A stretch of DNA of 64,000 bases from Crenalkalicoccus roseus. Its GTDB lineage: Bacteria; Pseudomonadota; Alphaproteobacteria; Acetobacterales; Acetobacteraceae. Positions 1 through 64,000 of the stretch are shown here, one piece after another; position 1 is the stretch's first letter; every line of letters begins with the position of its first letter. Location: the NCBI RefSeq assembly GCF_004761865.1, contig NZ_SJDM01000005.1, forward strand, positions 62,001 to 126,000. Reading direction: 5' to 3'. The notes under the pieces were generated by a model. It had not been told where the DNA came from, did not search any database, and saw only the letters and a program-made list of their open reading frames with translations. The position numbers were made by a program, and so were the translations under genes.

Positions 1-440
1 TCGCTCGCCACCCCGCGCGGCAGGCTGCCGCTGGCCACCAGCCAGCCGCCCGCCTCCTCCTCCATCGCGGCGAAGGCGGCGGCGCACTCGCTCTCCCGGA
101 TCTCCGGACCTTCCGGGACGAAGCGGTATTCCTGCCCCGCCGAAAGGTCGTGCACGGTGTGGCTGATGCGGGTGCGGCCGGCGATGGGGACGGAGCGGCG
201 CGGCACGCCGCCCTCGTCCAGCAGTTCCTCGAGGAACCGCCCGCTCACGCCCCCGGCCAGGATGATCGCCAGCGTCTCGCCGCCGAGCTCCCGCAGCACC
301 CGCGAGACGTTCACCCCGCCCCCGCCCGGATCGAAGGTCTCGTCCCGGGTGCGGATCTTGCGCACCGGCCGCACCGCCTCGGCATAGGCGGCGATGTCCA
401 CGGTGGGGTTCAGCGTCAGGGTGAGGATCCGATCGGCCAT
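1..440 (-). CDS. pfkB: PfkB-family phosphofructokinase, 3' part cut by window edge
   Basis: The first 146 residues of a ribokinase-fold sugar kinase; the gene runs off the left edge. It probably phosphorylates fructose 6-phosphate (Pfk-2 type) or a related phosphosugar in the cytoplasm. The opening 'TLTLNPTVD' and the GGGGVNVSR box at about residues 39-47 are the substrate-binding signatures that separate Pfk-2, 1-phosphofructokinase and tagatose-6-phosphate kinase from ribokinase. The line 'GQEYRF' followed later by 'ASGSLPRG' also matches E. coli PfkB. The ATP-binding C-terminus is outside the window, so the exact substrate is open. The ATG is preceded only by a weak GGGAC. Part of a three-copy intergenic element (566-644) lies about 125 bases upstream. 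Family assignment is firm, substrate less so. Confidence 0.85.
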   Translation of the reverse strand, partial: MADRILTLTLNPTVDIAAYAEAVRPVRKIRTRDETFDPGGGGVNVSRVLRELGGETLAIILAGGVSGRFLEELLDEGGVPRRSVPIAGRTRISHTVHDLSAGQEYRFVPEGPEIRESECAAAFAAMEEEAGGWLVASGSLPRGVAS

Positions 441-565
441 CGGCAGGTCCCGGCTGGGGGCATCCCACGCCGGAGCCGGCGCGGAGGATGCGCGAGGGGG
501 GTCAGAGGGCCGGAACGGCCGGAGGATGCGCAGCGCCTCCGCGCGCCGTTCCGCTCGGCGCGATG

Positions 566-644
566 CTACAGCGCGATCCGTCCGCGCGGACCACGCTTCC
601 GCCTTTGTTGAGCGGCCGCCTCGCCGCTCCGGCCCGGCGCCGCC
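566..644 (-). repeat. Copy C of a dispersed intergenic element (partial)
   Basis: Read on the minus strand this stretch ends in GCTGTAGC and holds GCGGAAGCGTGGTCC, a 15-base exact match to copy A at 27330-27424. It also holds CGCTCAAC-N-AAGG, which matches copy B at 57656-57750. The left part is less conserved and merges with the 3' end of the M20 gene. Read in this direction, the next gene is pfkB. The match was found by eye; its extent is approximate. Confidence 0.55.
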
Positions 645-1802
645 TCACTCCGCCGCCAGCGCCCGCCTGGCGACGGCGGCGAGATAGCGGCTTGCGACCG
701 GCAGGATCGCGTCGTTGAAATCGTAGCAGGGGTTGTGCAGCTCGCGCCCGTCCTCGGCCGGGCCGTTGCCGATCCAGACGAAGCAGCCGGGTACCTCCCG
801 CAGGAACCAGGCGAAATCCTCCCCCGTCATGGCGGGAGCGAGGTCCCGACGCACTTCCGTCACCTCCGCCGCCGCCGCCGCCGCGAGGTCGCGCTCGGCC
901 GGGTGGTTGGCGGTGACCGGCACGCCGGGGCGGATCTCCACCGCCGCCTCGAGACCGAAGGCGGCGGCGATGCCCGCGGCGACGCGGCGCATGCCCGCCT
1001 CCAGCGTGGCGCCCGCCGCGTCGCGCAGGAAGCGCATGGTGCCCTTCAGCACCGCCCGCCGCGGCACCTGGTTCTGCGCCTCCCCCGCCTCGGCGATGGT
1101 CACGCTGATCACGCCGGCATCTAGGGGGTCGAGGTTGCGCGCCACGATGCTCTGCAGGGCGACGATGCAGTGCCCGGCGCCGAGCATCGGGTCGCGCGTC
1201 AGGTGCGGCAGGGCGGCATGGCCGGCATGGCCTTCGAAGGCGATCTCGAAGCGCGCCCCGGCGGCCATCACCGGCCCCTCATGCACCGCCACCGTGCCGG
1301 CGGCGAGGCCGGGCCAGTTGTGCCAGCCGAAGATGCGCTCCATCGGGAAGCGCCGGAACAGCCCGTCCTCGATCATGGAGCGGGCACCGCCGCCGCCCTC
1401 CTCCGCCGGCTGGAACACCAGCCGGACGGTGCCGGACCACCCCTCGTCGGCGAGCAGCAGCGCCGCGGCGCCGAGCAGGGCGGCGGTGTGCCCGTCATGG
1501 CCGCAGGCATGCATCACGCCGGGCACCGTGGAGCGGTGCGGCAGGCCGGGATTGGCCTCCTCGATCGGCAGCGCGTCCATGTCGGCGCGCAGCCCGACCG
1601 AGCGGTTGGAGGCGCCACCGCGGCGGATGGTGCCGACCACGCCGTGCCCGCCCACGCCCTCCGTCACCTCCACCCCCATCTCCCGCAGCCGCGCGGCGAC
1701 GAAGGCGGCGGTGGGCGCCTCCTGCAGGGTGAGGGCGGGGTTGGCGTGCAGGTGGCGCCGCCAGCGGGTGAGGGATTCGACAAGGGCGGGATCCATGTCC
1801 AA
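645..1802 (-). CDS. M20 family amidohydrolase (hippurate/N-acyl-amino-acid hydrolase type)
   Basis: 385 residues, the usual length for M20D peptidases such as hippurate hydrolase, HipO and AbgA/IAA-amino-acid hydrolases. It should cleave an N-acyl or N-aroyl amino acid to acid plus amino acid in the cytoplasm. Metal ligands are visible: the HACGHDGH box (residues 98-105), the paired Glu134-Glu135 in 'QPAEEGGGGA', and a C-terminal His356 in 'LHNPCYDF'. The dimerisation/lid domain lies between about 180 and 290. There is no signal peptide. Two ATGs lie two codons apart at the start (1802 and 1796); the first is used here. It stands between pfkB and the divergent tamA, with no obvious operon partner. 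Substrate cannot be read from sequence. Confidence 0.9.
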   Translation of the reverse strand: MDMDPALVESLTRWRRHLHANPALTLQEAPTAAFVAARLREMGVEVTEGVGGHGVVGTIRRGGASNRSVGLRADMDALPIEEANPGLPHRSTVPGVMHACGHDGHTAALLGAAALLLADEGWSGTVRLVFQPAEEGGGGARSMIEDGLFRRFPMERIFGWHNWPGLAAGTVAVHEGPVMAAGARFEIAFEGHAGHAALPHLTRDPMLGAGHCIVALQSIVARNLDPLDAGVISVTIAEAGEAQNQVPRRAVLKGTMRFLRDAAGATLEAGMRRVAAGIAAAFGLEAAVEIRPGVPVTANHPAERDLAAAAAAEVTEVRRDLAPAMTGEDFAWFLREVPGCFVWIGNGPAEDGRELHNPCYDFNDAILPVASRYLAAVARRALAAE

Positions 1803-1875
1803 GGTGTAAGGTGGCGGCCGCGGCGTCGCCAGCCCCGCGCGCGGAACCGTTGCCCCCGCCCTGCTTTTCAGGTCC

Positions 1876-3756
1876 GTGACATTGCCTCTCGGTCGCCTCC
1901 GCCTGATCCGCCCCGGCGCGGCCGTGGCGCTCCTCCTGGTCCTGCTGTTCGCGGCCCCGGGCCCGGCGCAGGAGCCGCAGGAGATCCCCTACGTCGTGGA
2001 GATCGCGCCGACCGGGAACGGCACCCTCGACGAGGCGCTGGCCGAGGTCTCGCGGCTGGTCCAGCTTCGGGAGGAGGCGCCGACCACCGCCTTCGGCATC
2101 GTCAGCCGCGCCGCCGAGGATCTCGACCGCCTCGCCCGCGCGCTGCATTCCGAGGGCTACTGGGGCGGCACGCTGCGCATCCTGATCGGCGGCATGCCGC
2201 TCGGCACGCCCGACCTCGCCGACCGGCTGGAGGCGGTGGCGGCGCGCCCGGTGCCGGTGCGCATCATCGCCGAGCCCGGCCCGCGCTACACCATCGCCAG
2301 CATCACCCTCCGCGCCGACAGCGCGGAGGGCGCCACGGCGGTCGCGGCCATCGCCGAGGAGCCCTTCGGCCTCGCCCCCGGCGACCCGGCGCGCGCCGAG
2401 CCGATCCTGGCCGCGGAGCGGCGGCTGCTCGACCGCCTGCTCGCCGCCGGCCACCCCCTCGCCACCGTGGCGCGGCGGGAGACGGTGGTGGATTTCGACC
2501 GGCGCAGCATGGAGGTGACCTGGATCCTCTCCCCCGGCCCGGCCGCGGTCTTCGCCGCGCCGGCGGTGGAAGGGGCGGAGCGGGTGGACCGCGCCTTCCT
2601 CACGCGCTTCGCCGCCCGCCTGGCGGGGGAGCCCTACAGCCCGCGGCGGCTGGAGCGGGCGCGGCGGGAGATGATGGGGCTCGGCGCCTTCGCCTCGGTC
2701 AGCGCCCGGACCGCGGAGCGGCTGGACGAGGCGGGCCGCCTGCCCGTCACCTTCGTGGTGTCGGAGCGGCCGCGGCGGGCCATCGGCGTCTCCGCCGCCT
2801 ACGAGACCAATTTCGGCCCCACCTTCCGCCTCTACTGGGAGCACCGCAACCTGTTCGGCCGCGCCGAGAACCTCAGGCTGGAGGGGGAGGTGGCCCGCCT
2901 CGGCACCGCCGGGCGGCTGGTGGAGGACACCACCTACCGCGCCTTCGCCACGCTGCGCGCACCCGGCCTGTTCGGCCGCGACCTGGCGCTGATCGGCACG
3001 CTCGGCGCGCTGCGCGAACGGCTGGACGCCTATGACCGCGATGCGGTCCTGGCCTCGGTCCTGGTCGAGCGCCGGCTGACCGAACAGCTCACCCTGCGTG
3101 CCGGCCCGACCGCCGAGTTCGGCTCGGTCGGACCGCCCGGCGGATCGCTGCGCCCCTACCAGACGGTCGGCCTGCTGTTCGGCGGCCGCTGGGACAGCAC
3201 CGACAGCCTGCTCGATCCGGCGCGCGGCTGGCGGCTGGACGGCACCGTGACGCCGAGCTGGAGCATCCGCGAGGCCGTTCCCTTTGCGCCACTCCGCCTG
3301 ACCGCCACCACCTATCGCGACCTGTTCGGCGACCGGCGCAGCATCCTGGCGCTGCGCGGCACGGTCGGCTCGCTGCTCAATGCCGGGCGGCTGGAGGTGC
3401 CGCAGCACCAGCGCTTCTTCGCCGGCGGCGGTGGCTCGGTGCGCGGCTACGACTTCCAGTCCATCGGCCCGCGCGACGCCGCCGGGCGGCCGCTTGGCGG
3501 TGCGAGCCTGCTCGAGCTCAGCGCCGAGTGGCGCCAGCGCATCACCGAGAGCTGGGGCGCGGCGGCCTTCGTGGATGCGGGCACGGTCGGCAGCGGCCTG
3601 CTGCCGGACACCTCCGAGCTGCGCGTCGGCGTCGGCCTCGGGGCGCGCTACTACACGGTGATCGGCCCGATCCGCGCCGATGTGGCGCTGCCGCTGGTGC
3701 GCCAGCCCGGCTCCTCGGGCTGGGGGTTCTACATCGGCATCGGGCAGGCCTTCTGA
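1876..3756 (+). CDS. tamA: Outer-membrane assembly protein TamA (Omp85 family)
   Basis: 626 residues. The N-terminus has a cleavable signal peptide (hydrophobic stretch to about residue 26, then 'GPAQEPQ'). POTRA-like repeats cover about 30-300, and a C-terminal 16-strand beta-barrel runs from about 300, ending in aromatic Phe as outer-membrane proteins do. The barrel contains the Omp85 'FFAGGGGSVRGYDF' surface motif near residue 515, whose VRGY is the family hallmark. TamA works with TamB to insert autotransporters and other barrels and to move lipids between inner and outer membranes. The start is a GTG. The stop overlaps the tamB start in TGATG, so the two genes are translationally coupled. 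Confidence 0.93.
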   Translation: MTLPLGRLRLIRPGAAVALLLVLLFAAPGPAQEPQEIPYVVEIAPTGNGTLDEALAEVSRLVQLREEAPTTAFGIVSRAAEDLDRLARALHSEGYWGGTLRILIGGMPLGTPDLADRLEAVAARPVPVRIIAEPGPRYTIASITLRADSAEGATAVAAIAEEPFGLAPGDPARAEPILAAERRLLDRLLAAGHPLATVARRETVVDFDRRSMEVTWILSPGPAAVFAAPAVEGAERVDRAFLTRFAARLAGEPYSPRRLERARREMMGLGAFASVSARTAERLDEAGRLPVTFVVSERPRRAIGVSAAYETNFGPTFRLYWEHRNLFGRAENLRLEGEVARLGTAGRLVEDTTYRAFATLRAPGLFGRDLALIGTLGALRERLDAYDRDAVLASVLVERRLTEQLTLRAGPTAEFGSVGPPGGSLRPYQTVGLLFGGRWDSTDSLLDPARGWRLDGTVTPSWSIREAVPFAPLRLTATTYRDLFGDRRSILALRGTVGSLLNAGRLEVPQHQRFFAGGGGSVRGYDFQSIGPRDAAGRPLGGASLLELSAEWRQRITESWGAAAFVDAGTVGSGLLPDTSELRVGVGLGARYYTVIGPIRADVALPLVRQPGSSGWGFYIGIGQAF

Positions 3757-6700
3757 TGCGCCGGCGCCTCGCCCTCCTGCTGGTCCTGCTGCTGCCGCTG
3801 ACGGCGCTCGGCGTCGCGGCGCAGGACCGCCAGGACCGCCCGGGCTTCCTGGAGCGCCGACTGGAGGCGCTGGTGCCCGGCCTGCGGGTGGAGGGGCTGA
3901 GCGGCGTCTGGCGCGCCACACCGACCGCGCGGCGCATCACCCTGTCCGACCACGAGGGCGTGTGGCTGAGCCTGGAGGCGGTGCGGCTGAGCATCGCGCC
4001 GACCGCGCTGCTGCGCGGCGTGCTCCGCTTCGAGCTGCTGGAGGCGGAGCGGGTGCGGGTGGCGCGGCTGCCGCGGGCGGACCCGGCGGCGCCCGCCCCC
4101 GCACCGGCGCCCGCCGATCCGCAGGCCGGGGTGCTGCCGGCCCTGCCGCGCCTGCCCGTGGACCTTGCCCTGGAGCGGCTGGCGGTGGAGCGGCTGGAGC
4201 TGGAGGAGGCGGTGCTCGGCCAAGCCGCCGCCTTCGCCGCCACCGGCGCGGCGGCACTGGAATCCGACCGCTTCGCCGCGGATCTGGCGCTGCGCCGGCT
4301 GGACGCGGAGGGCAGCGCCACCGTGGACATTGCCCTTGTCCCGGCCGAGGACCGGCTGCGCGCCGAGGTGGTGCTGCGGGAGCCGCCGGGCGGGCTGGCG
4401 CCGACTCTGCTCGGCCTGGCCGAGCATCCGCTCACGCTGGATCTCCGCCTCGCCGGGCCTGCGGCCGGCGCCGACCTCTCGCTGCAGGCGGCGCTCGGGC
4501 CGGAGATCGCCGTCGAGGCGCAGGGCGTGGTGCGCGCGCTCGCCGACGGCAGCTACGGCGCCCAACTCGCCGGCGAGGCGCGGGCCGCGCCGCTGCTGCC
4601 GGCGGAGTATGCCGGCCTCGCCTCGCCGGCCCGCTTCGCCCTGGACGCCGAGCGCCCGGCCGCGGGGCCGCTGGCCCTGCGCCGGCTCGACCTGGAGGTC
4701 CCCGCCGGCAGCGCCGCGGTCACCGGCACGCTCGACATCGCGCGCGAGGTGCCGGATCTGACCATCCGCCTGGCGCTGGCCGAGGCCGCGCGCTTCGCCG
4801 GGCTGCTGCCCACCGGCCTGGGCTGGGAGGCGGTGCGGGCCGAGGCGCGGGTCACCGGCACCCTGGCCGCGCCGCGGATCCGGCTGGAAGCGGCGCCGCA
4901 GGGGCTGGCGACCGGCGTGGCGCAGGCCGATGCCGTGCTCGGCCCCGCCCCCCTCCTGGCCGGGGAGGTCGTCCTGCCCGGGCCGCGCCTCGACCTCGCC
5001 GTGCAGGGGGCGGAGGGGCGGCTGGCGCTGGCCGGCACCCTCGCCGAGCCGGTGGACCTCGCCGCCCGCCTCAGCCTGCCGCGGCTCGAGGTGCTGGGCG
5101 CCGGCTCCGAGGGCGCGCTGGAGGCGGAGGCGCGGGCGCAGGGCGCGCTGGCCGATCCGGGCGTCACGATCGCCGCCCGCTCGGCGCGGATCGCGGCCGC
5201 CGGACGGGTGCTGGAGGGCCTGGTCCTGAACGCCCGCATCGAATCCCCGGCCAGCGCGCCACGCGCCGAGGCGGATCTCGCCGCCACGCTGGACGGCCAG
5301 CCCCTGGGCCTGGTGCTGCGCGGCCTGCCGGAGGGCACCCTGCTGCGCCTCGAGCAGGCGGAGGCGCGCTTCGGTCCCGCCCGGCTCGCCGCCGCCGGGC
5401 TGCTCGACCCGCAGGCGCTGCTGTTCGACGGCACGGCGCGCCTCGACATCCCCGCGCTGGCGCCGCTCGCCCCCCTGGCCGGGCTGGAGGGGCTGCAGGG
5501 GCGCCTCGCCGCCGAGGCGCGCCTTGCCCCGCGCGACGGCGCGCAGGGCTTCGACGTCACGCTCGAGGCGCCGAGCCTCGCCTACGGCGGGGTTTCCGGC
5601 CGGCTGCGGGCCGCCGCTCAAGGCACGCCGCAGGCCCTGGGCTGGAGCCTGCAGGCCAATGCCGAACAGGGCGCGCTCTCCGGCCGCGGGCGGCTGGAGG
5701 CGGCCAATGGCGGCTGGCGGGCGGACCTCGCGGCGTTGCAGGCCGAGGCGATGGGCGAGACGCTGCGCCTCGCCGCGCCGGCGCGGGTGACTCTGGAGCC
5801 GGGCGGGGGCATCGCGCTCGGCCAGACCACCCTGGCCCTGGCGCGCGGCGGCCGGGCGCAGGCGGCAGGGCGCTGGGGGCCGGAGCGGGCGGACCTGACC
5901 GTCACCCTCTCCGCCATCCCGGCGGCGCTGGCCGGGCGGTTCCTGCCGGGCATGGAGCCGCGCGGCAGCCTGAACGGCACGGTGCGGGTCACCGGCCCGG
6001 TGGCGCAGCCGGAGGTGCGGGCGACGCTCGCCGGCACCGGCCTGCAGCCCGGCGCGCCCTGGGCGGCCGGCCTGCCGGCGATCGGCCTGCGCGCCGAGGC
6101 GTCGCTGACCGGCGGCGCCGCGGAGGCGCAGGCGGTGGTGGAACTCGGCGCCGCCGGGCGGGTGACCGCGACGGCCCGGCTGCCCCAGGGCTTCGGCGCG
6201 GAGGCGCCGCTCGCCGCGACGCTGGATGGCGCCCTGACCCTGGCGCCGCTCGCCGGCCCCTTCCTGGCGGCGGGCGCGGACCGGGTCACGGGGCGCCTCG
6301 CCCTGGCGCTGCGGGCGGGGGGAACGCTCGGCGATCCGCAGCTCGGCGGCACCGCCAGCCTGTCCGGGGTGGAGTACCGCAACCCGGTCCATGGCGTGCG
6401 GATCAGCGACATCAACGGCACCCTGGCGGCGGAGGGCACCAGGCTGGTGATCCAGCGCCTGCAGGGGCGCACGCCGGGCAACGGCACCATCGCGCTCCAG
6501 GGCGGGGTGGATCTCGGCGCCGAGGGGCTGCCGGCCGACCTGACGCTGACCGCGCGCAACGCCCGGCCGGTGGTCTCGGACCTCCTCACCGCTACGCTGG
6601 ACGCCGATCTCCGCCTCGACGGACCGGTGACGGGCGGCGGCCTGCTCGCCGGCCAGGTGCGGGTGCAGCGGGCGGAGATCCGGGTGCCGGACCGCATCCC

Positions 6701-7532
6701 GGCCAGCGTGCCGGTGCTCGAGGGGGTGCGGGTACGCGGCACGCCGCCGCCCGGCGCCATCCTGCCGCCCGAGGCGCGGCCGCGCGAGCGCCCGCCCCCG
6801 GCTGCTGCTGCGCCGCGGCCGCCGATCCGGCTCGACCTCACCCTCTCGGCGCCGCGCGCCATCTTCGTGCGCGGCCGCGGGGTGGATGCCGAGCTCGGCG
6901 GCGAGGTGCGGATCGCCGGCACCGCCGACGCGCCGGTGCCGCAGGGCGCCTTCACCCTGCGCCACGGCACGCTGGACGTGCTGGCCCGCCGCCTCACCTT
7001 CAACCGCGGCACCATCGGCTTCACCAGCGGCACGCTGACGCCGCAGCTCGACCTTGCGGCGCAGTCCCGGGTGCGCGCCACCACCATCACCATAGCCGTG
7101 CAGGGCACGCCCGCGGAGCCGCGCATCACCCTTTCTTCCTCGCCGGAACTGCCGCAGGACGAGATCCTGGCGCGGCTGCTGTTCGACCGCCCGACCGCCA
7201 ACCTCTCGCCCTTCGAGATCGCGCAGCTTGCCCAGGCGCTCGGCCAGCTCGCGGGCATTGGCACCGGGCCCGGGGTGATGGACCAGCTCCGCGGGGCCCT
7301 CGGCCTCGACCGGCTCGGCCTCGCCGCCGGGGAGAACGGCCGCGGCCCGGCGGTGGAGGCCGGCCGCTACGTGGCGCCCGGCGTCTTCGTTGGCGTCCGC
7401 CAGGGCACCCAGGGGGGACGGACCGGCGTCGGGGTCGAGGTGGAGCTGACGCCGCGGCTGAAGCTCGAGGGCCAGACGGCGACAGGCCCGGCCGGCGAGC
7501 GGCTGGGCCTGTCCTACGAGTTCGAGTGGTGA
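3756..7532 (+). CDS. tamB: Translocation and assembly module protein TamB (DUF490)
   Basis: 1258 residues. A single N-terminal signal-anchor helix (about residues 4-22) would hold the protein in the inner membrane. It is followed by about 900 residues of low-complexity Ala/Leu/Gly-rich beta-strand repeats, the periplasm-spanning beta-taco groove. The conserved TamB C-terminal domain covers about 1000-1258, with 'TFNRGTIGFTSGTLTPQLDL' as a typical line, and ends 'GLSYEFEW'. An internal Pro-rich linker sits near residue 1010. The open frame extends 76 codons further upstream, but that part lies inside tamA. The ATG at 3756 overlapping the tamA stop is the sensible start. Known family role: partner of TamA in barrel assembly and lipid transfer. 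Confidence 0.93.
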   Translation: MRRRLALLLVLLLPLTALGVAAQDRQDRPGFLERRLEALVPGLRVEGLSGVWRATPTARRITLSDHEGVWLSLEAVRLSIAPTALLRGVLRFELLEAERVRVARLPRADPAAPAPAPAPADPQAGVLPALPRLPVDLALERLAVERLELEEAVLGQAAAFAATGAAALESDRFAADLALRRLDAEGSATVDIALVPAEDRLRAEVVLREPPGGLAPTLLGLAEHPLTLDLRLAGPAAGADLSLQAALGPEIAVEAQGVVRALADGSYGAQLAGEARAAPLLPAEYAGLASPARFALDAERPAAGPLALRRLDLEVPAGSAAVTGTLDIAREVPDLTIRLALAEAARFAGLLPTGLGWEAVRAEARVTGTLAAPRIRLEAAPQGLATGVAQADAVLGPAPLLAGEVVLPGPRLDLAVQGAEGRLALAGTLAEPVDLAARLSLPRLEVLGAGSEGALEAEARAQGALADPGVTIAARSARIAAAGRVLEGLVLNARIESPASAPRAEADLAATLDGQPLGLVLRGLPEGTLLRLEQAEARFGPARLAAAGLLDPQALLFDGTARLDIPALAPLAPLAGLEGLQGRLAAEARLAPRDGAQGFDVTLEAPSLAYGGVSGRLRAAAQGTPQALGWSLQANAEQGALSGRGRLEAANGGWRADLAALQAEAMGETLRLAAPARVTLEPGGGIALGQTTLALARGGRAQAAGRWGPERADLTVTLSAIPAALAGRFLPGMEPRGSLNGTVRVTGPVAQPEVRATLAGTGLQPGAPWAAGLPAIGLRAEASLTGGAAEAQAVVELGAAGRVTATARLPQGFGAEAPLAATLDGALTLAPLAGPFLAAGADRVTGRLALALRAGGTLGDPQLGGTASLSGVEYRNPVHGVRISDINGTLAAEGTRLVIQRLQGRTPGNGTIALQGGVDLGAEGLPADLTLTARNARPVVSDLLTATLDADLRLDGPVTGGGLLAGQVRVQRAEIRVPDRIPASVPVLEGVRVRGTPPPGAILPPEARPRERPPPAAAAPRPPIRLDLTLSAPRAIFVRGRGVDAELGGEVRIAGTADAPVPQGAFTLRHGTLDVLARRLTFNRGTIGFTSGTLTPQLDLAAQSRVRATTITIAVQGTPAEPRITLSSSPELPQDEILARLLFDRPTANLSPFEIAQLAQALGQLAGIGTGPGVMDQLRGALGLDRLGLAAGENGRGPAVEAGRYVAPGVFVGVRQGTQGGRTGVGVEVELTPRLKLEGQTATGPAGERLGLSYEFEW

Positions 7533-7541
7533 GGGCGCGCC

Positions 7542-8552
7542 CTACTCCGCCGCCGCGTCCAGCACCCGCTCCCAGGCCGGGTTGAGCAGCGCGCAGCCGG
7601 CGCCGAGGCGCGCCCGCGCGGCGTGGTACTCGCGGCGGTAGCGTGCGACCAGCTCCGCCGCCGGCGGGATGTCCGTCACCGCGCCGATGCCGTGGCCGGC
7701 GCCCCAGATGTCCTTCCAGCGCCGCCTGCTGCGGTCCTCGCCGAAGCTCATCGCCGAGGGGTCGGAGCTGGGCAGGTTGTCCGGGTCGAGCCCGGCGCGG
7801 CGCAGCGAGGGCTTCAGATAGTTGCCGTGCACGCCGGAGATGAGGTTGGTGTAGACGATGTCCTCGGCGCCGCACTCCAGGATCATCTGCTGCTGTTCGG
7901 GCTGCGCGCGCGCCTCCCGCGTGGCGATGAAGGCGCTGCCGATGTAGGCGAAGTCGGCGCCCAGCGCCTCGGCGGCGAGGATGCTGCGGCCGTTGGCGAT
8001 GGCGCCCGACAGCGCGATCGGGCCGTCGAACCAGGCGCGCGTCTCCTGCACCAGCGCGAAGGGGGAGAGCGTGCCGGCGTGCCCGCCCGCGCCGGCGGCG
8101 ACCAGCACCAGCCCGTCCGCGCCCTTCTCGATCGCCTTGCGGGCGAAGCGCTGGTTGATCACGTCGTGCAGCACGTGGCCGCCGTAGGAGTGCACCGCCT
8201 CGTTCACCTCCGGCCGCGCGCCGAGGCTGGAGATGACGATCGGCACCCGGTGCCTGACGCAGACCGCGAGGTCGTGGTCCAGCCGGTCGTTCGACTTGTG
8301 CACGATCAGGTTGATGGCGAAGGGCGCGGCCGGGCGGTCCGGATGCCGCGCGTCGTGCCGGGCGAGCCGCTCCTTGATCTCGGCGACCCATTCCTCGAAC
8401 TGCTCGGCCGGGCGGGCATTGAGCGAGGGCATGGCGCCGATGATGCCGCTGGCGCACTGCGCCACCACCAGGTCGGGCACCGAGACGATGAACATGGGTG
8501 CGCCGATGGCGGGCAGCGAGAGCCGCCCCTTCAGCGTGTCGAGCAGGGACAT
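7542..8552 (-). CDS. NAD(P)H-dependent flavin oxidoreductase / nitronate monooxygenase family
   Basis: 336 residues, TIM-barrel FMN enzyme of the 2-nitropropane dioxygenase (NMO) group. The N-terminal 'LPAIGAPMFIVS' binds FMN phosphate in this family. The Gly-rich 'AAGAGGHAG' near the middle and 'GAIANGRSI' near residue 190 are the other FMN loops. Members oxidise nitronates or act as NAD(P)H:quinone or enoyl reductases, so the physiological substrate is uncertain. It ends 10 bases from the convergent tamB. It begins 24 bases after the enoyl-CoA hydratase/isomerase gene on the same strand, so the two are probably co-transcribed and it may serve acyl-CoA catabolism. An upstream in-frame extension to 9401 is an artefact over the neighbour. 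Confidence 0.88.
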   Translation of the reverse strand: MSLLDTLKGRLSLPAIGAPMFIVSVPDLVVAQCASGIIGAMPSLNARPAEQFEEWVAEIKERLARHDARHPDRPAAPFAINLIVHKSNDRLDHDLAVCVRHRVPIVISSLGARPEVNEAVHSYGGHVLHDVINQRFARKAIEKGADGLVLVAAGAGGHAGTLSPFALVQETRAWFDGPIALSGAIANGRSILAAEALGADFAYIGSAFIATREARAQPEQQQMILECGAEDIVYTNLISGVHGNYLKPSLRRAGLDPDNLPSSDPSAMSFGEDRSRRRWKDIWGAGHGIGAVTDIPPAAELVARYRREYHAARARLGAGCALLNPAWERVLDAAAE

Positions 8553-8575
8553 CCGGGACTCCTCGGGGGTGTTCG

Positions 8576-9325
8576 TCAGGCCTTGGGCTTCAGCACGCCG
8601 GCGAGGATCGCCTGCGTCTCCGGCGAGAGCAGGCGCTGCGCGAACAGCGCGCCCTCCTCCTCGATGCGGGCCAGGATCTCCTCCTGGTCGCGGCACAGCA
8701 GGGACTTGGTCAGGCGCAGCGCGGCGGGGGGCTTGTCGGCGAGGCGGCGCGCCACCTCCATCGCCGTCGCCTCCAGCTCGGCGCGCGGCACGACGCGGTT
8801 GACGAGGCCGATCTCCGCCGCCCTGCGGGCATCGAAGAAGTCGCCGAGCAGCAGCAGCTCCGCCGCCCGGTGCCGTCCGCACAGGCGCGGCAGCAGCAGC
8901 GAGGAGCCGAGCTCCGGCACCACGCCGAGATCCACGAAGGGGGTGCGGAAGCGCGCCTCCTCCGCCGCGATCACGATGTCGCAATGCAGCAGCATGGTGG
9001 TGCCGATGCCGATGGCGAGGCCGCCGACCGCGGCCACCACCGGCTTCTCGTAGCGCACCAGCGCGCTGTAGACGCGGCTCGCCGGCTTCACCCCGCCATC
9101 CTGCGGGCGGTTGCGGAAGTCGTTGATGTCGTTGCCGGCGGTGAAGGCGTCGCCGGCGCCGGCGAACAGCACGCAGCGCACGGCCTCGTCCCGCGCCGCG
9201 CCCTCCAGCGCGTCGGCCATGGCGTCGTACATGGCGCGGGTGAGCGCGTTCTTCTTCTCCGGCCGGTGCATCTCGATGCGGCAGACCCCGTCCGCCGTCG
9301 AGACGCGGATGTGTTCGGACATCAT
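8576..9325 (-). CDS. Enoyl-CoA hydratase/isomerase family protein (isomerase-like active site)
   Basis: 249 residues with the crotonase fold. The oxyanion-hole segment 'AGNDINDF' (63-70) and the Gly-rich 110 region are clear. Both catalytic glutamates of classic enoyl-CoA hydratase are replaced (by Thr about 110 and Phe130). The 'TPFVDLGVVPE' line instead places Glu138 where delta3,delta2-enoyl-CoA isomerases of the ECI2 type have theirs. I therefore favour an isomerase-like reaction over simple hydration; this is inference from an alignment done by eye. Two consecutive ATGs open the gene; the flavoprotein gene follows directly on the same strand. Confidence 0.85.
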   Translation of the reverse strand: MMSEHIRVSTADGVCRIEMHRPEKKNALTRAMYDAMADALEGAARDEAVRCVLFAGAGDAFTAGNDINDFRNRPQDGGVKPASRVYSALVRYEKPVVAAVGGLAIGIGTTMLLHCDIVIAAEEARFRTPFVDLGVVPELGSSLLLPRLCGRHRAAELLLLGDFFDARRAAEIGLVNRVVPRAELEATAMEVARRLADKPPAALRLTKSLLCRDQEEILARIEEEGALFAQRLLSPETQAILAGVLKPKA

Positions 9326-9411
9326 TCCCTCCTGCCCGCCCCGGCCCGCGAGGGGTCGCGGGAGCCGGCCCCATAGCAGGGCGGCGGCGGGCCGCCGTCA
9401 AGGCGCCGGGG

Positions 9412-10275
9412 TCAGGCGGCCGGCGGGGCCGCGCCCTTCACCTGCGTGCGGTGCATGATGCGCCGCGCCGCGGGATCGAAGGGGTCGCGCCGGTGCATGG
9501 TGCAGCGGTTGTCCCACAGCACCAGGTCGCCGACGCGCCAGCGGTTGGTCCAGCAGATCTCCGGCCGCGTCGCGCAGGACCACAGCGCGTCGAGCAGCGC
9601 CTCGCTTTCCTCGAGCGGCAGGCCGGCGATGTAGGCGAGCCTGCGGCGGCCGAGATAGAGCATGCGCCGCCCCGTCTCCGGATGGCGGCAGACCAGCGGG
9701 TGCAGGTGGCCCGGGGCGTCGCGGGGGTCGTCGGTCGGCGTCACGCCGGCGCGCAGGAAGCCGCCGCTGTTGTAGGTGCCGTCGTGCTTCACCATCAGCC
9801 CGGCGCAGCGCGCCTTCAGCGCCTCCGGCAGCAGGTCGTAGGCGGCGTACATGCTGGCGAAATGCGTGTCGCCGCCCTGCGGCGGGATCTCCCTGGCGTA
9901 GAGCAGGGAGGCCTTGGGCGGCATCGGCAGGTAGGACATGTCGGTGTGCCACACCGCCTCGCCGGCGCCGAGGCTGCCGATCGGCTGGCCGTCGGGGCCG
10001 AGCACGTTGGAGACGATGTAGATCTCGGGCTTGCCCTCGACGAAGCGCCGCCCGTTCTCCTGCACCGGCGCCCAGTCCAGCTCGCCGAAGCGGCGGGAGA
10101 AGGCGATGAGGTCGTCGTCGGAGAGCGCCTGGCCGCGGAACAGCAGCACGGCATGGTCGAGCCAGGCGCGGTGGATGGCCTCGAAGGCGGCCTCGTCCAG
10201 AAGGCGCAGGTCGACGCCGCGCACCTCCGCGCCCAGCGCGGCCCCGGTCGGGACCACCTCGATGGCCTGGCTCAT
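9412..10275 (-). CDS. TauD/TfdA family Fe(II)/2-oxoglutarate dioxygenase
   Basis: 287 residues, the normal length for taurine/2,4-D-type dioxygenases. The iron triad is visible as His110-x-Asp112 ('VWHTDMSY') and distal His261 ('MHRRDPFD'). Arg272 would bind the 2-oxoglutarate carboxylate. These enzymes hydroxylate a substrate carbon while decarboxylating 2-oxoglutarate, often to release sulfite or to cleave an ether. The open frame extends 14 codons further, but the ATG at 10275 is preceded by a good GGAGG and starts at the conserved 'IEVVPTGAALGAEVRGVDL', so it is preferred. No transport partner lies beside it. Confidence 0.9.
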   Translation of the reverse strand: MSQAIEVVPTGAALGAEVRGVDLRLLDEAAFEAIHRAWLDHAVLLFRGQALSDDDLIAFSRRFGELDWAPVQENGRRFVEGKPEIYIVSNVLGPDGQPIGSLGAGEAVWHTDMSYLPMPPKASLLYAREIPPQGGDTHFASMYAAYDLLPEALKARCAGLMVKHDGTYNSGGFLRAGVTPTDDPRDAPGHLHPLVCRHPETGRRMLYLGRRRLAYIAGLPLEESEALLDALWSCATRPEICWTNRWRVGDLVLWDNRCTMHRRDPFDPAARRIMHRTQVKGAAPPAA

Positions 10276-10418
10276 GGCGTCGTTCCCTCCGCAGCGTTGC
10301 GCGGGGGAGGGTAGCACGGCGCGGAGCTGTGGAGGCGAGCGGCCCTGCGTCGCCCCCGGCCGGTTCCGGCGCCCCGCGATCCGTCCTATCCCGCATCTGC
10401 GCAGAAGGAGGGTCTGGC

Positions 10419-10916
10419 ATGCGCTGGCGGCCGATGCGGGCGGCGGATCTCGCCGCGGTCGGGGCGATCGCGGCGCGGCTGCACGCCGGGCACCCGGAAT
10501 CCCCCGCCGTCTTCGCCGAGCGGCTGGCCCTGGCGCCCGAAGGCTGCCGCGTGCTCGCCGGCCCCGAGGAGACGGTGCGCGGCTACGCCCTGACGCATCC
10601 CTGGCGCGCCGCGGCGCCGCCGCCGCTCGATGCCCTGCTCGGCGCCCTGCCGGCGGCGCCGGATGCCTGGCACATCCACGACGTCGCGCTCCTGCCGGAG
10701 GCGCGCGGCGCCGGCCATGTGGCGGCGCTGCTCCGCGCGCTCGACGCCGCCGCCGCCGCGCGCGGCCTCGGCTGGGCGACGCTGGTCGCCCTCGCCGGCG
10801 CCGCGCCCTACTGGCGGCGGCACGGCTTCCGCGAGGCGGCGGCCTCCGGCGCCGGCGCGGCGGCGCTCGCCAGCTACGGCGCCGGCGCCCGCCTCATGCG
10901 CCGGCCGCTGCGCTGA
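10419..10916 (+). CDS. GNAT family N-acetyltransferase
   Basis: 165 residues. 'MRAADLAAVGAIAARLH' opens the GNAT fold. The acetyl-CoA pyrophosphate-binding turn is 'EARGAGHVAALL' near 90-101, a match to the R/Q-x-x-G-x-G/A pattern, and 'APYWRRHGF' is the usual motif-B ending. It would transfer an acetyl group from acetyl-CoA to an unknown amine. The ATG at 10419 follows a strong GAAGGAGG; an in-frame GTG-type extension of 30 codons upstream lacks family similarity. It ends three bases from the convergent esterase gene. Confidence 0.85.
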   Translation: MRWRPMRAADLAAVGAIAARLHAGHPESPAVFAERLALAPEGCRVLAGPEETVRGYALTHPWRAAAPPPLDALLGALPAAPDAWHIHDVALLPEARGAGHVAALLRALDAAAAARGLGWATLVALAGAAPYWRRHGFREAAASGAGAAALASYGAGARLMRRPLR

Positions 10917-10919
10917 GGC

Positions 10920-11873
10920 TCAGGCGAAGCGGGCGGCGAGCCAGCGCCCTGCCGCCGCCACCGCCTCCTCGGCCGCGCGGACATGGCCGAGCGCGCGCAG
11001 GAAGCCGTGCACCGTGCCCTGGGCGAGCCGCGCCTCCACCGTCACCCCCGCCGCGCGCAGGCGCTCGGCCATCGCATGGTTCTCGCTCGCCAGCACGTCG
11101 AGCTCGGCGATCTGCAGCAGCGTCGGCGGCAGGCCGCCGAGTTCGGCGCGCAGCGGCGCCGCGTAGGGGTGGACACGGTCGGTCTCGCGCGGCGCGTAGC
11201 ACCGCCAGTAGAACGCCATCCGCTCGCGCGTCAGCCCGTAGCCGGTGGCGAATTCCCCGTAGCTCGGCGTATCGAGGCGCGAATCGAACACGCCGTAATT
11301 CAGCAGCAGGCCGCGCAGCGGCGGCAGCGCGCCGGCGTCGCGCAGCAGCAGCGCCGCGCCGAGCGCCAGGTTGGCGCCGGCCGAATCCCCGCCGAGCACG
11401 AGGCGCGTCGGATCGAGCCCCCATTCGCCGCCCCGCGCCGCCACCCAGCGCAGCACCTGGGCGCATTCCTCGAGCGCCTGAGGGAAGGCGGCCTCCGGGC
11501 TCAGCGCATAGTCCGGGCCGAGCACGGTGCAGCCCGCGGCGGCGGCGTACTCGCGCATCAGCCGGTCGTGCGTGTCCACGCTGTTCCACACCCAGCCGCC
11601 GCCGTGGATGTAGAGCAGCACCGGCAGCGGGCCCGGCCCGGCGGCGGGCCGGTGGAAGCGGCAGAGGAGGCGCCGCCCGCGCACCGGCAGCCAGCGGTCG
11701 CCGCTCTCGGCCATGCGTGGGCCGCCCTCGGCGAGCGGCAGGTTCAGCGCCTCGGTCAGGGCGCGCGGCTCGTCGAAGGGCAGGGCGAGGCGGATCGGAG
11801 GCAGGCGGGCGGCGCGCTCCTCCATCATGGCGTTGAACGCCCGCATCTCGGGGTCGAGCCTCGGATCCGACAT
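10920..11873 (-). CDS. Alpha/beta hydrolase, hormone-sensitive-lipase type esterase
   Basis: 317 residues. The HSL/acetyl-esterase signature HGGGW is at 90-94. The nucleophile elbow GDSAG puts the catalytic serine at 164. The acid is in 'IAELDVL' and the base in 'GTVHGF' near the C-terminus. It probably hydrolyses short acyl esters in the cytoplasm; there is no signal peptide. The ATG at 11873 precedes 'SDPRLDPEMRAF', the usual start of this family. The very long open frame that continues upstream to 14651 is antisense to the Pat gene and not coding. Confidence 0.9.
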   Translation of the reverse strand: MSDPRLDPEMRAFNAMMEERAARLPPIRLALPFDEPRALTEALNLPLAEGGPRMAESGDRWLPVRGRRLLCRFHRPAAGPGPLPVLLYIHGGGWVWNSVDTHDRLMREYAAAAGCTVLGPDYALSPEAAFPQALEECAQVLRWVAARGGEWGLDPTRLVLGGDSAGANLALGAALLLRDAGALPPLRGLLLNYGVFDSRLDTPSYGEFATGYGLTRERMAFYWRCYAPRETDRVHPYAAPLRAELGGLPPTLLQIAELDVLASENHAMAERLRAAGVTVEARLAQGTVHGFLRALGHVRAAEEAVAAAGRWLAARFA

Positions 11874-11975
11874 GCCTTCCTCCCACCGGCGCGAAGGCCG
11901 CAGTGGACGCGGGCGGCGCGGTCCCGGCAAGAGAGGGCACCCGCGCGCCCATTGCGGAGAGGGGAGGGCATCCCC

Positions 11976-14642
11976 ATGCTGCACCGCACCATGCCGAGTC
12001 TGCTCCCCGTCGCCCCCACGGGGGCCTATCGCGACCACCGCCTGTTCCGCCCGCGCAGCGTCGTGCTCGCGGGCGATCCGGCCCTGCCGGAGACGGCGCT
12101 GCTGGCCCGCAACCTCGCCGGCGGCGGCTTCCGCGGGCGGCTGTTCGCCGCCGGCTTCCCGGCGGAGGGGCTGGAGCCCGTCGCCTCCCTCGCGGACCTG
12201 CCGGTGGCGCCGGACCTCGCCGTGCTCAGCCTGCCGCCGGAGCGGCTCGAGGCCGCCATGGCGGCGCTGGCGGAGCGCGGCTGCCTCGCCGCCATCGTCC
12301 CCGGCGCCGCGCCGGACCTCGCGGCGATGTCGGCGCGCACCGGGGTGCGGGCGCTGGGGCAGGGAAGCTTCGGCCTCTGCGTGCCGGGGATCGGCCTCAA
12401 CGCCTCCCTCGCCCATATCAGGCCGCAGCCGGGGCGGCTCGCGCTGGTGACGCAGTCGGCGGCGCTGGCGCGGGCGGTGCTGGACTGGGCGGCGGCGGAG
12501 GCGGTGGGGTTCAGCCACGTCATCGGCATCGGCGGCAACGCCTCGCTCGGCTTCGCCGCGGCGCTGGACTGGCTGGCGCGCGACCCCGGCACCGGGGCGG
12601 TGCTGCTCGACCTGCGGCGCGTGCGCAACCGCCGCGCCTTCCTCTCCGCCGCCCGCGCGGTGGCGCGCACCCGCCCCGTGGTGGCGATCCGCGCCGGCAG
12701 CCGCAGCGCGCTGCCGGGCGATTCCGGAAGGCTCGGCGATGCGGTGATGGAGGCGGCGCTGCGCCGCGCCGGCGTGCTGCACGTCGCCGGCTTCGAGGAC
12801 CTGCTCGCCGCCGCCGAGACCCTGGCGCGGGCGCGGCTGCGGCCGGGCACGCGGGGGCGGGGGGACCGCGTCGCCATCGTCACCAACGGCATCGGTCTCG
12901 GCCAGCTTGCCGCCGACGCGGTGCTGCGCGGCGGCGCCTGCCTCGCCGAGCCCGGCGCCGAGGCGCGGGCCGCCCTCGGTCTGCTGCTGCCGCCGGGCCA
13001 GGTGGTGGCCAACCCGCTTTCCCTCGGCCCTGAGGCGGGGCCGCGCCTGGCCGAGGCGGCGGCGATGCTGGCCGCGCTGCCGGAGGTGGATGCGGTGGTC
13101 GCCCTGCACGCCCCAGCGCCGGAAGGGGCGGGGGATGTCGCCGCCGAGGCCCTGGCCGCCGCCGCCCGCGCCAGCGCCGGGCGGCAGGGCGCGCCGATCC
13201 TGGTCGGATGGGCCGGGCAGGCCACCGCCGGGGCGCAGCGCCGGCGCCTGGGGGAGGCAGGGCTCGCCGCCTTCGCCTCGCCCGAAGCGGCGGTGCGCGG
13301 CGCGCTGCACCTGGCGCGCGACCGGCAGAACCGCATGGCCGCGGCGGAGCTGCCGCCGCGCGACGTGCTCGACCTCGCCCCCGACCGGGGCGCGGTGCGG
13401 CGCATCCTCGCCGCGGCGCGCGCCGCCGGGCGGCTGCGGCTGACGGAGGAGGAGGCGCTCGGCGTCCTTGCCGCCTACAGCCTGCCGACCGTGCCCCACC
13501 GCCGCGCCGCCACCCCGGAGGACGCCGCGGACGCGGCCGCGCTGCTCGGCTTCCCCGCGGTGCTGAAGATCCTGAGCCCGGAGCTGCGGCACAAGACCGA
13601 GGTCGGCGGCGTGCAGCTCAACCTCCACGCCCCTGCTGCGGTGCAGGAGGCGGCGGCGGCGATGCTGGGCCGGGTGCGGGCGGCGCTGCCCGAGGCGCGC
13701 ATCGAGGGCTTCCTCGTGCAGCGCCAGGCGGCGCGGGCGCTGGAGCTGCGCCTGCGCCTCGGCGAGGACCCGATGTTCGGGCCCTGGATCGGCTTCGGCC
13801 AGGGCGGCACGGCGGCGGACCTCGCGGAGGACGAGGCGTTCGACCTGCCGCCGCTGAACCTCGCGCTCGCACACCAGCTCATCGGCCGCTCCCGCACCGC
13901 GGCGCTGCTCTCGGGCTACCGGGACTGGCCGCCGGCGAACCGCGCCGCCGTGGCCGAGGCGCTGGTGCGGCTTTCCCAGATCGCGGTGGACTTCCCCGAG
14001 ATCGCGGAGCTGACCATCAACCCCCTGTTCGCCGACGCGCAGGGGGTGCTGGCGGTGGACGCCTCGCTCACGCTGCGCCCGGCGGGGGAGGCGGCGATGC
14101 TTGCCCTTCCGCCCTATCCGCAGCACCTCGCCCGCCCCTTCCGGCTGCCGGACGGGGAGGAGCTGCTGGTCCGCCCGATCCGCCCGGAGGATGCGGCGGC
14201 CCATGCCGAGGCCTTCCGACAGCTCTCCGCCCAGGATGTGCGCTGGCGCTTCTTCTCCCCGCTGAAGGAGCTGTCGCCGGAAATGGTCGCGCGCCTCACC
14301 CAGATAGATTACGACCGCGAGATGGCCTTCGTCGCGATGCGTCGGGTCCCGGGGCAGCCGGAGCAGATGCTCGGCGTCGCGCGCCTCACCCGCTCGCCCG
14401 GGCAGCCGGAGGAGGCGGAGTTCGCCATCGTCGTCGGGGAGCCGGTGAAGGGGCGGGGGCTTGGCCGCCACCTGATGGAGCGGCTGTTCGAATGGGCGCG
14501 CAGCGAGGGGATCCGCACCATCACCGGCCTGGTGCTCGCCGACAACGCGCCGATGCTCGCCTTCGTGCGGGCGCTCGGCTTCGAGGTGCGGCGCTCGGCC
14601 GCGGAGGAGGAGGTGATGGAGGCGCGGCTGGTCCTCGGCTGA
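11976..14642 (+). CDS. Pat-type protein acetyltransferase: inactive acyl-CoA synthetase, ATP-grasp and GNAT fusion
   Basis: 888 residues in three parts. An NDP-forming acyl-CoA-synthetase-like region (CoA-binding and ligase folds) covers about 25-470, an ATP-grasp domain about 488-715, and a GNAT domain about 723-888. This is the architecture of bacterial Pat/PatZ (YfiQ), the lysine acetyltransferase that modifies acetyl-CoA synthetase and other enzymes. The phosphohistidine motif of active ADP-forming synthetases (S-H-T-G-x-L-A-G) is replaced near residue 247 by 'LPGDSGRLG', so the synthetase part should be non-catalytic, as in known Pat proteins. The GNAT pyrophosphate loop is 'KGRGLGRHL' near 824. 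The ATG follows GGGGAGGG. It is divergent from the esterase. Confidence 0.9.
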   Translation: MLHRTMPSLLPVAPTGAYRDHRLFRPRSVVLAGDPALPETALLARNLAGGGFRGRLFAAGFPAEGLEPVASLADLPVAPDLAVLSLPPERLEAAMAALAERGCLAAIVPGAAPDLAAMSARTGVRALGQGSFGLCVPGIGLNASLAHIRPQPGRLALVTQSAALARAVLDWAAAEAVGFSHVIGIGGNASLGFAAALDWLARDPGTGAVLLDLRRVRNRRAFLSAARAVARTRPVVAIRAGSRSALPGDSGRLGDAVMEAALRRAGVLHVAGFEDLLAAAETLARARLRPGTRGRGDRVAIVTNGIGLGQLAADAVLRGGACLAEPGAEARAALGLLLPPGQVVANPLSLGPEAGPRLAEAAAMLAALPEVDAVVALHAPAPEGAGDVAAEALAAAARASAGRQGAPILVGWAGQATAGAQRRRLGEAGLAAFASPEAAVRGALHLARDRQNRMAAAELPPRDVLDLAPDRGAVRRILAAARAAGRLRLTEEEALGVLAAYSLPTVPHRRAATPEDAADAAALLGFPAVLKILSPELRHKTEVGGVQLNLHAPAAVQEAAAAMLGRVRAALPEARIEGFLVQRQAARALELRLRLGEDPMFGPWIGFGQGGTAADLAEDEAFDLPPLNLALAHQLIGRSRTAALLSGYRDWPPANRAAVAEALVRLSQIAVDFPEIAELTINPLFADAQGVLAVDASLTLRPAGEAAMLALPPYPQHLARPFRLPDGEELLVRPIRPEDAAAHAEAFRQLSAQDVRWRFFSPLKELSPEMVARLTQIDYDREMAFVAMRRVPGQPEQMLGVARLTRSPGQPEEAEFAIVVGEPVKGRGLGRHLMERLFEWARSEGIRTITGLVLADNAPMLAFVRALGFEVRRSAAEEEVMEARLVLG

Positions 14643-14678
14643 GGGTGCCACCCGCGCCGGGCGGAGGGGCGGCGGGCG

Positions 14679-14963
14679 TCAGGCCCCGGCGTCCAGCGCG
14701 TCGCCGGCGCGCACCAGCAGGCAGGCCGAGATGCGCAGGCCGCCGCCCCCAGCGAGGCTGCGCCGGCCGGTGACGGCGAAGCGGGCACCGAAGCGCGCCT
14801 TCAGCTCGGCCGCGGCGGCCTCCACCGCGGCGAGGTCGGTGCCCTCCAGCACGAGCTGCACGCCGCCACCGCCCCCCAGCGGCAGGCGCGGCGCGGCCTC
14901 GGGCGGCTTCGGCCGCGGCGGGGACAGTTCGAGCGGCGGAGGGGGCTTGCGCCTGCGGGGCAT
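14679..14963 (-). CDS. Small hypothetical protein, 94 aa
   Basis: I do not recognise a family. The first 35 residues are basic and Pro-rich (disordered). The rest could form a small alpha/beta unit: 'VQLVLEGTDLAAVEAAAAELKARFG', written here only as its leading part VQLVLEG, then a helix rich in Ala/Lys/Arg, then 'FAVTGRRSL' and 'LRISACLLVR'. The hydrophobic periodicity of strand-helix-strand argues for a real protein. It lies between the convergent Pat gene and the XRE regulator on the same strand, with only a weak GGAT before the ATG. It could be a spurious frame in GC-rich DNA. Confidence 0.5.
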   Translation of the reverse strand: MPRRRKPPPPLELSPPRPKPPEAAPRLPLGGGGGVQLVLEGTDLAAVEAAAAELKARFGARFAVTGRRSLAGGGGLRISACLLVRAGDALDAGA

Positions 14964-15128
14964 GTGATCCGGTTCGGCTCCAGGGCAGATCGCAGACGGC
15001 CGGAAACGTGAAGCGGCCCTGCGAACAAGGAGGCCGGAGCCGCTGCCGCCGCATGGCCGGGCGGCAAGGGCTCTGGTCGTGGAGGGTCCGCCCGGGGCGC
15101 CGGCGCTCCCCGGCGCGCCGCCGGGGCT

Positions 15129-16007
15129 TCAGGCGGCCTCGGCCTCGCGGATCAGCGCGCGCAGGCGGGAGGCGGCCTCGGTGCCCTTCAGGGCGTCGCG
15201 CCAGGCGGCCTCGGCGACGCGTTGATGCACGCCGACCGCCTCGTCGGCGGCGGTGATGGTGGCGACGCCAAGGGTTCCAAAGGGCGGGGCATCCGGGGCG
15301 AAGGGGCTGCCGACGGCATGGGCCCGCTCCCGGCCGCGCAGCACCATGAAGGGGCTGCCGGGCTCGGTGCCGCTGGCGAGGCCAAGCTGGATGCCGATCG
15401 GCACCGATTCCATCAGGGTGGCGATGCTCTCCGCCTCGGCCAGCGCGGCGGCGCGGCAGCGGCTCCGCGTCCGTTCCGTGACGGCGAGGCCGGCCGCCAC
15501 GCCCTCCTTGACGAAGCGGCGCAGTGCGCTTTCGGAGAGGATGCCGATGATGGTCGGCTTGCGGAGCTGGTAGAGCTTGCGCCGGGAGGCCAGCAGGCCG
15601 AGCGCCTGGTCGACCGCGGCGCGGGCCTGCAGCCGGTCGGGCGCGGCATCGGCGGCTTCCGTCCAGGCCTCGGCGAGGGCGCCGTCGAAGGCATCGGTCA
15701 GGGTCTGGAAGCAGACGGCGCCGCCCACCAGCAGGATCTGGTCGGCCTCCTCCTCCACCTGGCGCAGGCGTTCGAGGAAGGCGGCCGGGCGGGCGAAGTA
15801 GTCTACGCCGATCCCGAGCAGGGAAAGGGGCGAGATCTTGAGCAGCTCGGCGAGGCGCCGGATGGTATCCAGCTTGATGACCTCGCCCTTCTCGTAGCGG
15901 TAGAGGGCGGCGCGCGAGACACCCAGGCGCGCGGCGATCTCCTCGGCACGCAGCCCGGATTCCAGCCGGTACGCCCGCAACTGCTGGCCTATGTCCGCGA
16001 AGCGCAT
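15129..16007 (-). CDS. XRE-family transcriptional regulator with C-terminal effector domain
   Basis: 292 residues. A helix-turn-helix of the Cro/CI (XRE) type occupies about residues 6-60 ('LRAEEIAARLGVSRAALYRYEKG' covers helices 2 and 3). It is followed by a 220-residue region of unknown fold that likely senses a ligand or forms the dimer. It is the third gene of a same-strand series after hydroxypyruvate isomerase and tartronate-semialdehyde reductase, though a 185-base gap with an AT-rich stretch suggests it has its own promoter. Control of the glyoxylate genes is a reasonable guess from position only. Confidence 0.85.
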   Translation of the reverse strand: MRFADIGQQLRAYRLESGLRAEEIAARLGVSRAALYRYEKGEVIKLDTIRRLAELLKISPLSLLGIGVDYFARPAAFLERLRQVEEEADQILLVGGAVCFQTLTDAFDGALAEAWTEAADAAPDRLQARAAVDQALGLLASRRKLYQLRKPTIIGILSESALRRFVKEGVAAGLAVTERTRSRCRAAALAEAESIATLMESVPIGIQLGLASGTEPGSPFMVLRGRERAHAVGSPFAPDAPPFGTLGVATITAADEAVGVHQRVAEAAWRDALKGTEAASRLRALIREAEAA

Positions 16008-16030
16008 AACCCCTCCGTCGCGACCTGACG

Positions 16031-16060
16031 ACTAGACACCATTTTAGCTTTTGAGACAAT
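16031..16060 (-). promoter_or_regulatory. AT-rich promoter/operator candidate upstream of the XRE regulator
   Basis: A 20-base AT-rich patch (16041-16060) stands out in very GC-rich DNA 34 bases ahead of the regulator start. On the minus strand it holds TTGTCT (16059-16054) and, 17 bases on, TCTAGT (16036-16031). It also holds the near-palindromic core AAAAGCTAAAA and two TGTCT words 20 bases apart, about two helical turns. A promoter overlapped by an autoregulatory operator would fit; neither is proven. Confidence 0.35.
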
Positions 16061-16151
16061 ACCCGCGTCGTGGCGCTGCGCCCAAAAGCATGGTCCGGGC
16101 TATTTTGCGACGCAAGGGCCCAAGGCTCCTGGCGCGAGCCTTGGCAGGCAA

Positions 16152-17087
16152 TTACAGCTTCAGGGGTGCGTCCCTGGGCGGAACGACACGCGTCAGCCCC
16201 CAGGTTCGGGCGCCACCTTCCGCGCCGCCATCGCCTCCAGCGCCCGCACCATCCCGGAATGGTCCCAATCCGCCCCCCCCGGCCGCGACGCAGGCGGAGA
16301 AGAGCTGCTGCGCGAGGGCGGTGCTGGGCAGCGCCACACCCAGCTCCCGCGCCGCCTGCAGCGCCAGGTTCAGGTCCTTCTGGTGCAGGGCGATGCGGAA
16401 GCCGGGGGCGAAGCCGCGGGTGATCATGCGCTCCCCGTGCACCTCCAGGATGCGCGAGGAGGCGAATCCCCCCATCAGCGCCTGGCGCACCTTGGCCGGG
16501 TCGGCGCCGGCCTTGGCGGCGAAGACCAGGGCCTCGGCCACTGCCTCGATGGTCAGGGCGACGATGATCTGGTTGGCGACCTTGCAGGTCTGGCCGGCGC
16601 CGTTCTGCTCGCCCACCAGGGTGATGTTCCTGCCCATCGCCTCGAACAGGGGCCGGGCGCGGTCGAAGGCCTTCTGCGGCCCGCCGACCATGATCGTCAG
16701 CGCCGCGTTCTTCGCCCCCACCTCCCCGCCGGAGACCGGCGCGTCGAGATAGTCGCAGCCGAGCGCGTTCACCTTCGCCGCGAATTCCTTGGTGGCGGTC
16801 GGGCTGATCGAGGACATGTCGATCACCAGCTTGCCCGGCGAGAGCCCCTCCGCCACGCCGGACGGGCCGAACAGCACCGCCTCCACGTCCGGCGTGTCCG
16901 GCACCATGAGGATGATCACCTCGCCCGAGCGCGCCACCGCCCGCGCATCCGGCACCACGGTGAAGGCGGCGCGGCACTCCGCGTCGAGGCTCGCGCGCTC
17001 CGGCACGAACAGGCTGTGCCCGGCCTTCCTGAGGTTCAGCGCCATGGGCCTGCCCATGATGCCGAGGCCGATGAAGCCGATCTCCAT
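16152..17087 (-). pseudogene. garR: 2-hydroxy-3-oxopropionate (tartronate semialdehyde) reductase, frameshifted near the 3' end
   Basis: Beta-hydroxyacid dehydrogenase family. The NAD(P)-binding GLGIMG is at residues 7-12, the substrate loop 'DAPVSGGEVGA' at 115-125 and the catalytic Lys169 in 'GQTCKVANQ'. It would reduce tartronate semialdehyde to D-glycerate. After residue 271 the reading changes to an unrelated tail that ends at 16152. Removing one base from the run of eight C on the plus strand (16273-16280) restores the family's usual ending 'DWDHSGMVRALEAMAARKV' and a stop at 16193-16195, giving 297 residues. The core is intact, so the enzyme may still function; a sequencing error is equally possible. 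It lies 26 bases after hydroxypyruvate isomerase. Confidence 0.85.
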
Positions 17088-17113
17088 GTCTCTCTCCCGC
17101 TGATGCGTCGTGG

Positions 17114-17893
17114 TCAGGCGCGGTAGGGGGCGAACCAGCCGAGCCCGTCCTCGGTGAGGCCCGAGGGGCGGTACTCGCAGCCGATCCAGCCCTGGTAGCC
17201 GAGGGAATCGATGGCCTGGAAGACGTGCGGCCAGTTCACCTCGCCGGTGCCGGGCTCGTGCCGGCCCGGCACATCGGCGACCTGCATGTGCGCGACGAGC
17301 GGCATGTGGCGTTCCAGACGCTTCACCAGGTCGCCCTCCGTCACCTGGCAGTGGTAGAGGTCGAACTGCATGCCGAGCCGGTCGCGCCCGACCGCCTCGA
17401 TGATCGCCGCCGCCTCCTCGGTCGTGTTCAGGACGTAGCCGGGGATGTCGCGGTGGTTGATCGGCTCGATCACCGGCCGCACCCCTGCCCTGGCGCATTC
17501 CTCCGCCGCCCAGGCGAGGTTGATGGCGTAGGTGGCGAGCAGCGTGTCGCGCCGCACGCCCGGGGGGGCGAGCCCCGCCATCACGTGCAGCGAGGGGCAG
17601 GCGAGGGCGGCGGCGTAGTCGAGCGCGCGGCGGATGCCCTCGCGGAACTCGGCGGTGCGGCCGGGCAGGGCGGCGCAGCCCCGCTCCCCCGCCGCCCAGT
17701 CGCCGGGGGGCGCGTTGAACAGCACCTGGCGCAGCCCGTTGTCCTGCAGCCGGCGGGCGATCTCGGCTGGCGGATGCTCGTAGGGGAAAAGGAACTCCAC
17801 CGCCTCGAACCCGGCCGCCCGGGCGCGGGCGAAGCGGTCGAGGAAGGGCACCTCGGCGAACATCATGGACAGGTTGGCGGCGAAGCGCGGCAT
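17114..17893 (-). CDS. hyi: Hydroxypyruvate isomerase
   Basis: 259 residues, the length of E. coli Hyi (258). TIM-barrel of the xylose-isomerase-like superfamily. The start 'MPRFAANLSMMFAEVPFLDRF' is nearly diagnostic of Hyi. The metal/substrate residues fall in 'IEPINHRDIPGY' and 'QFDLYHCQ'. It interconverts hydroxypyruvate and tartronate semialdehyde, feeding the reductase encoded next (26 bases downstream, same strand). Together they take glyoxylate- or hydroxypyruvate-derived carbon to glycerate. Glyoxylate carboligase, the usual third partner, is not in this window. The frame stays open 49 codons upstream, but the ATG at 17893 matches the family start. Confidence 0.93.
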   Translation of the reverse strand: MPRFAANLSMMFAEVPFLDRFARARAAGFEAVEFLFPYEHPPAEIARRLQDNGLRQVLFNAPPGDWAAGERGCAALPGRTAEFREGIRRALDYAAALACPSLHVMAGLAPPGVRRDTLLATYAINLAWAAEECARAGVRPVIEPINHRDIPGYVLNTTEEAAAIIEAVGRDRLGMQFDLYHCQVTEGDLVKRLERHMPLVAHMQVADVPGRHEPGTGEVNWPHVFQAIDSLGYQGWIGCEYRPSGLTEDGLGWFAPYRA

Positions 17894-18000
17894 CGTCGGC
17901 GGTCTCCCCCTGGGCGGCGGGGAGGCTACCGGCAGGCGCGGCCGCTGCCTACCGGCGTGCCCCGTTTCCGCCGCCCCGGCTTCTCGGGTACTGAAGCGGC

Positions 18001-19101
18001 ATGTCGCGCGAGATCCTGCCGCCCCAGGCCCTGACGGCACCCCAGCTCGTCGGCCTCGCCGCGGCGGTCGCGCTCGGCATCGGCTGCTTCCTGGTGCTGC
18101 GGCCCTTCCTCTCCGCCCTGCTCTGGGCGACGATCCTGGTCTATTCCACCTGGCCCGCCTTCCGCGCGCTGCGCGAGCGGGCGGGGCTGCCGGCCGGGGC
18201 GGCGGCGCTGGTGATGGTGCTCGCGGCCTTCCTGCTGCTCGGCCTGCCGCTGGTCTTCGCCGCGCCGACCCGGCGGGAGGACATCGAGGGGCTGCAGGCG
18301 GCGGTGGAGACGCTGCTGACCCAGGGCCTGCCCGGCCTCGGCGCCTGGCTGCGCCAGCTGCCCCTGCTCGGCCCCTGGCTCGCCCCGTGGCTGGAGGGGC
18401 TCGATGCGGGGCTGCCCAGCCTGTTCGGCCTGCTCGGCCCGCATGCCGGCACCATCGCCCAGGCGGTGCTCGCGGTGCTCCTCGCCGTGCTCTCCGGCGT
18501 GGCGGAGATGCTGCTCGCCATCTTCCTCGCCTTCTTTCTCTACCGCGACGGGCCGGCGATCGCGGCGCGGGCGGAGGCGGCGCTGCAGCGCCTGGCCGGG
18601 GCGCGCGCGCGGCACCTCGTGGAGATGACCGGCAACGTCACCCGCGGCGTGATCTTCGGCCTGCTCGGCACCGCCGTGGTGCAGGGCCTCATGACCGCCT
18701 TCGGCCTCTGGATCGCCGGCGTGCCGCGGCCGGTCCTGCTCGGGGTGGTGGCGGGGGTGATCTCCATCTTCCCGGTGGGCGCGCCCCTGGTCTGGATCCC
18801 GGCGACCCTCTGGCTGTTCACCGAGGGGCGGACCGGCTGGGCGATCTTTCTCGGCCTCTACGGCGCCTTCGGCATCTCCTCGGTGGACAACGTGATCCGC
18901 CCCTGGCTGATCGCGCGCGGGGCCGACCTGCCGCTGCTGCTGACCCTGCTCGGCGCGCTGGGCGGCGTCTTCGCCTTCGGCTTCCTCGGGCTGTTCCTCG
19001 GCCCGGTGCTGCTCGCGGTCGGCTTCACCCTGCTCAAGGACTGGGCCGGCGAGGGAGCGGAGGGCGCGGGAACCCTTCCGCCGCCGCGGCCCGACGCCTA
19101 A
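18001..19101 (+). CDS. AI-2E family transporter (PerM/TqsA-like membrane protein)
   Basis: 366 residues with about seven or eight transmembrane helices: two tandem near the N-terminus (about 15-50), one at about 65-85, a long soluble segment about 90-150, then clusters at 155-185, 215-270 and 295-345. This layout is that of UPF0118/AI-2E exporters. Family members export autoinducer-2 or act as Na+/H+ antiporters or general permeases, so the substrate is unknown. The start ATG matches the first membrane segment. The gene is divergent from hyi. Confidence 0.88.
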   Translation: MSREILPPQALTAPQLVGLAAAVALGIGCFLVLRPFLSALLWATILVYSTWPAFRALRERAGLPAGAAALVMVLAAFLLLGLPLVFAAPTRREDIEGLQAAVETLLTQGLPGLGAWLRQLPLLGPWLAPWLEGLDAGLPSLFGLLGPHAGTIAQAVLAVLLAVLSGVAEMLLAIFLAFFLYRDGPAIAARAEAALQRLAGARARHLVEMTGNVTRGVIFGLLGTAVVQGLMTAFGLWIAGVPRPVLLGVVAGVISIFPVGAPLVWIPATLWLFTEGRTGWAIFLGLYGAFGISSVDNVIRPWLIARGADLPLLLTLLGALGGVFAFGFLGLFLGPVLLAVGFTLLKDWAGEGAEGAGTLPPPRPDA

Positions 19102-19122
19102 TAGGGGCCGGATAGGGGCCGG
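19101..19122 (+). repeat. Tandem 11-bp direct repeat
   Basis: Two adjacent copies of ATAGGGGCCGG directly after the AI-2E family stop codon. A short slippage duplication in the spacer before the ABC operon; no function suggested. Confidence 0.7.
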
Positions 19123-19162
19123 CGGGCTCCGGGGCGGGGCAGGGCAGGACGGGAGACGGGCG

Positions 19163-20749
19163 ATGCGGAGCTGGATGCGGGCGGCCACCCTGGCGGCGCT
19201 GCTCGGGGCGATGGCGGCGGCGGCGGAGGCGCGGACGGTGCGCTGGGCCGCGAGCGGCGATCCCAACACCATGGATCCGCACAGCCAGAACGTCGGCACC
19301 GTCACCATGGTGCTGCAGCAGGTCTACGACGCGCTGGTGGCGCGCAACCCCGACCTCTCCCCCGCGCCGGGCCTCGCCACCGCCTGGGAGCAGCACGAGC
19401 CGACGCGCTGGCGCTTCACGCTGCGCCCCGGCGTGCGCTTCCACGAGGGCGAGGCGTTCACGGCGGAGGACGTGGTCTTCTCCATCGAACGCGCCCTGCA
19501 GCCGACCAGCAATTTCGGCATCTTCGTGGACACGATCGAGCGGGCGGAGAAGGTGGACGACCTCACGGTGGACATCGTCACCAAGGTGCCGGACCCGATC
19601 CTGCCCAACAAGCTCGCCAGCGTCTTCATGATGTCGAGATCCTGGGCGGAGCGGCACAACGCCACCCGGCCGCAGAACACGCGGCAGCGGGAGGAGATGC
19701 ACACCGTCCGCAGCGCCAACGGCACCGGCGCCTACCGCCTGGCGCTGCGCGAGCCGGACGTGCGCACCGTGCTCGCCCGCAACCCCGACTGGTGGGGCTG
19801 GCGGGAGGAGGGGAACCGCGGCAACGTCACCGAGATCGTGTTCCGCCCCATCGCCTCGGACGCCACCCGCATCGCCGCGCTGCTCTCGGGCGAGGTGGAC
19901 TTCGTGCTCGACCCGCCGCTGCAGGACCTCGCCCGGCTGCGCAACGCGCCGAACGTGAAGGTGCTGGAGGGGCCGGAGATCCGCACCCTCTACATCGTCT
20001 TCGACGTCGGCCGCGACGAGCTGCTCTACTCCGACGTCAAGGGCCGGAACCCGTTCCGGGACCTGCGGGTGCGCCAGGCGCTCTACCACGCCATCGACAT
20101 CCAGGCGATCCACCGCGCCACCATGCGCGGCCAGTCGGTGCCGACCGGCACGCTGTTCCCGGAGCAGGTGAACGGCTACGTGAAGGAGGAGGATGTCCGC
20201 CTGCCCTTCGACGCCGCCCGCGCCCGCGCCCTGCTCGCCGAGGCCGGCTACCCCAACGGCTTCTCCGTCACGCTGGACTGCCCGAACAACCGCTACATCA
20301 ACGACGAGCAGATCTGCCAGAACATCGCCGCCATGTGGTCGCGCGTCGGCGTGCGCACGGCGCTGAAGGCGCAGCCCCTCGGCCCCTTCTTCGCGCAGAT
20401 CCAGCGCGCCGACACCAGCGTCTACCTGCTGGGCTGGGGGGTGCCGACGCTCGATGCGCTCTACTCCTTCCAGTCGCTGCTGGCCACGCGGGGCGGGCAG
20501 CCGGGCGACGGCATCTGGAATTTCGGCGGCTACTCCAACCCGCGGATGGACGCGCTGATCGGCCGCATGAAGACCGAGTCCGGAGAGGCGCGGCAGGCGG
20601 CGATCCGCGAGGCGCTGCGCCTGTACCGGGAGGACGTGCCGCACATCCCGCTGCACCACCAGATGATCCCCTGGGCGATGCGGGCCAACATCTCGATGCC
20701 GCACATGGCCAACAACCAGCCCTTCTTCCGCTGGGCGGTGGTGGAATAG
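19163..20749 (+). CDS. ABC transporter substrate-binding protein, peptide/nickel (SBP_bac_5) family
   Basis: 528 residues, the size of DppA/OppA-type receptors. A cleavable signal peptide ends near 'AAAAEARTVRW' (about residue 24). 'DPNTMDPHSQN' and the later 'FRDLRVRQALYHAIDI' are landmarks of family 5 binding proteins. The ligand is probably a di/oligopeptide, an opine or a similar organic molecule, taken up from the periplasm. It is the first gene of a five-gene same-strand operon with two permeases and two ATPases and should be the most abundant product. Confidence 0.93.
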   Translation: MRSWMRAATLAALLGAMAAAAEARTVRWAASGDPNTMDPHSQNVGTVTMVLQQVYDALVARNPDLSPAPGLATAWEQHEPTRWRFTLRPGVRFHEGEAFTAEDVVFSIERALQPTSNFGIFVDTIERAEKVDDLTVDIVTKVPDPILPNKLASVFMMSRSWAERHNATRPQNTRQREEMHTVRSANGTGAYRLALREPDVRTVLARNPDWWGWREEGNRGNVTEIVFRPIASDATRIAALLSGEVDFVLDPPLQDLARLRNAPNVKVLEGPEIRTLYIVFDVGRDELLYSDVKGRNPFRDLRVRQALYHAIDIQAIHRATMRGQSVPTGTLFPEQVNGYVKEEDVRLPFDAARARALLAEAGYPNGFSVTLDCPNNRYINDEQICQNIAAMWSRVGVRTALKAQPLGPFFAQIQRADTSVYLLGWGVPTLDALYSFQSLLATRGGQPGDGIWNFGGYSNPRMDALIGRMKTESGEARQAAIREALRLYREDVPHIPLHHQMIPWAMRANISMPHMANNQPFFRWAVVE

Positions 20750-20776
20750 GAAGGGCGGCGCCGGAGCCTGAGCGGC

Positions 20777-21763
20777 ATGTTCGCCTTCATCCTCTCCCGC
20801 ATCCTGCAGGCGCTGCCCGTGATGCTGACGGTGGCGCTGATCAGCTTCGCCATGTTCGCCTATGTCGGCGACCCGGTGGCGATCATGCTCGGCCAGGACT
20901 TCACCGAGGCGCAGCGCGACGCGCTGGTGCGCGAGCTCGGCCTCGACCAGCCCTTCTTCGTGCAGTTCGCCAAATTCGTCGTCAATGCCGCGCAGGGAGA
21001 GTTCGGCCTGTCCTACCGCCTCTCCCGCCCGGTGGCCGAGCTGATCGCGGAACGCGCGCCGGCGACGCTCGAGCTCGCCTTCTGCGCCGCCGCCCTGGCC
21101 CTGCTGGTGGGCGTGCCGATGGGGGTGTACACGGGCCTCTACCGGAACTCCTGGCTGTCGCGCTTCTTCCTCACCTTCAGCCTGATCGGCGTGTCGCTGC
21201 CCACCTTCCTGATCGGCATCCTGCTGATCCTGATCTTCTCGGTCTGGCTCGGCTGGCTGCCCTCCTTCGGCCGCGGCGATGTGGTGCAGCTCGGCTGGTG
21301 GAGCACGGGCTTCCTCACCTGGTCGGGGATCCGGGCGCTGATCCTGCCCTCCATCACGCTCGGCCTGTTCCAGCTCACGCTCATCATGCGGCTGGTGCGG
21401 GCGGAGATGCTGGAGGTGCTGCGCACCGACTACATCAAATTCGCCCGCGCCCGCGGCCTGCCGAACCGGGCGGTGCATTTCGGGCACGCGCTGAAGAACA
21501 CGCTGGTGCCGGTGATCACCATCGCCGGGCTGCAGCTCGGCGCCATCATCGCCTTCGCCATCGTGACCGAGACCGTGTTCCAGTGGCCGGGCATGGGCCT
21601 GCTGTTCATCCAGAGCGTCAACGCCGCCGACATCCCGGTTATGGCGGCCTACCTGCTGCTGATCGCGCTGGTCTTCGTGGTGATCAATCTGGTGGTGGAC
21701 CTGCTCTACTACGCCGTTGACCCGCGGCTGCGCGTGGAGCGCGGCGCGGTGCGGGGTGCCTGA
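20777..21763 (+). CDS. ABC transporter permease, DppB/OppB type
   Basis: 328 residues. An N-terminal helix ('ILSRILQALPVMLTVALISF', about 6-25), a periplasmic segment with 'GLDQPFFVQF', and five further membrane helices. The EAA-like cytoplasmic loop that docks on the ATPase is near residues 215-235 ('DYIKFARARGLPNRAV'). It forms the membrane channel with the DppC-type partner encoded three bases downstream. Confidence 0.93.
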   Translation: MFAFILSRILQALPVMLTVALISFAMFAYVGDPVAIMLGQDFTEAQRDALVRELGLDQPFFVQFAKFVVNAAQGEFGLSYRLSRPVAELIAERAPATLELAFCAAALALLVGVPMGVYTGLYRNSWLSRFFLTFSLIGVSLPTFLIGILLILIFSVWLGWLPSFGRGDVVQLGWWSTGFLTWSGIRALILPSITLGLFQLTLIMRLVRAEMLEVLRTDYIKFARARGLPNRAVHFGHALKNTLVPVITIAGLQLGAIIAFAIVTETVFQWPGMGLLFIQSVNAADIPVMAAYLLLIALVFVVINLVVDLLYYAVDPRLRVERGAVRGA

Positions 21764-21766
21764 GCC

Positions 21767-22684
21767 ATGGCCGCGCCCGCCTTCGTCCGCGCCTTCGATA
21801 GCGACCTCTGGTGGTCCTTCCGGCGCTCGCCCGTCACGGTCCTCTCGGCGGTGGTGGCGCTGGTCTGCGTCGGCGGCGCGCTGCTCGCGCCGCTGCTCGC
21901 GCCGCACAACCCCTTCGACCTCGCCAGCCTGAATCTACTGGATGCCTTCAAGCCGCCGGCCTGGGCGGCGGAGGGCGACCTCGCCTACCCGCTCGGCACC
22001 GACGACCAGGGGCGGGACATGCTCTCCGCCATCATGTACGGCGCGCGGGTCAGCCTGCTGGTCGGCGTCTCGGCGGTGCTGTTCTCCACCCTGCTCGGCG
22101 TCGCGCTGGGGCTGCTCGCGGGCTATCTCGGCGGCGCGGTGGACGCGGTGCTGATGCGTATCGCCGACATCCAGCTCACCTTCCCCTCCATCCTGGTGGC
22201 GCTGCTGGTGGATGGCGTGGTGCGCGCCGCCCTGCCGCGGGAGGTGCACGACCAGGTCGCGCTGTTCGTGGTGATCTTCGCCATCGGCATCAGCAACTGG
22301 CCGCAATTCGCCCGCACCGTGCGCGGCTCGACACTGGTCGAGCGCAACAAGGAATACGTGCTGGCGGCGCGCGTCATCGGCCTCTCCCGGCTGCGCATCA
22401 TGCTGACGCACGTGCTGCCCAACGTGCTCGGGCCGGTGCTGGTGATCGCCACCCTCAGCCTCGGCTTCGCCATCCTGGCGGAGGCGACGCTCTCCTTTCT
22501 CGGCGTCGGCGTGCCGCCGACCCAGCCCTCTCTCGGCACCCTCATCCGCATCGGCAACGACTTCCTGTTCTCCGGCGAGTGGTGGATCACCATCTTCCCG
22601 GGGGCGGCGCTGGTCGCCATGGTGCTCTCCGTCAACCTGCTGGGCGACTGGCTGCGCGACGCCCTGAACCCGAAGCTCCGCTGA
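21767..22684 (+). CDS. ABC transporter permease, DppC/OppC type
   Basis: 305 residues with the N-terminal OppC_N helix (about 20-42), the periplasmic 'PLGTDDQGRDMLS' motif near residues 75-87 and five core helices. The EAA-like loop 'EYVLAARVIGLSRLRIMLTHVLPN' sits near 200 (only its first part, EYVLAARVIG, is diagnostic). Pairs with the DppB-type permease. Its stop overlaps the next ATPase start in TGATG, indicating translational coupling. Confidence 0.93.
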   Translation: MAAPAFVRAFDSDLWWSFRRSPVTVLSAVVALVCVGGALLAPLLAPHNPFDLASLNLLDAFKPPAWAAEGDLAYPLGTDDQGRDMLSAIMYGARVSLLVGVSAVLFSTLLGVALGLLAGYLGGAVDAVLMRIADIQLTFPSILVALLVDGVVRAALPREVHDQVALFVVIFAIGISNWPQFARTVRGSTLVERNKEYVLAARVIGLSRLRIMLTHVLPNVLGPVLVIATLSLGFAILAEATLSFLGVGVPPTQPSLGTLIRIGNDFLFSGEWWITIFPGAALVAMVLSVNLLGDWLRDALNPKLR

Positions 22685-23685
22685 TGGCCGCGCTGCTGGA
22701 AGTCCGGAACCTGCGGGTGGAATTCCCGACCCGCCGCGGCGTGCTCACCGCCCTCGACGGCGTCTCCTTCGACATCGCCGCCGGTGAGGTGCTCGGCGTG
22801 GTCGGCGAATCCGGCGCAGGCAAGTCCATGACCGGGGCCGCCATCATCGGCCTGCTGGAGCCGCCGGGCCGCATCGCCGGGGGCGAGATCCGCCTCGATG
22901 GGCAGCGCATCGACAACCTACCCTACGAGCGGATGCGGCGCATCCGCGGCAAGGAGATCGGCGCGATCTTCCAGGACCCGCTGACCACGCTGAACCCGCT
23001 CTACACGGTCGGACGCCAGCTCGTCGAGACGATGCAGGTCCATCTCGGCATCGGCGCCGCCGAGGCGCGGCGGCGCGCGATCGGCTGGCTGGAGCATGTC
23101 GGCATCCCGGCGGCGGCGCAGCGGGTGGACAGCTACCCGCACGAATTCTCGGGCGGCATGCGCCAGCGCGTGGTGATCGCGCTCGCCCTCTGCGCCGAGC
23201 CGCGGCTGGTGGTGGCGGACGAGCCCACCACCGCGCTCGACGTCTCCATCCAGGCGCAGATCATCGCCCTGCTGAAGCGCCTGACGCGGGAGAAGGGCAC
23301 GGCGGTGATGCTCATCACCCACGACATGGGGGTGATCGCCGAGACCGCGGACCGCGTCGCCGTCATGTATGCCGGCCGCATCGCCGAGATCGGGCCGGTG
23401 CGGGAGGTGGTGAAGCACCCGAGGCACCCCTACTCGGTCGGGCTGATGGCCTCCATCCCGCCGCTCGACCGCCGGGTGGAAAGGCTGGCGCAGATCGAGG
23501 GGGCGATGCCGCGCCTTTCCGCCATCCCGCCGGGCTGCGCCTTCAACCCGCGCTGCCCGCACGCCTTCGACCGCTGCCGCGCCGAGCGGCCGGAGCTGCT
23601 GGAGGCCGGCGCCACCCGTGCGGCGTGCTGGCTCTACGATCCGGCCTCGGAGAAGCACGTGCCGGAGAGCGCGATCCATGGCTGA
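22684..23685 (+). CDS. ABC transporter ATP-binding protein, DppD/OppD type
   Basis: 333 residues. Walker A GESGAGKS at about 40-47, signature FSGGMRQR near 154, Walker B 'LVVADEPTT' near 175, and the oligopeptide-family C-terminal domain with the Cys cluster '[15 protein letters not shown]' that in relatives binds an iron-sulfur cluster. It powers uptake with the DppF partner, which starts inside the last eight bases of this gene. The frame stays open far upstream inside the permease gene; the overlapping ATG is the real start. Confidence 0.93.
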
Positions 23686-24805
23686 GCGGATCGTCCACGA
23701 GCCGACCGGCGAGGATTTCGCCGCCCTGCCCGTGGCGGAGCGCCTCCCGGCCGCGCGCGGCGCCGTGCCGGACGCCGCGCCGATGGTCGAGGCCGAGGAT
23801 CTCGCGCGCCACTTCGACGTCTCCCGCCCCTGGCTGCAGCGGGTGCTGGCGCGCGAGCCGAGGCGCATCCTGCGCGCGGTGGACGGTGTCTCCTTCGCCA
23901 TCCCGAAGGGCACCACCCTCTCCCTGGTGGGGGAGAGCGGCTGCGGCAAGTCCACCGTGGCGCGGCTGGTGGTCGGGCTCTACGCGCCAACGCGCGGGCG
24001 CGTGCTGTTCGACGGGCAGGATCTGGCGCGGGCGCGCGCCAGCGCCGCGCAGCGCCGACGCATGCAGATGATCTTCCAGGACCCATACGCCTCGCTCAAC
24101 CCGCGCTGGCGCGTGCGCGACATCATCGCCGAGCCGATCCGCGCCTTCGGCCTGGTGCGGGACCGCGCGGCGCAGCGCGACAGGGTGGCGGAGCTGCTGA
24201 CCCATGTCGGCCTCTCGCCGCTCGACGGGGAGAAGTATCCGCACGAATTCTCCGGCGGCCAGCGCCAGCGCATCTCCATCGCCCGCGCGCTGTCCTCCAA
24301 CCCGGAATTCCTGGTCTGCGACGAGCCGACCAGCGCCCTCGACGTCTCGGTGCAGGCGCAGATCCTGAACCTGATGAAGGCGCTGCAGCGCGAACTCGGC
24401 CTGACCTATCTGTTCATCAGCCACAACCTCTCCGTGGTGCGGCAGGTGAGCGACCGCATCGGGGTGATGTATCTCGGCCGCATCGCCGAGCTGGCGCCGG
24501 CCGAGACGCTGTTCACCGCGCCGCGCCACCCCTACACGCGCGCCCTGATGGAGGCGATCCCGGACCTCGAGATGACCGGGCGCCAGCGGGTGCCGGTGGG
24601 CGGCGAGGTGCCGAGCCCGATCAGCCCGCCGCCCGGCTGCCCCTTCCACCCGCGCTGCCCGCTGGCGGACGCGCGCTGCCGGGCCGAACGTCCGGCGCTG
24701 ATCCCCGCGCGCGGCACCGAGGAGACGCTGGTCGCCTGTCACGCCGTGGAGGAGGGCAGGGATGGCGACCCGGCCACGGCGGCCTCGGCCCGGGCGCTGG
24801 CCTGA
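23678..24805 (+). CDS. ABC transporter ATP-binding protein, DppF/OppF type
   Basis: 375 residues. After a 40-residue extension typical of some alphaproteobacterial DppF proteins, it shows Walker A GESGCGKS at about 86-93, signature FSGGQRQR near 191, Walker B 'FLVCDEPTS', and the C-terminal Cys cluster 'GCPFHPRCPLADARC'. It forms the ATPase heterodimer with the DppD-type protein. Last gene of the importer operon; convergent with the FAD/GcvT dehydrogenase. Confidence 0.92.
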   Translation: MAERIVHEPTGEDFAALPVAERLPAARGAVPDAAPMVEAEDLARHFDVSRPWLQRVLAREPRRILRAVDGVSFAIPKGTTLSLVGESGCGKSTVARLVVGLYAPTRGRVLFDGQDLARARASAAQRRRMQMIFQDPYASLNPRWRVRDIIAEPIRAFGLVRDRAAQRDRVAELLTHVGLSPLDGEKYPHEFSGGQRQRISIARALSSNPEFLVCDEPTSALDVSVQAQILNLMKALQRELGLTYLFISHNLSVVRQVSDRIGVMYLGRIAELAPAETLFTAPRHPYTRALMEAIPDLEMTGRQRVPVGGEVPSPISPPPGCPFHPRCPLADARCRAERPALIPARGTEETLVACHAVEEGRDGDPATAASARALA

Positions 24806-24817
24806 AGGCCGGGCTCG

Positions 24818-27295
24818 CTACGCCCGCACCCGCGCGCCCGTCGGATCGTGGAAGGGGCGGAGCGAGGCGCGCGCCGGCACGCGTTCCCGCGCCACCTCGA
24901 TCTCGAACCGCCCGGCGGCCAGCCACTCCGGCGTGACCCCCTCCTCGCAGGCGACCATGCCGAGGGCGACGCTGCGGCCCACCGTGTGCCCGAACATCGC
25001 CGAGGTGGTGCGGCCCACCAGCACGCCGTCGCGCCAGATCGGCTCGTCGTGGTAGAGCATGCGCGACGGATCCTGCAGCGCGAAGCCGACCAGCCGGCGC
25101 CGCGGGGCACGGCCGCGCAGCGGCAGCAGCGCCTCCCGCCCGAGGAAGCCGCCCGGCTTGTCCCAGGCCAGGGTGAAGCCGAGCCCGGCCTCGATCGGCG
25201 TGTCCTCCTCGCCGATGTCGTGGCCCCAGTGGCGGTAGAGCTTCTCCATGCGCAGCGAGTTCAGCGCGTGGTAGCCGGCATGGCGCAGCCCGCAGGCGCC
25301 GCCCGCGGCGAGGATGGCGTCGTAGACATGCGCCGCGCACTCCGCCGGCACGTAGAGCTCCCATCCCAGCTCGCCCACATAGGTGATGCGCGAGGCCCGC
25401 ACCCGCGCCAGGCCGAGATCCACCTCCTGCGAGGTGCCGAAGGGGAAGGCCTCGTTCGACAGGTCGGCATCGGTCAGCCGCGCCAGCAGCGCGCGCGCGC
25501 GCGGCCCCATCACCGCGATCGTGGCGAGGCCGGAGGTGACGTCCACCGCCTGCGTCCGCGCCTCCTCCGGGATGTGGCGGCGCAGCCAGGCGAGGTCGCG
25601 GGTCTGGCTCGCCGCGGCGGTGACGACGAGGTAGCGGTCCTCCGCCTCGCGCGTCACCGTCAGGTCGGCCTCGATCCCGCCGCGCTCGTTGAGCCATTGC
25701 GTGTAGATCACGCGGCCGGGCGGCACGTCCACATCGGCGGTGCAGATCCGGTTCAGCACCGCCGCCGCGTCCCGCCCCACCACCGCGAATTTGGCGAAGG
25801 AGGAGAGGTCGAACAGCCCCACCGCCTCGCGCACCGCGCGGTGCTCCGCGGCCGAGGCGTCGAACCAGTTCTGCCGGCCATAGGCGTATTCGTAGCGCGG
25901 TGCCATGCCGGGCGGCGCGAACCAGTTGGCGCGCTCCCACCCCGCCGTCTCGCCGAAGCAGGCGCCGGCCGCCGCCAGCCGGTCATGCAGCGCCGAGCGC
26001 CTGACGCCGCGCGCCGTCTCCGGCTGGCGGAAGGGCCAGTGCATGGCGTAGAGCAGGCCGAGCGATTCCGCCGTGCGCTCGCGCAGGTAGCGGGCGTTGC
26101 GCTGGAAGGGCATGGCGCGGCGGACGTCCACGTCCCAGAGGTCCATCGGCGGATGGCCGTCCAGGATCCAGTCCGCCAGCACGCGCCCCGCCCCGCCCGC
26201 CGACTGGATGCCGATGGAGTTGAAGCCGGCGGCGACGAAGCAGCGGCGCAGCTCCGGCGTCTCGCCGAGCAGGTAGCGCACATCCGGCGTGAAGCTCTCC
26301 GGCCCGTTGAACCACAGCCTGATGCCGGCGCTCGCCAGCGGCGGGATGCGCCGCGCCGCGCCCTCCAGCAGCGGCGCCACGTGGTCGAGGTCGTCGGGCA
26401 GGGTGCCGTAGGCGAAGTCGCGCGGCACCCCGCCCATGCCCCAGGGCTTGGCCACCGGCTCGAACCAGCCGACGAGCAGCTTGCCGGCCTCGGGCTTCAC
26501 ATAGGTGCAGGCATCCGGGTCGCGCAGCACCGGCAGGTCGGGCGGCAGGCCGGGGATCGGCTCGGTGACGACGTAGAAGTGCTCGGCGGCGTGCAGCGGC
26601 AGGGTCACGCCGCAGGTGGCGGCGAGCTCGCGCGACCACATGCCGGCGCAGATCACCACGATCTCCGCTTCCACCGGGCCCTGCTCGGTCATCACCCCCG
26701 TCGCGGCGCCGTTCGCGTGCAGGATGCGGGTGACCGCCACGCCCTCCAGGATGCGCGCGCCGCGCTGCCGGGCGCCGGCGGCGAGCGCGCGGCAGGTGTC
26801 GGCCGGGCTGGTGTAGCCGTCCTTCGGCAGGAAGATGCCGCCCACCAGGTCGCGCGCCTCCATCGCCGGCCACAGCCGCGCGCACTCCGCCGGCGTCAGC
26901 ACCTCCACCTCCAGCCCGAAGCAGGAGGCCATGGAGGCGCCGCGCTTCAGCTCCTCCATCCGCGCCTCGGTGGCGGCGACGGCGAGGGAGCCGCACTGGC
27001 GGAAGCCGGTGGGCTGGCCCGTCTCCGCCTCCAGCCCCTGGTAGAGGCCGGTGGTGTACTGGGCGAGGCGCGTCAGGTTCTGGGTGGCGCGGAGCTGGCC
27101 GACCAGCCCGGCCGCGTGCCAGGTGGTGCCGCTGGTGAGCTGGTGCCGCTCCAGCAGCAGCACCTCCGTGCAGCCGCGGCGGGTGAGATGGTAGGCGAGG
27201 CTGCAGCCGATGACGCCGCCGCCGACGATCACCACCCGGGCACGGTCGGGCAGGGCGTTCTTCGGGGCGGCGCCCGGCGGCGATGCGGCGTCCAT
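24818..27295 (-). CDS. FAD-dependent oxidoreductase with GcvT domain (dimethylglycine/sarcosine dehydrogenase-like)
   Basis: 825 residues. An N-terminal DAO-type FAD domain opens with 'VVIVGGGVIGCSLAYHL' (about residues 22-38). The motif after it, 'GTTWHAAGLVGQLR', carries the His that anchors FAD covalently in dimethylglycine and sarcosine dehydrogenases. From about residue 430 comes the folate-binding aminomethyltransferase (GcvT) part plus its C-terminal barrel. It should oxidatively demethylate an N-methylated amino acid such as dimethylglycine or sarcosine, passing formaldehyde to tetrahydrofolate. There is no signal peptide. Copy A of the dispersed intergenic element (27330-27424) lies between it and the divergent phosphopantetheinyl transferase. 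Confidence 0.9.
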   Translation of the reverse strand: MDAASPPGAAPKNALPDRARVVIVGGGVIGCSLAYHLTRRGCTEVLLLERHQLTSGTTWHAAGLVGQLRATQNLTRLAQYTTGLYQGLEAETGQPTGFRQCGSLAVAATEARMEELKRGASMASCFGLEVEVLTPAECARLWPAMEARDLVGGIFLPKDGYTSPADTCRALAAGARQRGARILEGVAVTRILHANGAATGVMTEQGPVEAEIVVICAGMWSRELAATCGVTLPLHAAEHFYVVTEPIPGLPPDLPVLRDPDACTYVKPEAGKLLVGWFEPVAKPWGMGGVPRDFAYGTLPDDLDHVAPLLEGAARRIPPLASAGIRLWFNGPESFTPDVRYLLGETPELRRCFVAAGFNSIGIQSAGGAGRVLADWILDGHPPMDLWDVDVRRAMPFQRNARYLRERTAESLGLLYAMHWPFRQPETARGVRRSALHDRLAAAGACFGETAGWERANWFAPPGMAPRYEYAYGRQNWFDASAAEHRAVREAVGLFDLSSFAKFAVVGRDAAAVLNRICTADVDVPPGRVIYTQWLNERGGIEADLTVTREAEDRYLVVTAAASQTRDLAWLRRHIPEEARTQAVDVTSGLATIAVMGPRARALLARLTDADLSNEAFPFGTSQEVDLGLARVRASRITYVGELGWELYVPAECAAHVYDAILAAGGACGLRHAGYHALNSLRMEKLYRHWGHDIGEEDTPIEAGLGFTLAWDKPGGFLGREALLPLRGRAPRRRLVGFALQDPSRMLYHDEPIWRDGVLVGRTTSAMFGHTVGRSVALGMVACEEGVTPEWLAAGRFEIEVARERVPARASLRPFHDPTGARVRA

Positions 27296-27329
27296 GCGGC
27301 GTCTCCTCCCTGGCTGGCCGGGCAAGGCT

Positions 27330-27424
27330 AGCGCCTGATCCGCGGCGGCGGAATCGCCGGGGCGGCAGATCGGCCGCTCGGCAGGGCAGCGGAAGCGTGG
27401 TCCCCAAGGCGGATCCTGCTGTAG
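27330..27424 (+). repeat. Copy A of a dispersed intergenic element (95 bp)
   Basis: Begins AGCGCCTGA and ends GCTGTAG. The first 36 bases match copy B (57656-57750) at 34 positions, and the last 14 at 12; the middle is diverged but both copies are exactly 95 bases long. The middle of this copy shares GCGGAAGCGTGGTCC with copy C (566-644). It sits in a divergent intergenic region, 13 bases before the possible GTG start of the phosphopantetheinyl transferase. Found by eye. Confidence 0.65.
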
Positions 27425-27436
27425 CCTGCGGAGAGG

Positions 27437-28276
27437 GTGCGGGCGGGGAGGTGCGCGCTGCGGAAGGAAGCTCTGCCGGGAGAGAGCGGCTGCCGCGCGG
27501 CGGCGGGCGGGCCGCCGGTGCTGATCCGCACCCTGCCGCTGCGCGGCCTTGGCGAGGCCGAGATCGCGCCGCTGCTCGCCGTGCTGGACGGGACGGAACG
27601 CGCGCGCGCGGAGCGCTTCGCCTTCGCGCGGAACCGCATCCAGTTCGTCGCCGCCCATGCCCTGACGCGCGCGACGCTCGCCGCGATCGGCGGCGCCCCG
27701 CCCGCGGCGTGGCGCTTCGTCCCGGGGCCGCACGGCAAGCCCGCGGCGCTGCTCGGCGACCGGCCGTCGGCGCTCTCCTTCAACCTCTCGCACACGGAGG
27801 GGATGGTCGGCGTCGCGGCCATCGCCGTGCCGGAGGCGATGCTCGGCTTCGACCTGGAGCCGGCGCGACGCGGCGTGTCGGAGAGGCTGGCGCGCAGCGT
27901 CTTCCGCCCCGAGGAGCTGGCCTGGCTCGCCGCGCTGCCGCCCGCGGAGCGCGGCTTCGGGGCCATGCGGCTATGGACGCTGAAGGAGGCCTTCATCAAG
28001 GCCACCGGCCGGGGGGTGGGCCAGGGCCTCTCCACCTTCTGGTTCGAACTGCCGCCGCCGCGCCTGCGCCTCGCGCCGGGCGTGCCCGGGCGGCCGGAGG
28101 AATGGCTGTTCGACCAGCGGCTTCTGGGGGGCGATGTCCTCGGCGCCGTCGGGCTGCGCTGCGGCGATGGCGCGCCGCCGCGCCTCGACTGGCAGGGCTG
28201 CGACCTGCCGGCGCTGCGGCGCGAACTCGGCGGGGAGCGCGCGTCCGGCGCGCGGCGCGGGCCGGGGGCCGATTGA
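27437..28276 (+). CDS. 4'-phosphopantetheinyl transferase, Sfp type
   Basis: 279 residues from a GTG start; the true start may be the GTG at 27518 (252 residues), since similarity begins at 'LIRTLPLRGL'. Family motifs: 'FNLSHTEG' (115-122), 'LGFDLEP' with Mg-binding Asp139 and Glu141, and 'WTLKEAFIKATGRG' (180-193) with Lys183-Glu184. It moves the phosphopantetheine arm of CoA onto carrier proteins. Sfp-type enzymes serve polyketide, peptide or siderophore synthases, or fatty-acid ACP when AcpS is absent. No synthase is nearby, so its partner lies elsewhere. Confidence 0.88.
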   Translation: MRAGRCALRKEALPGESGCRAAAGGPPVLIRTLPLRGLGEAEIAPLLAVLDGTERARAERFAFARNRIQFVAAHALTRATLAAIGGAPPAAWRFVPGPHGKPAALLGDRPSALSFNLSHTEGMVGVAAIAVPEAMLGFDLEPARRGVSERLARSVFRPEELAWLAALPPAERGFGAMRLWTLKEAFIKATGRGVGQGLSTFWFELPPPRLRLAPGVPGRPEEWLFDQRLLGGDVLGAVGLRCGDGAPPRLDWQGCDLPALRRELGGERASGARRGPGAD

Positions 28277-28328
28277 CCCCCGGCCGGGGATGTGCCGCAC
28301 TGCGCGCGGCACCCCGAGGGAGGAGCGC

Positions 28329-29012
28329 ATGTACGTCGAGCAGCGCCAGTACACCATGCATCCCGGCAAGCTGCCGGCCTGGCTCAAGCTCTACGAGGAG
28401 ATCGGCGGGCCGTGCTCGGCGCGGCATGTGGGCCCGCTGATCGGCATGTTCACGGTGGAGGTCGGGCCCCTCAACCGCGTGGTCTTCCTGCGCGGCTTCG
28501 ACGACATAGACGACCGTGCGCGCGGCCTCGCCGCCCGCGAGGCGGACCCGGAATGGACCCGCTTCCGCGCCGAGAGCGCCAAGACGGGCGCGCTGGCGGC
28601 GCAGGAGAACGTGCTGCTCAAGACCACCGCCTTCTCGCCCATCCGGAAGGCCGGCCAGCCCTTCGAGCGGAAGCTCGGCGGCACCGGCATGGTGGTGGAC
28701 CACCGCACCTACGACTTCCATCCGGGCCAGGCGAATGCCTGGATCAACGCCTATGAGAAGCTCGGCCTGCCGGTGCAGCAGCGCCTGCTCGGCCAGCTCC
28801 TGCTCTTCGGGGTGACGGAGTGCGGCGGCCCGATCAACCAGGTCGTGTTCATGTGGGCCTACGAATCTCTCGGCGACCGCGACCGCCGCCGCGCCGCCAT
28901 GGCCGCCGACCCGGCCTGGGGCGAGTTCATGCAGACCGTGGGCAGGCTCGGCGCGCTGAAGCGGCAGACGGTGATGGTGCTGCAGCCCGTCGCCTTCTCG
29001 CCGATCCGCTGA
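28329..29012 (+). CDS. NIPSNAP family protein with two internal repeats
   Basis: 227 residues made of two related halves. Each has a 'Y-x-x-x-P-G-x-x-x-A-W' type opening ('QYTMHPGKLPAWLKLYEE' near 6 and 'TYDFHPGQANAWINAYEK' near 125), and each ends with 'FSPIR'. These are NIPSNAP/EthD-like ferredoxin-fold dimers; bacterial members have no firmly known reaction. GAGGGAGG precedes the ATG. A plausible promoter, TTGACC-N17-CGCACT, begins at 28273, overlapping the stop of the phosphopantetheinyl transferase. Confidence 0.88.
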   Translation: MYVEQRQYTMHPGKLPAWLKLYEEIGGPCSARHVGPLIGMFTVEVGPLNRVVFLRGFDDIDDRARGLAAREADPEWTRFRAESAKTGALAAQENVLLKTTAFSPIRKAGQPFERKLGGTGMVVDHRTYDFHPGQANAWINAYEKLGLPVQQRLLGQLLLFGVTECGGPINQVVFMWAYESLGDRDRRRAAMAADPAWGEFMQTVGRLGALKRQTVMVLQPVAFSPIR

Positions 29013-29780
29013 TCAGCGCCGTCCGGGCGGGGAGAGGCTCGCCAGCGGCCGCCCCGTCAGGGGGATCGGCATGGCGCGGTAGGCGTCGAGGCCGCGCCCG
29101 CCGCCGGCGGCGGGCGCCGGCAGCACCGCCACCCGCTCCGCCCCGTTCGAGAGCATGGGCGCGCCCGCCGCCACCGCCACCGCCACCGGCGCCGGGACGG
29201 GCGGGCGCAGGCTGGCGAGGGCTGGCGGCTCGGGCGCTCCCCGCTCCTCCGCCCAGGCCGCGGCGACGCGGGCGCGGTAGGCGGCCGCCAGCTCCGGCGT
29301 CTGGCTGTGGTAATGCGCCGCGGCGAGCATCCAGTCGCCGCGCGTCGCCTGCAGCTCGCGCAGGAAGCGCGCGGCGTAGCGGGCATTGGCCAGGGGATCG
29401 AAGGCCTCCTCGAGCGAGGCGAAGGCGTTCGGGTGGTGGCGCAGGTTGATCTGCAGGCAGCCCACGTCGATCGAGCGCACCCCCTGCGCCTGCAGCGCTC
29501 GCACCGCGGCAATCGCTGCCGCCTTGTCCGGGAAGAAGCTGCCGCGCCCCTCGGCATTGATGGTCCAGGGCCAGGGGCCGAAGCTGCCGGTCTCCGGATC
29601 CCGCCGGCCGGATTCCACCCGCGCCATGGCGGCGAGCAGCCGCGGCGGCAGCCCCGCCTCGCGCTCCACCTGCGCCACGGCGGCACGGCACAGCCGCTCC
29701 GCCCCCGGCCCCGCCGGCAGGGCGTGGGCGCCGGCGGCCCAGGCGAGGGCGAGCAGGGCGGTCAGCAGGGCGAGAGGCAT
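29013..29780 (-). CDS. Lytic transglycosylase domain protein (SLT type)
   Basis: 255 residues. Signal peptide about 1-20 ending 'AHALPAG'. An SLT domain follows: catalytic Glu56 in 'AMARVESGRR' and 'VGCLQINLRHH' at 106-116, which corresponds to the substrate-groove GxxQIN motif. From about 180 the protein is Pro/Ala-rich. It would cleave the peptidoglycan MurNAc-GlcNAc bond in the periplasm, as specialised transglycosylases of secretion or flagellar systems also do. No such system is next to it. The ATG at 29780 has GGAG at the right distance; longer frames upstream do not look like a signal peptide. Confidence 0.88.
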   Translation of the reverse strand: MPLALLTALLALAWAAGAHALPAGPGAERLCRAAVAQVEREAGLPPRLLAAMARVESGRRDPETGSFGPWPWTINAEGRGSFFPDKAAAIAAVRALQAQGVRSIDVGCLQINLRHHPNAFASLEEAFDPLANARYAARFLRELQATRGDWMLAAAHYHSQTPELAAAYRARVAAAWAEERGAPEPPALASLRPPVPAPVAVAVAAGAPMLSNGAERVAVLPAPAAGGGRGLDAYRAMPIPLTGRPLASLSPPGRR

Positions 29781-29916
29781 GGGCAGGGTCTCCGGCACCC
29801 GTGGCAGTGCCGGAAGGGCTGCAATCGCCATGCCAGGGCACGGTCCCGCGCGGGCCCTGGATCGGCGGCCAATCCGCCCCATGTGCCGGGCAGCGCCCGC
29901 CCGATGGAGGCCCGCC

Positions 29917-30861
29917 ATGCTGATCCGCATCACGCGCGGCTGGGAGATCCCCGACCGCCTGGCCACGCCCGAGGCGCTGGTGTTCGGGCGCCGCGCCGTG
30001 CTCGGCGGCACGGCCCTCGGCCTCGCGACCGGCATCGCCGGGCCGGCCCGGGCGGCCGAGCCCCTCTCCCTGCCGCCCGCCATGCGCAACACGCGCTACG
30101 CGCCCGGCCGCGCCGTCACGCCGGAGCGGGAGGTGACGAGCTACAACAACTTCTACGAATTCGGCAGCCACAAGGGCATCGCCCGCGCCGCACAGCGCCT
30201 GCCGCAGCGCCCCTGGACGGTGAAGGTGGACGGGCTGGTGGACCACCCGCGCGAGTTCGGCATCGAGGACCTGCTGCGCGAGATGCCGCTGGAGGAGCGG
30301 GTCTATCGCCTGCGCTGCGTCGAGGCCTGGTCCATGGTGGTGCCCTGGACCGGCTTCCCGCTCTCGGCGCTGCTCGACCGGGTGGCCCCGCAATCCGGGG
30401 CGAAGTACGTCCGCTTCGAGACGGCGGCGATCCCCGGCGTGATGCCGGGCCTGCGGCAGAGCTGGTATCCCTGGCCCTACATCGAGGGCTGCACCATCGA
30501 GGAGGCGGCGCACGAACTCTCCTTCCTGGTGGTCGGCGCCTACGGCAAGCCGCTGCCGCCGCAGAATGGCGGCCCGATCCGGATCCACCAGCCCTGGAAG
30601 TACGGCTTCAAGGCCGGCAAGTCGCTGGTGCGCGTCAGCCTCGTCGCCGAGCGGCCGAAGAGCTTCTGGGAGACGGTGCAGCCCTCCGAATACGGCTTCT
30701 GGGCCAATGTGAACCCCGCCGTGCCGCATCCGCGCTGGAGCCAGGCGACGGAACGGGTGCTCGGCACCGGCGAGCTGGTGCCGACCCAGCTCTTCAACGG
30801 CTATGGGGAGTTCGTCGCCGGGCTCTATGCTGGGCTCGAGAACGAGCGGCTCTGGGCCTGA
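29917..30861 (+). CDS. msrP: Protein-methionine-sulfoxide reductase catalytic subunit MsrP (YedY)
   Basis: 314 residues. A twin-arginine signal with Arg25-Arg26 ('FGRRAVLGG') is cleaved near 'ARAAEP' (about residue 47). The sulfite-oxidase-fold domain carries the molybdopterin-binding Cys134 in 'RCVEAWSM'. 'PWKYGFKAGKSL' near 228 is another MsrP landmark. It repairs oxidised methionines in periplasmic proteins. GGAGG lies just before the ATG. The usual heme-binding membrane partner MsrQ (about 200 residues, six helices) is not the next gene; a much smaller membrane protein is. Confidence 0.93.
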   Translation: MLIRITRGWEIPDRLATPEALVFGRRAVLGGTALGLATGIAGPARAAEPLSLPPAMRNTRYAPGRAVTPEREVTSYNNFYEFGSHKGIARAAQRLPQRPWTVKVDGLVDHPREFGIEDLLREMPLEERVYRLRCVEAWSMVVPWTGFPLSALLDRVAPQSGAKYVRFETAAIPGVMPGLRQSWYPWPYIEGCTIEEAAHELSFLVVGAYGKPLPPQNGGPIRIHQPWKYGFKAGKSLVRVSLVAERPKSFWETVQPSEYGFWANVNPAVPHPRWSQATERVLGTGELVPTQLFNGYGEFVAGLYAGLENERLWA

Positions 30862-30871
30862 GCGGGGAGGA

Positions 30872-31135
30872 ATGCGGCTGGCCGGCCTCCTGCTCCTGGC
30901 GCTGGCGGCGGGGCTCGGCCTCCGGCTCGGCTGGGGCGAGCCGCTCGGCGCGGCGCTGTTCCGCCTCGATCCCGGGCTGCTGAACATGGCGCAGGCGGGC
31001 ATCCAGCGCCGCCTCGCGCCCTGGCTGTGGGACGACGTGCTGCTGCCGGTGCTGGAGCAGCCGTCCTGGCTGGTGCCGGCGGTGCTCGGGGCGCTGCTCC
31101 TGCTGGCCGCGGCGCTGCGCCGCCGGCGGGCCTGA
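30872..31135 (+). CDS. Small two-helix membrane protein downstream of msrP
   Basis: 87 residues, no family recognised. Two membrane-spanning stretches are evident, about residues 3-19 and 64-81, separated by a 44-residue amphipathic loop and followed by an Arg-rich tail (RRRR). That predicts both ends on one face and the loop on the other. GGGGAGG precedes the ATG and it begins ten bases after msrP, so it is very probably in the same transcript. It is too short for MsrQ and has no clear heme-binding histidines (I see none). A role as an MsrP accessory is inferred from position only. Confidence 0.7.
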   Translation: MRLAGLLLLALAAGLGLRLGWGEPLGAALFRLDPGLLNMAQAGIQRRLAPWLWDDVLLPVLEQPSWLVPAVLGALLLLAAALRRRRA

Positions 31136-31137
31136 CG

Positions 31138-32649
31138 CTACCGCGCCGCCGCGAGCGCCGCCGCCGCCTCGGCGAAGCGCGCGGGATCGGCGAGGACGCG
31201 CGGCACCTTGTGCTGGCCGCCGAGCTTCCCCTCGGCCCGCATCCAGGCGGCGAAGGCTCCGGGCGGCAGCAGCACGACCTCGGGCGGGCCGAGCTGGCCG
31301 CCGCGGCGGTGCACCTCGTAATCCTCGTTCGTTTCCGACAGCGCCGCGTCCAGCCGCGCCGCCAGGCGCTCCGCCAGGGCGGGCGAGGGGGCGGGGGAGG
31401 CCAGCTCGACCAGCCAGCGGTGGCGTCCCCGCACGCCCTCCAGCACCGGGCCGACCGTGTACTCGGCCACCATGCTCCCCTCCGCCACCACTGCGGCGAG
31501 CAGCGCCGTCTCGATCTCCTCTCCCGACAGGTGCTCGCCGAAGGTCGAGAGGGTGTAGGAGGTGCGGCCGGTCACCAGCAGCCGCGGCGGCGCGCGCCCC
31601 ACGAAGCGCACCGTGTCGCCCAGAACATAGGCCCAGAGCCCGGCGCAGGAGGTGGCGACCACGGCGTACTCCACCCCGGTCTCGATGGTCGCCGCCCAGT
31701 GGCGCACCGCGCGCGCCGCGCCGAGCGTCTCCACCGGCACGAATTCCCAGAACACGCCGCGGTCAAGGGTGAGCCGCATCCCCTCGCCCTCGTCCGCATC
31801 GGCGATGGCGCAGAAGCCCTCGCTCGCGGGATAGACCTCGCGCGTCGCGCAGCCCGGGGGGAGGTAGGGGCGGATGCGGTCGCGGTAGGGCGCCCAGGCG
31901 ACGCCGCCATGCACCAGCAGTTCCAGCGCCGGGAGCGGCGGGCGGCCGTGCCGCGCCGCGAGGCGCTCCAGCAGCATCAGCAGCCAGGAGGGCGTGCCGG
32001 AAAGGACGCGGATGCGCGCCGCCGGCGCCGCCTCGGCCAGCGCGGCAAGCTTGCGCTCCCAGTCGGCGATCAGCGCCAGGTCGCGCGGCGGGAAGCTCCA
32101 GGGGCGGAGCAGGCGCGGCACCTCGGCGGCGGCGATGCCGGACAGGTCGCCCTGCCGCACCCCCGGCGCCACCCGCTCCAGCGCCGTCGAGCCGCCGAGC
32201 ATGAAGGAGAGGCCGCCGAACACCCGGCTGCGCGGGTGCCGCGCGAGGTGCCAGGCCAGCACGTCGAAGGCGGCGCCCCGATTGGCCCGCACCATCGCCC
32301 GCGTCACCGGGATGTGCTTGTTGCGCCCGGAGGTGGTGCCGGAGGAGAGGGCGAAATAGGGCACCAGCCCCGGCCAGGTGACGTCGCGCAGCGTCGGATA
32401 GGCGGGGCGCCACCATTCCTCCCAGAACGCCTCGTAGCGCCGCAGCGGCACCGCCGCCTGGAACTCCCCGACGCTGCGCAGCCGCTCGAAGCCGTGGGCG
32501 CGGCCGAAGCGCGTGCGTGCGGCGCGGCGCAGCAGAGAGAGCAGCAGCCGGCGCTGCGCCTCCGCCGGGTCGAGCCGACGGAGCCGGGCGAGGCGCCGCA
32601 CGGCGAAGACGCGCAGCAGCGGCGTGGCGTCGAAGGGCGGGGGGCGCAT
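31138..32649 (-). CDS. GH3 auxin-responsive-promoter family acyl-amido synthetase
   Basis: 503 residues of the acyl-adenylate superfamily. Motif I is 'LSSGTTSGRNK' (101-111), motif II 'YPASEGF' near 272 and motif III 'YVLGDTVRF' near 340, the GH3 versions of the ATP/AMP-binding motifs. Plant GH3 enzymes join a carboxylic acid to an amino acid through an acyl-AMP; bacterial GH3 proteins are less studied. Its ATG overlaps the stop of the penicillin-acylase gene (TGATG), so the two are translationally coupled. No signal peptide, so it is cytoplasmic. It ends two bases from the convergent small membrane protein gene. Confidence 0.9.
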   Translation of the reverse strand: MRPPPFDATPLLRVFAVRRLARLRRLDPAEAQRRLLLSLLRRAARTRFGRAHGFERLRSVGEFQAAVPLRRYEAFWEEWWRPAYPTLRDVTWPGLVPYFALSSGTTSGRNKHIPVTRAMVRANRGAAFDVLAWHLARHPRSRVFGGLSFMLGGSTALERVAPGVRQGDLSGIAAAEVPRLLRPWSFPPRDLALIADWERKLAALAEAAPAARIRVLSGTPSWLLMLLERLAARHGRPPLPALELLVHGGVAWAPYRDRIRPYLPPGCATREVYPASEGFCAIADADEGEGMRLTLDRGVFWEFVPVETLGAARAVRHWAATIETGVEYAVVATSCAGLWAYVLGDTVRFVGRAPPRLLVTGRTSYTLSTFGEHLSGEEIETALLAAVVAEGSMVAEYTVGPVLEGVRGRHRWLVELASPAPSPALAERLAARLDAALSETNEDYEVHRRGGQLGPPEVVLLPPGAFAAWMRAEGKLGGQHKVPRVLADPARFAEAAAALAAAR

Positions 32650-34934
32650 CAGCGGGGGCGCAGCACCGTCACACGGGGGAACTCGGCCGCCACCGTCTCC
32701 GGCCGGAGCGGCATGCGGATGGCCCGCCGCTCCCGCCACAGCGCCACCTGGTCGGCGAAGGCGGCGCTGCCGAGCCAGCCGTCCTGGCCGCCGAACAGCA
32801 CGAACCAGTTGGCGTCGGGGTCGGCGAGGTCGGAGACGTGGCGGGCCATGGAGCCGAAGGTGACCTCGTGCCGGCCGCCGACCAGCCCGTGCCCGGTCTT
32901 CATCGGTGTCTCGCGGGAGCCGCCGACCGGCCAGTCGCCGAAGACGAAGCGGCGGCCGAGCAGGGGCAGGTTCACCAGCCAGTGCGCGGCGCGCAGCCGG
33001 TGCACCTCGCCCCAGTCGCGGTGGCGCGCGGCGAGCGGCGCCGCCTCCGCCACCGCCTGGCGCAGCACCGCCTCCCGCCGCGCGGGCGGCAGGGCGTCGA
33101 GGTCGCGCAGCAGGAAGGTGGTGATGAAGTTCCAGCCCGTCTCCGGTCCGCGCCCGCCGCGCCCCTCCGGCAGCAGCAGCGGCACGAGGTGGCCGAGGAG
33201 CAGCTCGAACACCAGCGCCGCCTCGCTTTCCGCCGCGTAGTCGCCGTCCCAGCCGCGCAGCCGCGCCAGCATCGCCGGCTCGGGCGGGCCGCCCGGCAGG
33301 GCGTCGAGCCGGGCGAGCAGCCCCTCCGCCAGCGCCGCCGCCTTGGGCGCGCGCGTGTCGGCCTGCAGCGCCGTAAGGTCGGCGGCGGAGAGGCGGGGCC
33401 TGGCGAGCAGCAGGGCGCGCAGCCGTTCCAGCCGGTCGCCGTCGGAGAAGAACCAGCCGATCGGCGGCGGCGCCTCCGTCCAGGTGGCAGGGTTCTCGTT
33501 GGCCGAGGCGAGCACGCCCTCGGGCGGATCCTCGAGCCATGGCAGGTCGCGCGAATCCCACAGGCGCCGCCAGGGGGCCGCGGCGGCGGGATCGGCCGCG
33601 TCCAGCACCGGATCCTCCGCCGGGAAGCCGGTGCGGGCAGGCAGGGTCGCCGCGACCAGCCGGCCGATCCGCCCCGCGCGGTCGGCGTAGAGCATGTTCT
33701 GGGGCGAGACGCCGAAGCCGGCGAAGCTCTTGCGGAACTCGGCGGCGCTGCGGGCGCGCGCGGCGCGCAGCAGGGCGGTGACCTCGTCGGTCGGCTCGTG
33801 GCCGATCCAGCGCAGCGCGATCGCCTCTCCGGGCCGGGAGGGGACGAGGGCGGCGTCGGTCACCACCGGGCCGAACGGCGTCACCCGCACGCGGCGCCGG
33901 GCGCCGAACCACAGGCGCTGGCGGATCACCTCCTCCCGCTCCTCCACCTGTTCGGGCGGCAGGCGGGAGACGTCGAACAGGTCGGAGGAGGCGGCGCGCA
34001 GGTTGGTCCCGCCCCAGGCGAGGTCCGGGTTGCGCCCGATCCCGATGATCGGCAGCCCGGGCACCATCAGCCCGACCAGGTGCCAGGAGGGGCTGCGCAT
34101 GCCGGCGATCAGCCAGAGATTGGGCAGGGAGAGACCGAGATGCGGGTCCGAGGCGAAGAGCGCCGCCCCGCTCTCGCTGCGCCAGGGGGCGACCGCCACC
34201 GTGTTGCTGCCGCCGCGCGCGCTGCCGGAGAGGATGGCGCCGAGCGGGGTCGCCTCGGGCTCGGCCAGGCCGGCGCCGGCCTCCAGCACCCGCTGCCAGA
34301 GGGTGGCGAAGCCGGGATCGCCGCGGTCGCGCAGCAGCGAGAACAGCGCCAGCCAGTTGATGTCGAGCCCGGCCAGCCGGCCGATCGCCAGCATGTCCGC
34401 CGCCGTGTAGGGCTCGGGGGAAAGGCCGAGCAGGGCGAATTCGGGCGGCGGCCGGCCGCTCCGGAGCGTCGCGTGGTTCAGCCCGGCGAGGAAGGCGGCG
34501 ACGAATTCCCGCGTCTCCGGCGGCCAGGCCGCTTCCACCGCGGGCGCGGCGCGGCCGAAATCGAGGATGCGGAGGGCATGGTCTATGTCCCGCGCCAGGG
34601 GGCCCGCGATCTCCGAAAGGCGCCCGCGCGCCACCATGCGCAGGAGGGCGATCTGCGCCCCGCGCAGATGCCCGTGCACGAGGCCGAGGGCGAAGGCGAG
34701 ATCGGCGTCGGTCTCGGCCTCGATCCAGGGGACGAGATGGTCGTTCCAGCGGATGGTGACGGGCCGCTGCAGCGCCAGCCCCTCCCGCGGCAGGGCGGCG
34801 AGGCGCTGCTCGATGCCGACCGGGCGGGGGCTGAGTGCGGCGCAGCCCGGCAGCAGCGCGGCCAGCGCCAGCAGCAGCGCCGCCCCGCCCGCGATTCCGA
34901 CACCCTGCCTCCTGCCCCTGCTCCGCGCCCGCAC
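32649..34934 (-). CDS. Penicillin acylase family lipoprotein (Ntn hydrolase)
   Basis: 761 residues from a GTG start. The N-terminus has an Arg-rich start, a hydrophobic helix and a lipobox 'LLPGC' with Cys31, predicting export and lipid anchoring. The Ntn-hydrolase autoprocessing site 'GGSNTVAV' puts the new N-terminal nucleophile at Ser243, giving alpha (32-242) and beta (243-761) chains. Relatives hydrolyse penicillins, N-acyl-homoserine lactones or other N-acyl amides. The beta chain includes 'SANENPATW' and 'WGGTNLRAASSDLF', both family landmarks. Coupled to the GH3 gene by a TGATG overlap. Substrate unknown. Confidence 0.9.
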   Translation of the reverse strand: MRARSRGRRQGVGIAGGAALLLALAALLPGCAALSPRPVGIEQRLAALPREGLALQRPVTIRWNDHLVPWIEAETDADLAFALGLVHGHLRGAQIALLRMVARGRLSEIAGPLARDIDHALRILDFGRAAPAVEAAWPPETREFVAAFLAGLNHATLRSGRPPPEFALLGLSPEPYTAADMLAIGRLAGLDINWLALFSLLRDRGDPGFATLWQRVLEAGAGLAEPEATPLGAILSGSARGGSNTVAVAPWRSESGAALFASDPHLGLSLPNLWLIAGMRSPSWHLVGLMVPGLPIIGIGRNPDLAWGGTNLRAASSDLFDVSRLPPEQVEEREEVIRQRLWFGARRRVRVTPFGPVVTDAALVPSRPGEAIALRWIGHEPTDEVTALLRAARARSAAEFRKSFAGFGVSPQNMLYADRAGRIGRLVAATLPARTGFPAEDPVLDAADPAAAAPWRRLWDSRDLPWLEDPPEGVLASANENPATWTEAPPPIGWFFSDGDRLERLRALLLARPRLSAADLTALQADTRAPKAAALAEGLLARLDALPGGPPEPAMLARLRGWDGDYAAESEAALVFELLLGHLVPLLLPEGRGGRGPETGWNFITTFLLRDLDALPPARREAVLRQAVAEAAPLAARHRDWGEVHRLRAAHWLVNLPLLGRRFVFGDWPVGGSRETPMKTGHGLVGGRHEVTFGSMARHVSDLADPDANWFVLFGGQDGWLGSAAFADQVALWRERRAIRMPLRPETVAAEFPRVTVLRPR

Positions 34935-35051
34935 GCTCCCGCTTCCCGCTCCGTCGCGCCGCCCCGGCCGTGCCGGCGGCGATGCCCCGCGCGCAACGCC
35001 CGTCCCCGCCGCAGGTGCCGCTGGGCGGAGCCGGAGCGCCTCACGGCTGCG

Positions 35052-36722
35052 TCAGTCCCGGCGCATCGCCCGGGTCAGGGCCAGCACCGGCAGCAGCCCC
35101 ACCAGCACGATGAGCAGCGCCGCCGTGCTGGCCTCGGCCAGGCGCTCGTCGGCGGCGAGGTTGTAGACCCGGACGGCGAGCGTATCGAAATCGAAGGGGC
35201 GGACGATCAGGGTCGCCGGCAGCTCCTTCATCGTGTCCACGAAGACCAGGATGAAGGCGGTGAGCAGGCTGGGCCGCGCCAGGGGGAGTTCCACCCGCAG
35301 CACCGCGCCGCCGGGCCGCTGGCCGAGCACGCGCGCCGCGTCCCGGAGGCTCGGCCGCAGCCGCGCCAGGCCCGATTCCACCGAGGAGAGCGCGACGGCG
35401 AGGAAGCGCACCAGGTAGGCGAAGACCAGGGCCGCGATGCCGCCCGAGAGCAGCAGCCCCGTGGAGACGCCGAAGCGCGCGCGCATCCAGGCGTCGAGCG
35501 CGTTGTCGAACAGGGCGAGCGGCACCAGCGTGCCGACGGCGATGACGGAGCCCGGAATGGCGTAGCCGAGCCCGGCGACCCGCACGGCGAGACGCTGCGG
35601 CGCCGAGGGGTGGAGCCGCGCCGCCCAGGCGATCAGCGCCGCGATCAGCACGGCGGCGGCGGCGGTGATGCCGGACAGCACCAGGCTGTTGCGGGCGAAG
35701 GGCAGGAAGCGGCCGGGTGCCAGCGGGTCGCCCACCTGCAGCATCAGCACGAGCAGCGTGCCGGCCGGTACGAGGAAGCCGAGCACGACCGGCATGGCAC
35801 AGGCGAGCAGCGCGAGCCAGGCCCGCCAGCCTGTGAGCGGCACCGGGCGCAGCGGCGGGGTGCGCATGGTGGTGGGATGGAAGCGCCGCCCGCCGCGCGA
35901 GGCGTGTTCCAGGGCCAGCAGCACCGCGACCAGCCCCATCAGGCAGGCGGCGAGCTGGCTGGCCGCGCCGCGGTCGCCGAGGCCGAACCAGGCCTCGTAG
36001 ATGCCGGTGGTGAAGGTGGGGACCGCGAAATGCTGGACGGTGCCGAAATCGGCCAGCGTCTCCATCAGCGCCAGCGCGACCCCGCCGGCGATGGCCGGAC
36101 GCGCCATCGGCAGGGCGAGGCGGAGGAAGCAGCGCGAGAGCGAATGGCCGAGGGTGCGGGAGGCCTCGAGCAGGCAGACGCTCTGCTGCAGGAAGGCGGC
36201 GCGGCAGAGCAGGTACACATAGGGATAGAGCACCATCCCGAGCACCAGCGCCGCGCCGGGCAGGCTGCGGATCTCGGGGAACCAGTACTGCCCCCAACGC
36301 AGGCCGGTGAGGTCGCGGAGCAGCGTCTGCACCGGCCCCGCGACATCGAGCAGCCAGGTGTAGGCGTAGCCGCAGACATAGGCCGGCATGGCCAGCGGCA
36401 GCAGCAGCGCGACCTCGAGCACCGGGCGGAACGGGAAGCGGAAGGCGGTGACGAGCCAGGCGGCGAGGGCACCGGCCGAGGCGGTGATCGCCCCGACCAT
36501 GGCCGCGAGCAGCACGGAGTTGCGCAGCATCTCCGGCAGGGTGGTGGCGAGGATGTGGCGCCAGGCGTCGCCGACCGGAACCAGGGCCGTGACCAGCACC
36601 GCCAGCAGGGGCGAGGCGATCAGCAGCGCCACCACCAGGGAGAGCAGCGGCCAGAGGGAGGGGCGCCGGCGCCGGGCGGCCTGGGCGGCCCGGACCGGCA
36701 GGAAGGTGGTGGCGCCGGACAT
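35052..36722 (-). CDS. Iron(III)-type ABC transporter permease (FbpB/AfuB-like, fused two-half form)
   Basis: 556 residues with about twelve membrane helices in two homologous halves, each carrying an EAA-type loop ('EASRTLGHSLSRCFLRLALP' near 195 and 'DAARVLGQRPGGAVLRVELP' near 470). This double permease fits the ferric iron transporters FbpB/SfuB. No binding protein or ATPase gene is adjacent, so it must work with proteins encoded elsewhere. The ATG at 36722 is preferred to the TTG at 36740, which has no better ribosome site. The Fur-like palindrome at 36725-36739 ends two bases before this ATG, consistent with iron control and a very short leader. Confidence 0.88.
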   Translation of the reverse strand: MSGATTFLPVRAAQAARRRRPSLWPLLSLVVALLIASPLLAVLVTALVPVGDAWRHILATTLPEMLRNSVLLAAMVGAITASAGALAAWLVTAFRFPFRPVLEVALLLPLAMPAYVCGYAYTWLLDVAGPVQTLLRDLTGLRWGQYWFPEIRSLPGAALVLGMVLYPYVYLLCRAAFLQQSVCLLEASRTLGHSLSRCFLRLALPMARPAIAGGVALALMETLADFGTVQHFAVPTFTTGIYEAWFGLGDRGAASQLAACLMGLVAVLLALEHASRGGRRFHPTTMRTPPLRPVPLTGWRAWLALLACAMPVVLGFLVPAGTLLVLMLQVGDPLAPGRFLPFARNSLVLSGITAAAAVLIAALIAWAARLHPSAPQRLAVRVAGLGYAIPGSVIAVGTLVPLALFDNALDAWMRARFGVSTGLLLSGGIAALVFAYLVRFLAVALSSVESGLARLRPSLRDAARVLGQRPGGAVLRVELPLARPSLLTAFILVFVDTMKELPATLIVRPFDFDTLAVRVYNLAADERLAEASTAALLIVLVGLLPVLALTRAMRRD

Positions 36723-36724
36723 CT

Positions 36725-36739
36725 TGCGAATGCTTCTCA
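36725..36739 (-). promoter_or_regulatory. Fur-box-like palindrome at the start of the iron permease gene
   Basis: On the minus strand this reads TGAGAAGCATTCGCA, matching the palindrome TGAGAATCATTCTCA of classic Fur boxes at 13 of 15 positions; the surrounding TTG...CAA extends the symmetry by one base each side. It ends two bases ahead of the ATG, so a bound repressor would block transcription start or ribosome access. A Mur- or other Fur-family protein is also possible. Confidence 0.5.
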
Positions 36740-36743
36740 ATAG

Positions 36744-36790
36744 CCCGTTTACACGGGTGGAGCCGGCGCGGGAAGGGGCCGCCCCTTCCC
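36744..36790 (-). terminator. Two GC-rich hairpins between the flavin reductase and iron permease genes
   Basis: A perfect 9-bp stem with a 3-base loop (36770-36790) and a smaller 5-bp stem (36744-36757) follow the flavin reductase stop. Neither is followed by a T run, so they may act as weak or factor-assisted terminators that insulate the permease gene. Confidence 0.35.
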
Positions 36791-36798
36791 TGGCGGTC

Positions 36799-37449
36799 CT
36801 ATTCCGCCGCCCTGTCCGCGACCTTGCGCGCTTCCCACTCCGCCGGGCTCATGCGCGGCACCTCGAAGCGGTCGGTGGTGCGGACGTACCAGCCGCGCCC
36901 GTGCATCCGCCCGACCAGGCCGAGCCGCGGCGTGTCCACGTAGCATTTCCCGGCGTCGAGCACGCAATCGTCGCGGACATGCGCCGCCAGCACCCGGCCG
37001 AGGACGATGGTGTGCCGCCCGGCGGGGACGAGCTGGAAGGTCTCGCACTCCAGCGCCACCGGGCTTTCCGCGATGCGCGGTGGCGTCACCCGGGCGGAGG
37101 GGAGGGGGGTGAGGCCGGCCTCCGCCATCTCGTCCACCTCGGGCGTGAACTCGACGGCGGTGACGTTCATCCGCTGCACATGCTCGAAGGGCACCAGGTT
37201 GACCACGAACTGGCCGGTGGCGCGGATATTCGCCAGCGTGTCCTTGGCCGCGCCCTCGGGCCGCGGGCCGCAGCCGATGCCGATCACCACCGGGTCGTCG
37301 GAGAAGGCGTTGAAGAAGGAATAGGGCGCCACGTTCACCAGCCCGGCCGCGTCCTGGGTCACCACCCAGGCGATGGGGCGCGGCACCACGGTGGACACCA
37401 CGAGCTTGTAGGCGTTCTGCGGGCCGATCTTCTCGAAGTCGAACAGCAT
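36799..37449 (-). CDS. Flavin reductase family protein (FMN-binding split barrel)
   Basis: 216 residues with the split-barrel FMN-binding fold. '[16 protein letters not shown]' (22-37) and '[20 protein letters not shown]' (39-58) are the flavin-binding lines of the DIM6/NTAB group. Such proteins reduce FMN with NAD(P)H for a partner monooxygenase, or act as small flavoprotein oxygenases. No monooxygenase partner is adjacent. The ATG is followed by '[15 protein letters not shown]', a common start. It is transcribed towards the iron permease. Confidence 0.88.
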
Positions 37450-37585
37450 GGGGCGCTCCTGTCGCGGGCCGGCCGGCGGGCGCGGCGTGGGCGGGGACCC
37501 TGGCGCGGACGGCAGGCGCTGTCGAGGGGGCGTTGGCTGGGCGTTAACCCCCTCCGGCTATGGCTCGCGACAGGAGGATTGCCGG

Positions 37586-39898
37586 ATGACCCTGCTGCGT
37601 AACCTGTCCGTCGGATGGAAGCTGGCGCTGAGCGCCGCCGCCGCCGTGCTGATGCTCTGCGTCCTCGTGGCCCTGGTGCGCTGGAACATGGACCAGGCGC
37701 AAGAGGCCCGGAACGAGGAGGTGCGCGCGCTCGCCATGCGCCGCATCTCGATCGAGGTCGCGCGCCACATGGCCGAGGCGCAGAGCCTGCTGCGCGACGT
37801 GCTGCTGGCCCAGACGGCGGAGGAGGCGGACCGGCCGCTGCAGGCGATGCAGGGGGCGGTGGCCGAGGCGCGGCGCGGCCTCGACGCCCTCCTGGAGAAG
37901 GCGCCGGAGGCGATGCGTGCCGATCTCGGCCGCGCCGTGGAGGCGCAGCAGGCCTGGCTCGCCGCCGCCGGGCAGCTCGCCGAGGCCCGGCGCAGCCTCA
38001 TCACGCTGCGGGACGGCCGCCTCTTCCCGCTGATGGCGCAGTACGACCAGGCCTTCGAGGCGGTCAGCGCCAACATCGAATTCGACCTGCCCGAGCACAT
38101 GCGCGAGGATGCGCGCCACCGCATGATGGCCTTCCACGCCGCGGTCAATGACGGGCGCACCGCCATCCAGCGCTTCCTCGCCACTGCCGAGGAGGCGCAG
38201 GCCCGCCGCCTGCGCCAGGCGGCGGCACAACAGAACGTGCATTTCCGGGCCCTGCTGACCCAGGTGGGCGACCGCATGGCCGGAGAGTTCAACCGGCTGC
38301 GCGGCGCTGCCGAGGAGCTGGCCACGGTCTCCGCCGAGCTCGCCGACCTCCAGGCGAGGACGGTGCAGATCCGCATCGAGGCGATCGAGCCGCAGTGGCA
38401 GCACCTGACCGAGGCGCTGTCCATCATCCAGCGGGAGGCCGCCATCGCCGTGCAGCGCGAGAGCGCCCGGGCCGGCGCGCTGCAGGCGGCTTCGGTGGAC
38501 GCCGTGATGTGGACCGGCGGGGCGGTGGCGCTGCTCCTCCTCCTCTCCGGCTGGGCGACGTCGCGCGCCATTACCCGGCCGCTGAACCGACTGCAGACCG
38601 CCATCGCGCAGATCGCCTCCGGCGACGCGGGGATGGCGGTTCCGGACCAGGCGCGCGGCGACGAGATCGGCCGGATTGCCAGGGCGCTGGAGACGCTGCG
38701 CGGCACGGTGCAGCGGGCCTTCGCCCAGCAGCAGATGATCGAGCAGCTCCCCGCCGGGGTGATGACCGCCGATCCGAACCGCGACTTCACCATCACCTAC
38801 CTCAACCCGGCGATGCGGGCGATCCTCTCCCGCGTCGAATCCGTGCTGCCTTGCCGGGCGGAGGAGGTGGAGGGCCGTTCCATGGACATCTTCCACCGCG
38901 ACCCGGCGGAGCAGCGGGCGATCCTCGCCGACCCCGACCGCCTGCCCTTCAAGACGCGCTTCCGGCTGGGCGAGGAGGTGGTGGAGCTCTCCGTCTCCGC
39001 CATCCGCGACGCGGCCGGAGGCTATGTCGGGCCGATGGCGGTCTGGACGCTGGCCACCGCCCAGGCGCGCCTCGCCGACAGCTTCGAGGCGGATGTCGGC
39101 GGGGTGGTGGAGGCGGTCGCCGCCGCGGCCGGGCAGATGCAGTCCGTTGCCCAGGCCGTGGCGGGCGCCGCCGAGACCTCCGGCCGCGAGGCCGATGCGG
39201 TGGCGGAGGTGAGCCAGCGGGCCGGCGCCGAGGTGCAGGCCGTGGCCGCGAGCGCCGAGGAGCTGGCGGCGAGCGTCTCGGAGATCACCCGCCAGGTGGC
39301 GGAGGGGGCCTCCGTGGCGCGCGCCGCCGCCGAGGAGGCGCGGGCGACCGACGCCACCGTGCAGGGCCTCGCCCAGGCGGCGCAGCGGATCGGCGACGTG
39401 GTGCGGCTGATCGGCGACATCGCCGGGCAGACGAACCTGCTCGCCCTCAACGCCACCATCGAGGCGGCACGCGCCGGGGAGGCGGGCAAGGGCTTCGCCG
39501 TGGTGGCGGGGGAGGTGAAGACCCTGGCCGGCCAGACGGCGAAGGCCACCGAGGAGATCAGCGCCCAGATCGGCGCGATCCAGGCAACGACCGAGCAGGC
39601 GGTGACCGCGCTCCGCTCCATCGGCGCCACCATCGAGCGGCTGAACGAGGTGACCACCGCCATCGCCGCCGCGGTGGAGGAGCAGGGCTCGGCCACCCAG
39701 GAGATCGCGCGCAGTGCCGCCCAGGTCGCGGCCGGCACCACGGCGGCGGCACAGCGGATCGAGGATGTCCGCCGCGCCGCGCGCGACACCGGCGAGGCCT
39801 CCGCCTCCATGCTCGGCGCCGCCAACGACCTCACGACACGGGCGGGGATGCTGCGCGAGCGCACCGGGGAGTTCCTGGCCGGCATCCGCCGGGCCTGA
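37586..39898 (+). CDS. Methyl-accepting chemotaxis protein with HAMP and PAS domains
   Basis: 770 residues. TM1 is about 12-31, then a mostly helical periplasmic sensor (about 32-300) with no recognised ligand motif. TM2 is about 308-326, followed by HAMP about 327-380, a PAS domain about 388-495 ('[25 protein letters not shown]' region) and the methyl-accepting signalling helix pair about 515-770. The receptor tip is '[21 protein letters not shown]'-like near 612-632. It would bias the CheA kinase in response to a periplasmic and/or a cytoplasmic PAS-detected signal. GGAGG sits before the ATG. No che genes are nearby. A weak upstream TTGGCT...CTATGG pair could be its promoter. Confidence 0.92.
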
Positions 39899-39973
39899 CC
39901 GCCGGGCCGGGCGGGCTACACAGGCTCCCGCCCGGCCTCTACCCTGCCGGCGGCCCGGCAAGGGGAGGAAAGG

Positions 39974-40849
39974 ATGGCGGTGCCGACACGGCAAGTGCCC
40001 GGCGTGTACCACCGGCGGGTGGGGGAGATCGTCGTTACGGCGATCTCCGACGGCTATCTGGACGGGTCCATGGCGGTGATCCAGAACATCGCCCAGGAGG
40101 AGGCCGAGCGGCTGCTGCGCGAGGCCTTCCGCCCCGTGCCGCGGCGCACCGCGGTCAACACCTTCCTGATCCACAGCGCGGGGCGCCTCGCCCTGGTGGA
40201 TACCGGCAGCGGCACCGCCATGGGACCGACCGTCGGTCGCATGCCGGAGAATCTGGCGGCGGCGGGCGTGCGCCCGGAGGAGGTGGACACGGTGCTGCAG
40301 ACGCACCTGCACCCCGACCACTCCAACGGCCTGTCGGACGATGCTGGCAACCGCCTCTTCCCGAGGGCAGAGCTGGCGATGCACGCGCGCGAATGGGCGC
40401 ACTGGCACGACGACGCGGCGATGGCGAGGGCGGACGCGACCTCGCGCGAGCGCAATTTCCAGGCGGCGCGCAGCCAGGTCGCGCCCTACCGCGACCGGCT
40501 GCGCCTGTTCGAGGGCGGCGAGGTGTTCCCGGGCGTGACCGCCATGCCGCTTCCCGGCCACACGCCGGGCCATACCGGCTATCTCATCGCCTCCGGCGGG
40601 GAGAGCCTGCTGATCTGGGGCGACATCATACATGTCCCCGAGATCCAGGTACCGCGGCCGGAGGTGACCATGGCCTTCGACGTGGACCCGGCGCAGGCCG
40701 AGGCGACAAGGCGCCGCACCTTCGACATGGTGGCGGCGGAACGGCTCGCGGTCGCCGGGATGCACATGCATTTCCCCGGCTTCCTGCGCCTCCTGCGGCG
40801 CGGAGAGGGCTACGCGCTTCTGCCGGAGGCATGGTCGCCCACCATGTAG
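39974..40849 (+). CDS. MBL-fold metallo-hydrolase
   Basis: 291 residues. The zinc-binding signature 'THLHPDHSNG' gives His111, His113, Asp115 and His116; further ligands are His195 or His199 ('PGHTPGHTGY'), Asp216 ('IWGDIIH') and a C-terminal His in 'MHMHFPGF'. There is no signal peptide. The N-terminal and C-terminal lines resemble quorum-quenching lactonases and related hydrolases, but the substrate cannot be told. GGGGAGGAAAGG precedes the ATG. Followed after 78 bases by the DUF35/thiolase-like pair in the same direction. Confidence 0.9.
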   Translation: MAVPTRQVPGVYHRRVGEIVVTAISDGYLDGSMAVIQNIAQEEAERLLREAFRPVPRRTAVNTFLIHSAGRLALVDTGSGTAMGPTVGRMPENLAAAGVRPEEVDTVLQTHLHPDHSNGLSDDAGNRLFPRAELAMHAREWAHWHDDAAMARADATSRERNFQAARSQVAPYRDRLRLFEGGEVFPGVTAMPLPGHTPGHTGYLIASGGESLLIWGDIIHVPEIQVPRPEVTMAFDVDPAQAEATRRRTFDMVAAERLAVAGMHMHFPGFLRLLRRGEGYALLPEAWSPTM

Positions 40850-40927
40850 GCGCCCCGCCCCTCTCGCCGGCCGGGCCGATGCGTGGCAGGCTGCGCGCGC
40901 ACCAGCCACAGCGAGGAGGACGCGCGC

Positions 40928-41344
40928 ATGCTCGAACCCGGCCGGGCCAAGCCCAAGCCGACCCCGGAGACGAAGCATTTCTGGGACGGCTGCAGGCAGG
41001 GCAAGCTGCTGCTGCAGCGCTGCAACGACACCGGCAGGGCGTATTTCCCGCCCCGTCCCTTCAGCCCCTACACCGGCTCGCGCAACGTCAGCGTGTTCGA
41101 GGCGAGCGGGCGCGCCACCCTCTACAGCTACGTCATCCACCATCGCCCGGTGCCGGGTTTCACGCCGCCCTACGCGATCGCCGTGGTGCAGCTCGAGGAA
41201 GGCCCGCGGATGATGACCAACATCATCGACTGTGAGCAGACGCCGGAGGCGCTGCAGCTCGACATGAAGCTCGAGGTGGCCTTCGTCCCGATGGACGAGG
41301 AGATCACCCTGCCCCTGTTCCGCCCGGCCAAGGAGGGCGCGTGA
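40928..41344 (+). CDS. DUF35 (Zn-ribbon/OB-fold) protein with degenerate zinc ribbon
   Basis: 138 residues. These proteins usually carry an N-terminal rubredoxin-like zinc ribbon (two CxxC pairs) and a C-terminal OB fold, and are co-encoded with thiolase-like proteins to form acyl-CoA-handling complexes. Here the ribbon has one Cys only (Cys32); the other three positions read Thr35 and the non-Cys segment 'SPYT' at 46-49, so zinc binding is doubtful. The OB part from about 55 has the usual 'LYSYVIHHRPVPGF' line. GAGGAGGAC precedes the ATG, and the stop overlaps the thiolase start (TGATG). Confidence 0.88.
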   Translation: MLEPGRAKPKPTPETKHFWDGCRQGKLLLQRCNDTGRAYFPPRPFSPYTGSRNVSVFEASGRATLYSYVIHHRPVPGFTPPYAIAVVQLEEGPRMMTNIIDCEQTPEALQLDMKLEVAFVPMDEEITLPLFRPAKEGA

Positions 41345-42492
41345 TGCTGAAGCCCGGTGAGATCGCGGTCGTCGGCGCCGCCGAATCGACCAAGATCGGC
41401 GTCGTGCCCGAGATGTCGCAGATCATGCTGCATGCGGACGCGGCGCTGAACGCCATGCAGGATGCCGGGCTCAAGCCCGGTGACATCGACGGCGTGGCCT
41501 GCGTCGGCCCGATGATGCCGCAGCAGATCGCGCACTATCTCGGCATCACCCCGAAATGGGTGGACGGCACCGGGGTGGGCGGCTGCTCCTTCATGCTGCA
41601 TGTCCGGCACGCCGCCGCCGCCATCCACGCCGGCTACTGCAGCACCGTCCTCATCACCCATGGCGAGAGCGGCCGCTCGCGCATCAACGCCACGCCGCGC
41701 CCGCCGGAGCCGGAGAGCCTGAACGGCCAGTTCGAGGCGCCCTTCGGCCCCATGGGCCCGCCCACGCTCTTCCCCATCCCCGTGCTGCGCTACATGAAGA
41801 CCTACGGCGTGACGCACGAGGACCTGGCGATGGTCTCGGTGGTGCAGCGCGAATGGGCGGCGAAGAACCCGCGCGCCATGTACCGCGACCCGATCACGGT
41901 CGAGGACGTGCTAAACAGCCGGATGATCGCCTACCCGTTCCGCATCCTGCAGTGCTGCCTGGTGACCGACGGCGGCGGCGCGCTGATCCTGACCAGCGCC
42001 GACCGGGCCAAGGACTTCCCGACCAGGCCGGTCTACATCCTCGGCACCGGCGAGAGCGTGGAGACCACCATGGTCTCGCAGATGCAGGACTTCACCTCCT
42101 CCCGCGCCTTCCGCGTCGCCGGGCCGACCGCCATCCAGGCGGCCGGGATCAGGCACTCGGACGTGGATCACCTGATGATCTACGACGCCTTCGCCCACCT
42201 GCCGCTCTACGGCCTGGAGGATCTCGGCTTCTGCAGGCCGGGCGAGGCGGCGGCCTTCATCCGGGAAGGCAATACGCGCCCGGGCGGCAAGCTGCCGCTG
42301 AACACCAATGGCGGCGGCCTGTCCTACACCCACACCGGCATGTACGGCATGTTCGCCCTGCAGGAGAGCGTGCGGCAGATGCGCGGCACGGCGCCGGCGC
42401 AGGTGCCGGGGGCGAAGATCAGCGTCTGCCACGGCGTGGGCGGCATGTTCTCCGCCTCGGGCACCATCGTCTTCGGCAACGAGCGGCCGTGA
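41344..42492 (+). CDS. Thiolase-like protein (SCP-2/lipid-transfer type)
   Basis: 382 residues with the thiolase fold, of the lipid-transfer or acetyl-CoA-acetyltransferase-like group that pairs with DUF35 proteins. The C-terminal 'NGGGLSYTHTGMYGMFAL' and 'CHGVGGMFSASGTIVF' (about 315-372) are landmarks carrying the catalytic His and Cys lines of the family. The nucleophile site near 'GVGGCSF' (Cys81) is not the standard thiolase context, so whether it condenses acyl-CoAs or acts as a retro-aldolase or carrier is open. Start is the ATG overlapping the DUF35 stop. Ends convergent with the TRAP operon. Confidence 0.88.
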   Translation: MLKPGEIAVVGAAESTKIGVVPEMSQIMLHADAALNAMQDAGLKPGDIDGVACVGPMMPQQIAHYLGITPKWVDGTGVGGCSFMLHVRHAAAAIHAGYCSTVLITHGESGRSRINATPRPPEPESLNGQFEAPFGPMGPPTLFPIPVLRYMKTYGVTHEDLAMVSVVQREWAAKNPRAMYRDPITVEDVLNSRMIAYPFRILQCCLVTDGGGALILTSADRAKDFPTRPVYILGTGESVETTMVSQMQDFTSSRAFRVAGPTAIQAAGIRHSDVDHLMIYDAFAHLPLYGLEDLGFCRPGEAAAFIREGNTRPGGKLPLNTNGGGLSYTHTGMYGMFALQESVRQMRGTAPAQVPGAKISVCHGVGGMFSASGTIVFGNERP

Positions 42493-42535
42493 CGGAACCG
42501 CCCCGCCCGCGCCGCGGCGGGCGGGGCGCCTTGTC

Positions 42536-43816
42536 CTAAAGCCCGTACCCCGCCTGGCGCGGCAGCCAGAGCGCGATGCCGGGGAAGGCGATCAGCAGCG
42601 CGGTGCCGAGGGCGAGCATCAGCATGTAGGGCAGGACGCTGCGGCTCACCTCCATCAGCGGGGCGCCGGTGATGGCCTTGATCACCACGAGGTTCAGCGC
42701 CACGGGCGGGGTGATCAGCGCCATCTCCAGCGCCAGCGTCAGCAGCACCCCGTACCACACCTTGTCGATGTCGAGCGCCGCCAGCACCGGCAGGATGGCC
42801 GGCATGGTGAGCAGGATGATGGAGAAGCTCTCCAGCACCAGACCGAGCAGGAACAGCAGCAGCATCATGCAGATCAGGAATTCGGTCTGGGAGAGGCCCC
42901 AATCGGCGACCAGGCCCACCAGCTCCTGCGGCACGCGCAGCTTGGTGATCATGTAGCCGTAGACCGCGGCGCCGGCGATGATCATCAGCAGCATCGCCGC
43001 GGTGCGCGCCGCCTCGCTCACCCCCTCCAGGAAGTCCTTCAGCGTCAGGGCGCGGTAGACCAGCGCTGCGATGACGATGGCGTAGAGCGTGCCGGTGCCC
43101 GCCGCCTCGGTGGCGGTGAAGACGCCGAAATAGATGCCCCCGAGCACGAAGACCGGCAGCGAGAGCGACCACAGGGAGCGGCGCAGCGCGGTGCCGATGC
43201 GCGCCGGCGGCGGATCGTCCGGCGGGGCCTTGGCGCGCCCCTCGGTGAGGAAGCACCAGGCGGCGAACATCGCCGCCATCATCAGCCCCGGCACCACCCC
43301 GGCGAGGAACAGCGCCGCCACCGAGGTCTCGGTGACATAGGCGTAGAGCACCATCGGCGCCGAGGGCGGGATCAGGATGCCGAGCGTGCCGCCCGCCGCC
43401 ACCACCCCGAAGGCGCCGCGGCGCGACATGCCGTAGCGGAGCATCTGCGGGATCGCGATCTTGCCCACCGTCAGCGCCGTGGCGACGGAGGAGCCGCTGA
43501 TCGCGGCGAAGATGGTGGAGGCGGCGACGGTGGCGATGCCGACCCCGCCCCGCACCCGGCGCAGCAGCGCGAAGGCGGCGCCGTAGAGGTCGTCCACCAC
43601 CCGTCCGCGCACCATGACATGCGCCATCAGCAGGAACAGCGGAATCGCCACCAGCAGGTAGCCGTTCAGCTTGCCGATGACGATCTCGCCGAGCGCCGGC
43701 ACACCACCCTCGACCACGTACAGCACGGCGAGCGGCAGCAGGAACAGCGCCGCGAACATCGGCACGCCCAGGTAGAGCAGGGCGATCAGGGCGAGGAGGA
43801 GGAGAAGGAAGGTCAT
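42536..43816 (-). CDS. TRAP transporter large permease (DctM family)
   Basis: 426 residues with about twelve membrane helices. DctM landmarks: the first helices 'LLLLALIALLYLGVPMFAALF' and the conserved 'SGSSVATALTVGKIAIPQMLRYG' core near 108-130, with 'GGTLGILIPPSAPMVLYAY' near 144. This subunit is the Na+-coupled permease of the tripartite ATP-independent periplasmic transporter. Third gene of the operon, starting six bases after the small permease. Substrate is probably a carboxylate, from family knowledge only. Confidence 0.93.
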   Translation of the reverse strand: MTFLLLLLALIALLYLGVPMFAALFLLPLAVLYVVEGGVPALGEIVIGKLNGYLLVAIPLFLLMAHVMVRGRVVDDLYGAAFALLRRVRGGVGIATVAASTIFAAISGSSVATALTVGKIAIPQMLRYGMSRRGAFGVVAAGGTLGILIPPSAPMVLYAYVTETSVAALFLAGVVPGLMMAAMFAAWCFLTEGRAKAPPDDPPPARIGTALRRSLWSLSLPVFVLGGIYFGVFTATEAAGTGTLYAIVIAALVYRALTLKDFLEGVSEAARTAAMLLMIIAGAAVYGYMITKLRVPQELVGLVADWGLSQTEFLICMMLLLFLLGLVLESFSIILLTMPAILPVLAALDIDKVWYGVLLTLALEMALITPPVALNLVVIKAITGAPLMEVSRSVLPYMLMLALGTALLIAFPGIALWLPRQAGYGL

Positions 43817-43822
43817 CGGCGA

Positions 43823-44362
43823 CTATTCGCGGGCCAGCGGGTCATGCGGCGTGCCGGCGCCGGGCCGCGGCAGGTGCGGCGGGTCGCGCCCGAGGGCCAG
43901 GGAGGCCACCTGCGCCAGCGCCACCACCAGCAGCAGGGCGCCGCCGATCGGCAGCAGAGACTGGATCCACCATTCCGGCACGCCCTCGACGTCGGTCATC
44001 AGCCCGACCATGCGGCTGAACTGCACCGTCTCGATTCCGGCGGCGAGCAGGATGGCGGCCACCGCCGCCACCGCCAGCGCGCCGACCAGACGGATCAGGC
44101 GCGCGAGGCGGGGGCCGGCGCGCGCCACCGCCACGTCCACCCCGATATGCTCGAAGCGGCGCTGCGCCTCCGGCGCGCCGAGCAGCACCAGCGCCACCAC
44201 AAGCCAGCTCGCCACCTTGTCGGCCCAACCGATCGGCATGCCGAGCAGGTAGCGCGCCGCGACGGTGACGCAGATCAGCACCAGGCAGAGCAGCGTCGCC
44301 GCCGAGGAGAGCAGGGCACCGGCGCGCGAGACTGCCCAGGCCAGGCGGTCGAGGAGCGTCAC
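43823..44362 (-). CDS. TRAP transporter small permease (DctQ family)
   Basis: 179 residues, four predicted membrane helices (about 15-37, 48-70, 88-112, 132-155). 'VAARYLLGMPIGWADKVASWLVV' is the DctQ signature region. It starts with a GTG that overlaps the stop of the receptor gene (GTGA), indicating coupled translation. It bridges the DctP receptor and the DctM permease. A frame extension upstream is antisense noise. Confidence 0.9.
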   Translation of the reverse strand: MTLLDRLAWAVSRAGALLSSAATLLCLVLICVTVAARYLLGMPIGWADKVASWLVVALVLLGAPEAQRRFEHIGVDVAVARAGPRLARLIRLVGALAVAAVAAILLAAGIETVQFSRMVGLMTDVEGVPEWWIQSLLPIGGALLLVVALAQVASLALGRDPPHLPRPGAGTPHDPLARE

Positions 44363-45354
44363 AGCGCCTGCAGCAGGTCGAGCACCCGCCGCCCGCCTTC
44401 CGGCGCTTGGCGCAGGAAGGCCTCGACCACCGGCGGCTGCATGGCGGCGCGCCACGCCTCGGTCTCCTCCGGCGTCTGCAGGTGCAGCGTCATGCCGCGG
44501 GCGCGCAGCTCCTCCAGCGCGGCGGCCGCGGTCTCCTCGGTGAGCGGGATCTGGTCCTGCTCCGCCTTGCGCGCTGCGGCCTCGATCGCCTCGCGCTGCT
44601 CCGGCCGCAGCCCGTTCCACCAGCGCGGGTTCACATAGACATGGCTGATGACGGAGAAGTAGGGGGCCACCGTGCCGAAACGCTGGAACTCGTAGAAGCG
44701 GCGGGAGACGGCGGCGGAGAGATCGGTCAGCCCGGCGTCCAGCACGCCCGACTGCAGCGCCTGCGGCACCTCCGGCCCCGGCATCGCCACCGCCGCGGCG
44801 CCGACCGCGGTCAGCGCGTGGTCGGTGAGCGGGTTGAGGCCGCGCACCTTCAGCCCGCGGAAATCGGCGGTCGAGACGATGGGCCGGCGGTTCGAGGTGA
44901 AGATCGCCTGGCGCGAGGTGTAGAGCCACATCAGGTTGCGCACAGCGCGCCGCTCCAGCAGCCCCTCCAGGAAGCGGGCCGCCTCGCTGCCGGGGAATTT
45001 GCGGATCTTCTCAAGCTCGGTGAACTGATAGGGGATAGTGACGGCGTTCATCTCGGGCAGGGTGGTGCCCCACTGGAAGTTCACCGCCGCCGCCGCCTCG
45101 AAGGCGCCGCGGGCGACGCCGGGGAAATTCTCGCCGGCGCGGGCAAGCTGCTCGGCCGGGAAGACCTGCACCTCGACGCCGCCGCCGGAGCGCTGCCTCA
45201 CCTCCTCGGCGAAGGCGGCGATGATGCGGGCGTTGTGGTGGCTCGGCGGAAATTGGTGGGAGAGGCGCATCACCACGGCCTGCTGGGCGCGAGCGAGGGC
45301 GGGGGCAGCGAGCGGGCTGGCAAGGGCGGCGGCAAGCAGCGCGCGGCGATGCAT
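44359..45354 (-). CDS. TRAP transporter substrate-binding protein (DctP family)
   Basis: 331 residues, the typical size. Signal peptide 1-24 ('MHRRALLAAALASPLAAP', cleaved after ARA). 'LSHQFPPSHHNARIIAAFAEEV' near 33 and 'GLKVRGLNP' near 171, with Arg175 probably salt-bridging a substrate carboxylate, are DctP landmarks. First gene of the dctPQM operon. GGAGG lies ten bases before the ATG and a TTGACC-N17-CATCAG promoter at 45385-45413. The ligand is likely a carboxylate. Confidence 0.92.
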   Translation of the reverse strand: MHRRALLAAALASPLAAPALARAQQAVVMRLSHQFPPSHHNARIIAAFAEEVRQRSGGGVEVQVFPAEQLARAGENFPGVARGAFEAAAAVNFQWGTTLPEMNAVTIPYQFTELEKIRKFPGSEAARFLEGLLERRAVRNLMWLYTSRQAIFTSNRRPIVSTADFRGLKVRGLNPLTDHALTAVGAAAVAMPGPEVPQALQSGVLDAGLTDLSAAVSRRFYEFQRFGTVAPYFSVISHVYVNPRWWNGLRPEQREAIEAAARKAEQDQIPLTEETAAAALEELRARGMTLHLQTPEETEAWRAAMQPPVVEAFLRQAPEGGRRVLDLLQAL

Positions 45355-45384
45355 GGCGGTTCCTCCGGCGGAATTGTCGTTGGG

Positions 45385-45413
45385 CTGATGCCGCTTCAGC
45401 GGTCCCAGGTCAA
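45385..45413 (-). promoter_or_regulatory. Promoter candidate for the TRAP operon
   Basis: TTGACC (45413-45408), 17-base spacer, CATCAG (45390-45385), about 30 bases before the dctP-type ATG. The -35 is near consensus while the -10 is poor, as often seen in GC-rich alphaproteobacteria. Confidence 0.4.
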
Positions 45414-45573
45414 CGCCCGGAGGTGCGTCGGCCCGAGGCGCGGCGGATGGCGGACCTGATGCGCGCCGGGCGGGCTGGGGACCGCACGGGCCGGGGCCGA
45501 TCGTTGCGGCTTCGCGCGGCCCCTTGGCGAACCGCGACGCCCCGCCTAAGTCGTTGATTTGTGAGATGAATGG

Positions 45574-45648
45574 TGGTGGGCGATAGTGGGATTGAACCAC
45601 TGACCTTCCCCGTGTCAGGGGGACGCTCTCCCGCTGAGCTAATCGCCC
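45574..45648 (-). tRNA. tRNA-Val (anticodon GAC)
   Basis: 75 bases folding into a standard cloverleaf: acceptor GGGCGAT with ATCGCCC, D-stem GCTC/GAGC, anticodon stem TCCCC/GGGGA with loop CTGACAC (anticodon GAC), T-arm AGTGG-TTCAATC-CCACT, and an encoded CCA 3' end. A promoter TTGCCT-N17-TAGTAA lies just upstream (45663-45691). Confidence 0.97.
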
Positions 45649-45662
45649 GCCGGCGGCAGCGG

Positions 45663-45691
45663 TTACTACCCGTCGCCGCGGCCCGAGGCAA
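45663..45691 (-). promoter_or_regulatory. Promoter of tRNA-Val
   Basis: TTGCCT (45691-45686), exactly 17 bases, TAGTAA (45668-45663). The predicted start is about eight bases before the mature tRNA 5' end. Confidence 0.6.
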
Positions 45692-45785
45692 GCTCCGACT
45701 CCGCCCTTATGGAGCGACCGATCCATCGCCCCCGCGCCACAGGCGGATGACAGCGGCGGCCGGCTGTGGCCTTATGCACCCTCCG

Positions 45786-46679
45786 ATGGACATGCCTCTC
45801 GACATCGCCGGAACGCCGGCCGGATCGGGTTCGGGCGCGGCCGAGGCGCCCTACCTGCTGAGCCGGCCCGAGCGGCAGACGGTGCCGCTGGTCTTCGCCT
45901 CGCCCCATTCGGGTCGCGTCTACCCCCCCTCCTTCGTGGCCGCGGCACGGCTCGACCCTCTGGCGCTGCGGCGCAGCGAGGACAGTTTCGTGGAGGAACT
46001 GTTCGCCGCCGCCCCGGCGCATGGCGCGCCGCTGCTGGCCGCCACCTTCCCGCGCGTCTTCTGCGACGTGAACCGCGAGCCCTGGGAGCTCGACCCGGGC
46101 ATGTTCGACGGGCCGTTGCCCTCCTTCGTGAACACCGCAAGCCCGCGTGTCTGCGCCGGCCTCGGCACCATCGCTCGAGTGGTGGCGACGGGAGAGGCGG
46201 TCTATCGCCGCAAGCTCAGCTTCGCCGAGGCCGAGGAGCGGATCCGCCGCTACTGGCAGCCCTACCATGCCGCCCTGGCGGCACTGATCGCCGAAACCAG
46301 GTCCCGCTTCGGCTGCTGCCTGCTGGTGGACTGCCACTCCATGCCCACCCACCCCGTCCAGGCAGCCAGCCCGCCCGATGTCGTGCTGGGCGACGCGCAT
46401 GGCACCGCCTGTGCGCCGCGCGCGACCCGGCTGATGGAGGAGGCGCTGCAGGATCTCGGCTACCGCGTGCGGCGCAACGATCCCTATGCGGGCGGCTACG
46501 TCACCCGCCATTACGGCCGTCCGCGAGAAGGGGTGCACGCGCTGCAGATCGAGATCGCCAGGACCCTCTACATGGACGAGGCCCGGATCGAGCGGCTGCC
46601 GCGCATGGCGGCGCTGCGGCGGGACCTGACCCGGCTGGTGGAGATCCTGGCCGGGACCGACTGGTCCTTCCTGCGCTGA
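45786..46679 (+). CDS. N-formylglutamate amidohydrolase family protein
   Basis: 297 residues. 'VFASPHSGRVYPP' (about 37-49), 'DVNREPWELDPGMF' and 'VDCHSMPT' (the last with metal-binding Asp/His) are the conserved lines of the HutG/N-formylglutamate deformylase family, which splits N-formyl-L-glutamate to formate and glutamate at the end of one histidine degradation route. No hut genes are adjacent, and many paralogues act on other N-formyl amino acids. Start choice is uncertain: ATGs at 45747, 45774, 45786 and 45792 are in frame and none has a clear ribosome site. It shares a terminator hairpin with the antisense-oriented sRNA downstream. Confidence 0.85.
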   Translation: MDMPLDIAGTPAGSGSGAAEAPYLLSRPERQTVPLVFASPHSGRVYPPSFVAAARLDPLALRRSEDSFVEELFAAAPAHGAPLLAATFPRVFCDVNREPWELDPGMFDGPLPSFVNTASPRVCAGLGTIARVVATGEAVYRRKLSFAEAEERIRRYWQPYHAALAALIAETRSRFGCCLLVDCHSMPTHPVQAASPPDVVLGDAHGTACAPRATRLMEEALQDLGYRVRRNDPYAGGYVTRHYGRPREGVHALQIEIARTLYMDEARIERLPRMAALRRDLTRLVEILAGTDWSFLR

Positions 46680-46681
46680 CG

Positions 46682-46717
46682 AAAAAAGCGGCGGTGCCTT
46701 GCGGCACCGCCGAGTTT
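46682..46717 (-). terminator. Intrinsic terminator of the suhB/mmgR-like sRNA
   Basis: A perfect 10-bp stem CGGCGGTGCC / GGCACCGCCG with a 4-base loop (46689-46712). On the minus strand it is followed by six T (46687-46682), a textbook intrinsic terminator. In the plus direction a weaker TTTA follows, so it may also end the N-formylglutamate amidohydrolase transcript. Confidence 0.85.
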
Positions 46718-46770
46718 AGGGAGGAAACGTCCAAGAAAGGCAGGCAGCCCGGGATCGCCGTGCTGCTGCG
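46682..46770 (-). ncRNA. suhB/mmgR-like alphaproteobacterial small RNA
   Basis: About 89 bases, bounded by a good promoter and an intrinsic terminator, with no credible reading frame. Before the terminator stem it holds TTTCTTGGACGTTTCCTCCC, the conserved single-stranded C/U-rich core that I recognise from the suhB (Rfam) or mmgR family of Rhizobiales and relatives. That core resembles an anti-Shine-Dalgarno sequence and is thought to bind target mRNAs with Hfq. In Sinorhizobium the homologue limits polyhydroxybutyrate granule build-up. Its 5' end overlaps TGCACCGCAGCA, similar to PhaR/phasin-gene sites, which may be coincidence. Family assignment is from memory and needs a covariance-model search. 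Confidence 0.72.
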
Positions 46771-46776
46771 GTGCAC

Positions 46777-46805
46777 AATCTAGGAGGGTGGAGCCTGCCT
46801 TGCAA
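46777..46805 (-). promoter_or_regulatory. Promoter of the suhB/mmgR-like sRNA
   Basis: TTGCAA (46805-46800), exactly 17 bases, TAGATT (46782-46777): close to the housekeeping consensus and the best-matching promoter I noticed in the window. Predicted start about 46770. Confidence 0.7.
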
Positions 46806-47018
46806 GAGGAATTTTCGCGGCGCAGCATTTTGCCGCGGTTCACATGCGCCTGAGCTGAACGGGAAAGAGCTTCGTCGTCCCAAAGGCTTGAGGGGCGCCG
46901 ATACCAAACAGGGCGAAGCGGCCGCCCGACCGCTTCCCTTGCCCAAGGGCGCAGATCGTCTCCCTGGCCCGAGCGGGCTCCTGCACGCCAGCCGGCCGCA
47001 AGCGGCTCCGCGCCGCAT
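46806..47018. other. Intergenic stretch with no recognised feature
   Basis: Between the sRNA promoter and the CoA-transferase stop. I see no convincing frame, hairpin or repeat. Together with the sRNA locus this is the only stretch of more than 300 bases without a protein gene. Confidence 0.5.
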
Positions 47019-48146
47019 TCAGGCCGCGAATTCGGCCCGCACCTTCTCCGTATGCGCGCCGAGCGCGGGCACCGGGCCGAGCATCCGCGCCCCGTCCGAG
47101 AGCCGCGCCGGGGGCGCGCCGATCGCCACCGGACCTTCCGGCGTCTCCACCGTGACGCGCCGCAGCGCGGGGTGGGTGCGCAGCCCCTCGCAATCGTTGA
47201 CGAAGCCGTAGGCGGTGTTGGCGCGGCGCAGCTTGGCGGCGCATTCCTCGCGCGTCAGGCTGGCGAACATGCGCGCGATGTGCGCGTCCACCATCGGCCG
47301 GTTCGCCACGCGCTCGTTGTTGACGCGGAACCCCTCCCTCTGCGGCAGGTCGGGCTCGTCGAGAAAGTGGGCGCAGAAGGTGGCCCATTCCCGCTCGTTC
47401 TGGATGGCGATGAGCACGAGCTGCCCGTCCCTGGTCTCGAAGGCGCCGTAGGGGCAGATGGAGGGGTGGGCAAGGCCGATGCGCGGCGGGTTCCTGCCCG
47501 TGCCCTCGTATTGCAGCAGCGGCACCGTCATCCAGTCCGCCATGCCGTCGAACAGCGAGACGGCGATGCCCTTGCCGCGCCCGGTGAGACCGCGCTCGAT
47601 CAGCGCCTCCAGCACCGCGGCATGGGCGTGCATGCCGCAGGCGATGTCGCAGGCGGAAACGCCGACGCGCCCCGGCCCCTCCGGCCGCCCGGTGATGAAG
47701 GCGAGGCCGCTCTCCGCCTGCACCAGCAGGTCATAGGCCTTCATCCCGGCATACTCCCCCTCCTCGCCGTAGCCGGAGATGTCCACGGTGATGAGGCGGG
47801 GATGCCTCGCGCGCAGCTCGGCCGAGCCGAAGCCGGCGCGCGCCATGGCGCCCGGGGCGAGGTTCTGGATGAAGACGTCGGCCTTCGCGATCAGGCGTGC
47901 GAGCAGCGCCTTGTCCTCCTCCTTCTTGATGTCGAGGACGACGCTCTCCTTGCCGCGGTTCAGCCAGACGAAGTAGCTGGACTGGCCGCGCGCCACCGCA
48001 TCGTAGGCGCGGGCGAAATCCCCTTCCGGCCGCTCGATCTTGATGACGCGCGCGCCGGCATCGGCGAGGCGCGAGGCGCAGTAGGGAGCGGCCACCGCCT
48101 GCTCCATCGAGACGACGAGCAGGCCCTCCAGCGGACGCGACGCCAT
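47019..48146 (-). CDS. CaiB/BaiF CoA-transferase family protein
   Basis: 375 residues, class III CoA-transferase. The catalytic Asp is Asp167 in 'VGVSACDIACG', the residue that forms the mixed anhydride. 'DVFIQNLAPGAMARAGFG' (90-107) is a family landmark. It moves CoA between a donor thioester and a carboxylic acid to activate the acid. GAGGAGGAG lies six bases before the ATG. It is 55 bases downstream of an acyl-CoA dehydrogenase gene, suggesting activation then oxidation of the same acid; the substrate is unknown. Confidence 0.9.
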   Translation of the reverse strand: MASRPLEGLLVVSMEQAVAAPYCASRLADAGARVIKIERPEGDFARAYDAVARGQSSYFVWLNRGKESVVLDIKKEEDKALLARLIAKADVFIQNLAPGAMARAGFGSAELRARHPRLITVDISGYGEEGEYAGMKAYDLLVQAESGLAFITGRPEGPGRVGVSACDIACGMHAHAAVLEALIERGLTGRGKGIAVSLFDGMADWMTVPLLQYEGTGRNPPRIGLAHPSICPYGAFETRDGQLVLIAIQNEREWATFCAHFLDEPDLPQREGFRVNNERVANRPMVDAHIARMFASLTREECAAKLRRANTAYGFVNDCEGLRTHPALRRVTVETPEGPVAIGAPPARLSDGARMLGPVPALGAHTEKVRAEFAA

Positions 48147-48201
48147 GTCAGCTCCTCCTCCCCGCTTCACCCTGCGCAAGGCCGCGCTGCGCTCGCATGG
48201 C

Positions 48202-49374
48202 TCAGTAGCTCCGCGGCATGCCGAGCACGTGCTCCCCGATGTAGCTCAGCACCAGATTGGTGCTGATCGGCGCCACCTGGTAGAGCCGTGCCTCGCGGTA
48301 TTTGCGCTCCACATCGTACTCCTCGGCGAAGCCGAAGCCGCCGAAGGTCTGGATGCAGGCCTCGGCCGCCGCCCAGGCGGCGTCGGCGGCGAGCATCTTG
48401 CCCATGTTCGCCTCCTCGCCGCAGGGCTGGCCGGCCTCGAATTTCCGCAGCCCCTTCTGCACCAGCGCCTCGGCGGCACGCATCTGGGCATAGGCGCGGG
48501 CGATCGGGAACTGCACGCCCTGGTTCTGGCCGATCGGACGGCCGAACAGCACGCGCTCCTTCGAGTAGGCTACCGCCTTCTCGATGAACCACTTGGCGTC
48601 GCCGAGGGATTCGCTGGCGATCAGCAGCCGCTCCGCGTTCATGCCGTCGAGGATGTAGCGGAAGCCCTTGCCCTCCTCGCCCACCAGGTTCTCGGCCGGC
48701 ACCTCGACATTGTCGAAGAAGACCTCGGTGGTGTTGTGGTTCATCATGGTGCGGATCGGGCGGATGGTGAGGCCGCGCCCCTTCGCCTGCCGCATGTCCA
48801 GGATGAAGGTGGAGAGCCCCTCGGTGCGCTTCTTCACCTGGTCGCGCGGCGTGGTACGCGCGAGCAGCAGCATCAGGTCGGAATGTTCGGCGCGGCTGGT
48901 CCAGATCTTCTGGCCGTTGACGACATAGCGGTCGCCCTCGCGCCGGGCGAAGGTGCGGAGCGCGGTGGTGTCGGTGCCGCTGGTCGGCTCGGTCACGCCG
49001 AAGGCCTGCAGGCGCAGCTCGCCAGTGGCGATCTTCGGCAGGTAGCGCCGCTTCTGCTCCTCGTTGCCGTGGCGCAGGATGGTGCCCATGATGTACATCT
49101 GGGCGTGGCAGGCGGCGGCGTTGCAGCCGCTGTGGTGGATCTCCTCGAGGATCGCCGCGGCGGCGGAGAGCGGCAGGCCGGCGCCGCCGTATTCCTCAGG
49201 GATCAGCGCGCCGAGATAGCCGGCCTCGGTCAGCGCCTGCACGAACTCGGTCGGGTAGCCGCGCTCGCGGTCGAGCTGGCGCCAGTACTCGCCGGGAAAG
49301 CGGGCGCAGAGCTTGCGCACCTCCTCGCGGATCTCCTTGTGGCGAGCATCGGCGGCGGTGAGCGGCTGGTCCAT
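48202..49374 (-). CDS. Acyl-CoA dehydrogenase family protein
   Basis: 390 residues with the three-domain acyl-CoA dehydrogenase fold. 'LQAFGVTEPTSGTDTTALRT' near 135-154 is the FAD-binding signature, and 'QTFGGFGFAEEYDVERKYREAR' near 350-371 the second PROSITE-type signature. It introduces a 2,3-double bond into an acyl-CoA, passing electrons to ETF. GAGAGGAA precedes the ATG and a TTGCCA-N17-TATCCC promoter lies at 49397-49425. It probably heads a transcript with the CoA-transferase. Confidence 0.92.
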   Translation of the reverse strand: MDQPLTAADARHKEIREEVRKLCARFPGEYWRQLDRERGYPTEFVQALTEAGYLGALIPEEYGGAGLPLSAAAAILEEIHHSGCNAAACHAQMYIMGTILRHGNEEQKRRYLPKIATGELRLQAFGVTEPTSGTDTTALRTFARREGDRYVVNGQKIWTSRAEHSDLMLLLARTTPRDQVKKRTEGLSTFILDMRQAKGRGLTIRPIRTMMNHNTTEVFFDNVEVPAENLVGEEGKGFRYILDGMNAERLLIASESLGDAKWFIEKAVAYSKERVLFGRPIGQNQGVQFPIARAYAQMRAAEALVQKGLRKFEAGQPCGEEANMGKMLAADAAWAAAEACIQTFGGFGFAEEYDVERKYREARLYQVAPISTNLVLSYIGEHVLGMPRSY

Positions 49375-49396
49375 GGCGCGTTCCTCTCGGCTCCCC

Positions 49397-49425
49397 GGGA
49401 TAGGATGCGGGGCACCGGCTGGCAA
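49397..49425 (-). promoter_or_regulatory. Promoter candidate for the acyl-CoA dehydrogenase/CoA-transferase genes
   Basis: TTGCCA (49425-49420), 17-base spacer, TATCCC (49402-49397), about 23 bases before the ATG. It sits in the gap after the ThDP enzyme gene. Confidence 0.45.
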
Positions 49426-49431
49426 GGCGCC

Positions 49432-51072
49432 TCAGCCCGCGCCGCTCCGGGGCAGGACCGCCCGCAGCGAGGTGCGGATCACGGCCGCCAGCGGGCCCGG
49501 GGCACGCAGCGCCGCCTCCAGCGCCGGGAGGTCGGCGCGGCTCTCCACCGCCAGCACCGGAACGCGGAAGGCGGCGCACCATTGCGCGAAATCCGGGTTT
49601 TCCAGGCTGGTGCCGGAGACGCGGCCGGGATGCGCCCGCTCCTGGTGGATGCGGATGCTGGCGTAGCTGCCATTGTCGGAAAGCAGCAGCTTCACCGGCG
49701 CGCCGCGCGCCACGGCGACGGCGAGCTCGCCCCCCGTCATCAGCGCCCCGCCATCCCCCACGGCGCAGATCACCTGTCGCCCCGGGCAGCGCAGCGCGGC
49801 GGCGACCGCGGCCGGCACGCCGAAGCCCATGGCGCCGGAGATCGGGGCGAGCAGGCGCTGCCCGGCGCGCCAGGCCACCTTGCGGTAGAAGGGGGCGCCG
49901 AAGGTGCCGGCGTCCAGCGTGACGATCGCGTCCGCCGCCGCGGCGCGCTCGACGAGCTTCGCCACCTCGGCGAAGGCGACGCCGTCCGGGTGGTCGGCCG
50001 GCGCCACCTCGCAATCGGCGAGGTGCAGCGCCCGCAGCTCGCGGATCCAGCCCTGCCGCCCGGCCGGGCAGCCCGGCGCCTCGGCGGCGAGGGCGGCGAT
50101 GATGGCCCCGGCATCCGCGGGGAGGGCGAGCTCGGCCGGGAAGTGCCAGCCGAGGAAGCGCGGATCGGCGCAGACATGCACGAGGCGCTGCCCGGGTGCG
50201 GGCCAGGTCCAGCCCTGCGTGGTGATGTCGGTCAGCCGGGTGCCGAGGGCGAGGACGAGGTCGGCCCGTGCGAAGGCCGTACGCTGCGCGTCCGGGTTGC
50301 GCAGACCGAGATCGCCTGCGTAGAGCGGATGGTCGTTGGGGAACAGATCCTGCCGGCGGAAGGAGACGGCGACCGGCAGCGACCAGGCCTCGGCGAAGCG
50401 GCGCAGCGCCGCGCGGCCCTCCGCCCCGGGGTGGCCGGGCGTGTCGAGGCCGTGGCCGGCGAGCAGGATCGGCCGCTCCGCCTGCCGCAGCAGGGCGGCG
50501 AGGCGCGCCGCCTCGGCCGGGGCGGGGGCGGCGGGGCAGGGCAGGGTCGCCGGCGGCGGCGCGGCCTGGCAGGGCATCGCCAGCACGTCCTCCGGCAGGG
50601 AGAGCACGACCGGGCCGGGCACCCCGCCCATCGCCATCGCCCAGGCGCGGGCGATGAGTTCCGGCACCTGGTCGGGCTCCGTCGCCTCGCCGATCCACTT
50701 GGCGATGCCGCGGAACATGGACTGGTAGTCGATCTCCTGGAAGGCGTTGCGGCGCAGGTCGCGCCGCTCCACCTGGCCGACCAGCAGGATCAGCGGCACC
50801 GCATCCTGCTCGGCGGTGTGCACGGCGATCGCGGCGTTGCAGGCGCCGGGGCCACGGGAGACCAGGACCACGCCGGGCCGCCCGGTCAGCTTGGCGTCCG
50901 CTACCGCCATGAAGCCGGCCCCGCCCTCGGCGCGGCAGGTGACGAGGTCGAGGCGCGGATGGGCGTGCAGCGCGTCGAGCAGGGCGATGTAGCTCTCCCC
51001 CGGCACGCAGAAGGCGCGGTCCACGCCTTGCGCGGCGAGGAAGCCGATCAGGCGTTCGGCGGCGGTCGGCAT
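49432..51072 (-). CDS. Thiamine-diphosphate-dependent enzyme, acetolactate synthase-like
   Basis: 546 residues with the three-domain POX/AHAS fold. The activating Glu49 is in 'CRAEGGAGFMA', and the ThDP/Mg motif 'GDGGALMTGGELAVAVARG' ends in 'LLSDNGSYASI' near residue 455. The central Rossmann-like domain is about 190-330. It decarboxylates or ligates a 2-oxo acid; relatives include acetolactate synthase, glyoxylate carboligase and benzoylformate or oxalyl-CoA decarboxylases. I do not see features that fix one. There is no small regulatory subunit nearby. It starts 23 bases after a D-aminoacylase gene on the same strand, so its substrate could come from amino-acid deacylation and oxidation. 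Confidence 0.88.
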   Translation of the reverse strand: MPTAAERLIGFLAAQGVDRAFCVPGESYIALLDALHAHPRLDLVTCRAEGGAGFMAVADAKLTGRPGVVLVSRGPGACNAAIAVHTAEQDAVPLILLVGQVERRDLRRNAFQEIDYQSMFRGIAKWIGEATEPDQVPELIARAWAMAMGGVPGPVVLSLPEDVLAMPCQAAPPPATLPCPAAPAPAEAARLAALLRQAERPILLAGHGLDTPGHPGAEGRAALRRFAEAWSLPVAVSFRRQDLFPNDHPLYAGDLGLRNPDAQRTAFARADLVLALGTRLTDITTQGWTWPAPGQRLVHVCADPRFLGWHFPAELALPADAGAIIAALAAEAPGCPAGRQGWIRELRALHLADCEVAPADHPDGVAFAEVAKLVERAAAADAIVTLDAGTFGAPFYRKVAWRAGQRLLAPISGAMGFGVPAAVAAALRCPGRQVICAVGDGGALMTGGELAVAVARGAPVKLLLSDNGSYASIRIHQERAHPGRVSGTSLENPDFAQWCAAFRVPVLAVESRADLPALEAALRAPGPLAAVIRTSLRAVLPRSGAG

Positions 51073-51095
51073 CCCGTCTCGTTCCTCCGGCGCGT

Positions 51096-52550
51096 TCAGG
51101 GGCGGTGGCGGCGGATCAGGCGGCCCGGGCGTTCCCCGGTCAGCCCCCTGCCGGCGACCCAGGTGGGCACGCCGTTGGTCCAGACCTGCTCGATGCCCTC
51201 GGCGGTCAGGGTGGGCTGCTCGAAGGTGGCTCGGTCGATAACACGGTGCGGGTCGAACAGCACCAGATCGGCATAGGCGCCGGGGCGCAGCACGCCGCGG
51301 TCCACCATGCCGAACAGCGCGGCGGTGCGGCCGGTCATCTTGTGGATGGCGGTCTCGAGGTCGAGCAGGCCGAGCTGGCGCACATAGAGGCCGAGCACGC
51401 GCGGGAAGGTGCCCCAGAGCCGCGGATGCGGATGCGCATCGTGCGGGATGCCGTCCGAGCCGATGACGGAGAGCGGGTGCGCCATGATCCGGCGCACATC
51501 CTCCTCGTCCATCTGGAAGGTGATGGCGCCAGCGGGACAGAGCCGCTCGGCGGCGGTGCGCAGGTCGGTGTTCCAGCCGCGCGCCACCTCGGCGAGGTCC
51601 TTGCCGGCCATCTCCGGGTGCGGCACCGACCAGGTGACGATGACGCGGCATTCCTCGCGCAGCCGGTCCGGCATCAGCACGGTGGAGCCGGCGGGGTAGG
51701 GATACATGTCGAAGGCGACCTCCTGCATGGTCGCCGCCGCCCCGATCAGCGCCAGGGTCTGCACCGAGCGGCCGTAATTCTCCGGCATCGAGCATTTGTG
51801 GTGGCTGATGTGCACCGGCACGCCGAGGCGCCTGCCGATCGTCAGCGTCTCCTCGATCGAGGCGCAGACGCGGTCGGCCTCGTCGCGCATGTGCGTCACG
51901 TAGAGGCCGCCCGCGGCGCGCAGCGCCTCCCCGACCGCGATCACCTCCTCGGTCGTCGCGTGCATGTTGGGCTTGTAGTAGAGGCCGGTGGAGAAGCCGG
52001 AGGCGCCCTCGGCCAGCGCCTCGGCGAGCTTCCTGCGCATCCGCTCGATCTCGCCGTCCCTCGCCGGGCGGTAGAGGTCGTCGCCCATGGCGTCCACGCG
52101 CAGCGTCTGGTGGCCGCACAGCGCGTAGGTGTTGACCGCCGGCGGCGCCTTCTCCAGCGCCCGGGCATACTCGCCGAAGCTGCCGAACCGCCACCAGCTC
52201 TCCTCGCCCAGCAGGTCGAGGGGCGGCACCGGGCGCCTGGCGAGGCGCGCCGGCGCCAGGCTGATGCCGCAATTGCCGACGACGACGGTGGTGACGCCCT
52301 GGCTCGACTTGCAGGCAAGGCAGTCCGGCCCGCAGAGCACGGCGCGGTCATCATGGGTGTGGGCGTCGATGAAGCCGGGGGCGAGCGCCTTGCCGGTGGC
52401 GATCACCTCGCGGTCGGCCGTGGCGTCGCCGAGGTCGCCCACCGCCACGATGCGGTCGCCGGTGACGCCGACATCCCCTGTGGTGCGCGGCGCGCCGGTG
52501 CCGTCGAACAGGGTGGCGTCGCGGATGATGAGGTCGCAGCGGAGGGCCAT
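51096..52550 (-). CDS. N-acyl-D-amino-acid deacylase family amidohydrolase
   Basis: 484 residues of the D-aminoacylase branch of the amidohydrolase superfamily. The HxH motif is His64 and His66 in 'GFIDAHTHDD', and Cys94 in 'VVVGNCGIS' is the zinc-binding cysteine typical of this family. 'YVTHMRDEADRV' near 220 and 'GSDGIPHDAHPHPR' near 365 give the other ligands. It removes the acyl group from N-acyl-D-amino acids or similar compounds. The long frame upstream to 54437 is antisense to other genes. Probably in one transcript with the ThDP enzyme. Confidence 0.9.
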   Translation of the reverse strand: MALRCDLIIRDATLFDGTGAPRTTGDVGVTGDRIVAVGDLGDATADREVIATGKALAPGFIDAHTHDDRAVLCGPDCLACKSSQGVTTVVVGNCGISLAPARLARRPVPPLDLLGEESWWRFGSFGEYARALEKAPPAVNTYALCGHQTLRVDAMGDDLYRPARDGEIERMRRKLAEALAEGASGFSTGLYYKPNMHATTEEVIAVGEALRAAGGLYVTHMRDEADRVCASIEETLTIGRRLGVPVHISHHKCSMPENYGRSVQTLALIGAAATMQEVAFDMYPYPAGSTVLMPDRLREECRVIVTWSVPHPEMAGKDLAEVARGWNTDLRTAAERLCPAGAITFQMDEEDVRRIMAHPLSVIGSDGIPHDAHPHPRLWGTFPRVLGLYVRQLGLLDLETAIHKMTGRTAALFGMVDRGVLRPGAYADLVLFDPHRVIDRATFEQPTLTAEGIEQVWTNGVPTWVAGRGLTGERPGRLIRRHRP

Positions 52551-52691
52551 GGGCGGTGTTCCGGGCTCGATGCGCCAGAGGGGCGGAGGGTGGGACCATG
52601 CCCGCCGCCCCGCCCGCCGTCCAGGCCGGCCCGGCGCTTGCCCGCCGCGCCCGGGCGCCGCATCGTGGCCGTCGCATCGGGAGGGAAGGGC

Positions 52692-53489
52692 ATGGCCGAG
52701 GAGCCGCCGCTGCTGGTCCGCCGCGAGGGTGCGGTGGTCCACGCCGTCATGAACCGGCCGGAGCGGCGCAATGCGCTCAGCCTCGCCATGGGCGAGGCCT
52801 GGGACGCGCTGCTCGGCGCGCTGCGCGAGGACCGGGAGGCGCGGGTGCTGGTCGTCTCCGGCGCCGGCGGGCATTTCTGCGCCGGGCTCGATCTCACCGA
52901 GGTCGCCAGCGACGAGGCGCCGGCGCAGCGCCTTGCCCGGCAGCAGGAGCGCAACCGCCGCATCGGCGCGCGCTTCGCCGGGATCTCCGCGCTGCCGCAG
53001 GTGGTGATCGCGGCGGTGCAGGGGGCGTGCCATGCCGGCGGCCTCGGCTTCTGCTGCGCCGCCGATATCGCCTTCGCCGCCGCCGATGCGCGCTTCTGCG
53101 CGCCGGAGGTGCGGCGCGGCCTGGTTCCGGCGCAGATCCTGCCCTGGCTCGCCCGCCGCGTCGGCCGCACTGCGGCGACGCGGCTGGTGCTGGAGGCCAA
53201 CGTGATCGACGCCGCCGAGGCGGGGCGCATCGGCCTGGTGCACGGCGTGCTGCCGGACGCGGCGGCGCTGCAGGCGCAGGTGGCGGCGACCGTCGCCGCG
53301 GTGCTGGAGGGTGCCCCCGGCGCGCTCGCGGAAACCAAGGGGCTGCTCGCCGCCCTCGGTCCGGTGGCGCCGGAGGGCTACGCCGCGGCGGCCGCCGACG
53401 CCTTCGCCCGCACCGCCACCAGCGCCGAGGCGGCGGAGGGTATCGCGGCATTCCGCGAGCGGCGCCGGCCGCGCTGGGCCGCCGGGTAG
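52692..53489 (+). CDS. Enoyl-CoA hydratase/isomerase family protein
   Basis: 265 residues, crotonase fold. The oxyanion-hole 'GAGGHFCAGLDLTE' is at 57-70. Of the two catalytic acids of rat enoyl-CoA hydratase, the second is kept (Glu139 in 'FCAPEVRRG') while the first position reads Gly119, so the reaction could be hydration with changed chemistry, isomerisation or ring cleavage. The ATG follows GGGAGGGAAGG. It lies divergent from the D-aminoacylase gene. The beta-hydroxyacid dehydrogenase follows 69 bases later on the same strand. Confidence 0.87.
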   Translation: MAEEPPLLVRREGAVVHAVMNRPERRNALSLAMGEAWDALLGALREDREARVLVVSGAGGHFCAGLDLTEVASDEAPAQRLARQQERNRRIGARFAGISALPQVVIAAVQGACHAGGLGFCCAADIAFAAADARFCAPEVRRGLVPAQILPWLARRVGRTAATRLVLEANVIDAAEAGRIGLVHGVLPDAAALQAQVAATVAAVLEGAPGALAETKGLLAALGPVAPEGYAAAAADAFARTATSAEAAEGIAAFRERRRPRWAAG

Positions 53490-53558
53490 CCCCTCCCCCG
53501 CTTGCCAGCCCGGCCTGGCGGAGGGAGCATCGGCCGGATGGAGAGGGGAGGAACGCGC

Positions 53559-54464
53559 ATGGCCGCCACGGATGGGCCGGTGGGCTTCGTCGGCCTTGGC
53601 ATGATGGGCCTGCCCATGGCGCGCTCGCTGTTGCGGCGCGGCTGGCGGCTGGTGGCCTGCGACCCGTCCGGGGCGGCGCGTGCCGCGCTGGCCGAGGGCG
53701 CGGCCCCCGGCGCGGCGCGCTTCGCCGACACGCCGGCCGAGGTGGCGGAGGCCTGCCGGGTGGTGGTGCTGATGCTGCCCGACAGCCGCGTGGTGGCGCA
53801 GGTGATGGAAGGTCCGGGCGGGCTGATCGCGGTGCTGCGGCCAGGGCAGCTCGTGGTGGACATGGGATCCTCCGTGCCGTCGGAGACGCGCCGGCTCGCC
53901 GCCGCGCTCGCCGGGCGCGGCGCGGCCATGGTGGATGCGCCGGTCTCCGGCAGCGTGGTCAAGGCGACCTCCGGCACGCTGACGATCATGGTCGGCGGCA
54001 ACGACCAGGCCTTTGCCCTGGCCGAGCCGGTGCTGCGCGGCATGGGAGAGACGCTGATCCGCACCGGCCCGGTCGGCAGCGCGCATGCGATGAAGGCGCT
54101 GAACAACTACGTCTACGCCGCCGGCCTGCTGGCGGCGGTGGAGGCGCTGCGCATGGGCGAGCGGCTCGGGCTCGACCTCGGCATCCTGACCGAGGTGATG
54201 AACGCCTCCTCGGGCCGCAACGTCGCCACCGAGACCAAGCTGCGGCAGGAGATCCTGTCCGGACGCTACCAGGGCGGGTTCCAGCTCGGGCTGATGCGCA
54301 AGGACCTGGAAACCGCTGCCGCCATCGCCGCGGAAACCGGCTTCCCGGCGCGCCAGCTCGGCCTGTGCCTCGAGGTGTGGAACGGGGCGGTGGCGGCGCT
54401 CGGCGCGAAGGCCGACAACACCGAGATCCACCGCCATCTCGGCGGCGGGCCGGAAAGGCGTTGA
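53559..54464 (+). CDS. NAD(P)-dependent beta-hydroxyacid dehydrogenase (3-hydroxyisobutyrate dehydrogenase family)
   Basis: 301 residues. Dinucleotide-binding 'GFVGLGMMGLPMA' at 9-21, substrate loop 'DAPVSGSVVKATSGTL' at 127-142, catalytic Lys179 in 'AHAMKALNN' and the C-terminal helix 'GLMRKDLETA' that covers the active site. It oxidises a beta-hydroxy acid such as 3-hydroxyisobutyrate or a sugar-acid derivative. A paralogue of the frameshifted reductase at 16152-17087 but intact. AGGGGAGGAA precedes the ATG. The upstream hydratase suggests a branched-chain or aromatic acid route. Confidence 0.9.
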   Translation: MAATDGPVGFVGLGMMGLPMARSLLRRGWRLVACDPSGAARAALAEGAAPGAARFADTPAEVAEACRVVVLMLPDSRVVAQVMEGPGGLIAVLRPGQLVVDMGSSVPSETRRLAAALAGRGAAMVDAPVSGSVVKATSGTLTIMVGGNDQAFALAEPVLRGMGETLIRTGPVGSAHAMKALNNYVYAAGLLAAVEALRMGERLGLDLGILTEVMNASSGRNVATETKLRQEILSGRYQGGFQLGLMRKDLETAAAIAAETGFPARQLGLCLEVWNGAVAALGAKADNTEIHRHLGGGPERR

Positions 54465-54476
54465 GCGGCGCCGGCC

Positions 54477-55157
54477 TCAGCGGTCCTGCAGCGCCTCGCG
54501 CACCACGGAGCGGAACTCCCTCCGGTGCAGCTCGTGCAGCACGAGCAGGCTGGCGGCGACCAGCGCCAGGGGGTGCAGCAGCCAGGCCAGCGCGGCGAGG
54601 CCGAAATAGTAGGCGCGCAGCCCGCTGTTGAAGTGCCGCGCGGCGCGGTTCGCCACCTTCGCCGCGGTCGCCGCCCGCCGCACCCAGCGCGGATCGTCGG
54701 CGCCCTGGCCGATGCCGCCGACGACGATGCAGCAGTAGTTGAACTGGCGCAGCGCCCAGGTGAGCTCGAAGAAGGCGCGCACGAAGATCACCAGGAGCAG
54801 CGCCACCTTCATCTCCCACGCCACCGGGTCGGGCGCGGCGGCGAAGGGCAGCACGCCGAAGACGCGCGCGCCGAGCTCGGGGCTGCCCAGCATTGCCACC
54901 AGGCCGCCGAGGATGAAGATGGCGGTGTTGGCGAGGAAGGAGGTGCTGTTCATCAGATTGCCGATGGTGGCGACGTCGGCGATGCGGTTCTCCCGCCCGA
55001 GCATCGCCTGCATCCAGCGGTGCCTGTGCTCGTCCATGGCGGCGATGACGCTGCGGCCGCGAATCCGCGGCACCCGGTCCACCACCGTGGCGTAGCCGAT
55101 CCAGCAGGCCGCGAAGACGCCGAGCGCGATCCAGTCGAGCAGGGTGAGGGAGGTCAT
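54477..55157 (-). CDS. DUF599 family membrane protein
   Basis: 226 residues with four predicted membrane helices (about 6-26, 75-97, 113-138, 185-210) and a conserved 'FFELTWALRQFNYC' and 'FNSGLRAYYFGLAALAWL' pattern, the latter typical of DUF599. Function unknown. The ATG follows GAGGGAGG-like sequence on the minus strand's upstream side only weakly. It lies 92 bases after icd, separated by a terminator-like hairpin, so it may be transcribed separately. Confidence 0.85.
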   Translation of the reverse strand: MTSLTLLDWIALGVFAACWIGYATVVDRVPRIRGRSVIAAMDEHRHRWMQAMLGRENRIADVATIGNLMNSTSFLANTAIFILGGLVAMLGSPELGARVFGVLPFAAAPDPVAWEMKVALLLVIFVRAFFELTWALRQFNYCCIVVGGIGQGADDPRWVRRAATAAKVANRAARHFNSGLRAYYFGLAALAWLLHPLALVAASLLVLHELHRREFRSVVREALQDR

Positions 55158-55194
55158 CCCGGGCCGGGCTCCGCCGTTCGTGCCGGAGGGACGG

Positions 55195-55226
55195 AAAGGG
55201 GGCGGGCCCGCGCCGGACCCGCCCCC
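55195..55226 (-). terminator. Terminator-like hairpin downstream of icd
   Basis: A perfect 9-bp GC stem GGGGGCGGG / CCCGCCCCC (55198-55206 with 55218-55226) and an 11-base loop. On the minus strand it is followed by TTT then CC. A short T run makes it a moderate intrinsic terminator for icd. Confidence 0.5.
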
Positions 55227-55249
55227 CGCCCGCCTCCGCCAAGGGTGGG

Positions 55250-56464
55250 TCAGGCCATCGCCTTCTTCAGGTTCTCGTCGATCTTCGCCAGGAACGCTTG
55301 GGTGTTCAGCCAAGGCTGGTCCTTGCCGATCAGGATGGCGAGGTCCTTCGTCATGTGCCCGCTCTCGACCGTCTCGATGCAGACGCGCTCCAGCGTCTCG
55401 GCGAAGCGGGTCACCTCCGGGGTGTCGTCGAAGCGGCCACGATAGGCGAGGCCGCGGGTCCAGGCGAAGATGGAGGCGATCGGGTTGGTGCTGGTCTCGC
55501 GCCCCTTCTGGTGCTCGCGGTAGTGGCGCGTCACCGTGCCGTGCGCGGCCTCGGACTCCACCGTCCTGCCGTCGGGCGAGAGCAGCACCGAGGTCATCAG
55601 GCCGAGGCTGCCGAACCCCTGCGCCACCACGTCCGACTGCACGTCGCCGTCGTAGTTCTTGCAGGCCCAGACATAGCCGCCTTCCCACTTCAGGGCCGAG
55701 GCCACCATGTCGTCGATCAGCCGGTGCTCGTAGGTGAGGCCGCGCTTCTCGTATTCCACCTTGAATTCAGCGTCGTAGATCTCCTGGAACACGTCCTTGA
55801 ACATGCCGTCATAGGCCTTGAGGATCGTGTTCTTGGTCGAGAGGTAGACCGGGAAGCTGCGCGCCAGGCCGTAGTTGAAGCAGGCGCGCGCGAAGCCCTC
55901 GATCGAGGCCCTGGTGTTGTGCATGCCGAGGGTGACGCCCGGCCCCTTGAAGTCGTGCACCTCTAGCGTCATCGGCTCGCCGCCGCCGGCCGGCTGGTAG
56001 GTCAGCGTCACCTTGCCGGGACCCGGAATCTTGGTTTCCGCGGCGCGGTAGATGTCGCCATAGGCGTGGCGGCCGACGACGATCGGCCTGGTCCAGTGCG
56101 GCACCAGGCGCGGGACGTTGCTGCAGATGATCGGCTCGCGGAAGATCGTGCCGTCGAGGATGTTGCGGATGGTGCCGTTCGGCGAGCGCCACATCTTCTT
56201 CAGGCCGAACTCCTCCACCCGCGCCTCGTCGGGGGTGATGGTCGCGCACTTCACGCCTACGCCGTAGCGCTTGATGGCCTGCGCCGCCTCGACCGTCACC
56301 TGGTCGTCGGTGGCGTCGCGGTTCTGGATGCCGAGGTCGTAGTACTTCAGGTCCACGTCCAGGTAGGGAAGGATCAGCTTCTCCTTGATGAACCCCCAGA
56401 TGATGCGGGTCATCTCGTCCCCGTCGAGCTCGACGACGGGGTTCTTCACCTTGATCTTCGCCAT
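55250..56464 (-). CDS. icd: Isocitrate dehydrogenase, NADP-dependent (eukaryotic-like subfamily)
   Basis: 404 residues, the size of the dimeric type found in many alphaproteobacteria and eukaryotes. '[21 protein letters not shown]' opens the protein. The substrate site '[19 protein letters not shown]' is near 95-113, and the metal/cofactor residues follow in '[28 protein letters not shown]' (250-277) and '[33 protein letters not shown]' near 310. It makes 2-oxoglutarate and NADPH in the TCA cycle. An in-frame extension of 30 residues lacks similarity; the ATG at 56464 is used. Downstream of asd on the same strand, 105 bases apart. Confidence 0.96.
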
Positions 56465-56569
56465 GCCTGGTCCTCGTGGTCTCCGCCCCGGCGCCCGGGC
56501 ACCGGGGGTGGTGGAAAGCCGGCGGACCATCGCACCGCCCCCGGCCGGGGGCAAGCCCGGCCCGGGCGG

Positions 56570-57604
56570 TCAGGCGGCGCGGCGTTCCGCGATCAGACCC
56601 TGCGCGATCAGCGCCTCGGCGATCTGCACCGCGTTCAGCGCCGCGCCCTTGCGCAGGTTGTCGGAGACGCACCAGAAGGCGAGGCCGTGCGGCACCGTGG
56701 GGTCGCGCCGCAGCCGCGAGACGAAGACCGCGTCCTCGCCCGCCGCCTCGGTCTGGGTGACGTAGCCGCCATCCTCCCTGCGGTCCACCACCTGCACTCC
56801 GGGCGCCTCGCGCAGCGCCTCCCAGGCCTGCTTCTCGGTAATGGGCGATTCGAATTCGACATGCACCGCCTCGGCATGGCCGATGAAGACGGGCACCCGC
56901 ACGCAGGTGGCGATGACGGCGATGTCGGGATCGAGGATCTTCCTGGTCTCGACCGCCATCTTCCACTCCTCCTTGGTGGAGCCGTCCTCCATGAAGCGGT
57001 CGATGTGCGGGATGCAGTTGAAGGCGATCGGCTTGGTGAACTGCTCCGGCGTGGCCGGATCGTTCACGTAGACGGCGCGGGTCTGGTTGAACAGCTCGTC
57101 CATCGCCTCCTTTCCCGCGCCGGAAACCGACTGGTAGGTGGCGACCACGACGCGCCGGATGCGGGCGAGCTGGTGCAGCGGCTTCAGCGCCACCACCATC
57201 TGGATGGTCGAGCAGTTCGGATTGGCGATGATGTTGCGCTTGCTGAACTGCTTCAGGGCGTGCGGGTTCACCTCCGGCACGACCAGCGGGATGTCGGGCT
57301 CCATGCGGAACTGGCTGGTATTGTCGATCACCACGCAGCCCGCCGCCGCCGCCCGCGGCGCATGTACGGCGGAAACCGCGGCGCCCGGGGAGAACAGGCC
57401 GATATCCGTGCCGTGGAAGTCGAATTTCTCCAGGTTCTGGACCTTGAGCACGGCCTTGTCGCCGAAGGAGACCTCCTGCCCCGCCGAGCGGCCCGAGGCG
57501 AGGGCCACCACCTCGCTGGCCGGGAAGTCGCGCTCGGCGAGGGTCTTGAGAATCTCGCGTCCCACCGCCCCGGTGGCGCCGACGACCGCGACCCTGTAGC
57601 CCAT
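56570..57604 (-). CDS. asd: Aspartate-semialdehyde dehydrogenase
   Basis: 344 residues. NADP-binding 'VVGATGAVGREI' at 7-18, active-site Cys131 in 'NPNCST' and His243 in 'VFIGHAE', with the substrate Gln/Arg line 'SGAGKEAM' near 161-168. It converts aspartyl phosphate to aspartate semialdehyde, feeding lysine, diaminopimelate, threonine and methionine synthesis. GGGAGAGG lies three to ten bases before the ATG. Copy B of the dispersed element lies 52 bases upstream. Confidence 0.96.
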   Translation of the reverse strand: MGYRVAVVGATGAVGREILKTLAERDFPASEVVALASGRSAGQEVSFGDKAVLKVQNLEKFDFHGTDIGLFSPGAAVSAVHAPRAAAAGCVVIDNTSQFRMEPDIPLVVPEVNPHALKQFSKRNIIANPNCSTIQMVVALKPLHQLARIRRVVVATYQSVSGAGKEAMDELFNQTRAVYVNDPATPEQFTKPIAFNCIPHIDRFMEDGSTKEEWKMAVETRKILDPDIAVIATCVRVPVFIGHAEAVHVEFESPITEKQAWEALREAPGVQVVDRREDGGYVTQTEAAGEDAVFVSRLRRDPTVPHGLAFWCVSDNLRKGAALNAVQIAEALIAQGLIAERRAA

Positions 57605-57655
57605 TGGCCTCTCCCGAAACGAACATGACCCCGACCCGGGGGCCGTCGGTTGTCC

Positions 57656-57750
57656 AGCGCCTGACCCGCGGCGGCGGAATCGCCGGAGCGGGGACCCAGT
57701 CGCTCAACGAAGGGCGCAAGCACGACCCGCCGAAGTGGACCATGCTGTAG
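57656..57750 (+). repeat. Copy B of a dispersed intergenic element (95 bp)
   Basis: Begins AGCGCCTGA and ends GCTGTAG, exactly the length of copy A (27330-27424), with 34 of the first 36 bases the same. It shares CGCTCAAC-N-AAGG with copy C. Located in the divergent region between asd and a small membrane-protein gene. Confidence 0.65.
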
Positions 57751-57849
57751 GCCCGCCTGGCGCCAGGTTCAAGCAGGCCGGCGCGGCCTTGCCCTCCGTC
57801 GCCGGCGGCCCACTATCGGGGCGATACGCCCGGCGAAAGGGAGACGCTC

Positions 57850-58083
57850 ATGCTGCTGCGCTGCGCATTCCAGGCCTCCGCCATGGCCGCCGCCATCGGG
57901 GGCCTGGCCTTCACCGCGGGCGTCGGCTTCGGCGTGGCGGCGGTCGGGGCCGCGTGCCTGCTGCGGCGCGGGATGAGAAGCCGCGCCGCCTGGCAGGAGG
58001 ATCGCCTGGCGGGTGGCGCCGGCACGCCGGAGGAGCCGATCCTCACCGGGCAGGAGCCGAGCTCTCCCGCCATGCCCGGCTGA
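57850..58083 (+). CDS. Small hypothetical membrane protein, 77 aa
   Basis: No family recognised. One strongly hydrophobic stretch (about residues 5-40, rich in Ala/Gly, perhaps two short helices) is followed by a polar 35-residue tail. AAAGGGAGA at a good distance before the ATG supports translation. Copy B of the intergenic element sits about 100 bases upstream in the same direction and may carry its promoter. Convergent with the RidA-type gene. Confidence 0.6.
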   Translation: MLLRCAFQASAMAAAIGGLAFTAGVGFGVAAVGAACLLRRGMRSRAAWQEDRLAGGAGTPEEPILTGQEPSSPAMPG

Positions 58084-58101
58084 GGAGGCGCTCCGGCCGG
58101 A

Positions 58102-58500
58102 TCAGTCCGGCAGCAGCGCCGTCGCCTCGATCTCGACCCGTGCCTCGGGCTCGACCAGGGCGCTCACCTCCACCAGGGTCATGGCCGGGAAATGTCGGCC
58201 CATGGCGCTTCGGTAGGCATGGCCGAGCGCGGGCAGGCTTGCCCGGTACTCCTCCATGTCGCGCACATACCAGGTCAGGCGGGCAACATGCTCGGGGCTG
58301 CCGCCGGCCTCGGCCACTACGGCAAGGATGTTGCGCAGCGCCTGCTGGACCTGGGAGGCGAAGTCGGGCGCGAATTGCCCCTGGCTATCGGCGCCTACCT
58401 GGCCGGCGACGAAGACCATCCGGCCCCGCCCGGCCATGCCGTTAGCGTAGCCCTTGGGCACCGGCCATCCGGGGGGGTGTAGCACGGTCAGTGGGGCCAT
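58102..58500 (-). CDS. RidA family protein (YjgF/YER057c/UK114)
   Basis: 132 residues with the chorismate-mutase-like trimer fold. 'FVAGQVGADSQG' near 30 and the C-terminal 'RVEIEATALLPD' are family signatures. The arginine that RidA uses to bind imino acids (Arg105 in the classic form) should lie near residue 120 here ('ARVEIEA'), and it is present. Members hydrolyse reactive enamines or imines or act in catabolic pathways. The start has no neighbour constraint; 58500 is the ATG giving the usual length. It is downstream of an SDR gene on the same strand. Confidence 0.85.
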   Translation of the reverse strand: MAPLTVLHPPGWPVPKGYANGMAGRGRMVFVAGQVGADSQGQFAPDFASQVQQALRNILAVVAEAGGSPEHVARLTWYVRDMEEYRASLPALGHAYRSAMGRHFPAMTLVEVSALVEPEARVEIEATALLPD

Positions 58501-58540
58501 GGGCGGCGAACCTCCCTCGCGGGCTGTTGAAGGGGCTCCA

Positions 58541-59305
58541 TCATCGCGGCGGCATCCGCAGCGCGCCGTCGAGGCGAATGGTCTCGCCGTTCAGGTAGGG
58601 GTTCTCGACGATCTGCATGGCGAGCATCGCGAACTCGTCCGGCACGCCGAGGCGCTGCGGATTTGGCACGGAGGCGTTCAGCGCCGCCCGCACATTCTCC
58701 GGCAGCCGCCCGAGCAGCGGCGTGTCGAAGATGCCCGGCGCGATGGTGCAGACGCGGATGTGCCGGCTGGCGAGGTCGCGCGCGGCGCAGATGGTCAGGC
58801 CGATGACGCCCGCCTTGGAGCTGGCGTAGGGCGTCTGCCCGATCTGCCCCTCATAGCCGGCGACGGAGGCGGTGAGGATGCACACGCCGCGCTCCTCGCC
58901 GAGCGGCTCCGCCCGTGCCATGGCGGCGGCGGCCAGGCGCAGCGCGTTGAAGGTGCCGATCAGGTTGACGCGGATGATCTCGGTGAAATGCTCGAGCGGC
59001 ATCGGCTTGCCGTCGCGGTCCACGACGCGGCTCGACCCGCCGCGGCCGGCGCAGTGCACCAGCACCCGCAGCGGGCCGAGCCCCTCGGCCGCCGCGACCG
59101 CCGCCTCCATCGCCTGCGGATCGGCGACATCCGCCGCAACGAAGCGCGCGCCGCTGCCGAGTTCCCTCGCCACCGCCTCGCCCTGCGGGCCGGGCAGGTC
59201 GCAGAGCACCACCTTCGCGCCGCGGGCGACAAGCCGCCGCGCGGTGGCGAGGCCGAGCCCCGATGCGCCGCCGGTGACGAGGGCGACCTGATCCTTCACG
59301 TCCAT
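58541..59305 (-). CDS. Short-chain dehydrogenase/reductase (3-hydroxyacyl-CoA dehydrogenase type II-like)
   Basis: 254 residues. NAD-binding TGGASGLG at 11-18, then 'DVADPQAM', the 'HCAG' turn near 84-87, and the catalytic set Ser147, Tyr160 and Lys164 ('SVAGYEGQIGQTPYASSK', 147-164). The 'VASRH...TIAPGIFDTPLL' line is typical of HSD17B10-like enzymes that oxidise 3-hydroxyacyl-CoA or 2-methyl-3-hydroxybutyryl-CoA. Divergent from the acyl-CoA synthetase and 40 bases upstream of the RidA-type gene. Confidence 0.9.
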   Translation of the reverse strand: MDVKDQVALVTGGASGLGLATARRLVARGAKVVLCDLPGPQGEAVARELGSGARFVAADVADPQAMEAAVAAAEGLGPLRVLVHCAGRGGSSRVVDRDGKPMPLEHFTEIIRVNLIGTFNALRLAAAAMARAEPLGEERGVCILTASVAGYEGQIGQTPYASSKAGVIGLTICAARDLASRHIRVCTIAPGIFDTPLLGRLPENVRAALNASVPNPQRLGVPDEFAMLAMQIVENPYLNGETIRLDGALRMPPR

Positions 59306-59459
59306 GCGCGTCTCCTCTCTGGGCCGCTTGCCAGGATGCCAGACTCTCCCGCCGCACGGGCCGGGTCAAATGCCGCCGGTACGGATTGACGCCGCCGCGC
59401 CGTGACCCGCAGGCTGCGCGGGACGGGGCGAGGTCCCCGGGGAGGAAAGGCGGCACGGC

Positions 59460-60989
59460 ATGGCGCTTCTGACGCACTGGGCGCAGCGCGCCCCGGACAA
59501 GGTCGCGGCGCATTTCCCGGACAGCGGCGAGGCCGTGACCTATGGCGCGCTGGAGGCGCGGGCGGGGCGCGTAGCGCGTTGGCTCGCGGGGCTCGGCCTG
59601 CGGCCCGGGGAGGGCATCGCCCTGCTGGTGGAGAACCGGCCGGAGTTCTTGGAGATCGCGGAGGGGGCGAAGCGCGCCGGCCTCTACTACACGCCGCTCT
59701 CCATCCATCTGCGGCCGCACGAGGTCGCCTATGTGCTGCAGGATTCCGGCGCCCGGCTGCTGATCGCGAGCCCCGCCCTGGCGGATCTTGCCGCGGCGCT
59801 GGTGGTCGAGGGCGCGGTGGGGGAGCGGCCGCGCTTCGCCCTCGGCGAGGGGCTGCCGGGCTACGGATCCTACGAGGCGGCGCTGGCCGCGCAGGACCCC
59901 GCGGCGCCCCTGCCCGAGGGACCGCTCGGGCGCGAATTCCTCTACTCCTCCGGCACCACCGGCCTGCCCAAGGGCATCCGCCGGCCGCTGATCCCCTGGG
60001 CGGAGCGCGACCGCCCGGAATGGGACATGACCTGGAAGACGCTCTACGGCTTCGGGGAGGACACGGTCTACCTCTCCCCGGCGCCGCTCTACCACGCGGC
60101 ACCCAATCGCTACGTGGCGCGCACCCTGGGCGAGGGCGGCACCGCCGTGGTGCTGCGGAAATTCGACCCGGAGGCGGCGCTCGCCGCCATCGCGCGATAC
60201 CGCGTCACCCACAGCCAGTGGGTGCCGACCATGTTCATCCGCCTGCTGGCGCTGCCGGAGGCGGTGCGGGCACGCTACGACCTCTCCTCCCACCGCTGCG
60301 CCATCCATGCCGCCGCGCCCTGCCCGGTCTCGGTGAAGCGGGCGATGATCGGCTGGTGGGGGCCGATCCTCTGGGAATACTACGCGGGTTCGGAGGGCGT
60401 GGGCACCACGGTGGTGGACAGCGCCACCTGGCTGCGCAAGCCAGGCACGGTGGGGCGGCCGGTGAACGGCGTCTCGGTCCACATCACCGACGAGGCGGGG
60501 CGGGAACTGCCGCCCGGCGAAACCGGGCAGATCTGGTTCGAGGGCGGGCCGCGCTTCGCCTACCACAACGCGCCGGAGAAGACCGCCGCCTCCTACAATG
60601 ACCGCGGCTGGGCGACGCTCGGCGATCTCGGCTGGCTGGACGAGGAGGGCTTCCTGTTCCTCTCCAACCGGCGCGCCGACCTGATCCTCTCGGGCGGCGT
60701 CAACATCTACCCGGCCGAGATCGAGGCCGTGCTGGTGCAGCACCCCGACGTGGCGGAGGTGGCAGTGGTCGGCATTCCGCATGCCGAGATGGGCGAGCAG
60801 GTGCACGCCGTTGTGGTGCCGCGCGCCGGGGCGGCGGGCGACGCGGCACTGCGGGCCGCGCTGGAGGCCTGGTGCCGCGACCGCCTGGCCGGACCGAAGC
60901 GGCCGCGGAGCTGGGAATTCGCCACCGAACTGCCGCGCAGCGAGGCGGGCAAGCTGCTGCGCCGGCTGCTGAAAGAGCGCTACCTGTAG
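59460..60989 (+). CDS. AMP-binding acyl-CoA synthetase
   Basis: 509 residues of the ANL superfamily. Motif A5-like 'YSSGTTGLPKGIRRP' at about 161-175 binds ATP. 'GSEGVGTTV' near 310, 'LGDLGWLDEEGFLFLSNR' near 383 and the C-terminal 'LPRSEAGKLLRR' with the catalytic Lys (near 501) complete the set. It activates a carboxylic acid to its CoA thioester through an acyl-AMP. A TTGACG at 59386-59391 with a -10 about 17-18 bases on could be its promoter, and GGGGAGGAAAGG precedes the ATG. Probably works with the SDR encoded divergently. Confidence 0.92.
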   Translation: MALLTHWAQRAPDKVAAHFPDSGEAVTYGALEARAGRVARWLAGLGLRPGEGIALLVENRPEFLEIAEGAKRAGLYYTPLSIHLRPHEVAYVLQDSGARLLIASPALADLAAALVVEGAVGERPRFALGEGLPGYGSYEAALAAQDPAAPLPEGPLGREFLYSSGTTGLPKGIRRPLIPWAERDRPEWDMTWKTLYGFGEDTVYLSPAPLYHAAPNRYVARTLGEGGTAVVLRKFDPEAALAAIARYRVTHSQWVPTMFIRLLALPEAVRARYDLSSHRCAIHAAAPCPVSVKRAMIGWWGPILWEYYAGSEGVGTTVVDSATWLRKPGTVGRPVNGVSVHITDEAGRELPPGETGQIWFEGGPRFAYHNAPEKTAASYNDRGWATLGDLGWLDEEGFLFLSNRRADLILSGGVNIYPAEIEAVLVQHPDVAEVAVVGIPHAEMGEQVHAVVVPRAGAAGDAALRAALEAWCRDRLAGPKRPRSWEFATELPRSEAGKLLRRLLKERYL

Positions 60990-61001
60990 GGGGCGGCCGC
61001 G

Positions 61002-61973
61002 TCAGCCGCCGGTGCGCAGCCCGAGCCGCTCCACCCGCTGCTGCTCCATGGCGATCGTCTCCTGCATGTAGCGGGCGTAGTCGGCGCTGTTCAGGTACTC
61101 GACCGGCATGTCGAGCCGCTGCAGCACGGCAAGGTGCGACGGATCGAAGAGCGCGGCCTTGAAGCCGTCATGCAGCGTCTGCACGACGGCGGGCGGCATG
61201 TTGGCCGGGCCGCACAGCCCGTAGGGCGATGTCACGACCATACCCTCATAGCCGAGCTCGATCAGCGTCGGCACGTTCGGCCAGCGCGCGGAACGCTCCC
61301 TAGACCAGACGTTGAGGAAGCGCAGCCTGCCCTCGTCCACGAGCTGCCCGGCGCCGGAGCCGGCCGCCAGCGCCTCGATATGCCCGCCCATGAGCTGCGG
61401 CAGGGCGTCGCCCTCGCCGCGGAAGGGCACGTGGATAACCTCGATCCGCTCCCGCTCCGCGAGGTCGATCATGGTCAGGTGCGGGGTGCCGTTGGCGCCG
61501 GTGTTGCCGATGCGCACCTGGCCCGGGCGGCGCCGCGCGTCGGCGACGAGGTCCTGCCAGCTCCTGTACGGCCCGTCGCCGCGCACCAGCACGCCGAACA
61601 GGTAGCCGGTGAGATGGATGATCGGCGTGAAATCGGTGCGCGGATCGTAGGGCATGCGCTGCATCCAGGGCAGGCGCAGCGCCGGCAGGGTCATCTGCGT
61701 GATCAGGTAGCCGTCCGGCCTGGCCCGCGCGACCGCGGCGGCGCCGAGCGTGCTGCCCGCGCCCGGCCGGTTCTCCACCACCACCGTCTGGCCGAAATGG
61801 CGCGTCGCCGCCTCGGCGAGGGCGCGCATCTGCACATCCGTGGCGCCGCCGGGCGGGAAGGGCACGATGAGGGTGATGGGGCGGGTAGGAAACCGCTCCT
61901 GCGCCCGCGCCATGGCCGGCGCGGCGAGCAGGGCGGGCGCCGCGAGCAGGCTGCGGCGGCGGATCTCGGTCAT
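61002..61973 (-). CDS. Tripartite tricarboxylate transporter substrate-binding protein (Bug family)
   Basis: 323 residues, the usual size. An Arg-rich signal peptide ('EIRRRSLLAAPALLAAPAMARAQ', about 1-25, perhaps Tat-routed). 'PITLIVPFPPGGATDVQMR' near 32-50 and 'VVENRPGAGSTLGAAAVARA' near 75-94 are Bug hallmarks; the latter region holds the carboxylate-binding loop. It captures a carboxylate in the periplasm. No TctA/TctB membrane genes are nearby, as is usual for Bug receptors, which far outnumber their permeases. It lies 101 bases after an acyl-CoA dehydrogenase gene. A TATGAT box in that gap may be a separate promoter. Confidence 0.92.
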   Translation of the reverse strand: MTEIRRRSLLAAPALLAAPAMARAQERFPTRPITLIVPFPPGGATDVQMRALAEAATRHFGQTVVVENRPGAGSTLGAAAVARARPDGYLITQMTLPALRLPWMQRMPYDPRTDFTPIIHLTGYLFGVLVRGDGPYRSWQDLVADARRRPGQVRIGNTGANGTPHLTMIDLAERERIEVIHVPFRGEGDALPQLMGGHIEALAAGSGAGQLVDEGRLRFLNVWSRERSARWPNVPTLIELGYEGMVVTSPYGLCGPANMPPAVVQTLHDGFKAALFDPSHLAVLQRLDMPVEYLNSADYARYMQETIAMEQQRVERLGLRTGG

Positions 61974-62074
61974 GCGTTGCCTCCCTGTCCGAATGGACGA
62001 CGGCTATCATACCCCGGTTGCGCCTTGCGCGCGACGGTTCCGCAACGGTCCGCCCTCGGAAGGCGGCACCGCGG

Positions 62075-63244
62075 CTACAGCGTGCGGGCGATGATCTCCT
62101 TCATGATCTCGCTGCTGCCGCCATAGATGCGCCCGACCCGCGCATCGGCCCAGGCGCGGCCGATCTCGTATTCTGCCATGTAGCCGTAGCCGCCATGGAG
62201 CTGCAGGAAGTCGTCCAGCAGGCGGTTCTGCATCTCGGAGCCGAGCAGCTTGGCGGCGGCGGCCAGCTCCACCGTCAGCTCGCCGCGCAGATGCAGCGCC
62301 AGGCAGTGGTCCGCGAAGACGCGGAACATCGCGGCCTGCGCCTTGGCCTCGGCCAGCTTGAAGCGGTTGTGCTGGAACTCGAAGATCGGCTGGTCGAAGG
62401 CCTTGCGCTCCTTGGTGTAGGCGACGGTCTTCTCCAGCATCGCCTCCATGCTGGCGGCGGCGCGGATCGCGATCACCAGCCGTTCCTGCGGCAGGTTGCG
62501 GATCAGGTAGGAGAAGCCCCTGTTCTCCTCTCCCAGCAGGTTCTCCGCCGGCACGCGGACGTCGTCGAAGAAGAGTTCGGATGTGTCCTGCGCGTGCAGG
62601 CCGATCTTCTCCAGATTCCGACCCTTGGTGAAGCCGGGCGTGCCCTCCTCGACGCAGATCAGCGAGATGCCCTTGCGCCCGGCGCCCGGATCGGTCTTGC
62701 ACACCACGATGACGAGGCCGGCATTCTGGCCGTTGCTGATGAAGGTCTTCTGGCCGTTGATCACCCAGTGGTCGCCGTCCCGCCGCGCCGTGGTGCGCAC
62801 CGCCTTGAGGTCGCTGCCCATGCCCGGCTCGGTCATGGCGATGGCGCCGATGATCTCGCCGCGCGCCATGGCGGGAAGCCAGCGTCGCTTCCGCTCCTCG
62901 GTCGCCAGATCGGCGATGTAGGGCACGACGATGTCGGAGTGCAGCGGGAAGCCCGGCCCGGTGCAGTTGGTGCGGCCGATCTCCTCGATGATGATCGCGC
63001 TGTAGCCGAAATCCGCCCCCGCGCCGCCGTACTCCTCGGCCAGCATCGGGCACAGCAGGCCCTGCGCCCCGGCCTCGCGCCAGACCTCGCGCGGCACCAC
63101 GCCGTCGCGCTCCCACTGGCGGTGGTGAGGGATGATGTGCCGCTCGAAGAAGCGGCGCACCTGGTCGCGGAACAGCTCGTGCTCCGCCGAATAGACGGTG
63201 CGCGGCCCGGCCAGCGGGCGGGAGGCGGCGGCGCTCGTGTCCAT
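62075..63244 (-). CDS. Acyl-CoA dehydrogenase family protein
   Basis: 389 residues. FAD-binding signature 'IGAIAMTEPGMGSDLKAVRT' near 131-150 and C-terminal 'QLHGGYGYMAEYEIGRAWADAR' near 349-370. Oxidises an acyl-CoA to the enoyl-CoA with ETF as acceptor. It ends with ARTL-stop and starts 14 bases after the stop of the CoA-transferase gene, so activation and oxidation genes are paired as at 47-49 kb. The N-terminal 20 residues before 'YSAEHELFRDQVRRFFERH' are variable. Confidence 0.92.
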   Translation of the reverse strand: MDTSAAASRPLAGPRTVYSAEHELFRDQVRRFFERHIIPHHRQWERDGVVPREVWREAGAQGLLCPMLAEEYGGAGADFGYSAIIIEEIGRTNCTGPGFPLHSDIVVPYIADLATEERKRRWLPAMARGEIIGAIAMTEPGMGSDLKAVRTTARRDGDHWVINGQKTFISNGQNAGLVIVVCKTDPGAGRKGISLICVEEGTPGFTKGRNLEKIGLHAQDTSELFFDDVRVPAENLLGEENRGFSYLIRNLPQERLVIAIRAAASMEAMLEKTVAYTKERKAFDQPIFEFQHNRFKLAEAKAQAAMFRVFADHCLALHLRGELTVELAAAAKLLGSEMQNRLLDDFLQLHGGYGYMAEYEIGRAWADARVGRIYGGSSEIMKEIIARTL

Positions 63245-63258
63245 GGTGTCCTTCCGTG

Positions 63259-64000
63259 TCAGCCGATGGCGCCGGCGGCGCGCAGCGCGGCGATCTCCTC
63301 CGCCGCGAAGCCCCCTTCCGACAGGATCTGGTCCGTGTGCTCCCCGCGCAGCGGCGGCGGCAGGTCCGGCGTGGCCTGGCTGCGGCTGAAGCGCGGCGCC
63401 GGGGCGGGCTGGATGGCGCCATCCCGCTCGAGGAAGGTACCACGGGCGAGATTGTGCGGGTGGCGTGGCGCCTCGTCCATGTCCAGCACGGGGGAGACGC
63501 AGGCATCCGTGCCATCAAACAGGGCAGCCCAGTCGTCGCGGCTGCGGGTGCGGAACACCGCCGCCAGCCGCCGCTTCAGCGCCGGCCACTGCGCCGGCTC
63601 CATGCGCCGCTCGAACTCCGCCGGGTCGAGTTCGAGGATCCGCAGCATCTGGGCAAAGAATTGCGGCTCGATCGGCCCCACCGCCAGCCAGCGGCCGTCG
63701 GCGCATTCGAAGGTGTCGTAGAACGGGGCGGCACCGTCCAGCAGGTTGGCGCCGCGTTCGGGCCCCCAGCGGCCGCGCGCCTTCATGGCGTAGATCGGCG
63801 CCATCAGCAGCGCCGCGCCGTCCACCATGGCGGCGTCCACCACCTGGCCGCGGCCCGAGCCCCTGGCCTCCAGCAGCGCTGCGAGGAGGCCGAGGGCAAG
63901 CAGCATGCCGCCGCCGCCATAGTCGCCCACGAGGTTGAGCGGCGGCACCGGCCGCTCGCCCGGGCGGCCGATGGACCAGAGCGCGCCGGTGAGGCCGATG
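63259..64000 (-). CDS. CaiB/BaiF CoA-transferase (alpha-methylacyl-CoA racemase-like), 5' end outside window
   Basis: The C-terminal 247 residues of a class III CoA-transferase-fold protein; the gene begins beyond the right edge. 'PPLNLVGDYGGGGMLLALGLLAAL' is the line of alpha-methylacyl-CoA racemases and related proteins, whose catalytic Asp is the one in 'GDYGGG'. 'GAAPFYDTFECADGRWLAVG' follows near the middle. It could epimerise 2-methylacyl-CoA or transfer CoA. The frame has no stop from 63259 to 64000, so the GTG at 63948 is an internal codon, not a start. Followed by an acyl-CoA dehydrogenase and a Bug receptor on the same strand. Confidence 0.9.
   Translation of the reverse strand, partial: IGLTGALWSIGRPGERPVPPLNLVGDYGGGGMLLALGLLAALLEARGSGRGQVVDAAMVDGAALLMAPIYAMKARGRWGPERGANLLDGAAPFYDTFECADGRWLAVGPIEPQFFAQMLRILELDPAEFERRMEPAQWPALKRRLAAVFRTRSRDDWAALFDGTDACVSPVLDMDEAPRHPHNLARGTFLERDGAIQPAPAPRFSRSQATPDLPPPLRGEHTDQILSEGGFAAEEIAALRAAGAIG

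Follow-up and report, generated by a model that had tools for sequence, protein, structure and literature searches.

The locus examined here, on a 64,000-nucleotide stretch of Crenalkalicoccus roseus DNA (the window), raises the question of why an amide-breaking and an amide-making enzyme should be encoded by overlapping genes, and whether the two act on a common compound. Both genes lie on the minus strand. The acylase reading frame (34934..32649, GTG start, 761 aa) belongs to the PF01804 family, while the GH3 reading frame (32649..31138, ATG start, 503 aa) has no signal sequence that we could see. The acylase TGA (32651-32649) and the GH3 ATG (32649-32647) overlap by one A, giving TGATG at 32647..32651, which confirms the overlap reported in the original prediction and supplies the strand that it had omitted. 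Of the 39 linked pairs examined, 20 have a candidate start (an in-frame ATG, GTG or TTG) that overlaps the stop codon of the acylase. Our analysis suggests that this pair, found in many alphaproteobacteria, may carry out a cycle, not described before, in which amino-acid lipids are built up and taken apart.

Predicted properties of the two enzymes

The acylase matches nearly the whole PF01804 profile (positions 1-674 of 675) over residues 58-749, with an E value of 4.8e-143 in a profile search, and this full-length match together with a GSN autoprocessing serine places it in the penicillin acylase family of Ntn amidohydrolases. The putative nucleophile, Ser243 (codon 34206..34208, minus strand, processing site GG/SN), lines up with the first residue of the mature beta chain in solved acylases and is a serine in all 61 aligned acylase reading frames, so that the processing site proposed earlier is intact and conserved. 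Asn479 is likewise conserved in 61/61 and Arg504 in 60/61 of these frames; we take these to be, approximately, the positions of the active-site Asn and Arg of penicillin acylase.

The product is predicted to be exported and is a possible lipoprotein. Cys31, the putative lipidation site (codon 34842..34844, minus strand), is present as originally described, but the box in which it sits, LLPGC, has Pro at -2 and falls outside the usual, strict lipobox. Across the 61 acylase frames, 29 have a strict lipobox, 18 have Pro at -2, 10 have no such Cys, two are truncated and two (L081 and L121) have a Cys at the site within a box outside the search pattern; the Cys is missing in 6 of the 38 readable linked acylases.

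The structure model of the acylase (pLDDT 87) has D-succinylase, an enzyme that cleaves N-succinyl amides, as its best fold match (7ea4, Z 42.0, 3.0 A, 678 aligned), and this is its nearest solved relative by both sequence and fold. PvdQ and MacQ (Z 35.6) are also among the fold matches, and the substrates of PF01804 enzymes are varied. D-succinylase is described as acting on D-amino acids (PMC11241749). A review reports a Streptomyces penicillin V acylase that joins fatty acids to amino acids and places it in MEROPS C59 rather than S45, so it may be no close relative (PMC11511702).

In the GH3 protein, the N-terminal domain (PF03321), the central GH3_M domain (PF23571) and the C-terminal GH3_C domain (PF23572) all score over cut-off. 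The three nucleotide motifs noted previously, SSGTTSGRNK (residues 102-111, 32317..32346), VYPASEG (residues 272-278, 31816..31836) and GLWAYVLGD (residues 337-345, 31615..31641), all on the minus strand, are intact. The model (pLDDT 90) matches GH3.5 (Z 33.6, 350 aligned, 3.1 A) and GH3.15 (Z 32.5, 470 aligned, 3.0 A); among the matches listed, 15 of 16 plant GH3 rows have Z scores of 29.1-33.6 and one has 21.9, as against 24.1 or less for PaaK-type and acyl-CoA ligases. By domains and fold, the protein is therefore a member of the GH3 superfamily.

Plant GH3 enzymes, the reference used in the original prediction, are nevertheless the wrong reference, because the protein is 48% identical to a tested bacterial enzyme, OlsH of Singulisphaera. 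Described in 2025, OlsH joins a fatty acid to ornithine at the expense of ATP and so yields N-acyl-ornithine; the fatty acids that it uses are free rather than carried on ACP or CoA, and ornithine is its preferred amino acid (PMC12493201). In support of the proposed role in making N-acyl amino acids, the closest characterised bacterial GH3 does form one with ATP. Ser103 of the GH3 protein, a serine in 59 of 60 alphaproteobacterial rows and a gap in the other, aligns with Ser115 of OlsH, which is essential (PMC12493201); all three nucleotide motifs are present, the Ser115 equivalent included. The OlsH model (NF052613, OlsH_GH3_orni) is the protein's only NCBIfam match (E 3.3e-171), with 570.4 bits against a cut-off of 620; S. 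acidiphila OlsH itself reaches 991 bits, while no GH3 among the 150 family, 385 class and 398 further genomes searched reaches the cut-off. In a quick, midpoint-rooted tree, the GH3 clade adjoins the planctomycete OlsH clade (SH-aLRT 98-99), and one planctomycete row, L174, groups with Bacteroidota. Six positions separate the alphaproteobacterial GH3 proteins from the planctomycete clade (at least 80% of 60 rows versus at least 6 of 7 rows), and a substrate prediction from these residues was set aside, as they need a ligand structure to interpret.

Conservation of the gene pair and its exceptions

The gene-neighbourhood survey covered 150 genomes of the family and 385 of the class, with the home genome in both. 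A strong OlsH-like GH3 was found in 71 genomes over both samples, of which 62 have the acylase and 52, carrying 20 family labels, have it directly upstream of GH3; the adjacency is therefore not unique to this strain, and an orthologous acylase in this position in 52/71 genomes means that chance adjacency is excluded. By sample, the two genes are adjacent in 23 of the 25 strongly GH3-positive family genomes and in 30 of the 47 in the class, where 10 of the 17 non-adjacent genomes have the acylase orthologue elsewhere. Co-occurrence is strong (Fisher p 1e-23 and 5e-33, values that ignore kinship), and the one genome outside the class with a strong GH3 also has the pair. A named collection overlaps the genome samples, with at least six contigs of equal length in both. 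Of its 30 loci with an alphaproteobacterial or proteobacterial label, 20 have the acylase upstream of GH3, whereas none of its remaining 50 loci, which are mostly from planctomycetes and Bacteroidota, has an acylase match. A mirror-tree comparison was made on 39 loci in which both genes could be read, each of them a linked pair. Over all 39 pairs the correlation is strong (r 0.75), but the 25 pairs left after removal of the home-family core give a weak one (r 0.36; the best permutation reached 0.37).

These counts depend on thresholds that separate the GH3-tied acylase subfamily from its relatives. Acylase orthologues were required to score at least 278 bits, and in the class sample members of the subfamily do so with P0001, while other matches, excluded here (e.g. 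in G512, G407, G491 and G325), score 213 bits or less. One acylase, in G371, was added by hand as a 144-residue, 138-bit fragment with 51% identity beside GH3, and second copies of the subfamily occur in G296 and G473. Of the 57 class genomes that gave a GH3 match of whatever strength, 10 (best 91 bits or less) were left out of the GH3-positive set, as was G010 of the family sample, where the match is split (46–52 bits).

Exceptions occur in both directions. Nine of the 71 genomes have GH3 without the acylase, among them G177, which keeps much of the neighbourhood seen in G307 but not the acylase; 18 class genomes have the acylase without GH3, none of them with any PF03321 match. Neither gene, therefore, needs the other. 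In the family sample, only one of 24 genomes with the acylase orthologue is without GH3, and its contig ends just past the gene. Several of the exceptions are incomplete genomes or contig ends, including G081 (73% complete), G275 (74%) and G156, where GH3 sits at a contig end.

The genes around the pair are less constant. An ABC transporter permease gene (35052..36740, minus strand, BPD_transp_1 E 2e-12) lies upstream in the window, but its cluster (c10) comprises seven loci including this one, is restricted to some close relatives and is outside the core module. Some family members have ABC permease, flavin-reductase and two-component genes ahead of the pair, while in other lineages the neighbouring genes encode hydrolases, a SpeD-like protein, a MoCo enzyme, a desaturase or a transposase. 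Since flanking genes change between lineages in this way, an extended operon was rejected and only the acylase–GH3 pair is taken as a unit. As a possible link to polyamines, we also observed that the SpeD-like gene lies 3' of GH3 in G177 and G307 and that a spermidine synthase gene precedes solitary acylases in L084–L086.

The OlsI partner of OlsH was not found with these GH3 genes, whether in the operon or in the genome. No OlsI over the curated cut-off occurs in the 71 GH3-positive genomes; two sub-threshold matches are at E 1e-20 or better (94 and 75 bits), and the home genome has weak alpha/beta-hydrolase matches (best E 5.8e-7) that we do not count as OlsI. Neither OlsI nor OlsG was found beside alphaproteobacterial GH3 genes, and the one methyltransferase match there, in L039, is at 28%. 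The pathway of OlsH and OlsI was therefore rejected for these genomes, in which GH3 stands beside a predicted exported amidase instead. Additionally, an OlsB-like N-acyltransferase match is present in all 25 GH3-positive family genomes and in 143 of 150 overall, none over the curated cut-off; for this reason ordinary ornithine lipids can probably be made without GH3.

Proposed function and alternative explanations

We propose, at a confidence that falls just short of an even call, that acylase and GH3 form a conserved two-enzyme module which makes and breaks single-chain N-acyl amino acids of the lyso-ornithine-lipid type. The cytoplasmic GH3 would activate a free fatty acid with ATP and couple it to an amino acid, which is most likely ornithine or one resembling it. 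The exported acylase is probably envelope-anchored and would split amides of this kind; the free fatty acid and amino acid set free are the substrates required by an OlsH-type GH3, and aminolipid turnover, remodelling or salvage would be the net effect. Bacteria would thereby have a dedicated route for dismantling aminolipids. One enzyme outside and one inside is also the arrangement put forward originally, and it is what we predict. This reading builds on the pair and its conservation, the active-site Ser and nucleotide motifs, the predicted folds and the lack of OlsI over cut-off, all directly seen; from these we infer what each enzyme acts on, which way the flux runs, where exactly the acylase resides, and that the two enzymes share a single pool and would act on one compound.

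The alternative that we take most seriously, though we think it unlikely, has the acylase scavenging aminolipids or N-acyl amino acids that originate elsewhere, such as OlsB-made ornithine lipids or the lipids of neighbours, and GH3 putting the freed fatty acid into some N-acyl amino acid unrelated to these, so that the genes have regulation in common but not a compound. The OlsB-like matches in 143/150 family genomes would provide such a source, and the 18 class genomes that keep the acylase without a GH3 match fit a free-standing scavenger; the single such case among 24 in the family, on a contig ending just past the gene, argues against it. It is improbable that GH3 is an acyl-CoA ligase or other adenylating enzyme lying beside the acylase without common chemistry. 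We have seen no activity reports for alphaproteobacterial GH3 members, which leaves room for this, but the higher Z scores of plant GH3 rows over PaaK-type and acyl-CoA ligases, the 48% identity to the tested amide-forming OlsH and an adjacency that spans 20 family labels all point the other way.

Two further explanations draw on the fold that the acylase shares with PvdQ and MacQ. In one, an amine compound would receive a fatty-acid cap from GH3 in the cytoplasm and lose it to the exported acylase once outside, much as PvdQ is described as acting on pyoverdine (PMC5474475). Slightly less probable still than an unrelated adenylating enzyme, this maturation route is disfavoured by the variation of neighbours with lineage, by the lack of any recurring peptide synthetase or exporter among the annotated neighbours, which comprise 30 proteins taken from other genomes, and by the PvdQ equivalog model (NF051460), which the acylase matches with 23.4 bits against a cut-off of 950 in one stretch (residues 241-324). 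The other, quorum quenching or conversion of acyl-homoserine lactone signals, as the original prediction had also entertained, we regard as very improbable, even though PvdQ and MacQ, which are acylases of such signals, have the same fold. No synthase or receptor was found among the neighbours annotated, D-succinylase is nearer to the acylase than is MacQ, and OlsH-type chemistry takes amino acids; a link to acyl-homoserine lactones thus finds no support in these neighbours and was set aside.

Comparison with known systems

The open-access literature matches listed contain no description of the acylase–GH3 pair; in a listed paper that mentions both GH3 and penicillin acylase (PMC12369477), the acylase appears in a reference title only. 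As a weak sign of absence, no ornithine-lipid amidase appears among the papers listed either. The earlier statement that no bacterial system built on this pair had been described agrees with this, although the GH3 half has had a characterised relative since 2025. More broadly, we consider it rather doubtful, but worth stating, that Alphaproteobacteria have a dedicated cycle of N-acyl-amino-acid synthesis and hydrolysis, one step on either side of the inner membrane, by which the level of a lipid with bioactive or membrane-remodelling properties is controlled, with a single gene pair mobile between lineages, as a counterpart of the plant GH3/amidohydrolase hormone cycle and the mammalian PM20D1/FAAH system.

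In plants, GH3 enzymes are paired with IAA-amino acid hydrolases. In mammals, PM20D1 and FAAH control N-acyl amino acids (PMC7145423). Both systems resemble the one proposed here in placing N-acyl amino acid synthesis and hydrolysis on separate enzymes, which in the mammalian case are also in separate compartments, a likeness that rests on the substrates we infer; they differ in that their hydrolase families are unrelated to the acylase and in having no bacterial gene pair. Compared with the PF01804 / MEROPS S45 acylases (D-succinylase, PvdQ, MacQ, and cephalosporin and penicillin acylases), the enzyme has the same fold and GSN site, but belongs to a subfamily tied to GH3. A further comparison is with OlsH-OlsI (with OlsG) of Singulisphaera acidiphila, whose authors left open the role of the non-planctomycete relatives of OlsH (PMC12493201). 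The GH3 half has the same motifs at 48% identity and belongs to a neighbouring clade, but scores below the OlsH equivalog cut-off in alphaproteobacteria, and its partner is a predicted exported Ntn acylase, with OlsI and OlsG not adjacent. With this survey the alphaproteobacterial relatives of OlsH gain a consistent partner, predicted to run the opposite chemistry in a different compartment, and the question left open becomes a testable two-enzyme hypothesis.

The acylase-GH3 gene pair and its conservation

Both genes lie on the minus strand of the window, the acylase gene at 34934-32649 and the gene for the GH3 amido synthetase at 32649-31138; the sequence bears out the positions originally predicted, and Pfam matches place each protein in the family assigned to it. 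The TGATG overlap that had been predicted is present and common to both genes, and 20 of 39 linked pairs show a start codon, in frame, that overlaps the stop of the acylase gene. The GH3 gene is faced by a convergent gene for an MsrP-type protein-methionine-sulfoxide reductase catalytic subunit (29386-30861, plus strand; 405 bits vs a cut-off of 207), and about 11 kb off lies one for an N-formylglutamate amidohydrolase family protein (45570-46679, plus strand), also predicted to cleave amides.

The home-family sample of 150 genomes contains 25 with a strong GH3 match (482 bits or more), and an acylase orthologue lies directly upstream in 23 of these, the exceptions being G081 and G085; in another family genome, G144, the acylase sits at a contig end and the GH3 model finds no match. 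Across 385 genomes of the class, the GH3 model matched in 57 and strongly in 47 (home genome included); 30 of the latter have an adjacent acylase orthologue (called from a fragment in G371), 10 have one elsewhere and 7 have none. One of the 10, G229, is probably adjacent too, since its acylase, at the end of a contig, has a GH3 fragment beside it. If the home genome is counted once, the two samples hold 71 GH3-positive genomes, 62 with the acylase orthologue and 52 with the genes adjacent, and the adjacent genomes span 20 family labels. The gap, measured by match edges, is at most 110 bases in 49 of 53 adjacent rows and within 460 in the rest. Fisher tests of the association gave 1e-23 and 5e-33, uncorrected for kinship. 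Four strong GH3s were found in 398 genomes of the phylum: three belong to the class and are already among the adjacent genomes, while the fourth (G627), from another class, has the acylase directly upstream. In a collection of GH3 loci with organism labels, the acylase is upstream in 20 of 30 alphaproteobacterial or proteobacterial loci and matched in none of the remaining 50, one distant 82-bit match in L170 being left uncounted.

Shared history and neighbourhoods

Over 39 pairs, gene-tree distances for acylase and GH3 correlate at r 0.75, against 0.33 for the best of 2000 permutations; once 14 core home-family members are dropped, the remaining 25 pairs give r 0.36 and the best permutation reaches 0.37, so the joint history of the two genes is clear within the family and weak outside it. 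The remaining neighbours differ between lineages among the loci fetched. Just upstream of the pair in seven relatives (L031, L033, L034, L035, L041, L046 and L047) are histidine kinase and response-regulator clusters; by Pfam on one member of each cluster, the sensor domain of the L035 kinase resembles that of ethylene receptors (ETR1_N, E 4.8e-38), and a receiver is the only domain of the L034 regulator. These genes are absent from the corresponding place in the window. Loci L108 (G177) and L123 (G307) resemble each other in gene content, both holding an alpha/beta hydrolase, GH3 and a SpeD-like AdoMet decarboxylase among other genes; in G177, unlike G307, the acylase is missing from between hydrolase and GH3, likely a natural loss. 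Tandem GH3 genes occur at L102 (G343) and L103 (G344), with the acylase orthologue elsewhere in both genomes.

Identity of the two enzymes

In NCBIfam the window GH3 matches a single model, that of the lyso-ornithine lipid synthetase OlsH (E 3.3e-171), at 570 bits, short of the curated cut-off of 620. Its three predicted nucleotide motifs are kept. It is 48% identical to OlsH of Singulisphaera acidiphila, whose locus was recovered as L168, and 33-43% identical to Bacteroidota rows. In a quick midpoint-rooted tree of 75 rows, 60 alphaproteobacterial GH3s form a single group (SH-aLRT 99), next to a group of seven rows that includes OlsH (SH-aLRT 99; joint support 98); an eighth planctomycete row falls among Bacteroidota. 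Because six positions divide the two groups, by a criterion set in this analysis, a substrate similar to that of OlsH is plausible for the alphaproteobacterial enzymes. L166, a contig labelled as Bacteroidales MAG sequence, has OlsI, OlsG and OlsH genes of planctomycete type and clusters with the planctomycete rows; it is possibly misbinned. Against the predicted GH3 structure (pLDDT 90), 15 of the 16 plant GH3 structures among the matches listed score Z 29.1-33.6 and one 21.9, some aligning over part of the chain only or with large rmsd; PaaK-type and acyl-CoA ligases reach at most 24.1, below those 15.

In the acylase, Ser243, singled out by the original prediction, is invariant with Asn479 across 61 aligned ORFs, and Arg504 is kept in 60. 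The lipobox is strict in 29 of these ORFs, has Pro at -2 in 18 and lacks a Cys there in 10; the window protein has the predicted Cys, though in a less clear box than predicted, as its LLPGC carries Pro at -2. Sequence and predicted structure (pLDDT 87) point to D-succinylase, whose substrates are N-succinyl compounds, as the nearest solved relative (Z 42.0). In 18 class genomes the acylase occurs with no GH3 match, and it can therefore have a GH3-independent job. A spermidine-synthase-family gene cluster lies upstream of solitary acylases at L084, L085 and L086, in genomes without a GH3 match.

A possible aminolipid cycle and the OlsH system

OlsH, reported in 2025, is described as using ATP and Mg to join ornithine to fatty acids supplied free rather than as thioesters of CoA or ACP; lysine and arginine are minor substrates (PMC12493201). 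An OlsH-type GH3 would thus make a single-chain aminolipid from a free fatty acid and an amino acid, and the acylase, as an amidase on N-acyl amino acids, would return both. Since OlsH takes free fatty acids and such an amidase would yield them with the amino acid, we infer that the pair may form a make/break cycle for single-chain aminolipids, the substrates of both proteins being putative. The OlsH authors suggest that a shortage of free fatty acid explains its failure in living E. coli, and that its non-planctomycete relatives may accept different amino acids (PMC12493201). For D-succinylase, action on D-amino acids is described (PMC11241749). A Streptomyces penicillin V acylase is described as joining lauric acid to amino acids, a precedent weaker than at first sight because the review in question places the enzyme in MEROPS C59, not S45 (PMC11511702).

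Other readings are weaker. The pair could convert AHLs, as had also been proposed; the AHL acylase MacQ (Z 35.6) follows D-succinylase and cephalosporin acylase (Z 36.4) among fold matches of the acylase model, and PvdQ stands lower among those listed, mostly single chains. By analogy with pyoverdine maturation (PMC5474475), it might instead perform a capping and uncapping step, or it might serve salvage of lipids from other sources. For a make/break cycle or any other role, we found no description of the pair among the open-access papers listed on OlsH, GH3 with ornithine lipids and acylases, bacterial GH3, penicillin-acylase-family enzymes and aminolipids, or ornithine-lipid amidase, in line with the original prediction; the main text of the OlsH paper has no word starting "acylase" (PMC12493201).

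Ordinary ornithine lipids are probably independent of the window GH3, because an OlsB-like N-acyltransferase match occurs in all 25 family genomes with a strong GH3 (143 of 150 overall); none of the 150 has a match above the curated cut-off, the home-genome copy scoring 273 bits vs cut-offs of 350 and 320. Among the loci compared, OlsI matches (E 1e-4 or better) are confined to 6 planctomycete-type loci. None of the 71 GH3-positive genomes has OlsI above cut-off, two having sub-threshold matches. In the S. acidiphila system OlsI is described as adding the second chain (PMC12493201).
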